Virus record (IMG/VR): IMGVR_UViG_3300038557_000032
Span: 1-47,236 of that record
DNA: 47,236 bases
Direction: 5' to 3' (one strand)
From: a virus
In this document: piece by piece, positions 1 through 47,236 of the stretch
Position numbering within the stretch: position 1 is the first letter of the stretch
How the letters are laid out: every line of letters starts with the position of its first letter
Notes under the pieces: model-generated
What the model was told of the DNA's origin: nothing
What the model saw: only the letters and a program-made list of their open reading frames with translations
The model's database searches: none
Position numbers and translations under genes: made by a program

Positions 1-192
1 TCAATCGCTCGGAGCGACTTCGTCGGGCTGCACCTCGTGGATATGCAAATCGGCGCCACTGTGCACGTAGAACGTCCGCTCGGTATCGGGCTCGACCCGT
101 ACCGTCGAGCCGGCGTCACCAAGCTTTGGGGTCAGGGTTGTTACGTCCACCGGCCAACCATGATTGGCCTTCACGACGACGGTCGTGGTCAT
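1..192 (-). CDS. Small conserved phage protein, function unknown
   Basis: A 63-residue protein with no cysteines, no signal peptide and no membrane segment. It contains a short hydrophobic beta-rich pattern (TTTVVVKANHGWPVDV) and an acidic C-terminus. The stop codon is the first codon of the window. The start at 192 is preferred over 204 because GGAG lies 6 nt upstream of it, and the alternative start codon would overlap that ribosome site. It is the last gene of the leftward late operon, downstream of the dNMP-kinase-like gene. I do not recognise a named family and assign no function. Confidence 0.6.
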   Translation of the reverse strand: MTTTVVVKANHGWPVDVTTLTPKLGDAGSTVRVEPDTERTFYVHSGADLHIHEVQPDEVAPSD

Positions 193-237
193 TGATTTCT
201 CCAAGCTTGGATGGCCGGGAACCGCCCGGCGCGGAAC

Positions 238-945
238 TCAACCCTCGCGCAGCGACTGCGCGAGCTCGTCGATCTCGGCGCGAAAGCCCGCGAGATCGCC
301 GCGATTGCGGATGATGCGGTCCGGCACGAAATCGAGCCGCTCCGAGGCGTGATCGCCGCCTGAGGATGAGCCGGCACCCGGCCGCTCGATCCTGACAACG
401 ATGCCACCGCGATCGCGGATCGCCTTCGCCTCGTTGGCGAAACGGATATCGTCGGCGACGATCAGCCGGATCGGGTCGAAGCCGCCATGGTAGGTGAAGG
501 TCGGCGGCACGCGCTCGACGGCCGCCTGCCATGCCGCGATCCAGAACTCGGACCCGATGAGGTTGCGGCCCCATTCGGTCCCGAGCCATTGCATCGCCTG
601 GCGCGGCGTGCGACCGCAGAGCAGCGGCGTCGGCTCCTCCTTCAATGCACCGTCGACCTGCTCGGCCGAGAGGCCGAGCGCCAGCATCATCGCCTTGAGT
701 GGGCCGGCGAAGCGCACGCGGTTGAAGCGCCAGCGCTTGACCAGCCGCTCGGACGCGGTCGACTTGCCGGCGCCGGCCGGGCCGCAGAAGCCGATGGTCC
801 GCACCCGGAAGCCGGCCATGCAGCCGCCGGTGCAGTTATATTCGTGGTTCTCATAGCCGTGCTGGCAATGCGGGCAATCCCGATCAGGGATCAATCCCCG
901 CCGAGGCAACGCCATCGGCCACGTCTGGACATCGGCCGTGGTCAT
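238..945 (-). CDS. P-loop deoxynucleoside monophosphate kinase-like protein
   Basis: A 235-residue protein with a Walker A motif GPAGAGKST at residues 55-63. The following pattern (a basic residue-rich helix, then FAGPLKAMMLALG) is typical of phage dNMP kinases and related AAA proteins, which phosphorylate dNMPs for phage DNA synthesis. An N-terminal cysteine cluster (C24, C27, C38, C42) could bind zinc and is not part of the usual kinase fold. The start at 945 overlaps the stop of the upstream phosphoesterase gene as ATGA, which implies translational coupling and excludes the longer upstream extension. The position at the end of the late operon is unusual for a nucleotide enzyme. The kinase assignment is by motif; the substrate is inferred. 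Confidence 0.7.
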   Translation of the reverse strand: MTTADVQTWPMALPRRGLIPDRDCPHCQHGYENHEYNCTGGCMAGFRVRTIGFCGPAGAGKSTASERLVKRWRFNRVRFAGPLKAMMLALGLSAEQVDGALKEEPTPLLCGRTPRQAMQWLGTEWGRNLIGSEFWIAAWQAAVERVPPTFTYHGGFDPIRLIVADDIRFANEAKAIRDRGGIVVRIERPGAGSSSGGDHASERLDFVPDRIIRNRGDLAGFRAEIDELAQSLREG

Positions 946-2204
946 GCCGCCTCCCTGTCTTCCCAGCCGGCTGGGACGCGCACGCGCGGCTTCGGCGGCA
1001 GCCCGGGCGGCTCGAGCTGGATCGGCGCCCGCTCGCGCAGACCCCATTTCGAATGCAGCAGGAATAACCATTGCTGCGGCGGCTCCGGCTCGGCCCTGAG
1101 ATCGTCGGCATATTCGCCGTAGCCGGGCACCGAGCCGTTGGAAAGCACGGCACCGGCATTGCCGGTGGTGTGATAATGCCCGTGCAGGATCAGGTCCGGG
1201 CGCCGGCCGAATCTCGCCTGCTGCGCCTCGACTTTCTTGGTGCCGCGCACGATCGGCAGCATCGGCCCGGCGAAGCCCATGCCGCCCTTCGTGCCGATCT
1301 TGTCGCCATGGGTGACGAAGACGGTACGGCCGAAGATCGGGACGATCTGGTCTTTGCTATCACCATGCTGGAAGGTCAGCCGCTCATCGAAGCGGAAGCG
1401 CTCCTGCAGCATCGCCGCGACCATGATATCGTAGGAGAGTCTGGCATAGAGCTTGGCAGTCGGCTTCGGCGTGGTCCGGCCGTGGTTGCCAGGTACCGAG
1501 ACGACATGCACGCGGCCATAGGCCTCGGCCAGCATGCGGATGCCGCCGGCGATGGCCTCGACCACGGCGACGACCTGCTCCGGGCTCGTCAGCGCGTTGG
1601 TCGCGGCAAGCTCGTCATGGATCGAGCCCGAGACCATGTCGCCGCCGAGGACGAGCAGAGCGCCCTCGCAGGCCGTATCAGATGACCAGCGCCGGCCGAT
1701 CGTGCAGGCCGCGTCGAAATAGCGCTTGAGGCGGCTCCGGCAGACATTCGGGTCGAAGCGGTTCACGCCGAGGATCTCGTCGGGCTCGATCACCTCGCCC
1801 ATATGGATGTCGGAGATCAGGCAACCCACGACGGAGCGGCCGCGATCGCCCGGCCCCGGTTGCGCGAGCAGCCAGTTGGGGACCTGCCAGGATTGGCCGC
1901 GCAGCCCGGCGAGCTCGGCGGCGAGATGCTCGGCACGGGCGAGAGACTGCTCGGCCGCGCGGGCCTTGCGGCGCCAGAAATCGGCGCCGAGACGATCGGC
2001 CCGCTCCTGCTCGGGGCTGACCGGAGCAGGAGGCGGAGCCGCTGGGCCGGCGCGCAGGGTCTTCGCTTCACGCCGCGCCGTGCGCGGATCGCAGCCGAGC
2101 CGACGCGCGGCATGGGTTGGGTTGACGCCGTCGCGCAGCAATGCGCGCAGGGCCTCCCGCTCGACCTCGGAGAGGTGAACGGACTTCGGACGCTTGGAGA
2201 CCAT
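942..2204 (-). CDS. HTH-containing calcineurin-like metallophosphoesterase
   Basis: A 420-residue protein with all metallophosphoesterase metal-ligand motifs in order: SDIHMGE (131-137), GGD (187-189), GNH (239-241), HGD (299-301) and GHYH (342-345). The N-terminal ~50 residues form a helix-turn-helix (PTHAARRLGCDPRTARREA), followed by an Ala/Arg-rich, probably helical linker. This architecture recurs in prophages, where the enzyme is presumed to cut a nucleic acid or nucleotide. GAGG lies 4 nt before the ATG. The stop overlaps the start of the P-loop gene. Hydrolase activity is well supported by motifs; the substrate and the role in the late operon are unknown. Confidence 0.8.
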   Translation of the reverse strand: MVSKRPKSVHLSEVEREALRALLRDGVNPTHAARRLGCDPRTARREAKTLRAGPAAPPPAPVSPEQERADRLGADFWRRKARAAEQSLARAEHLAAELAGLRGQSWQVPNWLLAQPGPGDRGRSVVGCLISDIHMGEVIEPDEILGVNRFDPNVCRSRLKRYFDAACTIGRRWSSDTACEGALLVLGGDMVSGSIHDELAATNALTSPEQVVAVVEAIAGGIRMLAEAYGRVHVVSVPGNHGRTTPKPTAKLYARLSYDIMVAAMLQERFRFDERLTFQHGDSKDQIVPIFGRTVFVTHGDKIGTKGGMGFAGPMLPIVRGTKKVEAQQARFGRRPDLILHGHYHTTGNAGAVLSNGSVPGYGEYADDLRAEPEPPQQWLFLLHSKWGLRERAPIQLEPPGLPPKPRVRVPAGWEDREAA

Positions 2205-2215
2205 CGAGCCTCGCT

Positions 2216-2569
2216 TCAGGACTTCGGAGGAATCGGCAGGGAGGAGCCGTCACGCCAGCGCCGCGCCCACCGGATCAGGGCATCGCAGATCGTCATGCCG
2301 ACGAGGCCGAGCGCGAAGCCGAGGGAACCCTCGATATCGCCCTGCGGGTACTGCCAGAGATCGAGCCATTTGCGCAGGATCGGCGCGACGAAGGGCGTGC
2401 CGTAGCCGGCGACGGCCGCCCCCACCACGGCCGAGCCGAGGCGCTGCGGCCAGGTGAAGCCCTTCGAGACGAAGCCGCGCACGACGCCGCCGGCGATGCC
2501 GGCGACGACATGCGGCGTCTTCACGCCGACCATCTGGTGAAGCCAGTCATAGGGCGGCAGGTCGGCCAT
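2216..2569 (-). CDS. Holin-like membrane protein (putative)
   Basis: A 117-residue protein with two or three hydrophobic stretches (about 20-32, 46-60 and 82-97) and a positively charged C-terminal tail (RWARRWRDGSS). It starts in an ATGA overlap with the stop of the next upstream small membrane gene and lies among the lysis genes. Size, topology and neighbours suit a holin or holin partner, which would form lesions in the inner membrane and release the endolysin. There is no decisive family signature, so the call rests mainly on context. Confidence 0.5.
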   Translation of the reverse strand: MADLPPYDWLHQMVGVKTPHVVAGIAGGVVRGFVSKGFTWPQRLGSAVVGAAVAGYGTPFVAPILRKWLDLWQYPQGDIEGSLGFALGLVGMTICDALIRWARRWRDGSSLPIPPKS

Positions 2570-2763
2570 CAGCTCGCCTTCCGCTCGCGCCAGGATGCCC
2601 AGGCGCCATAGGCGAGGCCGCCCAGCAGGGCGACGCCATTCATCAGCCAGTCCGTGACGGGACCGGCCTGCTCGGCCGGAGCGCCGGCCTTGGCCAGCGC
2701 CCAGACGACACCGCCGAAGATCCAGACGCGGATCGTCGGCAGGATCGGGGTGATCAGGTTCAT
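2569..2763 (-). CDS. Small putative holin, Pam3 gp28-like
   Basis: A 64-residue protein starting MNLITPILPTIRVWIFGGVV, with an N-terminal hydrophobic segment, a short polar middle (GAPAEQAGPVTDW) and a second hydrophobic segment, ending in a charged tail (WRERKAS). This resembles the small two-helix holins of alphaproteobacterial phages. AAAGGAGG lies about 7 nt upstream of the ATG at 2763, which fixes the start and rejects an in-frame extension. It is followed by an ATGA-coupled second membrane protein, a common holin/antiholin arrangement. The family call is from pattern memory and unverified. Confidence 0.55.
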   Translation of the reverse strand: MNLITPILPTIRVWIFGGVVWALAKAGAPAEQAGPVTDWLMNGVALLGGLAYGAWASWRERKAS

Positions 2764-2788
2764 GATGGCCTCCTTTCCGCCTATCGTG

Positions 2789-3166
2789 TCAGGCGCCGTC
2801 TGCCGCGGCGACAGCGGCTGCATAGGCATCCGCGACCAGCTTCAGGGCGGAGGCGACATCCTCGGGCGGATGGTCGCAGACCGTGTTGACCACGGCGGAG
2901 GCCTGTTGCGCCGCGAGCCGGTAGCGCTCGGGCGAGAACATCGTGGTGCCCAGCGCCACAGCGCGCAGCGCGGCACAGCTCTGATCGAGCTTTGCCGAGG
3001 CCTTGGCGACCTGATCGTCGACCTTGGTCTTGCCGATGACTTGACCGACCCCGGCCGCGATCTGCTGCCAGCCGGTGGTGGATGTGCCGGTGCCGTCCTT
3101 CGGCACGCAGGCGGAAGCGGCGAGCGCGCAGGCGAGCGCGAGCGCCGCGAAAATGCGTCGAACCAT
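2789..3166 (-). CDS. Putative phage lipoprotein (lysis module)
   Basis: A 125-residue protein whose start MVRRIFAALALACALAASAC is a lipoprotein signal peptide with lipobox LAASAC. The mature chain would begin with a lipidated Cys at about residue 20 and is mostly helical (Ala, Lys, Gln rich). It lies between endolysin and holin-like genes, so an outer-membrane spanin-like role is possible, but it has no proline-rich or embedded-gene spanin signature. A start 30 nt further upstream is rejected because it would place the ATG inside the palindrome at 3193-3218 and put ten extra residues before the signal peptide. Confidence 0.6.
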   Translation of the reverse strand: MVRRIFAALALACALAASACVPKDGTGTSTTGWQQIAAGVGQVIGKTKVDDQVAKASAKLDQSCAALRAVALGTTMFSPERYRLAAQQASAVVNTVCDHPPEDVASALKLVADAYAAAVAAADGA

Positions 3167-3192
3167 GGATATGCTCCGGATGTGATGGAGAG

Positions 3193-3218
3193 CCATTTTG
3201 TTGACTTCAACAAAATGG
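3193..3218. repeat. Perfect 12-bp inverted repeat, operator-like
   Basis: Arms CCATTTTGTTGA (3193-3204) and TCAACAAAATGG (3207-3218) are perfectly complementary around a 2-bp centre. The repeat lies in the 89-bp gap between the endolysin stop and the lipoprotein start. It has no T-run on either side, so it is not a canonical terminator. The 2-bp spacer and AT-rich core look like a dimeric regulator site. Its function is unproven. Confidence 0.6.
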
Positions 3219-3255
3219 TCAGATCAGCGGCAGGACCGGCCGCAGCGGGTCGAAT

Positions 3256-3963
3256 TCAGGCGAAGAGGGCTTTGAAGCCGGCAACGAGGCGCGACCAGAA
3301 GCCGGACGGCGGATCGATCGGGTCCGGCTTCTCCAGCGTCACGCCGTTCTGGCTGATGGCGACGGCGTCACCCCAGTCGATCGGCTCGCGCGGCGAAGCG
3401 GGCGCGGGAACATCCGGCGGCGGCACCGCGCCGGTCGCGGCACGCACCTTGCCGAGCACCGCCTCGACCTGCTCCGGCCTCACCAGCGCCTTGTTGAGCC
3501 CATCGCCGGCATAATAGCTCTGTCCGCGCTGGACCGTGCGCTTCTGGCCCTTCGTCGCGGAGAGCACAGGGAAGGAGGCCCATTCCTGCGCCAGGCGCTT
3601 GCCGAACTCGGAAACGCCAATCTGGCCGGCCATGAAGGCGTCATAACCGCGCCGCTTCAACAGGTGATAGCCGAGGCGATCCTGCAGGTTAGCCTCGAGC
3701 TTCTGCGAGCGCGACAGGCCGAGCTCGACCAGCAGCCCGTCAAGCGTCGCCTTCATGAACTGGTAGCGCCCGGCCGCGCTGGAGCCGAAGCTCTTCGTCC
3801 AGCCGGGCTGGGCCGCAAGAACCTCTCCGAGCGTCATCGTCGTCAACGGCTTCGCCAGCTTGCCCTGGTTGTTGCCATAGACGGTGTCGTATCCGCGCGG
3901 CGCCTCGGTCTGCCCGATGAAGTCGAGCAGAAGCGCCGCCCCGGCCGGGACGGTCCTGTCCAT
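3256..3963 (-). CDS. Endolysin, lambda R-like lytic transglycosylase
   Basis: A 235-residue protein whose first ~140 residues follow the lambda R plan: LLDFIGQTEAPRGYDTVYG with the candidate catalytic Glu at 20, then SSAAGRYQFMKATLDGL (61-77), and a later QEWASFPVL segment matching the IWASLPG region of R. Such enzymes cleave the glycan strands of peptidoglycan. The C-terminal ~90 residues (proline-rich linker, then GFWSRLVAGFKALFA) are not in R and may form an amphipathic membrane-active tail. It has no signal peptide, so release would need a holin. GGAG precedes the start. It lies immediately downstream of a strong terminator. Confidence 0.8.
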   Translation of the reverse strand: MDRTVPAGAALLLDFIGQTEAPRGYDTVYGNNQGKLAKPLTTMTLGEVLAAQPGWTKSFGSSAAGRYQFMKATLDGLLVELGLSRSQKLEANLQDRLGYHLLKRRGYDAFMAGQIGVSEFGKRLAQEWASFPVLSATKGQKRTVQRGQSYYAGDGLNKALVRPEQVEAVLGKVRAATGAVPPPDVPAPASPREPIDWGDAVAISQNGVTLEKPDPIDPPSGFWSRLVAGFKALFA

Positions 3964-3980
3964 ATCGGTCTCCGATCATG

Positions 3981-4004
3981 AAAAAAAAGCCCGCGCGAGC
4001 GGGC
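3981..4004 (-). terminator. Rho-independent terminator before the lysis genes
   Basis: On the minus strand a perfect 6-bp stem (GCCCGC / GCGGGC, loop TCGC, 3989-4004) is followed directly by eight T residues (3988-3981). This is a textbook intrinsic terminator. It lies 7 nt after the stop of the exported protein gene and 18 nt before the endolysin start, so it would end or attenuate tail-operon transcription ahead of lysis. Confidence 0.85.
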
Positions 4005-4011
4005 CGTGAGG

Positions 4012-4332
4012 TCAGAAGGTCGGCTGCGGAACGAAGAGACAGACCGGCTTGCCCGCGGGCCGGATCACGCTGCCCGCAGCATGACCGCCGGCGCGGCAGA
4101 CATGGAAGCGGCCGTCGCGCGAAGGGCGCGTGTCGCGCTGCGCGACGAAGATCCCATCATGGGTCAGGTAGCCGCCGGGAACGGTCTTCGGGTCAGGCTC
4201 CTTGGCATCCGCATCCTCGCCCATCGGCCAGCAGTCGCGGTCCGAGCAGCAGTCGTAGGGATACCAGCTATGGGCCGACGCGGCAGGCGCGAGCGCCAGC
4301 AGCGCCAGCGCGAGGATCGCGAGGCGGGTCAT
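4012..4332 (-). CDS. Exported Cys-rich conserved protein
   Basis: A 106-residue protein with a Sec signal peptide (MTRLAILALALLALAPAASA, cleavage after ASA). The mature chain begins with a distinctive motif, HSWYPYDCCSDRDCW, and contains two more Cys residues, which suggests disulfide bonding in the periplasm. I recall similar sequences in Hyphomicrobiales genomes and prophages without a known function. The start at 4332 is chosen because it gives a clean signal peptide. It is the last gene before the intrinsic terminator. Confidence 0.65.
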   Translation of the reverse strand: MTRLAILALALLALAPAASAHSWYPYDCCSDRDCWPMGEDADAKEPDPKTVPGGYLTHDGIFVAQRDTRPSRDGRFHVCRAGGHAAGSVIRPAGKPVCLFVPQPTF

Positions 4333-4383
4333 GGATGGCTCCGGCATGAAGAAGACTGCCCGACGGCGGCCGAGCGGGTCGCG

Positions 4384-4857
4384 TCAGGCGGCGAAGGCGG
4401 CGTCGATCTCTGAGGTGGAGGTGATGCTCCCCGCCTCGATCGCGGCCTTGACCGTCGCGAATATGTCGAAGCCGGCATTCACATGCGCCTGCACCGCATC
4501 GCTGATCGCGACCATCGCAGCGGCGTCGACCGGATAGGTCTGGCCGTCGGCGCCGTGCCAGATCGTCGACCAGGCCGCATCGAGCATCGCCGCGACCCGA
4601 GCCCCAGTGATCAGGATCTTGCTGCGATCGTCGGTCGCGACTGGCACGCCGGAAACGACGATACCGCCGATCTCAGCTTGCCAACGCTTGTCCGCAGCAT
4701 AGGCGAGCAGATCGATGTCGACGGGAGCAGGTTGCATGGCTGCTGCCAGCGCAGCGCGCCAATCAACTTCCGCGACAATCTCTGCGCCATCGGGCGCTTC
4801 GCCCTGTCCGAAAGTCTTTAGCCCGCCCTCGGGCTGGAGGATCCAGAAGATGGACAT
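4384..4857 (-). CDS. Tail fibre assembly-like protein, DUF4376
   Basis: A 157-residue protein. Its central part (RWQAEIGGIVVSGVPVATDDRS, then an ITGA segment, then YPVDAAAMVAISDAVQAHV) follows the DUF4376 pattern found next to tail fibre genes. Proteins of this type are thought to help fibre folding or attachment. The start at 4857 (MSIFWILQ) lies 8 nt after the fibre gene stop; the longer in-frame form would overlap that gene. Its position right after the fibre gene supports the call. Confidence 0.7.
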   Translation of the reverse strand: MSIFWILQPEGGLKTFGQGEAPDGAEIVAEVDWRAALAAAMQPAPVDIDLLAYAADKRWQAEIGGIVVSGVPVATDDRSKILITGARVAAMLDAAWSTIWHGADGQTYPVDAAAMVAISDAVQAHVNAGFDIFATVKAAIEAGSITSTSEIDAAFAA

Positions 4858-4865
4858 CAGGGGCC

Positions 4866-5777
4866 TCAATCGCTGCTGACGGTGACGCAAGGGTCGCTGA
4901 CCTCGATCGGACCGACCGCCTGCTGCTTGCGGGCGATCAGTTGCACCGAATAGGTCACGGCGGGGTCCAGATTCTGGAAGGTGCCGAAAGAGGTCGCGGG
5001 GATCTGCAGGTTATTGATCGAGATGCAGCCCTGGAACTGCGCTTCGCCGATCAGTGCGAGCGGCGAAGTCCGGAACAGCTTGATCTGCACGGTCGTGTTG
5101 CAGCTCGACGCGGTCGTATTCCGAAAGCCGCAGGTTCCGGTCACATCGAGATAGGTCGCACCGGTGACTGAAACGCTCTGGACGAGCAGGTCAGTATTCA
5201 GCGTAGGGATGTCGCTGAAGGCGACGCCGGGGGTGAATGCGCTGGTGAGCCGCGCGCCCTTCGGCGTCTGGCGCTGGAAGAAGACGAACGGGTTTCTGAT
5301 CACGAACGCGCTCGTGATGCAGAACACTTCGACCACACGGTTGGCGGCGAGTTCGCCCGCGTAGAGTTCCGAGCCGTCCGGGTTGAGCACTTTCAGGGCT
5401 GCGAGCCCGTTGAGGCTGAGAGTCACAGGCCCCGAATTGGCGGCGGCGCATTTCAACTTGAGCGGCATACCTTCGATGGAAGAATAGCTCGTAACCGCCG
5501 GGTCGAGTGTTGCCGTCAACGCATTCGCCGTACCGGAGACGGTCGCGACGTAGTTGAGGCGCTGGGATCGAACAGCCTTCAGCGCCTGCATGAGATCGGA
5601 GCCTGACGGGGTAAGGCCCGATTTTTGGATGAGCGCGACGAGTTCGAGCATCGTATGCTCCGGCACGTCGGCCGCCAGGAACGACCCCGCGATGCCGGCG
5701 CCGGCATTCTTATCGACATAGTCGTGACCATAGGCATTCGCCGGCCCCTGCGCGCCGACGGGTTCGATATATTGCAT
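4866..5777 (-). CDS. Tail fibre protein
   Basis: A 303-residue protein at the expected fibre position, after the gp48-like baseplate gene and before the DUF4376 gene. The N-terminal part has the YVDKNAGAGIAGSFLAADVPEHTMLELVALIQKSGLTPS-like pattern seen in short phage fibres (spread over residues 21-59). The middle is rich in Thr/Ser/Asn/Val (beta structure), as expected for a trimeric receptor-binding fibre. The C-terminal 100 residues hold four cysteines. The host receptor cannot be inferred. Confidence 0.75.
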   Translation of the reverse strand: MQYIEPVGAQGPANAYGHDYVDKNAGAGIAGSFLAADVPEHTMLELVALIQKSGLTPSGSDLMQALKAVRSQRLNYVATVSGTANALTATLDPAVTSYSSIEGMPLKLKCAAANSGPVTLSLNGLAALKVLNPDGSELYAGELAANRVVEVFCITSAFVIRNPFVFFQRQTPKGARLTSAFTPGVAFSDIPTLNTDLLVQSVSVTGATYLDVTGTCGFRNTTASSCNTTVQIKLFRTSPLALIGEAQFQGCISINNLQIPATSFGTFQNLDPAVTYSVQLIARKQQAVGPIEVSDPCVTVSSD

Positions 5778-5786
5778 GGCAGACCC

Positions 5787-6482
5787 TCAGGAGGTGACGA
5801 AGACGAGTTGCGTGTGGACGGGCGAGATCCTGCGCAGGAGGCATTCGAGCCCAGCGATATCGGTGTAGGAGACGAGGCGCGTGCCGCCCGGCCCGATCTC
5901 TCCGCCGCCCGGGCCGAGCTCGAATTCGAACATCCGGTAGCCGTCGGGCCGCACGATCCAGACCATCTCAGGATCGGTGCTGGTCAGCTCATCGGGGCCG
6001 CCGAGCTCAGAACCGCTACATTCGAACGCCGCCGGCTCCTCGATCGTGATGTCATAACCGGCAGCTCGCGCGACACAGATGAAATAGCCCGGCGAAGCCC
6101 CGCCCTGCGCCGCCAGCCTGGCGCGCACGGCAGCCTTCCGGGCCGCGAAGCTCGGATTGTCAGGCCCACAGGCATCCGGCAGTCCGAGCTCATCCTCCCA
6201 ATCCGCGAGGCTGAAGGTGATCGCCGTCGGGAAAGCCTGCGTGGCGACCTCGAAGCACCAGCGATAGATCTCGGCGAGGCAGGTCGCGATGCCGAGCCAT
6301 AGGCGTCGCTCGACAGGGGCGGCGCCGTGGCCGTCATCGGCCTCGTCAGTGCCCCAGGCCTCGCCGCGCGGCGCGCTGGCGAGCACCTGCGGCAGCAGCC
6401 GCTCGCCCGTCGGATTGGACAGCACGTCGTCGACGGAGGGCGCCTCGGTCGGCAACACATCGCAGGGCCAGATTGTCGCCAT
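5787..6482 (-). CDS. Baseplate/tail protein, Mu gp48-like (DUF2313, YmfQ family)
   Basis: A 231-residue protein with the DUF2313 layout: an N-terminal LLPQVLASAPRGEAW segment, a helix with TAI-type residues, the signature WEDELGLPDAC, then an RKAAVRARLAAQGG segment. In Mu-like tails this protein caps the baseplate wedge next to gp47. It lies 3 nt after the gp47 homologue, in the conserved order gp45-gp46-gp47-gp48-fibre. An unusual feature is the glycine-rich stretch (GPGGGEIGPGG) near residues 190-200. Confidence 0.8.
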   Translation of the reverse strand: MATIWPCDVLPTEAPSVDDVLSNPTGERLLPQVLASAPRGEAWGTDEADDGHGAAPVERRLWLGIATCLAEIYRWCFEVATQAFPTAITFSLADWEDELGLPDACGPDNPSFAARKAAVRARLAAQGGASPGYFICVARAAGYDITIEEPAAFECSGSELGGPDELTSTDPEMVWIVRPDGYRMFEFELGPGGGEIGPGGTRLVSYTDIAGLECLLRRISPVHTQLVFVTS

Positions 6483-6485
6483 GGA

Positions 6486-7565
6486 TCAGCTCAGTGTCAC
6501 CGTCCCGAGAACCGGCAGATTGCCGGATGTGGTGTAAGTCACGTCGGAGGCCGGCAGGGTCAGCGTGTGCCGATCCTCACCGGTCGCGCGCGAGATCGCT
6601 TCGCTGATCCAGGCGCGCGGCAGCACGAAGGGATGGTTCGGCCGGGCCACCATCATCCGTTCCGCAAACAGCGCCGCAAGCTCCGCCTCGATCGCGGCCT
6701 CGACCTGCGTGGTCAGAGGCTCGACGCCGGAGGCGGCGATGTTCACCACAACGGCCGTCGGAGCGACGACCGAGACGCGGGCTGTCACAGGTCGCAGATT
6801 CGGATCGTCGAGATGAGCCTGCACGGCCGCGATGTCGCCGGCATTCGGGATGCCGTTGACGCGGTCGGCGAAGGTCACGGCCAGCCAGACGCGCCGGTCT
6901 GTGTTGGAGAAGGAATCGATGAAGACGCGGTCGACGCCGGGAACCTCCTTGGCCCAGCGCTCCCAGTCGCTCGCCGACCCGCCCTGCGGCGGGTTGCGCT
7001 TGCGCTGGAGCACGCGCTGCCGCAGTTCCTCGACATCCTCAGTCGCCGTGCCGCCGCCGAGGCCGCCGGATACGGTGCCGGTCCCGCTCGCGATCGCGAC
7101 GGGCGTCTGCGAGATCAGGGTCAGCACCGCCCCGTCATCGGTATTGCCGGCGAGGCCGGCCTGGTCTGCCTGCACCGTCAGCGTTACAGCGCCGGGCGTC
7201 GCAATCGCCGAGGCGACCGTCAGGAACAGCGCCCCGTCGCCGCGCTGGAAGGCGAGCCCGGCCGGGAACGTGCCCGAACCGAGCGCCGTCACCACGACCG
7301 AGCCGCCGGCCCGGCCCGCGGCCAGGCTTGCGATGCCGTATTCGAAGGCGTGGCGGCGCAGCCAGGTCGCATTGGCCGTGGACGCGAAGATCTGCCGGTA
7401 CAGCGCCGCGAGCCGCAGGTCGACCGCGCGCGCCAGCAGCGCCATGACCTTGGCCACCACCGCATAGGTATTGGGCCAAAGGTCGACCACAGCGCCGACG
7501 ATGCCGCGGAAATAGCCCTTGCAGCGGGCGTGCCAGGTTTCGACGGTGTCGGTGGGGAGCGCCAT
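6486..7565 (-). CDS. Baseplate J-like protein, Mu gp47 homologue
   Basis: A 359-residue protein of usual baseplate J size. It shows the family pattern: GTFPAGLAFQRGDGALF, repeated beta segments, then GGTATEDVEELRQRVLQRKRNPPQGGSASD-type sequence around residues 170-200 and GVDRVFIDS. Baseplate J proteins form the wedges that hold fibres and trigger sheath contraction. The stop is 3 nt before the gp48 start. The start overlaps the gp46 stop by one base, consistent with coupling. Confidence 0.88.
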   Translation of the reverse strand: MALPTDTVETWHARCKGYFRGIVGAVVDLWPNTYAVVAKVMALLARAVDLRLAALYRQIFASTANATWLRRHAFEYGIASLAAGRAGGSVVVTALGSGTFPAGLAFQRGDGALFLTVASAIATPGAVTLTVQADQAGLAGNTDDGAVLTLISQTPVAIASGTGTVSGGLGGGTATEDVEELRQRVLQRKRNPPQGGSASDWERWAKEVPGVDRVFIDSFSNTDRRVWLAVTFADRVNGIPNAGDIAAVQAHLDDPNLRPVTARVSVVAPTAVVVNIAASGVEPLTTQVEAAIEAELAALFAERMMVARPNHPFVLPRAWISEAISRATGEDRHTLTLPASDVTYTTSGNLPVLGTVTLS

Positions 7566-8074
7566 TAGGCTTGAGCCTTCCAGAGAACGTCGAAGCGGTC
7601 GGAATAGACCGGACGGCCATCCCGGGCGTTGAGCGTGATCGCGAGGTCGAGACGCTCGCCGCGCCCGGCAATGGCGCCGAGCGCCGTCACGGAAGCCGCG
7701 ACCTTCTGCGCAACCAGCGGCTGCAGCGCCCGCTCCGCCTCGATCTCGGCCTGGCGTGCGATCTTCGCGTCCAGTTTCGAGCGGCGCAGCAGCCAGAGCG
7801 TCGAGCCGAGCGGCTGCTCGCCGCGGCGCGGATCGATGCCGAAGCTGTCACCTGCCCAGCCCCGCCGGTCGCCGCCATGCTCGAAGCGCAGTTGCGCGGG
7901 CTCGCAGGCGCAGTTGGTGAAAAGCAGCATGATCACGGCCGAGCGGATCGGATTGTCCGCGACGAGGCCGAAGACCGGATCGGCGACGAAATCGCCCGAG
8001 GTCCCGGTCCATGCGATATCGGGCGGCGCGAGGCCTTTCGGCGTCGTCCGCTGCGGCAGCGTGATGGTGATCAT
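7565..8074 (-). CDS. Baseplate protein, Mu GP46 family
   Basis: A 169-residue protein with the GP46/gp25-type wedge signature: an aspartate-rich N-terminus, RSAVIMLLFTNC, then RRGWAGDSFGID and GSTLWLLRRSKL (about residues 70-101). It is a baseplate wedge subunit lying between the gp45 spike and gp47 genes, which is its position in Mu. It has a CAC motif at residues ~55-57. The ATG of gp47 overlaps its stop. Confidence 0.85.
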   Translation of the reverse strand: MITITLPQRTTPKGLAPPDIAWTGTSGDFVADPVFGLVADNPIRSAVIMLLFTNCACEPAQLRFEHGGDRRGWAGDSFGIDPRRGEQPLGSTLWLLRRSKLDAKIARQAEIEAERALQPLVAQKVAASVTALGAIAGRGERLDLAITLNARDGRPVYSDRFDVLWKAQA

Positions 8075-8075
8075 G

Positions 8076-8570
8076 TCAGATGACCGCGTAGACCTTGCTG
8101 GAATAGCCGGCGTCGGTCGCGACGCGGTTCGGCGCCGTCATGGCGCCGAGATCGATGCGGGACGGGCGCAGGCGAATGACCATGTCGCCGCATTTCAGCA
8201 CGACCTCGCTCGCCTCGACCGTGAAGAGACCGGTCTTGATGGTGAAGGGCCGCGAGCCCGTATCGAGATCAGCGCGCGAGCCGACAAACTTCAGGACATT
8301 GCCGCCGGCGTCGTAGATCGCGGTCCCGCCCTCCGGCAGGTTGCGCTGGCGTGCCGAAGCCTGCTCGAGTCCGAGCACGACGACCTCGTCGCGCCGGCCG
8401 TTCACTGCGACGCCGAGACCGTGGGAGCCTTTCGGCGCGTGGCTGGCGAGGCCGTGCGGCATCAGCCTCGCGACCTTGACGAACTCCTCGCCGGGCAGGC
8501 CGCGACCGGACAGCGTTTGCTGGTCGCCGTCGTCGCCAGTGCCCGTAACCTCGAAACGGAAGAGGTCCAT
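8076..8570 (-). CDS. Baseplate spike protein, Mu gp45-like
   Basis: A 164-residue protein with the gp45/gpV pattern: LPGEEFVKVARLMPHGLASHAPKGSHGLGVAVNGRRDEVVVLG near residues 25-70, then beta-helix-like repeats towards the C-terminus. The family forms the trimeric tail spike tip that pierces the outer membrane. The start at 8570 overlaps the stop of the gp44 homologue (ATGA). A start one codon further upstream is possible. It is shorter than Mu gp45, with little sequence after the OB-fold and helix region. Confidence 0.8.
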   Translation of the reverse strand: MDLFRFEVTGTGDDGDQQTLSGRGLPGEEFVKVARLMPHGLASHAPKGSHGLGVAVNGRRDEVVVLGLEQASARQRNLPEGGTAIYDAGGNVLKFVGSRADLDTGSRPFTIKTGLFTVEASEVVLKCGDMVIRLRPSRIDLGAMTAPNRVATDAGYSSKVYAVI

Positions 8571-9688
8571 CACCAGGCCTCCCCGCCGAAGGCCGTGTCC
8601 TGGCCGAAGAAGTTCGGATCGGCGACGCCGTAGCCCGGATCGCTCTTGTTGCGCTTGCCCCCGGCCGCGCCACTCTTACTCTTGGCGCCCGTGGTGTTCG
8701 GGTCAACCAGCGTCAGCTCGGCCGTGGTGCCGTCCTTCAGGTTCTGCGTGAAGGTGACGCTCTCGATCCGCATGTCCTGCTCTATGCGCTCGCTCGGAAT
8801 GCGCAGGAAAACGAGCCGCCCCGGCTCCCAGAGAAGCCCGTCGGAATCGCGCCAGCCGGCAACGCCGATCGTGGCCGAGAGGCCGCCGAAGGCGCCCATG
8901 CGCAGCCGCTGCCACTCACCGCGGTTCTTGGCCGACTGCTTGTCCTGATCGGTCTCGCCATAGATGATCGCCGGCCGGAAGCGGCCGTCGCTTGGATCGT
9001 AGATCGTCTGCTCGTCGCGCAGGTCGCTGGCCGCGACGCCCACCCGGCGCTGATTGCGCACGAGGGTGGGCGAGGCCTTGTTCTTCTGGCTGACCTTGAC
9101 CTTGAAGCTGGTCATCGGCCGCACACCCTCGGCGAGCTCGCCGCCATGGCGCTTATCGCTGCCGCGCGTGATCAGGATGGCGCCGTCCGGCTGGCCGACC
9201 AGCATGACGCCGAGCGAGCGGGCATAGCGCTCCACCGTGGCGAAGACGCTATCGAGCGGATGGCGCTGCACCAGGGGTATCGGCGGCAGCTTCACGTCGC
9301 TGCGCCACTCGACCCCGGTTTCAGTGAACTCCTTCGCGACGGCGAGCAGGTCCTTGTTCTCGATGCGTCCGGTCTTGTGCTTCACCGGCGGGTGCCTGGC
9401 GGCGAGCGCGCCCTTCGACTTGCCGGAGATCCTGACCTCGCGCTTCTCCTCCTCGCACTCGCTCTCATACTCGTCGACGGTGCCGCGGCACATCAACTCC
9501 GTGCCCGTCGCCAGCTCGACCTCGCGGGCGAAGCGCACCGCGAAGGCATCCGACGACCAGGCCGGGTTGGTGACGCGCAGGCCGTAGGAGATCGTCGCCT
9601 CCTTCATCGAGCGCGTGACGTTGACCTCCTGAAAGCCGCGCAGGCGCAGGCCGTCGACGGTCAGCGAGACATCTTCCGAGATCGTCAT
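8570..9688 (-). CDS. Baseplate hub protein, Mu gp44 (gpP)-like
   Basis: A 372-residue protein starting with the hub-type beta segment VSLTVDGLRLRGFQEVNVTRSMKEATISYGL (residues 7-37). It contains a segment matching the family's LVGQPDGAILITRG pattern and a C-terminal low-complexity tail (KSKSGAAGGKRNKSD). gp44 forms the baseplate hub on which the gp45 spike sits. Gene order (gpN parts, gp44, gp45) is as in Mu. The stop is coupled to the gp45 start. Confidence 0.8.
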   Translation of the reverse strand: MTISEDVSLTVDGLRLRGFQEVNVTRSMKEATISYGLRVTNPAWSSDAFAVRFAREVELATGTELMCRGTVDEYESECEEEKREVRISGKSKGALAARHPPVKHKTGRIENKDLLAVAKEFTETGVEWRSDVKLPPIPLVQRHPLDSVFATVERYARSLGVMLVGQPDGAILITRGSDKRHGGELAEGVRPMTSFKVKVSQKNKASPTLVRNQRRVGVAASDLRDEQTIYDPSDGRFRPAIIYGETDQDKQSAKNRGEWQRLRMGAFGGLSATIGVAGWRDSDGLLWEPGRLVFLRIPSERIEQDMRIESVTFTQNLKDGTTAELTLVDPNTTGAKSKSGAAGGKRNKSDPGYGVADPNFFGQDTAFGGEAW

Positions 9689-9692
9689 GGCT

Positions 9693-10391
9693 CTATATCG
9701 CCATCGGGGCCGGCACCGTCAGATCGGTCGGCATGAACAAGGGCGTCAGCGTCGCGGCGCGAGCGACCAGGTCCTCGCATCGCTCGACATCGCCATAGAG
9801 GGTCCAAGCGAGGACGGGCGCCGGCAGGCTCCGGCCGGTGCGGACCTGCGCGAGCGGCGCCACCGTCAGCGCGAGATCGTCGAGGCCGGCGATGGCGAGG
9901 TCGACCGTCTGCGCGACAGCCGCATGGGCGTCGATCGCGCCCATGACGGCGAGGCCGTCGAGCACGGACTCGATGCCCGACACGAGCGTGGCCCGCATCG
10001 TCTCGACATCGTCCCGGAAGGCCGGCGGATCGGTCACGGCGGCGACTGCGGCCTCCTGCCAGCATGCCGCGACGACGAGGCGCGAGGCGGCGAGCGCGAG
10101 GTCCTGCGCCCGCGTCAGGGCCGGAGACAGCGTCGGGGCCGGAATGGCGGCGATCACTGTGGCGACCGCGATCCAGTCGGCGAAGGAGCTGGCGCCGGAC
10201 GCGCCGATATCGCGGATGCCCCCGACGATGACAGCGACCTGATCGAGAGGATCCGGCGTCGCCGCCACACTGGCCGTCAGCCTCGCGAGACGGTCGGAAG
10301 CATCCTCGGCGACCAGAGCGACCGGGGCGAGCGCCGCCACGAAAAGCGGCACCGCTCCGGAAAGCGCTGCGAGCTGGTAGCGATCTGTCAT
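9693..10391 (-). CDS. C-terminal half of gpN/gp43-type tail protein, separate gene
   Basis: A 232-residue, Ala-rich, mostly helical protein lying between the DNA-circularisation-domain gene and the gp44 hub. In Mu a single gene (N, gp43) occupies this place with an N-terminal circularisation domain and a long helical C-terminal part. Here the second part is its own gene, coupled by an ATGA overlap (10388-10391). The call is from position and composition; there is no independent motif. It may act with its partner at the baseplate/tape-measure junction. Confidence 0.6.
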   Translation of the reverse strand: MTDRYQLAALSGAVPLFVAALAPVALVAEDASDRLARLTASVAATPDPLDQVAVIVGGIRDIGASGASSFADWIAVATVIAAIPAPTLSPALTRAQDLALAASRLVVAACWQEAAVAAVTDPPAFRDDVETMRATLVSGIESVLDGLAVMGAIDAHAAVAQTVDLAIAGLDDLALTVAPLAQVRTGRSLPAPVLAWTLYGDVERCEDLVARAATLTPLFMPTDLTVPAPMAI

Positions 10392-10855
10392 CGGCGCAAG
10401 GCCTCGAGTGCGGGACGAACGAGAGCGGAGAGAGCGGTCGCGGCTGCCGCCGTCGAGAGGTCGAACAGGGTCGAGACGAAGTCGCCGCCGCCGCCGGCCG
10501 CGACGAAGTCGAGGTCGAAGGCGACGAGCCCCTGCCGGTCCTTCTCGCTGGAGCGCTTGACCTTGCAGCAGCGATAGGAACCGGCCGGTATGCCGGGGAC
10601 GAGCAGCAGGCCGGCGCCGGGGGCGGCGCAGACCGAGAACAGGGCCGACGCCTCCGCATCGACGAGATCGGAGGCGAGATAGGCCGTGATGCTGACCGTC
10701 GGCGCCTTGCGGCCGGTATCCTCGGTGTCGAAATCCTCCGAGCGCACATATTCATGCACGGGCACATAGCGCCCGGCCTCGGCAGATTCCTTCTCGACCT
10801 CGAATTCCAGCCCCTTGAAGGAGGCCTTCAACAGCGGTCGCGGATCGCGCATCAC
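10388..10855 (-). CDS. DNA circularisation N-terminal domain protein (gpN-like)
   Basis: A 155-residue protein with the PF07157-type pattern: LLKASFKGLEFEVEKESAEAGRYVPVHEY (residues 8-36), then EDTGRKAPTVSITAYLASD and a GAGLLLVPGIPAG segment. In Mu this domain is the N-terminal part of tail protein gpN. Despite the historic family name it belongs to tail assembly here. It is a stand-alone protein, with the rest of gpN in the following gene. The start overlaps the tape-measure stop. Confidence 0.75.
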   Translation of the reverse strand: MMRDPRPLLKASFKGLEFEVEKESAEAGRYVPVHEYVRSEDFDTEDTGRKAPTVSITAYLASDLVDAEASALFSVCAAPGAGLLLVPGIPAGSYRCCKVKRSSEKDRQGLVAFDLDFVAAGGGGDFVSTLFDLSTAAAATALSALVRPALEALRR

Positions 10856-13203
10856 GGCCCTCCGGGCGTACCGACCAGGGCAGTCCCCTCGGCCTTGATA
10901 TGACCGCTCGACGTGGTCGACATGCCGCCGATCTGGCCGGGACCCTCGACCTTGACGCGAACGTCGACGGTCGCCTGCCCCTGCAACTGGACCGGATCGA
11001 GCTTGCCGGTCACGTCGACGGGAACCGGCTGCTTCACAACAGCCTCAAGGTCCTTCAGGAAGGACATGTCGGGCGGCCCGGGCGTAATGCCCCTGCCGAT
11101 TCCCATCATCGCCCGGCCACGGAATGCCTCCGGATCGCGGCGGCCATCCTTCTGAGCCTGGAAGCTCTTGTCGATTTCCCCCGCGAAGCCCGGAAAGGCA
11201 CTGCCGAAGAACTGCTTCTGCCCCTCGGGACCCTGCGCCTTCAGACTTTCGAGAAAGTTGCCGACAGCCCAAGGCAGCATCACGCCTCCGGCGATACCTC
11301 CGGCGCCAGCGCCGACACCGCCTGCCAGAAGTCGCCAAAAAGCCCCTGAGCCAGACGACGACAGCAAACCCAGAAGCCCGCCCGCAGCCGCCCCTCCCGT
11401 TGCACCAGCCGCCGTCGACGAGGGATCTTTACGAGCCGTCTCCGCCAACGTGTTCAAGCTGTTGGCTGCCGCGTCAGCCGCCGCCTTCAAGGCGCCGATG
11501 AACGGGTCAGACAGAGCCGCGCCGACATTTGAAGCCGCCCCGCCGACCCGCTTGGCGACGAGATACGGATCATCCTTCAGCGCTTGCTGCACGCCCTCGA
11601 TGCCGAGCGCTTGGTCGACGAGCTTCTTGTCCTTACCGATCCGGTTCGCCTGAGTGACAAGCAGGTTGACCATGTGCTCGGCATTTCGATCCGAGAATAA
11701 GGTCGAAATTATCGCCGATCGGTCCTCCGGCGCGACGCCCTTCGCGTCCATGGCCGGGATCAAGACTTCCTGTGCCCACTTCAGGGGGTTGCGACGGACA
11801 ATCTCGGCGCCCTTCACCGCGCTCGGTTGCACACCAACGACATCGTCGTCGAGCGTCTTGATCATATCCTTCTGATTGATCAGGCCGAGCCGCTCCAGGT
11901 TCTCCGCGGCGCGCTTCTTCATCTTGCCGCCGACAAGGGACTGGCGAAGCGTCATGAGGGCAACGCCGGTTGCGTCACCACCGAGCTCGGGCAGGAATGT
12001 CGGTAGGACATCCTGCAGGAAGTCGAAAGAAACGTCCGAACCGGCCGTCTTCGACCGCTTCGCAAGGTTCAACACCTCTTCGCCGCGAAGCTGCGACCCG
12101 AAAACCTGCGCCATTCGCGTCATCAGATCCGCATATCTGACGAGCTGCGCCGGATCGTTGGAATAACCAAGGATCTCGCCGGCCTTGACCATGTCGTTGA
12201 TGGACTTGTTGATCTCCTCGGGGCCTGCATGTGGCGATTTCTGACGCATGGCCGTCGCGACCCCGAAGAAGGGGGCGACATTCCCCAAGGTCGTGTCGAG
12301 ATCGCCTCCGAAGGTGGGCCGCGCCTCCCGCACCATGTTGAAGGCAGCGCCAGGGGCCATACCAAATCTTGCCGCAAGCTCGTTGGCTCGCTTTTCGGCC
12401 TTGGCGATATCCGCCTCGGTCCAACCAGCCTGCCGCGCCTGCGACCGTTCGGTATCGACATCGGCACCTGCGGTGACCGTGTCCTTGACCGCCTGCACCA
12501 CACCCATCGCACCGCCAACCTCGGCGATCGGCAGCTCGACTTTCTGGCGATGGGCTGTGACTGACGGAGAGGGAGACACAATCGGCGCGGGCGGGACAAC
12601 CGTCTTGCCGGTCTGGCCAGCCGGAACGCGCGGGATGATCGGCACGCCTGATCCGGACTTCGGCGGCGCGCCCCATGGCTGCGCATTTTTCACAGCCTGA
12701 GATTGCCGCTTCAACGCCTCGGTCGCCGCATCGATCTGCTGCTTGAGTTGCCGCTCCATCTGGGCAAGGCGATTGATCGGAATGCCAGCGGCCTCCAAGC
12801 CTTGGCGGGCCTCCCGCGCGGCTTGACCCTGCGCGCGGAATGCCTGCGCAGCCCGCTCCGCGCCGCGCTGCGCGCGTTCGAAGTCGCGAGCCACCTTTCC
12901 GCCGGAACCGCCGGCGGCGTCCAGAGCCTGCTTGAGCTTGCCGGCTTCCTGTTGCGCGCGACGATGAGAGAGCGAAGCAGCATCCAGTTCACGGGACAGT
13001 CGCCTGAAACCCTGGATCTTGGCGAGCTTCCCGTCCAGATCCGCAACCGTCTTCTGCATGCGCAAAAACTCGGCGCCGCCACTCTTGGCGAAGGCGCTCT
13101 GCGCCTTGCTGATTTCGGCGACGCGCTTGGCCATCGCAGCGAAGGTCTTAGAAGCATGGTCCTCGGCCGAAATAATGGCCTTTGCTTCGATAGTTCTGGC
13201 CAT
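10852..13203 (-). CDS. Tail tape measure protein
   Basis: A 783-residue protein. It has an N-terminal coiled-coil region (about residues 15-180, repeated Ala/Glu/Lys/Gln/Arg), a Pro-rich linker (about 195-235), and a globular/helical middle with the tape-measure pattern around RYADLMTRMAQVFGS. A Gly/Ala-rich hydrophobic stretch (about residues 600-660) probably crosses the host membrane during DNA ejection. It sets tail length and is the longest tail gene. GAGGA lies 6 nt before the ATG at 13203, which decides between three in-frame starts. It is preceded by the tail chaperone as expected. Confidence 0.88.
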   Translation of the reverse strand: MARTIEAKAIISAEDHASKTFAAMAKRVAEISKAQSAFAKSGGAEFLRMQKTVADLDGKLAKIQGFRRLSRELDAASLSHRRAQQEAGKLKQALDAAGGSGGKVARDFERAQRGAERAAQAFRAQGQAAREARQGLEAAGIPINRLAQMERQLKQQIDAATEALKRQSQAVKNAQPWGAPPKSGSGVPIIPRVPAGQTGKTVVPPAPIVSPSPSVTAHRQKVELPIAEVGGAMGVVQAVKDTVTAGADVDTERSQARQAGWTEADIAKAEKRANELAARFGMAPGAAFNMVREARPTFGGDLDTTLGNVAPFFGVATAMRQKSPHAGPEEINKSINDMVKAGEILGYSNDPAQLVRYADLMTRMAQVFGSQLRGEEVLNLAKRSKTAGSDVSFDFLQDVLPTFLPELGGDATGVALMTLRQSLVGGKMKKRAAENLERLGLINQKDMIKTLDDDVVGVQPSAVKGAEIVRRNPLKWAQEVLIPAMDAKGVAPEDRSAIISTLFSDRNAEHMVNLLVTQANRIGKDKKLVDQALGIEGVQQALKDDPYLVAKRVGGAASNVGAALSDPFIGALKAAADAAANSLNTLAETARKDPSSTAAGATGGAAAGGLLGLLSSSGSGAFWRLLAGGVGAGAGGIAGGVMLPWAVGNFLESLKAQGPEGQKQFFGSAFPGFAGEIDKSFQAQKDGRRDPEAFRGRAMMGIGRGITPGPPDMSFLKDLEAVVKQPVPVDVTGKLDPVQLQGQATVDVRVKVEGPGQIGGMSTTSSGHIKAEGTALVGTPGGP

Positions 13204-13236
13204 TACCATTCCTCGGCAAATCGACGGAGAGGCCTC

Positions 13237-13392
13237 ATGCAAACCTTTGCGAAAGCGATAATCGGCCTCGCCGCGCTGGCTTTGGTCGTAGCCTTCTCCC
13301 CCGCCGCAATGATGGTCACCAACCTGCTGCTGACCATCGTCATCTTTGGACTAATGGAGATCAGCGGCCGGATCAGAGGCCCGCAGGCATAG
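13237..13392 (+). CDS. 51-residue membrane protein encoded against the tail operon
   Basis: A plus-strand gene of 51 codons with GGAGAGG 4 nt before its ATG. The product begins MQTFAKAIIGLAALALVVAF, has two hydrophobic helices (about 7-22 and 24-42) and ends with a basic tail (SGRIRGPQA). It exactly fills the gap between the tape measure start (13203) and the end of the chaperone frameshift extension (13398). Topology would suit a small inner-membrane accessory protein. The role is unknown. No clear promoter is seen; expression may come from plus-strand prophage transcription. Confidence 0.55.
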   Translation: MQTFAKAIIGLAALALVVAFSPAAMMVTNLLLTIVIFGLMEISGRIRGPQA

Positions 13393-13397
13393 CGCCC

Positions 13398-13553
13398 TTA
13401 GACAGAAGTCCGTCGCCTGCGCTTCACGGCTATATCGATCCAGAAATCGATTTCCGAGAGAGAGAGGCCGCCACAGCCGGCAGCATCTACCCAGCCGAGG
13501 TCTGCGACGAGGACTTCGCAGGCGCGCTCCAGATGCGCTCCTGCGCCGCCCCG
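13398..13553 (-). CDS. Tail chaperone -1 frame extension (GT-type fusion part)
   Basis: A 51-codon reading frame entered by -1 frameshifting at 13553-13559. It lacks its own well-placed start codon. It encodes RGGAGAHLERACEVLVADLG, then WVDAAGCGGLSLSEIDFWIDIAVKRRR, with the ADLGW / LSLSEIDFW pattern typical of the second tail chaperone partner (the T part of lambda GT, gp42-like in Mu). The fused product would be 145 residues, versus 115 for the unshifted protein. Both forms are normally needed to load tail subunits on the tape measure. It ends 5 nt before the convergent 51-residue plus-strand gene. Confidence 0.75.
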   Translation of the reverse strand, partial: RGGAGAHLERACEVLVADLGWVDAAGCGGLSLSEIDFWIDIAVKRRRRTSV

Positions 13554-13834
13554 AAAAAACGCAGGATTGCCTCCCGACAGGCGAGGCCGTTGACGAGCGA
13601 GAGCGAACCGAGAGCTACCGGGTCCATCGGCGGCAGCACGAGCCTATCGAGATAGGCCTGGATGACATCATCGCGCTCGAAAGCGAAGAAGCCGTCGGGG
13701 CCGGAGCCAACCTGCGTAGGCTTGCCCAGCGCCATCAAATCGCGCGCCAGCGGCTCGCGAAACTCGATGACGCTGACCAAGCCAGAATGGGTTTCGGCCG
13801 GCTCCAGCAGGTCAACCTTGATTGTCTTGGTCAT
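13487..13834 (-). CDS. Tail assembly chaperone, Mu gp41-like (Phage_TAC_7)
   Basis: A 115-residue protein with the gp41-type pattern: an acidic/valine-rich N-terminus, VIEFREPLARDLMALG, AYLDRLVLPPMDPVALGSLSL, then a cysteine followed by FFGAAQ. It is the shorter, unshifted product of a frameshifting tail chaperone gene. The position (tube, chaperone, tape measure) is canonical. No strong Shine-Dalgarno sequence is visible before the start at 13834. It is separated from the tube gene by the plus-strand SWIM-like gene at 13904-14239. Confidence 0.8.
   Translation of the reverse strand: MTKTIKVDLLEPAETHSGLVSVIEFREPLARDLMALGKPTQVGSGPDGFFAFERDDVIQAYLDRLVLPPMDPVALGSLSLVNGLACREAILRFFGAAQERIWSAPAKSSSQTSAG
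13518..13559 (-). promoter_or_regulatory. -1 ribosomal frameshift signal (T TTT TTC plus hairpin)
   Basis: The heptamer T TTT TTC (minus strand, 13559-13553) is read in the chaperone frame as CGT TTT TTC, a perfect X XXY YYZ slippery site. Eight nt downstream a hairpin can form (13544-13518): 5-bp stem GCAGG/CCTGC, one A-G mismatch, then a 4-bp GCGC/GCGC stem with a 7-nt loop. Spacer length and geometry fit programmed -1 frameshifting. Confidence 0.8.
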
Positions 13835-13903
13835 GTCGATAGCTCGCTTCTAGACTCTGTTGGTCACCACCGGCATGCTGCTCGCAGGCTAAGGGGTGAG
13901 ACT

Positions 13904-14239
13904 ATGTCGCGTCTAAAATTCGTCGTAAGGTCCAGCAGCCGCGATAGAGTATATAAACTTCAGGCATACCGGACGAATGATGGCATTCGTTTTTCTTGCG
14001 ACTGCGAAGCGGGAAAGAACGGATATCAGTGTAAACACCGAATGTCCTTGCTTGTCGGTGACATAACCGAACTAGACCCATCATCGAAATCAGCGATAGA
14101 AGATCTGGTGCATCTCTTCCAAGGCTCTAGAACGATACAGTCGATTGAACGACTGTTCGCAATGGAAGCTGAAGTGGAAAAGCTGCAGTTTCAGATCAAG
14201 GAAGAGAAGAGGGCAATCGCCATCGCCTTCATGGGCTGA
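13904..14239 (+). CDS. SWIM-like zinc-binding protein, cargo gene in tail operon
   Basis: A 111-residue protein on the strand opposite to the tail genes, between chaperone and tube. Residues 18-48 hold Y-K-L-Q, then C32-D-C34, an 8-residue gap and C43-K-H45, which is the CxC...CxH arrangement of SWIM zinc fingers. The C-terminal half is a charged helix (EAEVEKLQFQIKEEKRAIA), probably a coiled coil. The gene is visibly AT-richer than its surroundings (AAA, ATA and TAT codons are frequent). The ATG at 13904 fits the start of conserved-looking sequence; only a weak ribosome site (GGGGTGAG) is seen. SWIM domains bind DNA or protein; the function here is unknown. Confidence 0.65.
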   Translation: MSRLKFVVRSSSRDRVYKLQAYRTNDGIRFSCDCEAGKNGYQCKHRMSLLVGDITELDPSSKSAIEDLVHLFQGSRTIQSIERLFAMEAEVEKLQFQIKEEKRAIAIAFMG

Positions 14240-14248
14240 CCGGACAGA

Positions 14249-14629
14249 TCACTCCGTCCGGAACGAGTAGTTATTGCGATCGGTCTCGATCTTGAGGCCG
14301 CTGATCTCGCCGCTCTCGGTATCGATCGAGGGCGTGCCACCCCAGGCCGCGCCCGTGAAGAAATGCGTGATGCGCGCATCCTCCTCGTAGATCGTGACGT
14401 TGATGTCCTCGAGCAGCATAGCGTCGTTGAAGACGATGCCGCTGCGTTCGCCGCGATCGAAGCTGATCTCGGCGCTCGCCAGTTTGGTCGCGATGGTCGA
14501 ATAGCCGGTGCCATCGCGGTTGGCGCCATTCGTGCGCTCGATCGTCGCCGGCGAGATCGAGACGCTCGACCTCGCCGTGAAATTGCGGCCGCTGATCTGG
14601 ATCGAGACGCGGCCACCCTTGCGGTCCAT
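14249..14629 (-). CDS. Tail tube protein, Mu gp40 (gpM)-like
   Basis: A 126-residue protein of usual size for the Mu tube family. It shows GRVSIQISGRNFTARSSVSI near the N-terminus and alternating beta-strand pattern throughout, with LLEDINVTIYEEDARITHFFTGA in the second half. It forms the inner tube of the contractile tail. It directly follows the sheath gene (27-bp gap) and ends 9 nt from the convergent SWIM-like gene. Confidence 0.85.
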   Translation of the reverse strand: MDRKGGRVSIQISGRNFTARSSVSISPATIERTNGANRDGTGYSTIATKLASAEISFDRGERSGIVFNDAMLLEDINVTIYEEDARITHFFTGAAWGGTPSIDTESGEISGLKIETDRNNYSFRTE

Positions 14630-14656
14630 GTGTGAACTCCCTGCGTTGGCTGAAGG

Positions 14657-16180
14657 TTAGGCCGCGATCTGCGTCGAGACCGCGATATTGGCGGCGAAGA
14701 CGCGGAGCTGGTTCGCGGTATCGACCGGCAGATAGGCGTTGAGCCGGTTCGGGTCGCTGGAGCGCTCGACGATGACATCCTTGGCGAAGCGGTCCTTGCC
14801 CTCGCAGATGCCGGCCTCGTCGCAGAGCTGCGCATAGGCGTGGATGATCACGTCGCGGGCGTCCTTCGGCGTCACCACGCCCTGGAGCTTGCGCGGGTTC
14901 TCGTCCTTCAGCACATGGCGCGGGAAGGTCGTCTCGACCACGTTGCGCATATAGCGGCCGACATAGGCCGACTGCGCCAGCGTCTCGACATCGAGGAAGG
15001 TCGCGTCCGGCTGGCCGAACGCGTTGGTCTGCTCGGTGGTGACGAGACGGTCGAGCGCGACCTGGCCGTCGCCGCGGACATAGCAGGCGCCGATTCCGTT
15101 GGTGTAGAGGCTCTGGCGATCCGGGACCGACCAGCGATCGGTCTCGGCCTTCGGGCCGCGCAGGCCGCTGAGCACGATCGTCTGCAGCGGCCGGGCGATC
15201 TCGACGGCTTCCGAAAGCGGCCGGCCGAGGTTCTTGGAGAAGCCGAGCGCGCCGTTGACGGCAGCAGCCCAGCACCAGGGCGGGTGCGGCGCATTGCGGA
15301 CGCCGACGATGGTCGCGTGCCGGTCATTGCGGCCGTTGCCGAAGCTGGTCAGGTTCGCCAGCGTGTCGTCCTTCACGGTCGTATAATGACCATGGAGCTG
15401 CTGCAGCGGCGCCCAGCGGCCGGAGCCGGTATCCGCCAGGAAGGAACGGACGGCGTTGAGTTGTGTCGTGGTTGCGAAAGGTCCGGCGATCCACTCGGCA
15501 GGAGCCGATCCGAGGAGCGCCAGCGCCGCCGCGAAGTCGACATCGCCGGTGCCGCCCGTCAGCGCCGCCGCGGCCGTGATGGTGATGCCTGCCGGGTCGG
15601 AATAGCCGGTCTCCAGATCGGCATCGATCCGGATCGCGTTGCCGATCGTGCCGCCATGGCGGGCGGTAAGCGTCACCGTACCGGTCGCCACCGAGGTCGT
15701 GACCGGGAAGAGCACGGCCTTGTTGAACTTGACGTAGCCAGCATTGACGGCGGCGGCGAAGCGGGCGGCCAGCGCCGCGGCGGTATCGCCAACGGCATAA
15801 GGGATAGTGACCAGCTCGCCGGCGACCCAGCGCGCCAGCGTGCCGGAGCTGGTCGCTGTTCCGGAGAAGACGACGGTGCCGGTCGCAGCCGCCGCGGCAC
15901 CGGGCTCGGCGACGACCAGCGCATAGAGCTCGCCGACCGGATCCATCTCGCGGGCGTAGAGCGCCATGTCGCAGAGCATGGAGCCGTTGCCGAACAGGAG
16001 GCGCGGATCGCTGCCGCCGATATTGATCAGCATGCCAGACGCCGCGATGCCGCCCGCCAGCTTGTGGCCGACGAGCACCTGGCGCGAATAGCCGGCGAAG
16101 GGCGAGCCGGCCGAGTTGAATTCGGCATAGAAGAGCGGCACGCGCAGGCCGCCGGGAATGGCGTTGAAGGCGACGACCAT
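14657..16180 (-). CDS. Tail sheath protein, Mu gpL (gp39)-like
   Basis: A 507-residue protein of typical sheath length. It has the N-terminal VPLFYAEFNSAGSP segment, ROVLVGHKLAGG-type strand (RQVLVGHKLAGG), an inserted Ala/Thr-rich beta domain (about 95-210) and a conserved C-terminal part with LVTTEQTNAFGQPDATFLDVETLAQ, YVGRYMRNVV and KDVIVERSSDPNRLNAYLP. These are hallmark contractile sheath segments. It lies in the order DUF2635, sheath, tube. Confidence 0.92.
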   Translation of the reverse strand: MVVAFNAIPGGLRVPLFYAEFNSAGSPFAGYSRQVLVGHKLAGGIAASGMLINIGGSDPRLLFGNGSMLCDMALYAREMDPVGELYALVVAEPGAAAAATGTVVFSGTATSSGTLARWVAGELVTIPYAVGDTAAALAARFAAAVNAGYVKFNKAVLFPVTTSVATGTVTLTARHGGTIGNAIRIDADLETGYSDPAGITITAAAALTGGTGDVDFAAALALLGSAPAEWIAGPFATTTQLNAVRSFLADTGSGRWAPLQQLHGHYTTVKDDTLANLTSFGNGRNDRHATIVGVRNAPHPPWCWAAAVNGALGFSKNLGRPLSEAVEIARPLQTIVLSGLRGPKAETDRWSVPDRQSLYTNGIGACYVRGDGQVALDRLVTTEQTNAFGQPDATFLDVETLAQSAYVGRYMRNVVETTFPRHVLKDENPRKLQGVVTPKDARDVIIHAYAQLCDEAGICEGKDRFAKDVIVERSSDPNRLNAYLPVDTANQLRVFAANIAVSTQIAA

Positions 16181-16213
16181 GGCGTCGATGCTCCGTTCGA
16201 TGAGGTGGCGGGA

Positions 16214-16396
16214 TCAGGCGGATTTCTCGGCTTTCGCCTTCGGCGGCGGGCCGACGACGATGTCGCCCCTGATCTCCAAGGCGATCCAGTAGGGCGTGCG
16301 CGGCTTGTCCTGCCCTTCGTCGGGCAGGCGATCGCCGTTCTCGGGGTCGCGGATGTCCGCGCCCGGGCAGGCCGGGCGGATGAAGAAGGTGTCCAT
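16214..16396 (-). CDS. DUF2635 tail protein, Mu gp38-like
   Basis: A 60-residue protein with the DUF2635 layout: FFIRPACPGADIRDPENGDRLPDEG, then a YW pair followed by an acidic-hydrophobic GDIVVG motif. It always sits directly before the sheath gene in Mu-like tails, as here (33-bp gap). Its molecular role is not established. It ends in a Pro/Lys/Ala-rich tail. Confidence 0.8.
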   Translation of the reverse strand: MDTFFIRPACPGADIRDPENGDRLPDEGQDKPRTPYWIALEIRGDIVVGPPPKAKAEKSA

Positions 16397-16405
16397 GACG
16401 GGCCT

Positions 16406-17161
16406 CTAATCTTCGAGATCGGCACGCGCGCCGTATTCGGCGCCGTCTGTCGGGTCGGGTCGCGGCTTCGGGCCGGGCCGGACGGTCATGTCAACGCCTT
16501 CGAGGAACAGCTCCGCGGCCGGCGCCGCAATCGCGGCCGCGACCTGGTCGATCACGTTGCGGCCGGCGGAACCGGCAGGCAGCAGGGGCGCCAGCGAGCG
16601 CAGCGGCTCCGGCAGGGAGGCATAGGGGCCGGTCGGAAGTGGATCGGCCGGATCGTCATGCTCGTCCTCGACGAGCTCGCAGCTCAGACGCAGCAGCCGC
16701 GAGGCGCGCCGCACGCCCTCGTCATCCTCGAAGCGCTCGCACTGATAATCGGTGATGCGCTTGAGCACGAAACGCCGGCAGGCGATCCCGAGCGGAGAGT
16801 CCGAGAATGCCAGCGCGATCGGGATACGCCACTCGACGATGTCGAGCGCCGCCTCCAGCTCTGCCGTGGTGACCGGCCGGAACAGGAGCGTCTCGCCATC
16901 GTCGTTCTCGATCGACGCGACATGCGTGATCTCGAAGACGATATCGCAGGTCAGAGAGAAGGGCGGGCCGCCATTATTGGCGCTCCAGGCCTTTCCTTCC
17001 GTCGATTCGGTATGCACCAGCACGATCGGCAGATCGGCCGGCTCGGTGGCGCCCGATCGGCTGTCGAGCACCTGGCCACCCGTCGCCGCAGCCAGCACCG
17101 GATCGTCGCGCAGCAACTGCACGGCCGCGAGCCGGAGGCCAAGGCGGGCGGCAGCGCTCAT
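16406..17161 (-). CDS. Tail completion/terminator-type protein (Mu gp37 position)
   Basis: A 251-residue protein starting with an amphipathic helix (MSAAARLGLRLAAVQLLRDD) and a region PIVLVHTESTEG. The middle has the beta-rich CDIVFEITHVAS pattern common in tail terminators and minor tail proteins. It lies between the connector (ATGA overlap at 17158-17161) and the DUF2635/sheath genes, where Mu has gp37. The call is from position and fold-like pattern; sequence similarity could not be tested. Confidence 0.55.
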   Translation of the reverse strand: MSAAARLGLRLAAVQLLRDDPVLAAATGGQVLDSRSGATEPADLPIVLVHTESTEGKAWSANNGGPPFSLTCDIVFEITHVASIENDDGETLLFRPVTTAELEAALDIVEWRIPIALAFSDSPLGIACRRFVLKRITDYQCERFEDDEGVRRASRLLRLSCELVEDEHDDPADPLPTGPYASLPEPLRSLAPLLPAGSAGRNVIDQVAAAIAAPAAELFLEGVDMTVRPGPKPRPDPTDGAEYGARADLED

Positions 17162-17538
17162 GCAACGAGCTCCAGGCGGGTGAGACCCTGCGGCAGGTTA
17201 TGGACCTCGACGATCTCATACGATCGGCCGCTGTCGATCCGCACGAGACGATCGCCCTTGCTCGGGCGCCACGGCATGGCGCCATGGAGCACCGCGCTCG
17301 GATACTGCCGCACCATGTCGTGAAAATTGGTGTTGCTGATACCGCGACCGGGCGCCTTGGCGGTCGTCGACGGCGTGCTGAACACGCCCGTCATCGTGAA
17401 GGGCGGCCGGGTCGCGTCAGCGGCCTGGCGCCCGTTGGGATCGGCCGCAGAACGCGCCTCCAGACGCAAATCTTCGCCGAAGACGCCGGCGATCGTGTCT
17501 GAGACCATCGCGGCGTCTTCGGCAAAGGAGCTCGGCAT
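17158..17538 (-). CDS. Head-tail connector protein (lambda FII-like)
   Basis: A 126-residue protein with a first helix of the form MPSSFAEDAAMVSDTIAGVFGED and a later strand-rich region ending in RSYEIVEVHNLPQGLTRLEL, a pattern common in gpFII/Phage_attach head-tail stoppers. It follows the decoration protein gene and is coupled to the tail completion gene. It probably seals the portal and provides the tail-docking ring. Family assignment is moderate. Confidence 0.6.
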   Translation of the reverse strand: MPSSFAEDAAMVSDTIAGVFGEDLRLEARSAADPNGRQAADATRPPFTMTGVFSTPSTTAKAPGRGISNTNFHDMVRQYPSAVLHGAMPWRPSKGDRLVRIDSGRSYEIVEVHNLPQGLTRLELVA

Positions 17539-17543
17539 CGCGG

Positions 17544-17885
17544 TTAGGCCACGATACCGAGCCGCACCGGGAGCGTTGCGTCCGAAGCACCGGCCGCAAC
17601 CTTGGCGGCGTGGACGCCGACCAGGGTATTGCTCGCCGAAGTCGTCGTGATGTTCTTGGCGGCGTCGTCCCAGTACAGCTTCACAGCGGGCCCCGGGGTG
17701 ATCGTCGCCGCCTTGGGCAGCGAGTAAACGCCCGACGTGTCGAGCGCGAACTCCGCGCCAGCCGCTGCGCTAACCGTCGCAACACCGAAGAGATCGCCGA
17801 TCTTGTAGGCGGTGCCGGAAACGACACCACCCGCCGGAGCGATCAGAGGGACGGCCTTGCCGTCGTTGACCTTGTTCGTCGCCAT
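17544..17885 (-). CDS. Capsid decoration protein, DUF2190
   Basis: A 113-residue protein with the DUF2190 pattern: IAPAGGVVSGTAYKIGDLFGVA, GAEFALDTSGVYSLPKAA, then GPAVKLYWDDAAKNIT, and a final short strand VRLGIVA. DUF2190 proteins are capsid cement/decoration subunits that stabilise expanded heads. It lies just after the protease-capsid fusion gene, separated by a hairpin. Translation could begin at 17888 or 17885 (consecutive ATGs). Confidence 0.8.
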   Translation of the reverse strand: MATNKVNDGKAVPLIAPAGGVVSGTAYKIGDLFGVATVSAAAGAEFALDTSGVYSLPKAATITPGPAVKLYWDDAAKNITTTSASNTLVGVHAAKVAAGASDATLPVRLGIVA

Positions 17886-17926
17886 CATGGCTCTCCAAAT
17901 AAGGGAATGGAAACGGCCTCTCCAAA

Positions 17927-17947
17927 CCCCGCCGCTGGGCGGCGGGG
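17927..17947 (-). terminator. Strong GC hairpin after the capsid gene, attenuator-like
   Basis: CCCCGCCGC and GCGGCGGGG form a perfect 9-bp stem with a 3-nt loop in the gap after the capsid stop (17976). On the minus strand it is followed by TTTGG only, so it lacks a proper T-run. It may attenuate transcription or protect the 3' end of the capsid message rather than stop transcription fully. Confidence 0.55.
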
Positions 17948-17975
17948 TCGACGAGAAGCCGCGACGGGCCGCGCC

Positions 17976-19988
17976 TTAAGCGCCAACGCCCTTGTAGAGG
18001 GGGCGGAAATCGAGGGCCTTGACGCCCGCGCAGAGGCGAACCTTGTAGGACACGCCATCGATGTTGAAGCTCTCGTCCTCGAACATTTCGGGCTGCTCCT
18101 GGCCGTCGAGATAGTCGACCTCGATGGTGTCGTGGGCCTGCGGCGCAGAGGACAGATACCAGGCGGTCGCCGAAGCCGTATCCAGGCGAGCGTCGGAAAC
18201 CACCTCGGCGAGACCCGTCACCTTCGAGGCAACGGCCGGGTTCGACTGCGCGATCGCGGTCCGCGAATTCATCAGCAGCCGAGCGGTGCCCTCAAGAGCG
18301 ACCGGCACGATGAGGTACTTCGGGCGGATGTTCAGACCGCCGGAAGCCTTCGAATCCGGGTCCTTCTGCTTCGCCATCGCAACGCGGCCGGTGTCGAGGG
18401 AGCTTTCGGACAGTGCCGAGCCGCCGCCGGTCGCGAGGTTGCCATGGGTGGCGTGGAACAGGGCAGTTCCGTCGGACATGTTCGGGTTGCTGGTCAGGAT
18501 CGCATAGACCAGGTCGCCGATGGTGCGCTTCGCCGCCCGGCCCATGCGGCTCGGGATCTTGCTGAGCACATCCATGTCGTCGTTGATCATCGCCTCCCAG
18601 GTGATGTGGAAGGTGCGGCCATACTTCGCCAGTTGGACGGTTTCGCCACGGTCGCCGATCGTCCCCTGCTCGTACTCGGCGCCCTCCTGGACCTGCTTCA
18701 GCGAGGAAAACAGGTTGAGGTCGACGCGGCGCTGAGGCTTGAAATCGGGCAAAGTGCCCTTGCCGGTCCAGGCCTCGAACGTCTCTTCCGCCTCCTCGAA
18801 GCCCTTCAGCATCGACTTGTTGGCGACGTTGGCGAGAATGTTGACGAAGTCGGAGGTCGAGTGACCGCCGGCGGCAGCGAAGGCCTGTCGCATCAGGGCC
18901 TCGACGCTGCGGCCGTTGAAGCGATCACCGCGCATCTCGATCGAAGCGCGGGCGAGTTCGCGCATCGTCATCGAGGAGAACTCGTTGCGCTCGCCGTCGG
19001 TGTGGCCGATGCGAGCGAGGACAGCCTTCTCGGCACCCTCGTTGAACCGGTCGCGAGCGTCCGCGACGACCTCGGTTCGCGGTCCGGACTTCGGCTTGTT
19101 GCGGTTGCCGGCATCGGCCATCGCATCGATCAGCTTGGCCTGCGCGTCGGCCAGGCTGTCGCACTCCTCGACGATCCCGTTGAGGGCCGCGATCTCGAGA
19201 CCGGACTTCTCGGCGGCCTTGTAGAAGCTCGCCGTCCAGGCCTTCGCGGCCGGCTGCACGTCCTTGTTCTGCAGATTGTCCTTGTGATCGACGTCCTTTG
19301 CGGGGGCCGCCGGATCGGGGCGAACGCTCATGTTCGGCTCCTTGGGTTGAGCGGCGGTCGCCGCGGGGGAAGTGGGCTTGACGCGGCGCGGCAGCCCATC
19401 CGGGGCGTGCGCGTAGACGCGGTAATCGAAGGAGGCGGTCGACAAGGCCGCGTCGGAAAGGACGGCGGTCGCCAGCTTGGCTTCGACGGCCTCCTCGGCC
19501 GTGAACCACGTCTCGGCCAACATCAGGTCGCGGACCTCGCCCTCCGGGCGGCCGGAGCGGTCGGAGTAGACGCGGGCATACTGTGCCGAGAGCTTGTCGA
19601 GCATGGCGCGCGACTTCTCGTGATCCTCGGCGGTGCCCCAGGTGATCCCTGAAGCGTCGTGGATCATCATCATCGCGCCGGCGCGCATCTCGATGCTGTC
19701 GCCAGCCATGGCAATGAGCGAGGCAGCCGAAGCTGCGATGCCGTCGATCACGATGGCGACCTTCCCGCCAGTCAGAGCGTGCGCCCTGAGCAGCGAGTAA
19801 ATCGCGACACCGTCGAAGGCGATGCCGCCGCCGGAGTTCACCCTGACGACGATGTCATCATCGCCGTGCATAGCGAGAGCCTGGGCGACATCGGAAGGGG
19901 TGAAGCCATCGCCCCACCCCCACGGATCTCCAACGTCGCCATAGAGCAGGATCTCGCCGTCAACATAGAGGCGATCAAGCGCGGTCAT
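17976..19988 (-). CDS. ClpP-like prohead protease fused to major capsid protein
   Basis: A 670-residue fusion. Residues 1-200 are a ClpP/SppA-like serine protease: NSGGG (51-55), the nucleophile region DGIAASAAS with Ser87, and MMMIHD with His110, followed by a helical segment WFTAEEAVEAKLA typical of phage proheads. Residues ~205-330 form an Ala/Lys-rich, partly coiled scaffold-like linker. Residues ~330-670 are a Mu gpT/HK97-like major capsid domain (LPDFKPQRRVDLN, TIGDRGETVQLAKYGR, SDGTALFHATHGN, and near the end ESFNIDGVSYKVRLC). The protein should assemble as a prohead and cleave itself to release mature capsid. ATGA overlap with the portal stop. Confidence 0.88.
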   Translation of the reverse strand: MTALDRLYVDGEILLYGDVGDPWGWGDGFTPSDVAQALAMHGDDDIVVRVNSGGGIAFDGVAIYSLLRAHALTGGKVAIVIDGIAASAASLIAMAGDSIEMRAGAMMMIHDASGITWGTAEDHEKSRAMLDKLSAQYARVYSDRSGRPEGEVRDLMLAETWFTAEEAVEAKLATAVLSDAALSTASFDYRVYAHAPDGLPRRVKPTSPAATAAQPKEPNMSVRPDPAAPAKDVDHKDNLQNKDVQPAAKAWTASFYKAAEKSGLEIAALNGIVEECDSLADAQAKLIDAMADAGNRNKPKSGPRTEVVADARDRFNEGAEKAVLARIGHTDGERNEFSSMTMRELARASIEMRGDRFNGRSVEALMRQAFAAAGGHSTSDFVNILANVANKSMLKGFEEAEETFEAWTGKGTLPDFKPQRRVDLNLFSSLKQVQEGAEYEQGTIGDRGETVQLAKYGRTFHITWEAMINDDMDVLSKIPSRMGRAAKRTIGDLVYAILTSNPNMSDGTALFHATHGNLATGGGSALSESSLDTGRVAMAKQKDPDSKASGGLNIRPKYLIVPVALEGTARLLMNSRTAIAQSNPAVASKVTGLAEVVSDARLDTASATAWYLSSAPQAHDTIEVDYLDGQEQPEMFEDESFNIDGVSYKVRLCAGVKALDFRPLYKGVGA

Positions 19989-21469
19989 TGCTGAGTGTCC
20001 TTGTCGGGTAACGGACCCGTCACCGGCCGGCGACCGTCAGAATCGAAACTGTTGCCGTCCCGATCCGCGCGGCGGTTTTCCTCGACGAACTCGGCGTCAA
20101 CCGCTTCCGGGTCGTAGCCGAGTGATCTCAGAGTTTCCGTGCGCGACATCAGACCCGAGCGGATCATGTCCCGCATCATCGGGACCTCTTCCTTCGGGCT
20201 GATCAGCTCACGCCGCGGCGGCGTGTGATCGAGCGTGGCGCGCGGCGGTCCACCGAGAGGTATCGTCGCCGCATCGAGGAACCAGCGCCCGATCCGATCG
20301 CAGAATTGCGGGATGACGGACTGCCAGCGCCAGACCTCGATGAGGCGTTGGAAGACGAGATAGCCTCGCCGTGACGAAGCGAAGTTCTCCTGGCTATCGT
20401 CGGACGCGATCTCGTTGAACGGTACGCCGAGTGCTGACGCGACCTTGCGCAGATTCATCCGGATGTAGTCCGGATAGCCTGTCACCTGCGGCGGCGTCGC
20501 GAAGGTAATCTCGCTGCCAGGAGGCATGCGATGGATCATGCCGGGTTCGAGGATGTCGACAGGCGTTCCGACCTTCGTGGTCGCCGCGCCCGCCAACGTC
20601 TGCCCGGCGTTTGCACTGGTCTCGAAGCCGGCGAAGCAGGCCGCCACCTTCTGGCGGATGAGCTCGGCCTCTTCGTAGTCCTTCATGTCCCAGAGCGTCA
20701 TGATGCCAGGCGCTAGCCATGGAACACCACGCGACTGCCCCGGTCGGTCGATCCGGTAAAGATGCGCTACGTCCTCAGCAGGGACCAGTTTCGACTCTGT
20801 CTTCCGCCCATTGCGAAAGGCGTTGCCGGGATGCTCTTCGAACAGCCAGTATCCGACCCGGCGGCCTCCGGCGTCGTACCGAATGCCCTGGACATCGGTG
20901 AACTGGCCGTCGGTTCCATCCTTGATGTCGTCGATATAGTCAGCCTCCAGAAGCCGAACCTGCAGCGGGACAGGGAGGTTCAGGCTGGCTTTCGGCCGGT
21001 ACCGAACAGCGAGTACCTCGCCATCCCGGGCAAGCGCCCGGACGGCGGTGAACTGCAGCCCGGCATAGTTCTGGCGACCGTCATAGTCGATCGCGGCCGT
21101 GTCGAGATGGCTCCGGATCAGAGCTTCGATCTTGCGCTTGACCAGATCGCTCGACGCGTCCTTGACGGACGGAACGATGCCTGTGCCGACGACATTGGTC
21201 GGGATGACGGTCAAGCCGCGCTGCGCATAGGCATTGTTCCGCTCCATGTCGCGCGACACATCGCGAAGCCGACGGAGAGACATGCGCGTCTCGCCATCGG
21301 CCGAGGTGGAGCCGATCTTCCGGCCCTGCGTGCGGTGACCGCGCGAGGCGCCGTCATACATGGCCTGCGCCTGCCGAAGCGCCGACAAGCGGAGCCTGGC
21401 TTCGGCGCGACGAGCTCCCGTTGCCGGCGAGATGGTCTCGATCGCCCTGTCGAGGAGATTGCGCCCCAT
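19985..21469 (-). CDS. Portal protein, lambda family
   Basis: A 494-residue protein with the lambda-type portal pattern: an N-terminal RRAEARLRLSALRQAQAMYDGASRGHRT segment, RDMERNNAYAQRGLTVIPTNVVGTGI, then RLLEADYI, and a LGVPFNEIASDDSQENFASSRRG segment near residue 360. It forms the dodecameric portal through which DNA enters. The start at 21469 is chosen because it lies 1 nt after the gpW-like stop and gives MGRNLLDRAIETISPATG, a portal-like start. Longer in-frame starts would overlap two genes. Confidence 0.9.
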   Translation of the reverse strand: MGRNLLDRAIETISPATGARRAEARLRLSALRQAQAMYDGASRGHRTQGRKIGSTSADGETRMSLRRLRDVSRDMERNNAYAQRGLTVIPTNVVGTGIVPSVKDASSDLVKRKIEALIRSHLDTAAIDYDGRQNYAGLQFTAVRALARDGEVLAVRYRPKASLNLPVPLQVRLLEADYIDDIKDGTDGQFTDVQGIRYDAGGRRVGYWLFEEHPGNAFRNGRKTESKLVPAEDVAHLYRIDRPGQSRGVPWLAPGIMTLWDMKDYEEAELIRQKVAACFAGFETSANAGQTLAGAATTKVGTPVDILEPGMIHRMPPGSEITFATPPQVTGYPDYIRMNLRKVASALGVPFNEIASDDSQENFASSRRGYLVFQRLIEVWRWQSVIPQFCDRIGRWFLDAATIPLGGPPRATLDHTPPRRELISPKEEVPMMRDMIRSGLMSRTETLRSLGYDPEAVDAEFVEENRRADRDGNSFDSDGRRPVTGPLPDKDTQQ

Positions 21470-21470
21470 C

Positions 21471-21686
21471 TCAGAGCCCCGAATTGTAGCCAGCCACGGT
21501 GCGGCGGGATGACAGGTTTCCCGTCCCGAACAGCTCGGCCTCGATCTCGGCCTTCGCTCGCAGCATCGCGTCGATCGACTGATACTCCTTGACGGAGCGG
21601 GTTTGGCCGTCGCCGAACTCAACCCTCTTCGTCCCCGAGGCAATGGCCGCCTTGAGCCGGTCGAGGTCGGTGAGGGTCCAAGCCAT
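21471..21686 (-). CDS. gpW-like head-tail joining protein
   Basis: A 71-residue protein MAWTLTDLDRLKAAIASGTK, then RVEFGDGQTRSVKEYQSIDAML and an AKAEIEAEL helix. This is the compact alpha-beta pattern of gpW-like joiners found between GpA terminases and lambda-type portals. It would connect the portal vertex to the next ring. The start is 2 nt after the large terminase stop. Confidence 0.8.
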   Translation of the reverse strand: MAWTLTDLDRLKAAIASGTKRVEFGDGQTRSVKEYQSIDAMLRAKAEIEAELFGTGNLSSRRTVAGYNSGL

Positions 21687-21688
21687 GA

Positions 21689-23689
21689 TCAGCGAAGCCA
21701 GTTGCGGCCACGCCGACCAATCCAGTCCCGATGCTCGGGAACAGGATCGGCTTGAGGCAGCGGCGAGGGTTGCGGTGTTTCTTCCGACGGCGAGAACAGA
21801 TCCCGCTTCATCACCTCGGGCGGCAAGCCGCGATGGCGCGCGAGCGCAGCCCATTCATCGGCGGTCGAGGTCGAGAGGCCGAGATACTCGGCCAAAGCCT
21901 TGTTGTAGACCCGGCAATCGAGCAGGTGGTTGTCCCGCCTGACCTTCCAGATCTTGCGGGAACGCCCCCTGAACTTTTCGTCGGCGAGATACTCCGCCGT
22001 AAGCTGCTCGAAATAGGCCATGTCGAGCCAGGTGCCGAAGTGGCAGTAGCCATCCGGATCGCGCAGCGCGCCAGATTTCAGACCTTCCTTGCGGAGATCG
22101 TCATAGATCGAGCCCTTCAGAGACCAGGTTCCGACCGGCCAGAGCTTGCAGCCCTGCTTGATCCTGTGGCCACCGAGGTCGATGTCCACGAGCTTCGGCG
22201 TGCCGATCGCCGGCATGCTCCAGCCATCGCGGCCGTCGAGCGCCAGCACGACATCCTTGCCGGTGTCCGGATGCAGACGCTGGTTCTGCCGAACCCAGGC
22301 ATAGACAACATGCGAGCGGTAGCCGGAATCGATGCCGAGCGCGTCGAGCGAGCGCTTGCCGCCGAAGGCATCGGCGAACTCGCGCCCGATCGTCGCCTTA
22401 CGCAGCAAGGCGAAGGCCTCGCCGTCTGGCGATGAGGTATCGCCATCGCAATAGCCGGCGTCGACCACCCAGCTTTCGCCGTTGGGCGCCACCGCCAGGA
22501 TCTCGTACCAGATACCACGCATCTGCACGTCGGCAGCGCCGGTGAGCAGCAGGCCAGCGGGCGGCACGCGATAGCGCGGCAGCCCGTCCTCGCGGCGCTC
22601 GAAGAGCCGGACATGGTCCGGCGCATCGCCTTTCATCTCGAAAGGCAGGCCGAGAGTCAGGTTGTAGAAGGTCTTCTGCTTGGCGATATCGCTGCCGGCC
22701 TTGACCGCGCGCTCGGCAATCTTGGACCATGGCACGAAAGGCGACGCCATCGCGTTGAAGTGATAGCCCGGCATCCTGCCAGGTGCGGGTTCGGTCGCCA
22801 CCCAGCGGCCGGCGCGGACCAGTTCGCGCTTCTCATGCTCCTCGATGACGGCGCCGCAGCAGGGCGCGACGTAATAGGCTCGGTAGGGCCATTCGTCCGC
22901 ATAGCGGAAGTTCGGGCCGAACTCGAAGACAAACTCACTCGGTTCGCCGGCTTCAGCCCGGCAATGCGGGCATTTCACGAACCATTTGCGCTTGTCCGAG
23001 CCCTCCCAGTAGCGCTCGATATGCGAGCCGCCCTTGATCGTCGGGGTCGAGACATAGACCCGCTTCCACGATCCATCGGCCAGGAAGCTCTCCTGCCGGG
23101 CCTCGATCATGTCGAAGGGCGAGCCCTGGCCGTCGAGGTCCTCGGCATACTCGTCGATTTCGTCCAGCCAGACCTTGCGGACCGACTTGGAACGCAGATC
23201 GGCAGTCGAGGACGCCAGCGCCAGCGTCAACGAGCAGGCGCCGTAGCGCTTCTCGTAGGTTGTGGAGGCCTTGCCGGAGCGCGCGGTCTGCGGCGCCACT
23301 TTCCCGGACAGGGCGTCGGAGTTGTCGATCGCGATCTGGAGCTTCTTCGAGTTGAAGTCCGTCAGCGCTCCATCCGTCGGCTGCACGATCATCTGATCGC
23401 AGGGCTCGATGTCGATGGTGTGCCCGATGCCGGCTATCATCAGAGTGGTGAAGCCGGTCTGGGCCGACTTCATCACACAGAACTCGTTGACCGGGCTGTC
23501 GATGCTGGTGTGCGAGAGCGGCTCCGCCACGAAGGGCGTGAGCTGGCGGCTCCAGAGCTCCAGCTTCTTCGGACCGTCCGGAACGACGAGCTCGCGCTCG
23601 GCCCAGGTCGGAGGATCGATCTGCTCGGGCGGAGCGATGGCGGCGATCAGCGCCTCGACGACGATCGTCAGAGCGTCGGGAAGCTGCAT
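21689..23689 (-). CDS. Terminase large subunit, lambda GpA family
   Basis: A 666-residue protein, close to lambda gpA length. The ATPase shows a variant Walker A (MKSAQTGFTT, residues 73-82) and Walker B VWLDEIDE (173-180). A CPHC pair with a later CC around residues 240-290 matches the zinc-binding region of the family. The nuclease half contains TGAADVQ and LGIDSGYR acidic motifs. It pumps and cuts DNA at packaging, probably at cos-like sites given the family. It is coupled to the small subunit (2-nt gap). Confidence 0.93.
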   Translation of the reverse strand: MQLPDALTIVVEALIAAIAPPEQIDPPTWAERELVVPDGPKKLELWSRQLTPFVAEPLSHTSIDSPVNEFCVMKSAQTGFTTLMIAGIGHTIDIEPCDQMIVQPTDGALTDFNSKKLQIAIDNSDALSGKVAPQTARSGKASTTYEKRYGACSLTLALASSTADLRSKSVRKVWLDEIDEYAEDLDGQGSPFDMIEARQESFLADGSWKRVYVSTPTIKGGSHIERYWEGSDKRKWFVKCPHCRAEAGEPSEFVFEFGPNFRYADEWPYRAYYVAPCCGAVIEEHEKRELVRAGRWVATEPAPGRMPGYHFNAMASPFVPWSKIAERAVKAGSDIAKQKTFYNLTLGLPFEMKGDAPDHVRLFERREDGLPRYRVPPAGLLLTGAADVQMRGIWYEILAVAPNGESWVVDAGYCDGDTSSPDGEAFALLRKATIGREFADAFGGKRSLDALGIDSGYRSHVVYAWVRQNQRLHPDTGKDVVLALDGRDGWSMPAIGTPKLVDIDLGGHRIKQGCKLWPVGTWSLKGSIYDDLRKEGLKSGALRDPDGYCHFGTWLDMAYFEQLTAEYLADEKFRGRSRKIWKVRRDNHLLDCRVYNKALAEYLGLSTSTADEWAALARHRGLPPEVMKRDLFSPSEETPQPSPLPQADPVPEHRDWIGRRGRNWLR

Positions 23690-23691
23690 CG

Positions 23692-24300
23692 TCAGTCGCC
23701 CGGGGTATCCTCCGGCGCCTCGCTCGGGTTCGATTTCAGGTTCAAGGCCTGCGCCAGCTCCTTCGCGACGAGATCGCGCAGATCGCGGGCTTTCGCCTTC
23801 AGGGCAGTGCGGGCGCCGGAAGCGCCAGCCTGCGCCACCGCAGCCGCGACATCGTCGGCCATGGTCGGCAACTGCTCGATAGCGCGGGCGATCGCGTCGC
23901 CGGCCGTCGCGATGGCAGCAGCCACATCTGCGACCGATAGGATCTTGCCCTGACGTTCCTCGAGGTCGAGCCTAGCGCTCTCGGCCTTGTAGGCCATGTG
24001 GCGCGCCTGCTCGGCGGTGTAGATCGGCGCAGCATCGTCGCGAGCCGACGATGATGTCAGTCGCTTGGTTTCGGCTCCGGCAGCCCTGGCGAGATCGGTC
24101 GTCTCGCCTATGGCACGGTCGAAAGCGGCAAGGTTGACCAGAACGACCTTGCCTTTGCCGGGCTTCGTCGCGAGCTGGCCCTTGTCGACCAGACCCTTCA
24201 CCCGCTCCGATACCGCGGCCTTGCTCAAGCCCTTCAGGCGGGCGAGCTCGCTGATCGAGACCCAAGCCGCGTCAGGCGTGTTCGGGTCCAACTCGGCCAT
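23692..24300 (-). CDS. Terminase small subunit, Nu1-like
   Basis: A 202-residue protein with a winged helix at the N-terminus (VSISELARLKGLSKAAVSERVKGLVDKGQL, residues 14-43) as in MarR/Nu1-type DNA-binding subunits. A long helical C-terminal part holds the EQARHMAYKAESARLDLEERQGK pattern common to small terminases with GpA partners. It recognises the packaging site on phage DNA. It directly precedes the large subunit. Confidence 0.82.
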   Translation of the reverse strand: MAELDPNTPDAAWVSISELARLKGLSKAAVSERVKGLVDKGQLATKPGKGKVVLVNLAAFDRAIGETTDLARAAGAETKRLTSSSARDDAAPIYTAEQARHMAYKAESARLDLEERQGKILSVADVAAAIATAGDAIARAIEQLPTMADDVAAAVAQAGASGARTALKAKARDLRDLVAKELAQALNLKSNPSEAPEDTPGD

Positions 24301-24414
24301 GTTCGGTGTGTTCGGTCAGATTTCGAGTGGTCGGACTAGAGAAATCCCGCGCCTCTTTAGAGCCGCAGGGGTGGGGGTACCGGGAAGGACCCGCGACCCC
24401 GCCCGGTCGGACGG

Positions 24415-24993
24415 TCACCTGCCGCGGGGTGCAGCGCCGGTCAGGATGGCGAGCAGCTCGCGGGCGATATCGTCACCGAGGTGACGGTTCGCGACTTCGT
24501 AGAAGCCGGCCGCTGTGGCGCCCGTCACCATCTCGACGGGGATGAACACGCCTGATTTCTGCTTTTCGATCGGCAACCTGCCCCTGCCCGTGCGGGCGAA
24601 GACGTGGCCGCCCATCTTGAGCGCCTTGCGATCAGGGAACAGGCCGCCTTTGATGAACGTGCCTGCGAATACCGCACGCTGGCCGCGTGGTGCAGCGCTC
24701 ACGCCCTTGCGGGTCTCACGTGCACCGAAGTGCTTCAGCGAGATATCCCCGCCGCGCGACGTGATGGTGTAGGACAGCGACCCGAAGCTGGCGCGCCTAG
24801 TCTTCAGGGCGCGGGCGATGACGCCCGCCTTCAATCCCGTCTGCTTCGTCAAGGCCCGCTTCATCTGCGTGCGGGCTTTGTCGCCGGCCTTGTTCAGGCC
24901 GCGGCGGACCGCATGCGGAGCCTGCTCGCCAGCCGCATGGAAGAGGTTGGCGAGCCGCTCGAATTCCGAAAGATCGAAGGAGACCTTGAGCAT
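24415..24993 (-). CDS. Minor tail protein Z-like (PF06763-type)
   Basis: A 192-residue protein with the Z-family pattern AVRRGLNKAGDKARTQMKRALTKQTGLK (about residues 29-56), followed by basic beta-rich sequence and a C-terminal helix. In lambda, gpZ acts at head-tail joining or DNA positioning. Here the gene is out of the usual place, before the terminase genes as the first late gene. The start at 24993 (MLKVSFDLSEF) is chosen because the upstream extension is low-complexity and Arg/Ser rich. Good family match; role inferred. Confidence 0.65.
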   Translation of the reverse strand: MLKVSFDLSEFERLANLFHAAGEQAPHAVRRGLNKAGDKARTQMKRALTKQTGLKAGVIARALKTRRASFGSLSYTITSRGGDISLKHFGARETRKGVSAAPRGQRAVFAGTFIKGGLFPDRKALKMGGHVFARTGRGRLPIEKQKSGVFIPVEMVTGATAAGFYEVANRHLGDDIARELLAILTGAAPRGR

Positions 24994-25049
24994 TACATGT
25001 CCGCCTCCCGCGCTACCTACCGTCCGGCACGACGCAGCCCGGAAACGCA

Positions 25050-25078
25050 AAACGCCCCGGCGCGGTGCCGAGGCGTTT
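25050..25078 (-). terminator. Hairpin downstream of the late promoter candidate
   Basis: AAACGCC and GGCGTTT form a 7-bp stem, extended after one mismatch by CGGC/GCCG with a 5-nt loop. On the minus strand the stem is followed by only TTTGCG-like sequence, so it is a weak terminator. It lies between the end of the early operon and the first late gene, about 20 nt after the predicted late start point, an arrangement like a lambda tR'-type early stop. Function is inferred. Confidence 0.45.
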
Positions 25079-25100
25079 CTGAAGCTGATTTAGCGTGTTG

Positions 25101-25130
25101 AAGGTAGGCCGCAAGCCCGAAAAACGTCAA
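25101..25130 (-). promoter_or_regulatory. Candidate late promoter
   Basis: On the minus strand TTGACG (25130-25125) is followed after 18 bp by TACCTT (25106-25101). The -35 matches 5 of 6 consensus bases and the -10 only 3 of 6. It lies just upstream of the whole packaging-head-tail operon and partly in the gap after the last early gene. Confidence 0.4.
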
Positions 25131-25133
25131 GAA

Positions 25134-25904
25134 CTATTTTTTCGCCTGCAATTTCAGCGCGTTACCGTCATTCGAGTTTTGGCAACGAAGGCTGTCCAGC
25201 ACCCGCTTCGGCGCCTTGAGCCACGGATGCTCCGGCGCAGCCGGGCCGATGACATCGTAACGGCGCAGCGCCCCGGCCAGATCGATCGCGACCAGCGCCA
25301 GCGCCGCGCGCCAGACCGCGTAGATGGCGCGGCCATGCATGACCTCTTCGACCGACGCCGCCTCGGTCCGCTTCCGCAGGCGCCCCCTCCGATCGACGGG
25401 CAGGCTATCATTCGCCGCGCGCCCCTCAGGCGCCGACCAGCCCTCATGCCAGTCCGGCCCCGTGGCGTTCTTCGCGTTGGTGATCAGCAACGCGACGGTC
25501 GCGGCCTGCTCCAGCCTGATGCCGAAGGCGGCGACGCGCCCGTTCGGCGTGATCGGGCGGCGCAGCCACTGGCCATCATGCTTGCCGATCTCCTGCCCCG
25601 CCGCCGTCGCGCGCTCCCGGTCCCAGATCTCGACCTCGTCATCGCGCTTCCACTCGATCCACATCTCGCCGGCCGACAGCACGGCGTCATGAACGATCAT
25701 GGCGTCGTCAGCCACCTTCATCCCGAGCGCCTTCAGAGCAGCCCCGCTGTTGTCGACCTTGGTTCCGAGCTCGGCATACTGCCCCAGGCTGCCGGAGGCC
25801 GAAGATGAAGGACCGCGAGGCTTCAAAACAGAAACCTGCTTATCAACACACTGAACCCGATAAGCCCAATCAAGCAGATGCTCGATATCGATCTGTTCTT
25901 TCAT
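25134..25904 (-). CDS. Conserved phage protein of unknown function at early-late boundary
   Basis: A 256-residue soluble protein starting MKEQIDIEHLLDWAYRVQCV. It has no recognised catalytic motif. The middle contains AMIVHDAVLSAGEMWIEWKRDDEV and a conserved-looking RRPITPNGRVAAFGIRLEQAATVALLI stretch; the C-terminal third (YAVWRAALALVAIDLAGALRRYDV) is helical. GAGGA lies 9 nt before the start. As the last gene of the early operon, just before the late promoter candidate, it occupies the position of a late regulator (like lambda Q). That role is inference from position only. Confidence 0.6.
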   Translation of the reverse strand: MKEQIDIEHLLDWAYRVQCVDKQVSVLKPRGPSSSASGSLGQYAELGTKVDNSGAALKALGMKVADDAMIVHDAVLSAGEMWIEWKRDDEVEIWDRERATAAGQEIGKHDGQWLRRPITPNGRVAAFGIRLEQAATVALLITNAKNATGPDWHEGWSAPEGRAANDSLPVDRRGRLRKRTEAASVEEVMHGRAIYAVWRAALALVAIDLAGALRRYDVIGPAAPEHPWLKAPKRVLDSLRCQNSNDGNALKLQAKK

Positions 25905-25924
25905 CTGATCTGATCCTCGAAAGC

Positions 25925-26254
25925 CTATTGGCGGGGGTTGGCGGGGGTTTGGCGGTGTTTGAGGGGATGGTTTGGCGGTGCTGAGAGGCGGTGTTTCGTG
26001 AATGTTTTCAGCCGCTTGACAATTATTTGGCGGGGATGGCGGGGATTGTTCGCGCCCTCATGGCGAGAGATCGCAATTTCGGGATTCGCATCCCTGAAAC
26101 CCCTCTCCCCTCCATACGCGCCCGGATAACCCCCGCCATCCCCGCCATATCCGCGCAACATGCTGAAATCGTTTGATAATTCAGAGGCGGCGGTCAAAAT
26201 CAAACCCCGCCTCACCCCCGCCAAGCCCCGCCATTGGCGGGGATCAATCCCCAT
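25925..26254 (-). CDS. Doubtful 109-residue reading frame across the repeat region
   Basis: The reading frame starts MGIDPRQWRGLAGVRRG, overlapping the helicase stop by 11 nt, and ends 20 nt before the next gene, so operon spacing is good. Its product contains NPRHPRQ, TPANPRQ and similar short repeats that simply reflect the underlying GGCGGGG DNA repeats. Arg/Pro/Gly/Asn richness and absence of a fold-like pattern make it equally likely to be a non-coding origin or regulatory region left open by chance. If it is not coding, the 339-bp stretch 25905-26243 holds only repeats. Confidence 0.3.
   Translation of the reverse strand: MGIDPRQWRGLAGVRRGLILTAASELSNDFSMLRGYGGDGGGYPGAYGGERGFRDANPEIAISRHEGANNPRHPRQIIVKRLKTFTKHRLSAPPNHPLKHRQTPANPRQ
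25928..26242. repeat. GGCGGGG repeat cluster, candidate replication origin
   Basis: Direct copies of TTGGCGGGG or close variants start at 25928, 25938, 25949, 25972, 26027 and 26037 (plus GAGGCGGTG at 25986). Inverted copies CCCCGCCA lie at 26131, 26140, 26205, 26216 and 26226. The last forms a perfect palindrome, CCCCGCCA-T-TGGCGGGG (26226-26242). AT-rich patches (around 26016-26028 and 26171-26182) separate the two arms. Iteron-like clusters beside a D5/P4-type helicase-primase gene are often origins. Confidence 0.6.
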
Positions 26255-28016
26255 AACGGGCTCTCCCATGGGGGTTGCGGGGCGCGTCGTCGGGCGCGTC
26301 GGGCACGTTGAAGAGCTCGATATCGAGATAGAAGTTGCGGCCGCCGATCTCGGATTTCGTGAAGCGGTCCGACGCGATGTCGCCGACCTTGCGCATCGAG
26401 CGCGGCGTCTTACCCTCGGCGTGAGACCAGTTGCAATAGGCATCGTAAAGCTGCTGGCCGCCGACGCGCCCGCCCGGCTTCTCCCGCACGCACAGACGCA
26501 GGAACACACCGATCGGGTCGTTGGCGTCGGCATAGTTGCCGGTGTCCTTGCGGACGCTGTCCGCGATGAACAGCCTCTCGCCATTGGCGAGCCAGTCGAG
26601 CACACCCTCGACCAGCCAGGATAGAATGCCCGGCGCCTCCTCCCGAACGAACTCGGCGACGATATCCTCGAATTCGCGCCGCCGCTCCTCGGGGATCGTC
26701 TGGTCCCAATGGACGAGCAGCAGGCGGCGCACGATGCCGAAGTCGGAGCCATCGAGCGTCGGCTTTTTGTTGCCCGACATATGGGCCTTCGCCGTGTTCT
26801 GGAATTCGATATAGCCCTTGAACAGGGCGCGGGCGGTGATCCCTTCGCCGCCGGTCAGGCGCTTGACCAGGTCGTCCTGGAGCGGCGCGTCGCCCTTCAC
26901 CTCGAGGATGCGGACGAAGCGCTTGAACAGTAGGCGGATGATGTCGGGCGAGGCGGAGCCCGCGCCCCTGTCGCCCTGGCCCACGATCGATTCTCGTGGC
27001 AGGCCGACGGCGAGCGCCTCGCCGATCACGCGGAACACCACCTCCAAAAAAACCGACTTGCCATTGGCGCCGGCGCCGAAGTGGAACATGACATATTGCA
27101 GCGGCACGCCGGTAAGGCCGAGCCCGGTGAACATCTGCACCGTCCGGCGCTTGTCGGCATCGGGCAGCATCTCGGCGACGAAGGCGCGCCACCTGTCAGC
27201 CTTGGCATCGATCCCCTGCCAGAGCGTCGGGATGAAGGCCGTGAGCCGGTCCATCGGATCATGCCCGCCATGCTCGATCACGCTCGGTCGCTTCAGTGGC
27301 GCGGCGGGGTCGCTCTCCTCGTCCTCGACCATGGCGAAGGACAGGGTCGCGTTCGGCGTCGCCAGCTTCATCCGGTCGGGGTTGAAGCTGGTATGCGGCA
27401 GTCGCGCCCTTGCATCGGCGAAGGCGAACATCGATTCGACGCGCCCGGCATTCTTCGAGGTCACCGCGTGGTTCAGCCGCCGCGCCACCCGCTTGCCCAG
27501 CGCGTCGCGGGCGCGGTTGGCCTTCTTCACCAGCGCCTTCTGCGGCTTGGTCAGATGCTCGGCATCCGGATCCTCGCCCAAATCTTCTGCCGCCTTGATC
27601 GCGCGCGCCTCCTGCGGCGCATGGCCGAAATAGGCGGTTTCGAGCGCGATCCGGCCGCCCAGGCGGGAAGCGAGCGTCTGCGCCAACGCTGGGCCGTTCG
27701 GCACGTCCCAATGCGTGCCGGCCCAGACGACGCGGTCGCCGCCCGAGACTCCGGCGGCCGCGATCACGGCATAGTCCCGGCCGAAATGGCGCAGGAAGCG
27801 CTCGGCATTGTCGGTATCGGAGGCGTCGAGCGCCGCGCAGCCCTCGACGATGTCCATGTCGACGCTTTCGACGCCGAGATCGCTCGGCCTGTCGCCGTCA
27901 TCCTCGATCTCCGCGGCGGGGATCGCAGGTGCAGGACGAGGCCGAGACGGGGTTGCGGGGCCGGCGAAGGCGCCCTCGACCATATCGGCGATGCGCTGAT
28001 GCGGGTCGTCGGTCAT
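26244..28016 (-). CDS. D5/P4-type primase-helicase (DNA replication)
   Basis: A 590-residue protein. Walker A GAGANGKS (314-321) sits after a D5_N-like region (RWRAFVAEMLPDADKRRTVQMFTG). SF3 helicase features follow: a Walker B-like FVRILEVKGD, then NTAKAHMSGNKKPTLDGSDFGIVRRLLLVHWD, the hallmark sensor region of P4/D5 primases. The N-terminal 200 residues are divergent and include a short GGDRVVWAGTHWDVPNG segment as in phage/plasmid primases. It should unwind DNA at the origin. Its stop abuts the GGCGGGG repeats. ATGA overlap with the methyltransferase stop fixes the start at 28016. Confidence 0.85.
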   Translation of the reverse strand: MTDDPHQRIADMVEGAFAGPATPSRPRPAPAIPAAEIEDDGDRPSDLGVESVDMDIVEGCAALDASDTDNAERFLRHFGRDYAVIAAAGVSGGDRVVWAGTHWDVPNGPALAQTLASRLGGRIALETAYFGHAPQEARAIKAAEDLGEDPDAEHLTKPQKALVKKANRARDALGKRVARRLNHAVTSKNAGRVESMFAFADARARLPHTSFNPDRMKLATPNATLSFAMVEDEESDPAAPLKRPSVIEHGGHDPMDRLTAFIPTLWQGIDAKADRWRAFVAEMLPDADKRRTVQMFTGLGLTGVPLQYVMFHFGAGANGKSVFLEVVFRVIGEALAVGLPRESIVGQGDRGAGSASPDIIRLLFKRFVRILEVKGDAPLQDDLVKRLTGGEGITARALFKGYIEFQNTAKAHMSGNKKPTLDGSDFGIVRRLLLVHWDQTIPEERRREFEDIVAEFVREEAPGILSWLVEGVLDWLANGERLFIADSVRKDTGNYADANDPIGVFLRLCVREKPGGRVGGQQLYDAYCNWSHAEGKTPRSMRKVGDIASDRFTKSEIGGRNFYLDIELFNVPDAPDDAPRNPHGRARYGD

Positions 28017-29653
28017 GCTGCGCGCTCGGCCGAGAAGAACTGGATGCGCTCGGCGAGCCAACGCATGACGGTCACCGCCATGGAGTTGCCATAGCACTTG
28101 TATTGCGGCCCGTCGGGGCAGAGCTCAGCCGGCTTCCCGCGCCACGGGATGCGGGTCCAGCCATCAGGGAAACCCTGCAGGCGCGCGCATTCATCGACGA
28201 TCAGTCGCCGGACAGCCCAGCCATGAGCGATAGCGACCTGCCCGCCGGCATTCGGATGGCTCTCGCCATGCCCCATCGCGCGCAGGGTCGGCGCGACATC
28301 GTCCGCCGCATCGGCGCCGTGATCCTTGCAGGAGAATGCGATGGCAGGCCCGGGCACGCCTGTATCCAGCGGGCCGGTCAGATCGCCGGAGACGAGAACG
28401 TCCGATTGACGCGGATCGAAAGCGATCGCGAGCCCTGCGCCATGTCCTCGACCGGCGGAGGCCTGGAGCGTCGGCGCTATCCCGATGCTGGCGTTGACGG
28501 AGGTATCCTTCGAGGAGAAGGCGATCAGCGCTTCGGTGCCGCAACCGGCGTCGCCGCCCTCGGCGCGCAGGCAAGGCAGACCGTCGCCATAATCCGAGAG
28601 GCCCCGGAGGGCGACCGGGACGAGCGGGATGCCACGACCGGTACCATCCTCGCTCGCGTCGAAGCCCTCTCCGCGCAGGGTGTGCGCGATGAGATAGGTC
28701 GCGGCCGTCTCAGCGCCCATGCCGGGCTGGCGCTCGCCACCGGTCGAATTCGCACCGGCCGGCAAGGTGCCGGCCACCTCGGCGATGAAGGTCTCGACCT
28801 CGAAATCGATCCGCTGCCCCTTCGCGGTCAGCGTGGCGGCTACGTCGATGGCTCCGGAGCGATTACCCCCCCCCATAGGCTTCTCCGACGAGGGGCACGT
28901 CGTCGTGGCTGTAGCCGCCACGGCTTCGAGCGCCGCCCGCAACTGTGGGGGCAGGCTTTTGCCCCGTTTCTCGGCGCGGCGGAGAATTCCCGCGCAGGCC
29001 TTGGGGCTCAAATAGTACCGCCGCGGGATCTGCCCCCCTCCAAGATCGACGACAACGAACACACGCTCGCGTCGTTGGGCCAGGCCGAAGTATTGAGCGT
29101 CGAGAAGCCGCCAAGCCGCCCGTGCCCCTGGCCCCTCAACCATACCCTCGTCCGGCCACCGTCCGATTCCGGCCGGGAGATCGAGGGGAGCATCTGCCCC
29201 GACAAGCGCTCCCAGGAAACAGCCGAAGGCGTTGTCGGGTGTAGAGAGGACACCGGGGACATTTTCCCAGAGGGCGTTCCGGCATCCATGAGATCGAGCA
29301 AGTTCATGGGCGAGCACCGCGAAGGCGAGAGTGAGATTGCCGCGCGCATCGGCCAGCGAGAGCCGCTTGCCCGCGAAGGAGAAGGCTTGGCAGGGCGTTC
29401 CGCCCACCAGCAGGTCGACGTGACCAAGCCGGGTCCGCAGATCCACATCGTCCAGAAGACGCGTGAAGTCGCCGATGTTGGGCGGCGCATTGCCGGAAAG
29501 AGGCTCGTCCGGCATGTTCGAACCGAAGCGCTGCGCCAGCACGGCCGATGCGAACTTGTCGATCTCGCTAAAAGCGGCCGGCGCGAAACCGAGTCCCTGC
29601 GTCGCCACAGAGAACGCCTCGATCCCCGAGCAGATGGAGAGGTAGCGGATCAC
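28013..29653 (-). CDS. DNA (cytosine-5) methyltransferase
   Basis: A 546-residue protein with C5-MTase motifs: SICSGIEAFS (I, ~6-15), PCQ with catalytic Cys88 in GGTPCQAFSFAG (IV), ENVPG (VI, 130-134), QRRERVF (VIII, 193-199) and a C-terminal YKCYGNSMAV (X). Between motifs VIII and IX lies a long variable region (about 230-460) with repeated IAFSSKD / IAFSCKD and VAPTLRAM/IAPTLQAS segments, probably the target-recognition domain. It methylates cytosines, likely protecting phage DNA from host restriction. A run of eight G residues interrupts the coding strand near the middle. ATGA-coupled to the helicase. Confidence 0.92.
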   Translation of the reverse strand: MIRYLSICSGIEAFSVATQGLGFAPAAFSEIDKFASAVLAQRFGSNMPDEPLSGNAPPNIGDFTRLLDDVDLRTRLGHVDLLVGGTPCQAFSFAGKRLSLADARGNLTLAFAVLAHELARSHGCRNALWENVPGVLSTPDNAFGCFLGALVGADAPLDLPAGIGRWPDEGMVEGPGARAAWRLLDAQYFGLAQRRERVFVVVDLGGGQIPRRYYLSPKACAGILRRAEKRGKSLPPQLRAALEAVAATATTTCPSSEKPMGGGNRSGAIDVAATLTAKGQRIDFEVETFIAEVAGTLPAGANSTGGERQPGMGAETAATYLIAHTLRGEGFDASEDGTGRGIPLVPVALRGLSDYGDGLPCLRAEGGDAGCGTEALIAFSSKDTSVNASIGIAPTLQASAGRGHGAGLAIAFDPRQSDVLVSGDLTGPLDTGVPGPAIAFSCKDHGADAADDVAPTLRAMGHGESHPNAGGQVAIAHGWAVRRLIVDECARLQGFPDGWTRIPWRGKPAELCPDGPQYKCYGNSMAVTVMRWLAERIQFFSAERAA

Positions 29654-29656
29654 CCC

Positions 29657-32365
29657 TCACTCCGCCGCTTCGAGCGCCGGAGCGGTCGCGCTCTCGGCAT
29701 CCAGGAGATCGAACAGGCTCGGGATCGCGACCCGCTCTTCCGCTGCGGCGCAGTGGAAGGCGCCGTCCATGAAATAGCCGGGGTTCAGCTCGACGCCGAG
29801 GCCGAAACGCCCCTGCAGGATCGCGCGATAGGGCACGGTCATCAGCCCGCCGAAGGGATCGAACACGGTCTCGCCCGGCATCGACATCTGCGCGATGACC
29901 CGATCGACGATGTCGAACTGCAGCGGGCAGAGATGCATCTCCTTGCCCTTGGCATGCTGCGCCCCGTTCAGCGTCCGCATCCGCGTCACATCGCTCCAGA
30001 CGTTCTGGTCGGGCGAGTGCGGCGGCAGCAGCATGAAGGTCGGCGGCAGGCGCCCGCGCGTCTCCAGCGCCTCGGCGATGGCGACGTGGTACTCGAAATC
30101 GTAGACGGTGGAGAGGTTGAAGCCCTTCCACATCTTGTAGATCGTCGAGGCCGGCACATTGTGCAGGTCTTCGGCCTTGAGCGAGCGGTTCCCGGCCGAT
30201 CGCAGATAGCCATGGGCGTCGATCTGCCAGCGGGCACGGCTATAGCCGTCCGGGTTGATCCAGTCCGAGGCCGGCTTCAGGTTGATCGCGCCATCGTCGG
30301 AATAGGTCAGCTCGTCGTCGGGCTCCAGGTCGCCGGTCTGACCGAACCACTTCTTCGCCTTCACCACCCTCGTATCGGCGTAGCTAACGGAACGGTCCGT
30401 CTGCGGCTTGCGGAAGATCAACAGGTATTCCGGCAGGCCGGCGCCCATCTTGGAGCCGTCCTTGCACTGTTCCGACCAGCCCAGCCGATAGGTCTGGTTG
30501 TTCTCCCGCACCACGTCGGTGGTCACGGTCTTCATGCCGAGGAAGGCGAAGCCGTGCTTGCGGAAGTGCTGGATCGCGTCGCAATGGAAGGTCGAGACGG
30601 TCTGAAAGCCGAGCCCGTTGATCCCGCCGGGGATGATCCGGTCCTTGACGTGGATGACGCAGTTGCGGCCGGGCTGCAGCACGCGCAGCAGCTGCGGCGT
30701 CAGGAAGTCCATCTGCGCCCAGAAATGCGGGTCGCTGTCGGTGTGGCCGAAGTCGTTATAGCTCGGCGTGTATTCGTATTGCGTCGAGAATGGGATCGAG
30801 GTGACGATCAGCCCGACCGAGTTTTCGGCCAGGGCGGCGCTCTCCAGCACCGTGTCGTTGTTGACGATGCGGTGGTTGGCACCCCGGATTTCGACGCGCT
30901 CGACACCGATCGAGCGTGAGAGAGAGGCCGCGAGCGCCTGCTCGTTCAGGCCGTATTCGCGGATGATCTGGCTCATCTGGTCGACCATGTGCTTGTGCTG
31001 CTCCCACTTGGTCAGAAGCGTGCGCAGCACCGCCTGCTCGCCTTCGGACGCGATGATGTGGATTTCGACCGGCCGCTCCTGCTGGAAGCGCTGGATGCGG
31101 TGAATGGCCTGGATGAAATCGTTGAACTTGAAGCCGATGCCGAGGAACACGGCCCGGTGGCAGTGGCGCTGGAAGTTGCAGCCGGAGCCGGCGATGACGG
31201 GCTTGGCCGCCAGATACTGGAAGGCGCCGTCCGAGAAGCCAATGATCGTCTCCTCGCGGGCGCCGAGCTCCTGCGTGCCGTAGACCGAGCGGACGGAGGG
31301 CACCGCGGCCTCGATCGCCCGGCGCTCGTCCTCCAGATCGTGCCAGATGATGAAGTGCTCGGCCGGCGCGGCCGAGAGGATCTCGGAGAGCTTGGCAATG
31401 CGAAGAGGCAGGCTCGCCCGCTTCTCGCGGCTAGCGCCGACGACGCCGAGCGCGTCCCTGGCGATCAGGATGCCCTGGCCGTCGCGCTCGGTCTCGCGGG
31501 TCGCGAGGTCGCTGGCGACGGTATGGTGATGGACGGTCAGCGGCGGCAGGTCATAGCCGGCATCGTCGCAGCCGAGATCGGAGGGCCGCTGCACGAACAG
31601 CGCCCAGCTCGACACCCATAGCCAGAACTCCCGCTCCTTGTGCGGATGGATGGTGAGCTGGTCGGCTTTCTCGCTGTTGCGCTTGAAGAAGCGCGTCTTC
31701 GCCTCGCCGACATCCATCACCTCGAGGAATGCCGAATAGGCCAGCAGCTCGATGAACTCGTTGGGCGAAGGCGTCGCCGTCGCCACCAGCTTGAAGCGGA
31801 CGCCGTCGAACAGGCGCATGAACTCGCGGAAGGTCTTCGAGCCGCCGAAGCCGCGCAGGCAGGACGCCTCGTCGAGCGAGGCTGCACCGAAGGCCCGCGG
31901 ATCGAGCTTGCCGTCGCGCACCGTCTCGTAATTGGTCAGGTAGATGCCGCGCTCGGCGGCTTCCGCCACGCTGCGGATGAATACGAGCACCGGCACGCGC
32001 TCCGGCCGATCCTTGATCCAGAGCGCATGCGCCGCCTTCACCTCGGCCGAGATCTTGTCATGGTCCGCCGTGGCCAGCGTCCGCGCGTCGCGCATGAACT
32101 CCTGACGCACCCCGAGCGGGATCACGATCAGGGCAGATTCTCCGAGCTTCTCGACCAGCAGCCGGCAGAACTCGATCTGCATGAAGGTCTTGCCGAGGCC
32201 GAAGGCCGCGAAGAGCCCGGCCCGGCCGAGACGCAGCGCCCAGCGCACCATCAGGCGTTGATGCGGCAGCAGGATCGGGTTGATCTCCGCGTCCGCGACC
32301 TCGATGCCGGCAGCGACGGCGATGCAGGCCTTGGCCTTGAGGAAGGCGAGATACGCGTCGCTCAT
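29657..32365 (-). CDS. SNF2-like helicase fused to a beta-class DNA methyltransferase
   Basis: A 902-residue two-domain protein. Residues 30-480 form a superfamily 2 helicase: Walker A AFGLGKTF (54-61), a DEAS box (165-168), ATATPSPN (195-202) and motif VI QAIHRIQR (419-426). Residues ~490-870 are an amino-methyltransferase with motif IV TSIPFS (522-527) before motif I FDPFGG (835-840) and a following GVELNPGYF; that IV-before-I order is class beta. The methylated base (N6-adenine or N4-cytosine) cannot be read. Motif IV departs from the usual (D/S)PP(Y/F): the second proline is kept but the first is replaced by Ile. A DNA-translocating methylase is the likely role. Confidence 0.85.
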   Translation of the reverse strand: MSDAYLAFLKAKACIAVAAGIEVADAEINPILLPHQRLMVRWALRLGRAGLFAAFGLGKTFMQIEFCRLLVEKLGESALIVIPLGVRQEFMRDARTLATADHDKISAEVKAAHALWIKDRPERVPVLVFIRSVAEAAERGIYLTNYETVRDGKLDPRAFGAASLDEASCLRGFGGSKTFREFMRLFDGVRFKLVATATPSPNEFIELLAYSAFLEVMDVGEAKTRFFKRNSEKADQLTIHPHKEREFWLWVSSWALFVQRPSDLGCDDAGYDLPPLTVHHHTVASDLATRETERDGQGILIARDALGVVGASREKRASLPLRIAKLSEILSAAPAEHFIIWHDLEDERRAIEAAVPSVRSVYGTQELGAREETIIGFSDGAFQYLAAKPVIAGSGCNFQRHCHRAVFLGIGFKFNDFIQAIHRIQRFQQERPVEIHIIASEGEQAVLRTLLTKWEQHKHMVDQMSQIIREYGLNEQALAASLSRSIGVERVEIRGANHRIVNNDTVLESAALAENSVGLIVTSIPFSTQYEYTPSYNDFGHTDSDPHFWAQMDFLTPQLLRVLQPGRNCVIHVKDRIIPGGINGLGFQTVSTFHCDAIQHFRKHGFAFLGMKTVTTDVVRENNQTYRLGWSEQCKDGSKMGAGLPEYLLIFRKPQTDRSVSYADTRVVKAKKWFGQTGDLEPDDELTYSDDGAINLKPASDWINPDGYSRARWQIDAHGYLRSAGNRSLKAEDLHNVPASTIYKMWKGFNLSTVYDFEYHVAIAEALETRGRLPPTFMLLPPHSPDQNVWSDVTRMRTLNGAQHAKGKEMHLCPLQFDIVDRVIAQMSMPGETVFDPFGGLMTVPYRAILQGRFGLGVELNPGYFMDGAFHCAAAEERVAIPSLFDLLDAESATAPALEAAE

Positions 32366-32604
32366 GCCGCCACCGTCTGGCTCGGGCGAAGCGGATCGCC
32401 GGCGGCATATTCGCCTTGCACCAGCACGCGAAGCCGCGACGCGGCCTGTGCAAGCGCCTCCGCTCGCCTGTGCGAAGCGGCAAGGCAGTTGCCCGCCACC
32501 ACGCCGAGCTCGGGCTCGAAGCGCGTCGTCTCCAGCACATGGATACCGGCGGCTTCCTGCTGCGCCGCGCCTTCCAGCTCGGCAATGATCTCGCGAATAT
32601 TCAT
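32362..32604 (-). CDS. Small hypothetical phage protein
   Basis: An 80-residue, mostly helical protein MNIREIIAELEGAAQQEAAG, with two cysteine-poor halves and a hydrophilic middle (FEPELGVVAGNCLAASHRRAEALAQAASRLRV). It overlaps its neighbours on both sides by ATGA junctions (primase stop at 32601, helicase-methylase start at 32365), so translation is probably coupled. I do not recognise a family. Confidence 0.65.
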   Translation of the reverse strand: MNIREIIAELEGAAQQEAAGIHVLETTRFEPELGVVAGNCLAASHRRAEALAQAASRLRVLVQGEYAAGDPLRPSQTVAA

Positions 32605-33848
32605 TCCGCCCTCGCCAAGCTGTTGAAGTCCTCGCCCTCCGGCGCCATCGCGATCGCGATCTCCAGTCCCGGCCGGGCGTAGCGAGCGCGCGCCCGCTCC
32701 AGCGTCGTGCGGGTCAGGAAAGGTTCGCTGTCCCCGTCGCCGAGCAGGCACAGATGCGTGACCTCGGCCGGGATCAGGATCGCCGGCGCGCCCAAATCCG
32801 GCTCGGCCGAGGGCAGGCGCTGCCGCCGCCCCTTCGGCGTCTTCAGGCTCGGATGGGCGATCGTGCCGACGGCGTCGCCGCCGAGATTGCCGAGATCGCC
32901 CGATGCCCAGAAGATGTCGCTCGGCAGCAGGCGGCGCGCATGTTTCAGCGAGGTGCCGACCTGGCCCGCCGTCTCGATCCCCTCGCCCATGAACAGGCGC
33001 ACCGGCAGTCCGTCGCGCCGGGCGGCGGCAAGGATCTCTGGAGCCGGCTGGCGAAGGACGATATGCGAGCCCTTCTTGCTGCCACGCATCTTCTTGGGGT
33101 TGAGAGACTCTCCGGTCTCCGGGTCGAAGACCTCGGCCTTGCCGCTCCAGTCGTGCCGGAGATGGGTGATATGCAGGCCGACCATCGCGCCTGCATTGTC
33201 GAGCATGGCGGCGAGCTGGGCCGGGCCCCTGTAGACGACGCGCGGCTGGCGGCGGCCGATTTCGTCGAGCTCGTCGCCATGGAAGAAGGCGATGTCGTCG
33301 GCCTCGCGGATCAGCGCTGTCGTGAACGGCAGGAGCCCGCGACCGGCCCAATATCGGCCGAGCCGCTCGCCATGATAGGCCGGCCGCCCCATCGACCAGA
33401 TCCGCCGGCAGGCCTCGCGCTCGCGCTCGCGGTAGCGCTCCTGCTCCCGTTCGCGCTCCGCCTGATCCTCCGCGATCCGCTTGTCGAGCGCCTCGCGACG
33501 CGCCTGCCGCTGGGCCCGCTCCTCCGCCGTCTCTGCGGCGACCCGCTTCGGCCGCTCGCGACCGGAAAGCTTCTCGCAGGCATCGACGAAGGCGACATGC
33601 TCGCCAACCAGGGCGAGCGCCAGGGCGTCGCCGCCCTTTGCCTCGCAATGCCGGCAGTTGAACTTGCGCTTGACGAGATGCACGGCGAAGCGGTCGCGCC
33701 CGCCGCAGGCCGGGCACGGCCCAGCGATGTCGTTGCCCTTGTCGCTGCCCTTGCGCGGAGCGAAGCCGCAGAGCTGTATCGCCAGCGCGAAGGAGCCGGC
33801 GCGGGCCTCCGCCACCCAGAGCTCGAAATCGGGATCGCGCTCGCGCAT
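32601..33848 (-). CDS. Zinc-finger/TOPRIM DNA primase
   Basis: A 415-residue protein with a CHC2-like zinc ribbon, C45, C48, C65, C68 (CPAC...CRHC). An Arg/Glu-rich coiled coil follows (about 104-148), then a primase core with GYW/GRGL-like GRYWAGRGL (165-173). TOPRIM motifs MGEGIET (287-293) and LGDGDSEP (369-376) supply the catalytic Glu and Asp pair. It should make primers at the phage origin, together with the D5-type helicase encoded in the same operon. The start at 33848 is coupled by ATGA to the upstream small gene. A longer open frame upstream is low-complexity and rejected. Confidence 0.85.
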   Translation of the reverse strand: MRERDPDFELWVAEARAGSFALAIQLCGFAPRKGSDKGNDIAGPCPACGGRDRFAVHLVKRKFNCRHCEAKGGDALALALVGEHVAFVDACEKLSGRERPKRVAAETAEERAQRQARREALDKRIAEDQAEREREQERYREREREACRRIWSMGRPAYHGERLGRYWAGRGLLPFTTALIREADDIAFFHGDELDEIGRRQPRVVYRGPAQLAAMLDNAGAMVGLHITHLRHDWSGKAEVFDPETGESLNPKKMRGSKKGSHIVLRQPAPEILAAARRDGLPVRLFMGEGIETAGQVGTSLKHARRLLPSDIFWASGDLGNLGGDAVGTIAHPSLKTPKGRRQRLPSAEPDLGAPAILIPAEVTHLCLLGDGDSEPFLTRTTLERARARYARPGLEIAIAMAPEGEDFNSLARAE

Positions 33849-34054
33849 CAGGCCGCATCCCGGAACAGCGCGATCTCGGCCGCGTTCCACAGCGCGCCGG
33901 GCGCCTCGCGCGCCTCGACGATCGCGATGGCCTTGGCGAGCGGGATGCCGAGCGCCAGCCGGATCGCCTGAACCGAAAAGCCGGCCCGTGCCATGCCGCG
34001 CGCCGCGGAGCGGCGGAAGCGCCCGACCTTGACCAGGACGAAGCCACGCTGCAT
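33848..34054 (-). CDS. Small hypothetical protein
   Basis: A 68-residue basic protein (MQRGFVLVKVGRFRRSAARG) with a helical middle (FSVQAIRLALGIPLAKAIAIVEAR) that looks like a helix-turn-helix half, so DNA binding is possible. It overlaps both neighbours by ATGA junctions. No family recognised. Confidence 0.6.
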   Translation of the reverse strand: MQRGFVLVKVGRFRRSAARGMARAGFSVQAIRLALGIPLAKAIAIVEAREAPGALWNAAEIALFRDAA

Positions 34055-34218
34055 CAGCTCTGCCCCCGTTCCTTGAGGGCGGCCTCGGCCTCGGCCGCGC
34101 GTTCGTCATGCAGCCGGGCGCGCTCGATATGCTTGACGGCGAGGCGCTGATGGCGCCGGGCGAGCACGCGGTGCAACGCGCTCCAGGCGGCGTGGTAGAG
34201 GATGGCGAGCGCGCTCAC
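34054..34218 (-). CDS. 54-residue helical protein, GTG start
   Basis: A 54-codon gene beginning with GTG in a GTGA overlap with the stop of the upstream HTH gene. The product (VSALAILYHAAWSALHRVL, then a long basic/acidic helix RHQRLAVKHIERARLHDERA) has one amphipathic or membrane-leaning N-terminal helix and a charged coiled tail. It is too short for confident family assignment. Operon continuity supports it. Confidence 0.55.
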   Translation of the reverse strand: MSALAILYHAAWSALHRVLARRHQRLAVKHIERARLHDERAAEAEAALKERGQS

Positions 34219-34562
34219 GAATGCACCTCGTCGAGCGCCGCCATCTCGCGTTCGATACGCCGCTGCTCGGCCTCGAGCTGGGCGCGCCGCTCGACGCGGA
34301 CCGCGGCCGAGAGCCATTCGCACGGCCCCGGCATCACCTCGGCCAGAACGCCCGGCCCATAAACGTCGAGGATCTTGACGAACCAGCCCAGCGACGGCGC
34401 CGAGACGCCGCTCATCCAGTTCTCGACGGTGCGAACCGGCGCGCCGAGGCGAGCGGCAACCGCATCGGCCGTCTTGATGGGGTGGAAACGCCTGAAAACG
34501 CGGCACCAGACTCGGTGGTCGATTGCAGCTATTCCGGCGTGTTTTCCCGCAGACCTGTCCAT
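34215..34562 (-). CDS. Putative DNA-binding (HTH) regulator
   Basis: A 115-residue protein. Residues 29-53 (TADAVAARLGAPVRTVENWMSGVSA) read as a helix-turn-helix, followed by WFVKILDVYGPGVL and a charged C-terminal coiled region (QLEAEQRRIEREMAALDE). The start at 34562 is preferred because GAGGA lies 5 nt upstream; in-frame starts at 34586 and 34661 are possible. It follows the Cro-like gene after a 228-bp gap with no other clear gene. It may regulate early genes or replication. Confidence 0.6.
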   Translation of the reverse strand: MDRSAGKHAGIAAIDHRVWCRVFRRFHPIKTADAVAARLGAPVRTVENWMSGVSAPSLGWFVKILDVYGPGVLAEVMPGPCEWLSAAVRVERRAQLEAEQRRIEREMAALDEVHS

Positions 34563-34790
34563 GGCAATCCTCGATGGTTGAGCCATGGAGGACGGGCGGC
34601 GCTGATGCCGCTGGGCAGAGGAGACGGTCGACGTGACGAGGACGGGGGACGAGACGGTCATCTCAATGGTCTCCCGGCAGGTGGAACGCAGTGGCGGCGG
34701 CGATGCGGCGGAGTTGCAGCTCCGGCGCGAAGCCGCCCGCGCGGCGTTGAAAGAGGCATTGATTGGGCTGGAAAAGGCGAAGCGAGCGCA

Positions 34791-35015
34791 TCAGCCACCC
34801 CCACGAGGCAGAAAATCTGCCGGCGTCAGCTCAATGCCGTTGGCTCGCGCGTAGTCGAGCAGCTTGGCATGCAGCTTCTGGGGGATCAGACCGCCGGTCC
34901 CGCCCTTCTCGAGGGGATGCTGCCATCGATACGGAGCCGTGTAGGCCCTGCCAGTGATCTCACTGACGACCCTTTCGCCTCCGAGACGGGCAATGATTGT
35001 CGCTGCCGGTTCCAT
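34791..35015 (-). CDS. Cro-like regulator (carph-isopro type HTH)
   Basis: A 74-residue protein ATIIARLGGERVVSEITGRA, then YRWQHPLEKGGTGGLIPQ and a LLDYARANGIELTPADF end. This is the recognisable YdaS/carph-isopro Cro-like pattern. Such proteins sit opposite the CI repressor and shut off lysogenic transcription. The start at 35015 has no Shine-Dalgarno sequence, and the predicted transcription start lies within a few nt of the ATG, so a leaderless message is likely. Confidence 0.75.
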   Translation of the reverse strand: MEPAATIIARLGGERVVSEITGRAYTAPYRWQHPLEKGGTGGLIPQKLHAKLLDYARANGIELTPADFLPRGGG

Positions 35016-35084
35016 GGCAACGATATTTCTATTTTTCGCAAATCTCTGTCAAGCCGTGTTTCTATTTTTGGTCATAGCGGCGGC
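35016..35084. promoter_or_regulatory. Divergent early operator region
   Basis: Between cro and the repressor lie two exact 11-bp direct repeats, TTTCTATTTTT, at 35026-35036 and 35059-35069, spaced 33 bp (about three helix turns). On the minus strand TTGACA (35052-35047) with an 18-bp spacer and AAATAT (35028-35023) forms the cro promoter. The repeats overlap or flank it, as expected for CI/Cro sites. Confidence 0.65.
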
Positions 35085-35108
35085 ATGCTGAAAAACAGAA
35101 AATGCAGC

Positions 35109-35816
35109 ATGAACACCGAAATCCTCAGATGGATCGAGCGGGGCCTTGAGAAGCCCGGCAAATCGCGAAAGGGGCTTGCAGCGGCCCTTGGACGCTTCCC
35201 CTCCGCCGCCACGAAGCTTCTGAAGGGCGACCGGGCGATTAAGACGGACGAGCTTGCGAAGATTGCGGCGTATCTGGAAGAGCCACCGCCGGCTCTCCCA
35301 GGGCTGGAATTCAAGCCGCTACCTGAGATTGAGGCCGCGAAAGAAGGGCGCCTGTTACCCATCACGGTTGTTGGCCCCGTGCAGGCCGGGGCGTTTATAC
35401 CGATCGACGAGTTCGACCAGAGCGAGCCCGAGATCTTTTACGAGCCAGCAGATCCCGACTTTCCGCGCGCAAAGCGAACAGCCTACGATGTCATGGGCGA
35501 TTCGATGAACAGGCTCGAACCAACGCCCATCTTGCCCGGATCGCGGGTGATTGGCGTTGATTATGACGACATCGGCATACCACTGCGCGACAAGATGGTC
35601 GTCGTCGTGCAGCAGGAGCGCGATGGGGGACATTTGCGAGAATGGTCGGTCAAGCAGATCGAGCTACAGGACGAGCAGATCATCTTCCACCCACGGTCGA
35701 GCAACCCCCGGCATAAGCCAATAATCGTTCCACGCGACCTACGCGCGGATGATGGGCGCGAGGTAAAGATCCTCGCGCTGGTTCGGGAGATCAAGAACAG
35801 AGTTCCAGTGTTCTGA
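35109..35816 (+). CDS. CI/LexA-type phage repressor (S24 peptidase)
   Basis: A 235-residue protein. Residues 15-50 form an HTH domain (KSRKGLAAALGRFPSAATKLLKG). The C-terminal half is a LexA-like peptidase: Ala103-Gly104 cleavage site in VQAGAF, nucleophile Ser142 in MGDSMNR and Lys172 in LRDKMVV. RecA-stimulated self-cleavage would therefore induce the prophage during DNA damage. Start at 35109 (MNTEIL) is used; an in-frame ATG at 35085 adds eight residues and cannot be excluded. It faces cro across the operator region, and its 3' end overlaps the zinc-ribbon gene. Confidence 0.88.
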   Translation: MNTEILRWIERGLEKPGKSRKGLAAALGRFPSAATKLLKGDRAIKTDELAKIAAYLEEPPPALPGLEFKPLPEIEAAKEGRLLPITVVGPVQAGAFIPIDEFDQSEPEIFYEPADPDFPRAKRTAYDVMGDSMNRLEPTPILPGSRVIGVDYDDIGIPLRDKMVVVVQQERDGGHLREWSVKQIELQDEQIIFHPRSSNPRHKPIIVPRDLRADDGREVKILALVREIKNRVPVF

Positions 35817-36036
35817 CGCTTTCCAAATGCTCATCACGGAGCAGCTTTACGCCCGTGATTGCACCAATCACCGAACCACAATCACGACACTCGAATTTCT
35901 GGTCGCGGAGAAAGTTGCTGTCGAGCAGCTCGTCGATATCGCTCGGCGCGTCCTCTGAATGCGGAGGCTCAAGCCTGCACCCATAATCCTTTTGGCAGTT
36001 GGCGCAGCGAACGTAGACCTTAAACGCAATACTCAT
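35791..36036 (-). CDS. Zinc-ribbon protein antisense to the repressor end
   Basis: An 81-residue protein with two CxxC pairs (C11/C14 and C50/C53) plus C20, the pattern of a zinc ribbon, and an acidic middle (SEDAPSDIDELLDS). GGAGG lies 5 nt before the ATG at 36036, and a sigma-70-like promoter is present upstream (36062-36089). It converges on and overlaps the last 26 bp of the repressor gene. Function is unknown; regulation by transcription interference with the repressor is possible but unproven. Confidence 0.65.
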   Translation of the reverse strand: MSIAFKVYVRCANCQKDYGCRLEPPHSEDAPSDIDELLDSNFLRDQKFECRDCGSVIGAITGVKLLRDEHLESVRTLELCS

Positions 36037-36061
36037 GGTCGCCTCCGTTATCTTTGTTCTC

Positions 36062-36089
36062 ATTGTGTTCACGGTCGTCGGAGAGTCAA
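36062..36089 (-). promoter_or_regulatory. Candidate promoter for the zinc-ribbon gene
   Basis: On the minus strand TTGACT (36089-36084) is followed by a 16-bp spacer and CACAAT (36067-36062). The predicted start lies about 20 nt before the ATG at 36036. An inverted repeat ATTCG-TTA-CGAAT (36089-36101) overlaps the -35 end. Confidence 0.45.
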
Positions 36090-36149
36090 TTCGTTACGAA
36101 TCGGGCTACTGACTCTTTCTGTCAGTTCCCATTTTTCGAACGCGCCCTG

Positions 36150-36177
36150 TTGACAATTTCTATTTTGTAGAAATTAT
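36150..36177 (+). promoter_or_regulatory. Rightward early promoter with embedded operator
   Basis: Perfect TTGACA (36150-36155), 16-bp spacer and AATTAT (36172-36177). The spacer contains an 8-bp-arm palindrome AATTTCTA-TTTTG-TAGAAATT (36155-36175), whose left half shares TTTCTATTTT with the two repeats in the cro/repressor region. Repressor binding here would block the rightward operon. Confidence 0.65.
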
Positions 36178-36206
36178 AGCCCCCATCGCCACCGATGGAG
36201 GCCGCC

Positions 36207-36545
36207 ATGCGCGCCATTGCCTACCCCGAACCCGGCCTGGGCGGCTCTGCCGTCGACATGCAGGCCATGCGGGCGCTCGAAGCCCGCACCGCGACGGATG
36301 ACGGCTATATCTGGCCGGCCCTGCGCGCCGACATGGTCACCTCGCCGAACATCCGCGAGCGGATGGCCGAGGACCTCGGCAAGCTCCTGAACGATCGCGG
36401 CGCCGACGCCGTCATCACCACCGAGGACTATCTCCGCCTCGGCTGGACCCGCGAGCAGGTCACCCTGCACGCCGCCCGCGCCGCCGATCTCTACGACATG
36501 CAGCGCAGCCGTTCGGCCCGCGCTGCCCAGCGCGGGGCCGCGTGA
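36207..36545 (+). CDS. Conserved phage hypothetical protein
   Basis: A 112-residue soluble, helical protein (MRAIAYPEPGLGGSAVDMQA; later LGKLLNDRGADAVITTEDYLRLGWTREQV). The last part (YLRLGWTREQVTLHAARAADL) could be an HTH. GGAGG lies 5 nt before the ATG at 36207. It is the first gene of the rightward operon, about 25 bp after the early promoter. I do not recognise a named function. Confidence 0.6.
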   Translation: MRAIAYPEPGLGGSAVDMQAMRALEARTATDDGYIWPALRADMVTSPNIRERMAEDLGKLLNDRGADAVITTEDYLRLGWTREQVTLHAARAADLYDMQRSRSARAAQRGAA

Positions 36546-36646
36546 TGGAGCTCGCCAAGCAACTGGCCTGGGCCGGCGTCGAGCTCTTCTGCCTTTTCCT
36601 CTTCCTCCGCTGCATCGCCGTCTGGGCGATCATCATTGGAGGCTGA
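36545..36646 (+). CDS. 33-residue single-pass membrane protein
   Basis: Starts in a TGATG overlap with the previous stop. The product (MELAKQLAWAGVELFCLFLF, then LRCIAVWAIIIGG) is almost entirely hydrophobic with two cysteines. A tiny membrane protein of unknown role. The gene is supported by coupled spacing and by the absence of any other reading frame in the gap. Confidence 0.45.
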   Translation: MELAKQLAWAGVELFCLFLFLRCIAVWAIIIGG

Positions 36647-36650
36647 GCCG

Positions 36651-37682
36651 ATGGTCCGCAAAACGAAGCAGCCCGCGGCCCCCACCATCACCTCGATCAA
36701 GGGCTTCGGAGCGGACATGGTCTGCTCTGGACCCGGCTATCGGTTCCAGTACGAGATCGGCAAGACCTATACCCATGACGGGACGGTTAAGGCCTGCAAA
36801 AGCGGCTTCCACGCCTATCCGGTCGAAGAGCATCCGCTCAACGTCTTCAACAGCTACGCCCCGGCCGGTAGCCGGTTCTTCGAGGTCGACCAATCTGGGG
36901 AGACCAGCAGGGAGAATGCAAAGCTTGCCTCGGCGGTCATCACCGTCAAGTTCGAGCTCTCCATCTCCGATCTGGTCAAACGCGCCTTCGACTATGTTTG
37001 GTCACGCTGCACGCTGACCGAAGGCTCCAGCGCGACCGGGTACCGGGGCGCGGCGAGCGCGACCGGGTACCGGGGCGCGGCGAGCGCGACCGGGGACCAG
37101 GGCGCGGCGAGCGCGACCGGGGACCAGGGCGCGGCGAGCGCGACCGGGGACCAGGGCGCGGCGAGCGCGACCGGGGACCAGGGCGCGGCGAGCGCGACCG
37201 GGTACCGGGGCGCGGCGAGCGCGACCGGGGACCAGGGCGCGGCGAGCGCGACCGGGGACCAGGGCGCGGCGAGCGCGACCGGGTACCGGGGCGCGGCGAG
37301 CGCGACCGGGTACCGGGGCGCGGCGAGCGCGACCGGGTACCGGGGCGCGGCGAGCGCGACCGGGTACCGGGGCGCGGCGAGCGCGACCGGGGACTGGGGC
37401 GCGGCGAGCGCGACCGGGGACTGGGGCGCGGCGAGCGCGACCGGGGACTGGGGCGCGGCGAGCGCGACCGGGCGGGGGTGCGGGGCGTACGCCACGGGCT
37501 TCGATGGCCGCGTCAGCGGCAACGATGGGTCGCCACTCCATCTCGACGAGAGGCTCTTCCATCCCGGTCATGACGACCACGGCAAGGTCCTCGCGGTCTG
37601 GGCCGGCATCGTCGGTCAAGGCGGTATCAAACCGGGCACCTTCTACACGCTGAAGGGCGGCCAGCCGGTGGAGGCCGACTGA
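36651..37682 (+). CDS. DUF7666-type protein with 16 nonapeptide repeats
   Basis: A 343-residue protein. The N-terminal ~125 residues (IKGFGADMVCSGPGYRFQYEIGKTYTHDG, CKSGFHAY, HPLNVFNSYAPAGSRFFEVDQSG) match the pattern of the phage domain now called DUF7666. Residues 127-270 are 16 copies of S-A-T-G-x-x-G-A-A, where xx is YR, DQ or DW, plus one degenerate copy. The repeats may fold as a beta-solenoid or collagen-like trimer. The C-terminal 60 residues (RVSGNDGSPLHLDERLF, GKVLAVWAGIVGQGG) are non-repetitive. Function is unknown. The gene sits in the rightward early operon, not with the fibre genes. Confidence 0.75.
   Translation: MVRKTKQPAAPTITSIKGFGADMVCSGPGYRFQYEIGKTYTHDGTVKACKSGFHAYPVEEHPLNVFNSYAPAGSRFFEVDQSGETSRENAKLASAVITVKFELSISDLVKRAFDYVWSRCTLTEGSSATGYRGAASATGYRGAASATGDQGAASATGDQGAASATGDQGAASATGDQGAASATGYRGAASATGDQGAASATGDQGAASATGYRGAASATGYRGAASATGYRGAASATGYRGAASATGDWGAASATGDWGAASATGDWGAASATGRGCGAYATGFDGRVSGNDGSPLHLDERLFHPGHDDHGKVLAVWAGIVGQGGIKPGTFYTLKGGQPVEAD
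37029..37487 (+). repeat. 27-bp tandem repeat array (16 copies plus one degenerate)
   Basis: Units of exactly 27 bp start with AGCGCGACCGGG and end GGGGCGCGGCG; the variable centre is TACCGG, GACCAG or GACTGG. The copy order is YR YR DQ DQ DQ DQ YR DQ DQ YR YR YR YR DW DW DW, then SATGRGCGA (37461-37487). Near-identity between units outside the variable codons indicates recent expansion by slippage or recombination. Confidence 0.95.
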
Positions 37683-37807
37683 TGCGGGTGGAACCGGCTC
37701 CGCGCTATGGCCTGATACTCGTCGTCTGGGCCATCATTGCAGGCGCGGTCGTGACGGCATGCTCGCCCGTCATCCTCGCGCTCTGCCTCATCTGGGGCGC
37801 GCGCTGA
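37682..37807 (+). CDS. 41-residue membrane protein
   Basis: Overlaps the previous stop (TGATG at 37680-37684) and the next start (TGATG at 37805-37809). The product has one long hydrophobic helix (YGLILVVWAIIAGAVVTACS) and a short second stretch (PVILALCLIWGAR). It could be an inner-membrane protein. It has no recognised family. Coupled junctions on both sides support the gene. Confidence 0.5.
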   Translation: MRVEPAPRYGLILVVWAIIAGAVVTACSPVILALCLIWGAR

Positions 37808-38511
37808 TGACGTGGCTGCAGATCTGCTCCAACGGCCCCATCGACGGCTCCTTCAATCTGATCCATCCGGATGCGCGCAGCGTCGATTTCGACGTGGCCG
37901 TGCCGGAGGGGCTGGCGCGGACCTCGCGCTACACCGGTCACGTCAGGGCCGGCTCCTATTCGGTGGCGCAGCACAGCGTGCTGGGCGCCGATGCGATCTA
38001 TCGCAAGACCGGCGACCGGACGGCCGCCGCTGCCTTTCTGCTGCACGATGCGCATGAGCACGTCCTCGGCGACAAGGCGACGCCGATCGCCGAGGCCGAG
38101 GTCGAGACGGCCGAAAGCCTGGTGCCCGGCGCCGGCCGGATCGTGCGCGAGATGCAGAAGCTGATGAAGCGCCGCATCGACCTCGCGATCTATGCTGCCG
38201 CCGGTCTCGGCAATGACGGCTGCCCCGAGCGCTACCGCCGCATCGTGCATGAATACGACATCGGCATGCTCGCGACCGAGCGCCGCCATCTGCTCGGCCG
38301 CCCGCCGATGCCCTGGCATCCGAGTGTCGAGGCCGCGCAGCCGGTCCGCCTCATCGGCAAGCTCCGCGTCTGGCCCTGGCCGGAGGCTGCCGACGAATTC
38401 CGCGCCCGGCTGAAGGCCTATCTGCCCGACCTGTCGGCCTTCGCTCCCTTCCGCCCGCAACCGAAGCCCGGCCCGCGCTCCGCCGCGCGCCGCATCCCCG
38501 TGGAGGCCTGA
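37807..38511 (+). CDS. HD-domain phosphohydrolase (YfbR-like nucleotidase)
   Basis: A 234-residue protein with HD-type metal motifs: SVAQHSV (His56), then FLLHDAHEH with the HD pair H80-D81, and a further charged helix containing EIV/IDLAIY-like residues. The layout (a GHVRAGSYSVAQHS start, LLHDAHE) matches phage HD hydrolases of the YfbR/dNMP phosphohydrolase type. It may adjust nucleotide pools during replication. The C-terminal 60 residues are proline-rich. The substrate is not determined. Confidence 0.75.
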   Translation: MTWLQICSNGPIDGSFNLIHPDARSVDFDVAVPEGLARTSRYTGHVRAGSYSVAQHSVLGADAIYRKTGDRTAAAAFLLHDAHEHVLGDKATPIAEAEVETAESLVPGAGRIVREMQKLMKRRIDLAIYAAAGLGNDGCPERYRRIVHEYDIGMLATERRHLLGRPPMPWHPSVEAAQPVRLIGKLRVWPWPEAADEFRARLKAYLPDLSAFAPFRPQPKPGPRSAARRIPVEA

Positions 38512-38516
38512 ACCCC

Positions 38517-38870
38517 ATGAAACGCATCCGCGATGCGCAAGTCATCATCGGCAGCCTGGAGGACGGCGAAGCCATCTCCGCCCTGTCCAAGGAATTGGTC
38601 GAGACGCTCGCCGATCTCAAGGCGCGGTGCGGCAACCGCCCGAAGGCCAAGGCCAAGGGCACCGTGACGCTCACCCTGGCCATCGAGGTCGAAGGCGGCA
38701 GCGCCACCATCACCGCCGACGTGCAGTCGAAGCGGCCGAAGCCGGTGCGCGGATCCTCCTTCTTCTGGGTGCTCGACGACGGCTCGCTGAGCACGGAGCA
38801 CCCCCAGCAGATGAACATGTTCGGCGGCCCGCGCGAGGCGGGCGGCGGCGAGCGCCGCGCCGAAGCCTGA
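38517..38870 (+). CDS. Conserved phage hypothetical protein
   Basis: A 117-residue protein: an N-terminal helix (MKRIRDAQVIIGSLEDGEAI), a basic loop (RCGNRPKAKAKG) followed by beta strands (TVTLTLAIEVEGGSATITADVQSKR), and an acidic Ser-rich C-terminal region. It resembles uncharacterised proteins found beside DUF2303 in rhizobial prophages. GGAGG lies about 10 nt upstream. No catalytic motif is seen. Confidence 0.6.
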   Translation: MKRIRDAQVIIGSLEDGEAISALSKELVETLADLKARCGNRPKAKAKGTVTLTLAIEVEGGSATITADVQSKRPKPVRGSSFFWVLDDGSLSTEHPQQMNMFGGPREAGGGERRAEA

Positions 38871-38900
38871 TCCCTTTCCCCGCAGCACAGGAGCCCGCCA

Positions 38901-39875
38901 GTGGCCACCACCAAGCAACCCGAGCCGATCGGCGCCACCCTCGAAGCCTATCACGAGGGCGCCATCCCCAATTCCGATCGCGGTATCGCCGCGATCATCG
39001 AGCTGACGAAGAAGAGCCACCTGCCGGAGATCGTCGAGGTCACCCTACCAGATCTCGGTCCCGGCATCCCGAAGGCCGTGCCCGTCATCATCGACACGCA
39101 GAACCGCGCCGTTCTGGCAGCGACGCAGATCGTCGAGGCCTTCCGCACCAAGCCCGACCAGAAGCGCGGCACGGCGGCGGCGCTCACGCTGCAGTCCTTC
39201 ATCGACCTGGCAAACCGCCACAAGACCGAGCACTCGGCCGTATTCGCCGATACGGACTGGAAGAAGCCCGCCTTCACCACGGTCGTCGACTATCACGACA
39301 AGGTGAGCGGCGGTGCGGCCGACAATCTGCGGCATCGCATCCGCTATGAGTTCCCGCTCTCCGAGGAGTGGAAGGCCTGGGTCGAGCAGAATGGCGAGCC
39401 CATGGAACAGGGCGCCTTCGCCGCGTTCCTCGAGGATCGCATCGCCGACCTGACGGCACCCAACGATCACGAACGCATCAACCTGGAGCGCGACTTCGAC
39501 ACCAAGATCGCGACGCCGGCGCAGCTCATCCAGCTTTCTCGCGGTCTCCAGGTCAATGTCGACAGCGTCGTCAAGCAGGTCGTGAACCTCGCGACCGGCG
39601 AGGCGCAGATCGCTTTCGAGGAGCGCCACAGCGACGGCAACGGCCAGCCGCTCAAGGTGCCGGGCCTCTTCATGCTGGCGATCGCGCCCTTCTTCATGGG
39701 CGAGAAGATCACCATCCCGGTCCGCCTGCGCTACCGCGCCGCCGCCGGCAAGATCCGCTGGTTCTACCAGATGTATCGGCCCGATCTGCACGTGACCGAG
39801 CGCGTTCGTGACGATCTCGACACGGTCAAGCAGAAGACCGAGCTCCCGACCTTCGAAGGTTCCCCCGAGGCCTGA
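38901..39875 (+). CDS. DUF2303 family phage protein
   Basis: A 324-residue protein with a GTG start, AGGAG 7 nt upstream. It shows the DUF2303 pattern: ALTLQSFIDLANRHKTEHSAVFADTDW, then TTVVDYHDKVSGG, FPLSEEWKAW and a second-half beta-rich region (GLFMLAIAPFFMGEKITIPVRLRYR). The family is common in temperate phages next to recombination or replication genes. Its function is undefined. It is followed by a terminator-like hairpin. Confidence 0.8.
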   Translation: MATTKQPEPIGATLEAYHEGAIPNSDRGIAAIIELTKKSHLPEIVEVTLPDLGPGIPKAVPVIIDTQNRAVLAATQIVEAFRTKPDQKRGTAAALTLQSFIDLANRHKTEHSAVFADTDWKKPAFTTVVDYHDKVSGGAADNLRHRIRYEFPLSEEWKAWVEQNGEPMEQGAFAAFLEDRIADLTAPNDHERINLERDFDTKIATPAQLIQLSRGLQVNVDSVVKQVVNLATGEAQIAFEERHSDGNGQPLKVPGLFMLAIAPFFMGEKITIPVRLRYRAAAGKIRWFYQMYRPDLHVTERVRDDLDTVKQKTELPTFEGSPEA

Positions 39876-39892
39876 CCTCCCGGCCTCAACCT

Positions 39893-39933
39893 GGCGGGGC
39901 GGGATCGCTCGCAGATCTTGCCCCGCCTCTTTT
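39893..39933 (+). terminator. Terminator-like hairpin between DUF2303 and the clamp gene
   Basis: GGCGGGGC (39893-39900) and GCCCCGCC (39920-39927) form an 8-bp stem; inside it GATC...GATC adds a short second stem. It is followed by TCTTTT (39928-39933). This fits a rho-independent terminator or attenuator on the plus strand, 24 nt before the clamp start. Confidence 0.6.
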
Positions 39934-39956
39934 CCCTTCCCGCACGGAACCGGCTC

Positions 39957-41069
39957 ATGAAGATCTCCGTCCAGCGCGACACGCTCGCTCCGGCCCTGGC
40001 CGCGCTCTCGCGCGTGGTCGAGCGCCGCAACACCATCCCCGCCCTCTCCAACATCCTGCTGCGCGCCGAGGGTGGCCGCCTGACGCTGCGCGCGACCGAT
40101 CTCGATATCCAGGCCGAGACGAGCCTGGCCTGCGAGGTTGCGGAGGCGGGCGCCATCACCCTGCCGGCGCATACCCTCTCCGACATCGTCAGGAAGCTCC
40201 CGGCCGAGGCGGCGATCAGCTTCGAGCTCGCCGGCGAGCGCATGGCGCTGCGCGCGGGCCGGTCGCGCTTCACCGTGCAGACCCTGCCGGAATCGGACTT
40301 CCCCGACATCACCATCGGCGAGTTCTCGCACCGCTTCGCCCTGCCGGCGAAGGAGTTCGCCGCGGCGCTCAGTCAGGTCGAGTTTGCGATCTCGACCGAG
40401 GAGACGCGCTACTACCTCAACGGCATCCACATGCACACGATACCGGTCGACGGCGCCACCAGGCTGCGCGCGGTCGCCACGGATGGTCACCGCCTGTCCC
40501 GGCTGGAGCTGCCGACGCCGGAAGGCGCCGAGGGCATGCCGGGCGTCATCGTGCCGCGCAAGACGGTGGCCGAGCTCGGCAAAATCGCCAAGGACCACGA
40601 CGGCGAGATCGTGCTCGAGCTGTCGGCCACGAAGATCCGTGCCACGGCCGGCAGCACCACCCTGACATCGAAGCTGATCGACGGCACCTTTCCCGATTAT
40701 CAGCGCGTCATCCCGGCCGGCAACGACAAGCTCGTCACCCTCGACGCCGAGCCCTTCAAGCAGGCGATCGACCGCGTCGCCACCATCTCCAGCGAGCGCG
40801 GCCGCGCCGTGAAGCTCTCGCTCTCCGATACTGGCCTCACGCTCTCGGTCAGCAACCCCGACAGCGGCACGGCCACCGAGGAGATCGAGCCCGACTATGA
40901 CGGCCAGCCGATCGAGATCGGCTTCAACGCCCGCTACCTGCTCGACATCGTCGGCGTGCTCGGCGGCGACAGCATCCAGATGAAGCTCGCCGAGCCGGGC
41001 GCCCCGGCCATCTTCCAACGGCGCGAAGGGGACAGCCTTCTCGTCGTGCTCATGCCGATGAGGGTCTGA
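39957..41069 (+). CDS. dnaN: DNA polymerase III beta subunit (sliding clamp)
   Basis: A 370-residue protein with the full three-domain clamp length. Diagnostic segments include the start MKISVQRDTLAPALAALSRV, RRNTIPALSNILLRA, LRATDLDIQ, TLPESDFPDI, AVATDGHRLSRLELP and the end LLVVLMPMRV. The clamp encircles DNA and tethers polymerase. A phage-borne clamp of bacterial type implies the phage directs host polymerase III, or a pirated clamp-binding factor, to its own template. The start at 39957 is chosen over an upstream in-frame ATG because it matches the usual clamp N-terminus. Confidence 0.93.
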   Translation: MKISVQRDTLAPALAALSRVVERRNTIPALSNILLRAEGGRLTLRATDLDIQAETSLACEVAEAGAITLPAHTLSDIVRKLPAEAAISFELAGERMALRAGRSRFTVQTLPESDFPDITIGEFSHRFALPAKEFAAALSQVEFAISTEETRYYLNGIHMHTIPVDGATRLRAVATDGHRLSRLELPTPEGAEGMPGVIVPRKTVAELGKIAKDHDGEIVLELSATKIRATAGSTTLTSKLIDGTFPDYQRVIPAGNDKLVTLDAEPFKQAIDRVATISSERGRAVKLSLSDTGLTLSVSNPDSGTATEEIEPDYDGQPIEIGFNARYLLDIVGVLGGDSIQMKLAEPGAPAIFQRREGDSLLVVLMPMRV

Positions 41070-41072
41070 GCC

Positions 41073-41336
41073 ATGGCCGAACAGAAAGCTCAGCCAGCCG
41101 CCATCATCCTGGTGCACGAGACCGCGCTACAGAGCTGGGCGCGAGACGCCGGCACCTTCGCCCTCTTCGTCGCGCTGATCGGTATCGGCATCGTCGCCAA
41201 CAGCGCGGCCATGCAGTGGATGGGGGCAATCATGGCCTTCATCACCACGATCATCCGATCCTCTGGCAAGGTCGAGCGGCTCTCGATTGCAGAGGCACGC
41301 GCCAAGCTTGACGCGATTGAGGAGACGCGGCGATGA
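41073..41336 (+). CDS. Small membrane protein
   Basis: An 87-residue protein with two hydrophobic helices (about 27-44 and 46-62) between a charged N-terminus and a basic/acidic C-terminal helix (SIAEARAKLDAIEETRR). It follows the clamp stop by 3 nt and overlaps the ASCH gene start as ATGA. No family is recognised. It could anchor a complex at the membrane. Confidence 0.55.
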   Translation: MAEQKAQPAAIILVHETALQSWARDAGTFALFVALIGIGIVANSAAMQWMGAIMAFITTIIRSSGKVERLSIAEARAKLDAIEETRR

Positions 41337-41719
41337 AGGCGCTCTCCATCATGCAGCCTTGGGCCTGGCTGATCGTCAACGGCCACAAGGCGATCGAGAA
41401 CCGCAACTGGCGTTGCCACTATCGCGGGCCGGTGTTGATCCATGCCGGGAAGAAGCTCGACAAGGAGCCTCTGCAGGATCTCCGCGACCGCTGGCATCCG
41501 GTCATGGGCACCATGCTGGCGAACGAGATCGTCGCGCCTGACCATCTCGATTGCGGCGGCATCGTCGGCGAGGCCGAGATCGTCGACTGCGTCGAGCGCA
41601 GCGATGACCCGTGGTTCGTCGGCCGCTTCGGCATCGTGCTGCGCAATGCGCGGCCGCTGCCGTTCCGCCCCTGCAAGGGCGCGCTCGGCTTCTTCACCCC
41701 GACGTTCGAGGAGGCCTGA
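41333..41719 (+). CDS. ASCH domain protein
   Basis: A 128-residue protein starting MKALSIMQPWAWLIVNGHKA, then IENRNWRCHYRGPVLIHAGKKL and a GIVGEAEIVDCV strand. This is the recognisable ASCH fold (LSI.QPWA..I..G.K..E.R.W). ASCH domains bind RNA or modified nucleotides and are proposed to act in translation or RNA metabolism. The start overlaps the preceding stop. The exact ligand is unknown. Confidence 0.85.
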   Translation: MKALSIMQPWAWLIVNGHKAIENRNWRCHYRGPVLIHAGKKLDKEPLQDLRDRWHPVMGTMLANEIVAPDHLDCGGIVGEAEIVDCVERSDDPWFVGRFGIVLRNARPLPFRPCKGALGFFTPTFEEA

Positions 41720-41722
41720 CCG

Positions 41723-41839
41723 ATGCTCTGGGCTCTCGTTACCCGCCTGTCCGACGTTCTCGCGCTCATCGGCCTCGGCACGGTGATTTACGGCGTCGTG
41801 CGCCTCACCCGTTTCCTGTCCCGCCTTGTCCGCCATTGA
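41723..41839 (+). CDS. 38-residue membrane protein upstream of TAXI gene
   Basis: Starts 3 nt after the ASCH stop. The product has a single hydrophobic segment (VLALIGLGTVIYGVV) and a basic C-terminus (RLTRFLSRLVRH), positive-inside like. It may be a small membrane partner, since the next gene encodes a secreted protein. That link is only by position. Confidence 0.45.
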   Translation: MLWALVTRLSDVLALIGLGTVIYGVVRLTRFLSRLVRH

Positions 41840-41868
41840 GCGGCGCAATCCCTGAAAGGAAGTCGACC

Positions 41869-42756
41869 ATGCTCCGCTCCCTCCTGATCGCCGGCGCCGC
41901 ACTCTCGGCCCTCGCCTGCTCGCCCGCCCTGGCGCAGCAGCCGAGCTTCCGCGTCTGCACCGGCTCGGATGCCGGCAACTATTTCAAGGCCGGGCACCTC
42001 CTCAAGAAGGTCGCGACCTCGCTCAAGGTGGAGGTCGTGCCGACGCAGGGCTCGCTCGACAATCTCGACAAGGTCGGGAAGGGCGAGTGCGACGGCGCCT
42101 TCGTCCAGTCCGATGCGCTACTGGTCTATTCGAGCCGCAATGCCCAAGCGCTCTCGGCGATCGAGCGCGCCGGCGTGCTCTACCAGGAGCATGCGCACCT
42201 CCTCTGCAACCGGGGCTCCGGGGTCGACCGCGTCACCGACCTGACCAACAAGAACACGGTCGCCGTTGGCCCGGACGGATCAGGCGCCCGCACCACCTGG
42301 GACGCCTTCGTGCTCGCCGACAAGAAGCGCTATGCGCCGGTCCAGGTCGATGCCCGCAGCGGCGTGCGCGCCCTTTCGGCCGTTGCCGATGGCAGCCAGG
42401 TGCAATGCCTGCTCTGGGTCGGCGCTCTCGGCTCCAGCTACCTCAAGAACGATGCGCAGGGCCAGGGCGACCGGATCGTGCTCGCCGGGACCGACGATTG
42501 GGACATGGGCAAGGTCGCCAAGGATGCCCGCGGGAAGGAGGTCTACGGCTATTCTGAGATCCCGAGCGGTACCTATCCGCGCATCCAGCCGGGCGGCACC
42601 CTCTACGGCACCAAGGCGGTCAAGACGATCACGGTCGACGCGCTCTTCGTCGCGAACATCGCCTGGATCGACGCCAACGCCGCGGCTTACGACCGGGTGC
42701 TGCGCGGCTTCGCCGCCGCCAAGCCCGCCATCGCCGAACTCGTCACCCCGAAATGA
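41869..42756 (+). CDS. Exported TAXI-type solute-binding protein
   Basis: A 295-residue protein with a Sec signal peptide (MLRSLLIAGAALSALACSPA, cleavage after ALA near residue 23). The mature part has TAXI/NMT1-type features: FRVCTGSDAGNYFKAG at the N-terminus, QGSLDNLDKVGKGECDGAFVQSDALL, and VAVGPDGSGARTTWDAF. TAXI proteins bind small acidic solutes for TRAP transporters in the periplasm. No DctQ/DctM-like membrane partner is present in the window. GAAAGGA lies about 9 nt before the ATG. The start at 41869 gives the signal peptide. It is a non-structural cargo gene. Confidence 0.8.
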   Translation: MLRSLLIAGAALSALACSPALAQQPSFRVCTGSDAGNYFKAGHLLKKVATSLKVEVVPTQGSLDNLDKVGKGECDGAFVQSDALLVYSSRNAQALSAIERAGVLYQEHAHLLCNRGSGVDRVTDLTNKNTVAVGPDGSGARTTWDAFVLADKKRYAPVQVDARSGVRALSAVADGSQVQCLLWVGALGSSYLKNDAQGQGDRIVLAGTDDWDMGKVAKDARGKEVYGYSEIPSGTYPRIQPGGTLYGTKAVKTITVDALFVANIAWIDANAAAYDRVLRGFAAAKPAIAELVTPK

Positions 42757-42766
42757 GGCGCGGGCG

Positions 42767-43021
42767 ATGACCGATCTCTCGAACGATGCGCAGGAGCTGG
42801 CCAAGCTGGGCCAGAACCTGCGCGAGGCGGAGGAGGCGTTTCAGGCGGCCGACCGTGCCGAGGATGAGGCTCGTCGCACCCGCACCAACGCCCTCAACCG
42901 CCTGAACGATCACCAGAAGGAACTCGACGCCTTCATCGAGAAGCTGAAGGCGGCAAGCCCCTCCGCGGGCGACTGGAAACAGCGCGCCCGGGCCATGCGC
43001 GGAGAGTCGAGCCATGGCTGA
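42767..43021 (+). CDS. Coiled-coil protein
   Basis: An 84-residue protein almost wholly helical and charged (ELAKLGQNLREAEEAFQAAD, then a RLNDHQKELDAFIEKLKAAS segment). It is typical of a short coiled coil. It lies 10 nt after the TAXI gene and overlaps the DUF5131 gene start by 8 nt. No catalytic motif. Confidence 0.55.
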   Translation: MTDLSNDAQELAKLGQNLREAEEAFQAADRAEDEARRTRTNALNRLNDHQKELDAFIEKLKAASPSAGDWKQRARAMRGESSHG

Positions 43022-44084
43022 GACGGCAATCGAATGGACGGAGCGCAGCTGGAACCCGATCGTCGGCTGCTCTCTCGCCTCGCCGGGATGCACCAACTGC
43101 TATGCCATGAGCATGGCGCGACGGCTGGAGCTGATGGGCACGGTGTCGCACTATGCCGGGCTGACGCAGCTCACCAAGGCCGGACCGGTCTGGACCGGCA
43201 AGCTGGCACTAGCGCCCGAGCACGCGCTGACCGAGCCGCTGCGCCGTCGCAAGCCGACGACCTGGTTCGTCAACTCCATGGGCGATCTCTTCCATGAGGA
43301 CGTGCCCGACGAATGGATCGATCGCGTCTTCGCCGTCATGGCGCTCTGCCCGCAGCACACCTTTCAGGTGCTGACCAAGCGGGCGGAGCGGATGCGCAAG
43401 TACATCGAAGGCGTCATAGCATCCGGGCGCTGGCTGTTGTGGCAGCACCCGATCGACGGGCACCAGATCTTCGACCCGATCGCCGCTCAGTGGCACATCA
43501 TGCTGCGCAATGTATGGCTTGGCGTCTCGGCCGAGGACCAGCGCCGCGCCGACGAGCGCGTGCCTGAGTTGCTGGCGACGCCGGCTGTCATCCGCTTCGT
43601 GAGCGCCGAGCCTTTGCTCGGGCCAATCCGCTTTGACCGCATCGACGATGATGTCGATACCTTCGAGGACTGCGGCGGCCACCCTGACCCGCACTGGCCG
43701 TCAGATACGCACGATGCGACGTGGCTCAACGCGCTCACCGGCCAGATGGAAGCCGAGGCGCGCGCGCCCAATGGCACGCGCCGCGGCTCAATCGATGTCG
43801 GCCTCCGCTGGAAGGGCGGCAAGCTCGACTGGATCATCGTCGGCGGCGAAAACGGTCCCCGGCCGATGCAGGCCGAATGGGCACAGCAGATCCGCGACCA
43901 GTGCGCCGCGGCCGGAACGGCGTTCTTCTTCAAACAGTGGGGCAGCCACATCCCGGCCGGCCAGACCATGGCGAACGGCAAGGTCTGGGCGCCCGGTTGC
44001 GGCACCCGGCTGCGCGCCAAGAAGGGCATCACCGGCCGCCTGCTCGACGGCGTCGAGCACAACGCCATGCCAAGGGCGGCGTGA
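43014..44084 (+). CDS. DUF5131 protein (phage Gp37/Gp68 family)
   Basis: A 356-residue protein starting with IEWTERSWNPIVGCSLASPGC, the family signature TxIEWTxxxWNPxxGC, with C19, C26 and C29 in a pattern like a cysteine cluster. Later segments VNSMGDLFHEDVP, FQVLTKRAERM and WIIVGGENGPRPM are conserved-looking. The family is widely annotated in phages and suspected to be radical-SAM-related, without proof. The CxxxxxxCxxC spacing here is not a canonical CxxxCxxC. It overlaps its upstream neighbour. Confidence 0.85.
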   Translation: MAETAIEWTERSWNPIVGCSLASPGCTNCYAMSMARRLELMGTVSHYAGLTQLTKAGPVWTGKLALAPEHALTEPLRRRKPTTWFVNSMGDLFHEDVPDEWIDRVFAVMALCPQHTFQVLTKRAERMRKYIEGVIASGRWLLWQHPIDGHQIFDPIAAQWHIMLRNVWLGVSAEDQRRADERVPELLATPAVIRFVSAEPLLGPIRFDRIDDDVDTFEDCGGHPDPHWPSDTHDATWLNALTGQMEAEARAPNGTRRGSIDVGLRWKGGKLDWIIVGGENGPRPMQAEWAQQIRDQCAAAGTAFFFKQWGSHIPAGQTMANGKVWAPGCGTRLRAKKGITGRLLDGVEHNAMPRAA

Positions 44085-44251
44085 TGTCGGCGCCCACATT
44101 TCCCTATGTCTACCGCTGGGACCGCTGCGGCCGGAAGGACCAGCGCTGCCGCGTCTTCGCACGCGGCACCATGAACTCCGTCGGGCTCGAATTCGAGGAC
44201 GGCTTCCGGATGGTCACCAGCGGCAACGCATTCCGCAAGGTGAAGCCATGA
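44084..44251 (+). CDS. Small hypothetical phage protein
   Basis: A 55-residue protein rich in basic and aromatic residues: MSAPTFPYVYRWDRCGRKDQ, then RCRVFARGTMNSVGLEFEDGFRMVTSGNAFRK. It has two cysteines, C15 and C22, and a beta-like second half. TGATG overlap with the previous stop and ATGA-type overlap with the next gene support a coupled operon gene. No family identified. Confidence 0.6.
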   Translation: MSAPTFPYVYRWDRCGRKDQRCRVFARGTMNSVGLEFEDGFRMVTSGNAFRKVKP

Positions 44252-44376
44252 TCCGGCTTGGCAACCTCCAGCGCACGCCCTGGTGGCTGCGCCTCTTCGG
44301 CTTCCCTGCTCAACGACGCTGGAACGTCACCATCCATATCGGCGGCGTGTTTGGCGAATGGGAGTACCTGCCATGA
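44248..44376 (+). CDS. 42-residue hypothetical protein
   Basis: Begins in an ATGA overlap and ends in another with the next start. The product (MIRLGNLQRTPWWLRLFGFPAQ, a segment with two Trp, then RRWNVTIHIGGVFGEWEYLP) is not clearly membrane-bound. Both overlaps make the gene likely despite its length. Function unknown. Confidence 0.5.
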   Translation: MIRLGNLQRTPWWLRLFGFPAQRRWNVTIHIGGVFGEWEYLP

Positions 44377-45392
44377 ATCGGATATCCGCTCTCCGCCGGC
44401 GCCGGCTGGAGGCGCAGGCCCAGCTCTTGAAGGCCGAGGCCTCGCCGAAACGCAAGGGGCGCCGCGCCGCTCGCCGGCGCTTCATCCTCGCCACGGCCGA
44501 GATCCTGCGAGCCGATCTCAACAACCGTATCGCCGCCCCCGCTGCTGCGCGCCCAGGCTCGCCAGGACCGGACGGCCGACCTCTTCAGCCAGATGGGAGC
44601 CTGACGGCCATGTTCACCGATATTCTGATCCGCGTCGTCGACCTCGAAACCACCGGCTTCACCCCTCCGGCTGCCGAGCCGATCGAGATCGGCTGGATCA
44701 ACTTGCGCGCCACGCAGCGCGACCTTGCCGGCGAGCCGACGGGCTGGGCGATCAACCTGCCGAACAGCGCGCTCGTCCGCCATGCCGGGCCGATCCCGCC
44801 GGAGACATCGGCGATCCACCATCTGACGGCCGAGGACTTCGGGCCGGATGCGAACCCGCTCGAATGGAGCGCCGTCACGAGCTGGGTGTGCCGACCTGCC
44901 CGGCCCGGCGTCGACTACTTCGCCGCGCACAACGCAGGCTTCGAGCGGCAGTTCCTCACCGATCAGGAGACGCGCGACAGGCCATGGATCTGCACCTGGA
45001 AATGCGCGCTGCGCCTCTGGCCGGAAGCCCCGGCCCATAGCAACCAGGCCCTGCGCTACTGGCGCAGCCTGAAGCTCGACCGCGCGATGGCCAACCAGAC
45101 GCATCGCGCCGGCCCCGATGCCTATGTCACCGCGCACCTGCTGCGCGACATGCTCGAGCAGCCTGGCGTGACGCTGGCTCAGCTCGTCGCCTGGTCGGCC
45201 GAGCCGGCCTTGCTGGCGCGCTGCCAGATCGGCCGCTGGCGCGGCACGCCCTGGCGCGAGATCGACGACATGTCGTTCCTGCGATGGCTGCTCGACCGCG
45301 ACTTCAGCGAGGAGGTCCACTTCACGGCCCGATACCATCTCGATCGATTGAGCAGCGCGGCCGAGGCCGAGCCCGTCACAGAGGGGGCCTGA
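44373..45392 (+). CDS. DnaQ-like 3'-5' exonuclease with basic N-terminal extension
   Basis: A 339-residue protein. The exonuclease core begins near residue 80: VVDLETTG (Asp90, Glu92), FAAHNAGFE (186-191, with Glu191 where a DEDDh enzyme normally has Asp), and the His/Asp pair at 244/249 (HRAGPDAYVT). It should remove nucleotides 3'-5' for proofreading or recombination. The first 79 residues are basic and helical (RRRRLEAQAQLLKAEAS, then KRKGRRAARRRF) with a Pro-rich linker. An alternative start at 44610 would give the core alone. Confidence 0.82.
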   Translation: MNRISALRRRRLEAQAQLLKAEASPKRKGRRAARRRFILATAEILRADLNNRIAAPAAARPGSPGPDGRPLQPDGSLTAMFTDILIRVVDLETTGFTPPAAEPIEIGWINLRATQRDLAGEPTGWAINLPNSALVRHAGPIPPETSAIHHLTAEDFGPDANPLEWSAVTSWVCRPARPGVDYFAAHNAGFERQFLTDQETRDRPWICTWKCALRLWPEAPAHSNQALRYWRSLKLDRAMANQTHRAGPDAYVTAHLLRDMLEQPGVTLAQLVAWSAEPALLARCQIGRWRGTPWREIDDMSFLRWLLDRDFSEEVHFTARYHLDRLSSAAEAEPVTEGA

Positions 45393-45395
45393 ACA

Positions 45396-45872
45396 ATGGC
45401 CGGCAGCGTCAACAAGGTCATTCTCGTCGGCAATCTCGGCCGCGATCCAGAGATCCGCCACCTCGCCAGCGGCGAGCCTGTCGCCTCGCTCCGCATCGCG
45501 ACCTCGGAGACCTGGCGCGACAAGCAGTCGGGCGAGCGCAAGGAGCGCACCGAGTGGCATAGCGTCGTCATTTTCAACGAAAACATCGCCAAGGTCGCCG
45601 AGCAGTATCTGAAGAAGGGCTCCAAGGTCTATGTCGAGGGCCAGCTCCAGACGCGCAAATGGACCGATCAGGCTGGTGTCGAGAAATACACCACCGAGGT
45701 CGTGCTCCAGCGCTTCCGCGGCGAGCTGACGATCCTCGACACGCAGAAGCGCGAGGCGCCCGACCCGGACAGCTACGGCACGACCAGGACGCGCGACAGC
45801 GGCGCCGGCCAGAGCCGGCAGCCTGCGAGCCAGTCCAGCAGCAGCCACCTCGATGATGACATACCGTTCTGA
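45396..45872 (+). CDS. ssb: Single-stranded DNA-binding protein
   Basis: A 157-residue SSB of normal length. The OB-fold start [20 protein letters not shown], the [16 protein letters not shown] strand pair and EKGSK-like [17 protein letters not shown] segment are diagnostic. The disordered Ser/Gln-rich tail ends DDDIPF, the tip that binds SSB partners such as RecO, PriA or exonucleases. It protects single-stranded DNA in phage replication, with the clamp and exonuclease in the same operon. The start follows the exonuclease by 3 nt. Confidence 0.95.
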
Positions 45873-45873
45873 A

Positions 45874-46128
45874 ATGGCGGCGGCGGAAGCGATCACCCCG
45901 AGGCTGATGACGCGCGCCCAGGCGGCCGGCTATTGCGCCATGACGCCATCGCGCTTCTCGCAGCTCGTCAAGGCCGGCACATTGCCCGCCGCCGTCCCCG
46001 GCACCACGCGCTGGGACCGCATGGCAATCGACGCCGCTCTGGACAAATTCGCCGGGCTCAAATCTCCTGAGCCGAGCGGCTCCGCTCTCGATCGATGGTT
46101 GAGCAAGAATGGTTCGCGTGCGGCTTAA
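45874..46128 (+). CDS. Excisionase-like HTH protein
   Basis: An 84-residue protein with a MerR/Xis-like HTH: RLMTRAQAAGYCAMTPSRFS, QLVKAGTLPAAVPGTTRWDR. The short winged HTH is like phage excisionases and helps direct the integrase to excise. The start at 45874 is used because it follows the ssb stop by 1 nt; an in-frame start at 45853 would overlap ssb. It overlaps the integrase start by 20 nt. The assignment rests on location and HTH pattern. Confidence 0.6.
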   Translation: MAAAEAITPRLMTRAQAAGYCAMTPSRFSQLVKAGTLPAAVPGTTRWDRMAIDAALDKFAGLKSPEPSGSALDRWLSKNGSRAA

Positions 46129-47236
46129 GGGGGTTGCCAGCGCCAGGCGCAAGCTGCCGGACGGCACCTTCCAGACCTATTACTATGCCTGGCGCGGCGG
46201 CCCACGCCTGACAGGCGAGCCGGGCTCGGCCGAGTTCGTCGATTCCTACAACAAGGCCGTCGCCGGCCGCAGCCTCGCAGCGGCGAAGTCCGGCACGGTC
46301 GCCGCGCTGATCCGCCTCTACACGGCGTCGAGCGACTATCCGAAGGCGGCATCCTCGCAAAAGGCCTATCGCACCTATCTGCGGCTGATCGAGGATCGCT
46401 TCGGCGACATGGAGATGGCAGCCCTCGAGGATCGCCGCGTGCGCGGGATATTCAAGGACTGGCGCGACGAGATGAAGGAGACGCCGCGCAAGGCCGATTA
46501 TGCCTGGAGCGTGCTCGTCAAGCTGCTCAACTATGCCAAGGACCGCGGCGACCTGTCGGTCAACCCTTGCGACCGCGGCGGGCGCCTCTCTTCACCGGAT
46601 CGGACCGACAATGTCTGGACCGATGCGCATATCGAGACCTTCCTCACTGTGGCGCCATTCGAGGTCGCGATCGTCTTCTGGGCCGCGATCTGGACGGCGC
46701 AGCGACAGAACGATCTGCTGAAGCTGACCCGGTCGAACATCAAGGACGGCATCCTGCGGCTGAAGCAGAGCAAGACCGGCGCGCGGGTCGCCATGCCGGT
46801 TCCGACACCGCTCGCCGAAGGGTTGGCGCGCAACCCTGCGCACGGCCTCGTCCTATTCAACAACAGCGACGGGCTGCCCTGGACCAGCGACGGCTTCCGC
46901 ACCTCGTTCGGCAAGGCCTGCGAGAAGGCCGGCGTCACGGACCTTACCTTCCACGATCTGCGCGGCACCTTCTCGAATCGCGCGGCCCTCGCCGGCTGCA
47001 CGCCGAGCGAGATCGCCAGTGTCACCGGTCACCAAATCGAGGGGTCAGGCACACTCGGCGCCAGCTATTTGCAGCGCAACTTGGAGTTGGCGACGACCTG
47101 CATCCGGCGCGTCGAGGAGAACGAAGCCGGGACAATTTTGCAAAACGGGCTGCAAAAAGTGCAAAACCGGCCTTCAAAGAAGCCCGGTTCCAAGATCAAC
47201 ATCAGGGGAAGAAAGAGTGCCGTATCAAGCACTTAA
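46109..47236 (+). CDS. Tyrosine-type phage integrase
   Basis: A 375-residue site-specific recombinase. Catalytic residues fit the tyrosine family: Arg199 (TAQRQNDLLKL), His282/Arg285 (FHDLRGTF), His308 (TGHQ) and the nucleophile Tyr320 (GASYLQRN); Lys222 is the candidate beta-hairpin Lys. The N-terminal ~60 residues (RRKLPDGTFQTYYYAWRGG) resemble an arm-type DNA-binding domain. It integrates and, with an excisionase, excises the phage. The gene ends at the final base of the window, so attP should be nearby or just outside. Confidence 0.92.
   Translation: MVRVRLKGVASARRKLPDGTFQTYYYAWRGGPRLTGEPGSAEFVDSYNKAVAGRSLAAAKSGTVAALIRLYTASSDYPKAASSQKAYRTYLRLIEDRFGDMEMAALEDRRVRGIFKDWRDEMKETPRKADYAWSVLVKLLNYAKDRGDLSVNPCDRGGRLSSPDRTDNVWTDAHIETFLTVAPFEVAIVFWAAIWTAQRQNDLLKLTRSNIKDGILRLKQSKTGARVAMPVPTPLAEGLARNPAHGLVLFNNSDGLPWTSDGFRTSFGKACEKAGVTDLTFHDLRGTFSNRAALAGCTPSEIASVTGHQIEGSGTLGASYLQRNLELATTCIRRVEENEAGTILQNGLQKVQNRPSKKPGSKINIRGRKSAVSST
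47136..47167 (+). repeat. Short GCAAAA repeats in the integrase 3' end
   Basis: TTTTGCAAAA (perfect 10-bp palindrome, 47136-47145), followed by GCAAAAA (47152) and GCAAAAC (47161), gives three GCAAAA copies within 32 bp inside the coding end of the integrase. Such clusters can be arm-type integrase sites. Coding content (TILQNGLQKVQNR) may explain it by chance. Confidence 0.35.

Follow-up and report, generated by a model that had tools for sequence, protein, structure and literature searches.

The repeat gene in the early region of the window (the whole 47,236-nt stretch of viral DNA analysed here) carries a tandem array in which units are shuffled, the backbone is under concerted evolution, and a few positions per unit show an excess of nonsynonymous change. 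By its sequence matches, it is an ordinary member of a large, known and uncharacterised phage family (DUF7666 / phrog_4433). We suggest that its product is an early modular recognition rod, probably for counter-defence or inter-phage conflict, an explanation which, taken as a whole, we hold to be about evenly balanced between right and wrong. The combination of selection and shuffling is new here; the selection signal, like the breadth of the family, was absent from the initial annotation of this DNA.

The organization of the gene and its surroundings is presented in Table 1. The open reading frame is intact. The sixteen exact 27-bp units of three types, differing in two codons, that the initial annotation described were all confirmed in the window sequence, with SATGYRGAA present seven times, SATGDQGAA six times and SATGDWGAA three times. 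Every base is equal in the 16 units outside codons 5 and 6, and synonymous change is entirely absent. Codon 5 is TAC or GAC, and codon 6 is CGG, CAG or TGG; together they specify the di-residue designated xx. Analysis with TRF gave 16.4 copies with 97% matches and a score of 776, while the runner-up array in the window scores 60. The block arrangement of unit types, also described initially, holds for this array, as its order (YR2 DQ4 YR1 DQ2 YR4 DW3) forms 6 runs, a number below that of most shuffles (p = 0.005). It is a feature of the window array and not a general one, since blocky order was observed in only 2 of 31 arrays tested. The head, already named as DUF7666, matches the Pfam profile (PF24703, E 5.7e-25) with 88.1 bits against a cut-off of 27, over profile positions 2-94 of 95, and the phrog_4433 match spans aa 3-211 in its best stretch. 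In the full-length family alignment (34 members), the C-terminal domain shows the consensus ..GNALFLVERDDDY.I..V.AGIVG.DGIKPDTWY.L..G..VEV.

Table 1. Modules of the repeat gene and selected genes of the rightward block in the window.
Feature	Position	Strand	Support
Transcriptional repressor, upstream, marks immunity region	35109..35816	+	phrog_4, E 2e-15
Whole repeat gene, 343 aa: DUF7666 head, 9-residue array, C-terminal cap	36651..37682	+	phrog_4433, E 3.9e-96
DUF7666 head, aa 14-110, alpha/beta	36690..36980	+	PF24703, E 5.7e-25; AF2 pLDDT ~90-98
Sixteen exact 27-bp units S-A-T-G-x-x-G-A-A, aa 127-270; xx = YR/DQ/DW	37029..37460	+	
Degenerate 17th unit SATGRGCGA	37461..37487	+	
Conserved C-terminal domain, ~65 aa, probable solenoid cap	37488..37679	+	consensus of relatives; AF2 strands
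Deoxyribonucleoside 5'-monophosphate phosphatase, downstream early gene	37759..38511	+	phrog_318, E 1.2e-31
DNA polymerase processivity factor (sliding clamp), downstream early gene	39957..41069	+	phrog_947, E 4.7e-101
Integrase, end of same rightward gene block	46109..47236	+	phrog_1, E 1.1e-36

Relatives of the gene are numerous. At E 1e-5 they were detected in 215 phage and 56 plasmid records, some of which match via the collagen-like array alone. A further 15 bacterial contigs and 79 IMG/VR loci were found partly via repeat motifs, so that their motif content is biased and their silent sites are not. A profile of DUF7666 only, free of repeat bias, recovered 11 of 395 genomes in the family of genome G002, and most of the genes found in this way have the same 9-residue array. 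Hosts of the relatives are Pseudomonas, Salmonella, Acinetobacter, cyanobacteria and gut bacteria. The annotations that these genes already bear vary widely and are doubtful (c-type lectin precursor, ADP-ribosyltransferase, ATPase domain, CRISPR spacers, collagen). The literature searched mentions neither DUF7666 nor the repeat motif by name, in agreement with the earlier statement that a DUF7666 head combined with repeats has no known role. PADLOC gave no match, NCBIfam gave sub-threshold matches only, no DNA similarity of the gene region was detected among phages, and the DNA of the homologue gp53 of phage ES18 had no match in E. coli complete genomes.

Locus L120 (1333..2226, minus strand) encodes a DUF7666-like protein with another repeat tract (AAWAAARDAAWDAA...) replacing the 9-residue array, which suggests a modular head that combines with repeats of more than one kind. 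Some of the records are small, including Salmonella “plasmid” records H73-H90 (5.55-5.87 kb) and phage records OR845271 (6.0 kb) and OR850878 (14.5 kb). Many such small records hold one copy of the repeat gene and may be partial phage assemblies.

Gene order in the window and the context in ES18 confirm the proposed position in an early, non-tail operon. Same-strand genes 3' of the repeat gene also include an SSB gene, while terminase, portal, sheath and baseplate genes are located on the opposite strand at ~8.6-23.7 kb, with sampled tail genes near 8.6-16 kb. In ES18, gp53 follows an N-like antiterminator and precedes cIII/kil. The repeat gene, sited between the repressor and the genes for recombination and integration, is an early gene in the sense of the lambda PL operon, placed apart from tail genes. 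In the phage SEN22 and in a Newport plasmid-phage, the homologue adjoins a superinfection-exclusion gene. Among the 79 loci, in which gene names were assessed by eye, 18 have a repressor-like gene ~1.7 kb 5' of the homologue, in most cases with the same orientation, and YqaJ- or RecT-type genes are found 3' of the homologue in some. The genes around it are of ordinary early types (repressor, Cro, YqaJ-type nuclease, RecT, methyltransferase), and a search for a conserved partner gene disclosed none adjacent in most loci. In the leftward replication block of the window, a DNA methyltransferase gene (28013-29653, minus strand) adjoins a long helicase gene (29657-32365, minus strand), the latter with a partial methyltransferase match (phrog_67).

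The location also bears on the possibility that the gene encodes a collagen-like protein, for example a tail-fibre shaft, which we consider very improbable. The array does match Pfam Collagen (E 2.2e-9) and tail-fibre PHROGs, and its best PDB sequence matches are collagen chains. These matches look compositional, being scattered over many offsets of each chain. Collagen requires Gly at each third residue (G-X-Y), whereas positions 1, 4 and 7 of the unit are S in 557/607, G in 607/607 and G in 605/607 units, and arrays of the SNTGxxSAA type have S, G and S there. In addition, the gene resides in the early region, away from tail genes, and its head is DUF7666. Based on the Gly pattern and the early location, the collagen or tail-fibre reading was rejected.

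Closely related genes differ in the number and order of units. In P. aeruginosa records whose heads share 91-100% and tails 93-100% identity, arrays comprise 8, 13, 16, 21, 27 and 28 units in differing orders; in Salmonella records sharing at least 93% identity in the head, there are 3, 11, 16 and 22 units, and di-residues are partly different. These counts refer to the main array run, as the counter halts at irregular units, and the values of 8 for P7869 (341 aa in total) and 3 for S107 and S135 represent minimum array lengths. Duplicated blocks of 7-10 units exist in several arrays. Plasmid-prophages pHPA0008-2 and pHPA0271-2, identical throughout the fetched 2.5-kb flanks, differ by three bases in the gene, all in one unit and converting DY to YR. 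This switch looks like gene conversion, though it may be a polishing error. Duplication and conversion between variants, accompanied by copy-number change, had been anticipated, and the 3-28 units of relatives, the one-unit switch and the duplicated blocks support this expectation. Arrays are nevertheless not unstable on every time scale, because CP137943 and CP124671 share the same 28-unit array.

Many arrays come from short-read assemblies, in which repeats may be collapsed or mis-polished, as illustrated by Ns in fLi-Aba03. For this reason the comparison of fLi-Aba02 and fLi-Aba03, which differ by 162 bp (six units) between identical flanks, was dropped as proof of copy-number change, the array of the latter being possibly collapsed. 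Frameshifts in or before the array were observed in L101 (fEg-Aba01), L055, L119 and Salmonella phage vB_SemP_Emek (H111, as annotated). Given the unit length of 27 bp, shifted frames stay open across the array, and they may represent either a real phase change or a sequencing error. Given these frameshifted homologues, the gene may be dispensable. In six pairs of loci (L027/L056, L033/L086, L039/L083, L047/L063, L061/L091 and L080/L085), both ends of one IMG/VR contig are situated inside the array. Genomes that are circular or circularly permuted are thus broken at the repeat during assembly, and “complete” phage contigs can be cut there.

Variation within units is concentrated in the di-residue. 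Among 534 units from 62 distinct arrays, heterozygosity reaches 0.59 at the first base of codon 5 and 0.40 at the second base of codon 6, compared with 0.01-0.06 at the third position of codons 2-4 and 7-9; in the variable codons themselves, the third position shows low variation (0.09-0.10). In 39 arrays, after removal of edge units and using a counting method rather than a codon-model likelihood test, pN at the xx codons is 0.311 and pS 0.084, while pS in the other seven codons is 0.031. Thus, pN at xx is ~10x the backbone pS and 3.7x the pS at the same codons. No synonymous difference whatever was found in 21 of the 39 arrays. Fourfold silent backbone sites differ by 0.032 within arrays and by 0.522 between arrays, indicating that the backbone is homogenised in each array while the di-residue stays diverse. 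Nearly all arrays retain 2-7 di-residue types, mostly 3-4, drawn from a narrow alphabet common across hosts (D/Y/N/T, then Q/R/W/Y). Like types are spelled with different codons in different arrays. The same amino-acid alphabet written in different codons, together with the lack of a reverse transcriptase in the eight records searched, points to selection on protein and not on DNA.

Two other origins of this pattern were considered. Targeted mutagenesis, for example by a diversity-generating retroelement, would agree with variation limited to two adjacent codons within a constant backbone. It is nonetheless extremely improbable and was rejected: reverse transcriptase (PF00078) occurs in 0 of 8 records (the window and seven others carrying the gene), third bases of the variable codons barely vary, and new orders arise through movement of whole units. 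The array could also be a spacer or rod in which length alone matters, the variable codons belonging to a tolerant loop under neutral drift, with units made and lost by unequal crossing-over. Residues in turns often tolerate change, copy number is highly variable in near-identical genes, and homogeneity of the silent backbone is the expected outcome of concerted evolution. Drift, however, predicts similar synonymous and nonsynonymous rates, contrary to the pN and pS values obtained at xx, and a narrow alphabet common across hosts is not expected from it either. We therefore regard neutral drift of a rod as unlikely.

The AF2 model, constructed with 34 family members, predicts the array as a beta-solenoid (pLDDT ~80-85). 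In this model every unit contributes a strand (A-A-S-A-T) and a turn (G-x-x-G), the latter holding the di-residue. In the relative L043, which has strongly diverged repeats, AF2 likewise predicts strands with 9-residue periodicity, from an alignment that includes perfect arrays. Among 458 inner units, hydrophobic residues (V, I, F) predominate in the substitutions at positions 8, 1 and 3, and small or polar ones at position 2, a pattern resting on few changes, many of them from L043 and L001. Positions 4 and 9 are invariant across units, but the search itself was restricted to units with G and A, respectively, at these positions. Alternation of inward and outward substitutions is expected of a real strand and is independent of AF2, and in this way supports the solenoid. 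A search of the PDB with the model revealed no significant match and no solved structure alike, and the BFVD fold matches include a phage pentapeptide protein.

AF2 is known to fold even random perfect repeats into confident beta-solenoids (PMC11795689). Of the solenoid with variable side-chain rows put forward in the initial annotation, the model and the hydrophobic alternation are in favour, and it stays a prediction in view of this bias. The predicted solenoid may be an artefact, with the repeats representing a disordered low-complexity tract or a self-assembling one (aggregating or phase-separating). The documented bias for perfect repeats (PMC11795689) and the lack of a resembling PDB structure are compatible with such a tract. 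On the other hand, the diverged array of L043 retains the 9-residue strand pattern, substitutions alternate in a strand-like manner, and the conserved strand positions (S, A, T) are without charged residues. Overall, a disordered or self-assembling tract appears quite unlikely. The array is best described as a predicted beta-solenoid rod with the di-residue exposed in each turn.

According to the explanation that we prefer, a recognition rod, the gene would encode an early, probably cytoplasmic protein of a temperate phage, composed of a fixed DUF7666 head, a solenoid rod and a fixed cap. Each unit would display two exposed variable residues in its turn, making the rod a modular binding surface. 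Recombination within the array would duplicate, lose and convert units, keeping the backbone identical and letting new di-residues spread, while selection for changed binding would maintain several di-residue types. By analogy with fungal WD40 repeats, the array most likely serves to bind a partner that changes. This partner would most likely be a protein of the host or of a rival phage that varies and is encountered early in infection, making counter-defence or superinfection conflict the most likely function. Early expression and a neighbourhood of immunity and exclusion genes lead to a similar expectation, counter-defence or inter-phage conflict, and on these grounds we infer a role in counter-defence. 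As a more far-reaching and tentative proposal, in our judgement rather doubtful, this widespread class of phage early genes would be a modular recognition system equivalent, in phages, to TALE or HIC repeats, in which the di-residue code of a beta-solenoid is continually reshuffled to track a variable host-defence or rival-phage target. If so, specificity would be readable, and perhaps predictable, from the order of di-residues.

Many temperate phages carry such an early gene, with a pattern as in proteins that continually change their binding target. If the array is a recognition surface, it represents an unstudied arms-race gene across phages of many hosts, and natural variants differing by single units make it directly testable. 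Concerted evolution coupled with diversifying selection, known from fungal allorecognition, is observed here in a phage gene. In practical terms, the arrays seem to break short-read assemblies and to attract misleading annotations.

The head offers one weak functional lead at the domain level, its similarity to RIIB. A BFVD Foldseek search disclosed several RIIB-type proteins (E 0.01-0.03), and in two T4-like phages it is rIIB that contains the best match of the Pfam HMM (E 0.003 and 0.007), although no match was found in T4 itself. Alignment of the head with the RIIB C-terminal domain by hhalign gave P 0.004, and with the head HMM RIIB could not be told apart from shuffled sequences. In T4 rIIB (L122:1466-2404, minus strand), the C-terminal ~100 aa contain a motif, C..GLHVC...SRVV.V, that resembles the DUF7666 core. 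A distant common origin of DUF7666 and the C-terminal domain of RIIB is possible, though weakly indicated, and is offered as a functional lead with no claim of membership; RIIAB counter RexAB (PMC11879866).

Compared with known systems, the window protein is closest to other DUF7666/phrog_4433 proteins such as ES18 gp53, with which it shares the head, the 9-residue array, the cap and the early-operon position; only unit number, order and di-residue types differ, and nothing fundamental does. RIIB bears a weak likeness to the DUF7666 fold and its C..G[FL]H.C motif in its C-terminal domain, but it has an N-terminal HTH-like region and lacks such repeats. Pentapeptide-repeat and other beta-solenoid proteins stack short repeats into a rod, as predicted here, whereas the unit in the window protein has 9 residues, with a fixed backbone and a variable di-residue, and no sequence relation was found. 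TALE repeats are likewise tandem, near-identical units differing in two adjacent loop-exposed residues. They are not homologous, being 34-aa helical units whose repeat-variable di-residue lies in a loop and which bind DNA bases. The nearest parallel in evolutionary pattern is found in the WD40 repeats of fungal NLRs (het-d, het-e, hnwd), which evolve in concert, vary greatly in copy number and show positive diversifying selection at few sites of each repeat (PMC1805685, PMC2873952), a pattern that serves non-self recognition in het-d/het-e (PMC1805685). As in the phage array, these HIC WD40 repeats are near-identical, variable in number and selected at few positions, while the fold and the organism are different, the fungal proteins are NLR receptors, and recognition, demonstrated for them, is here suggested by the analogy.
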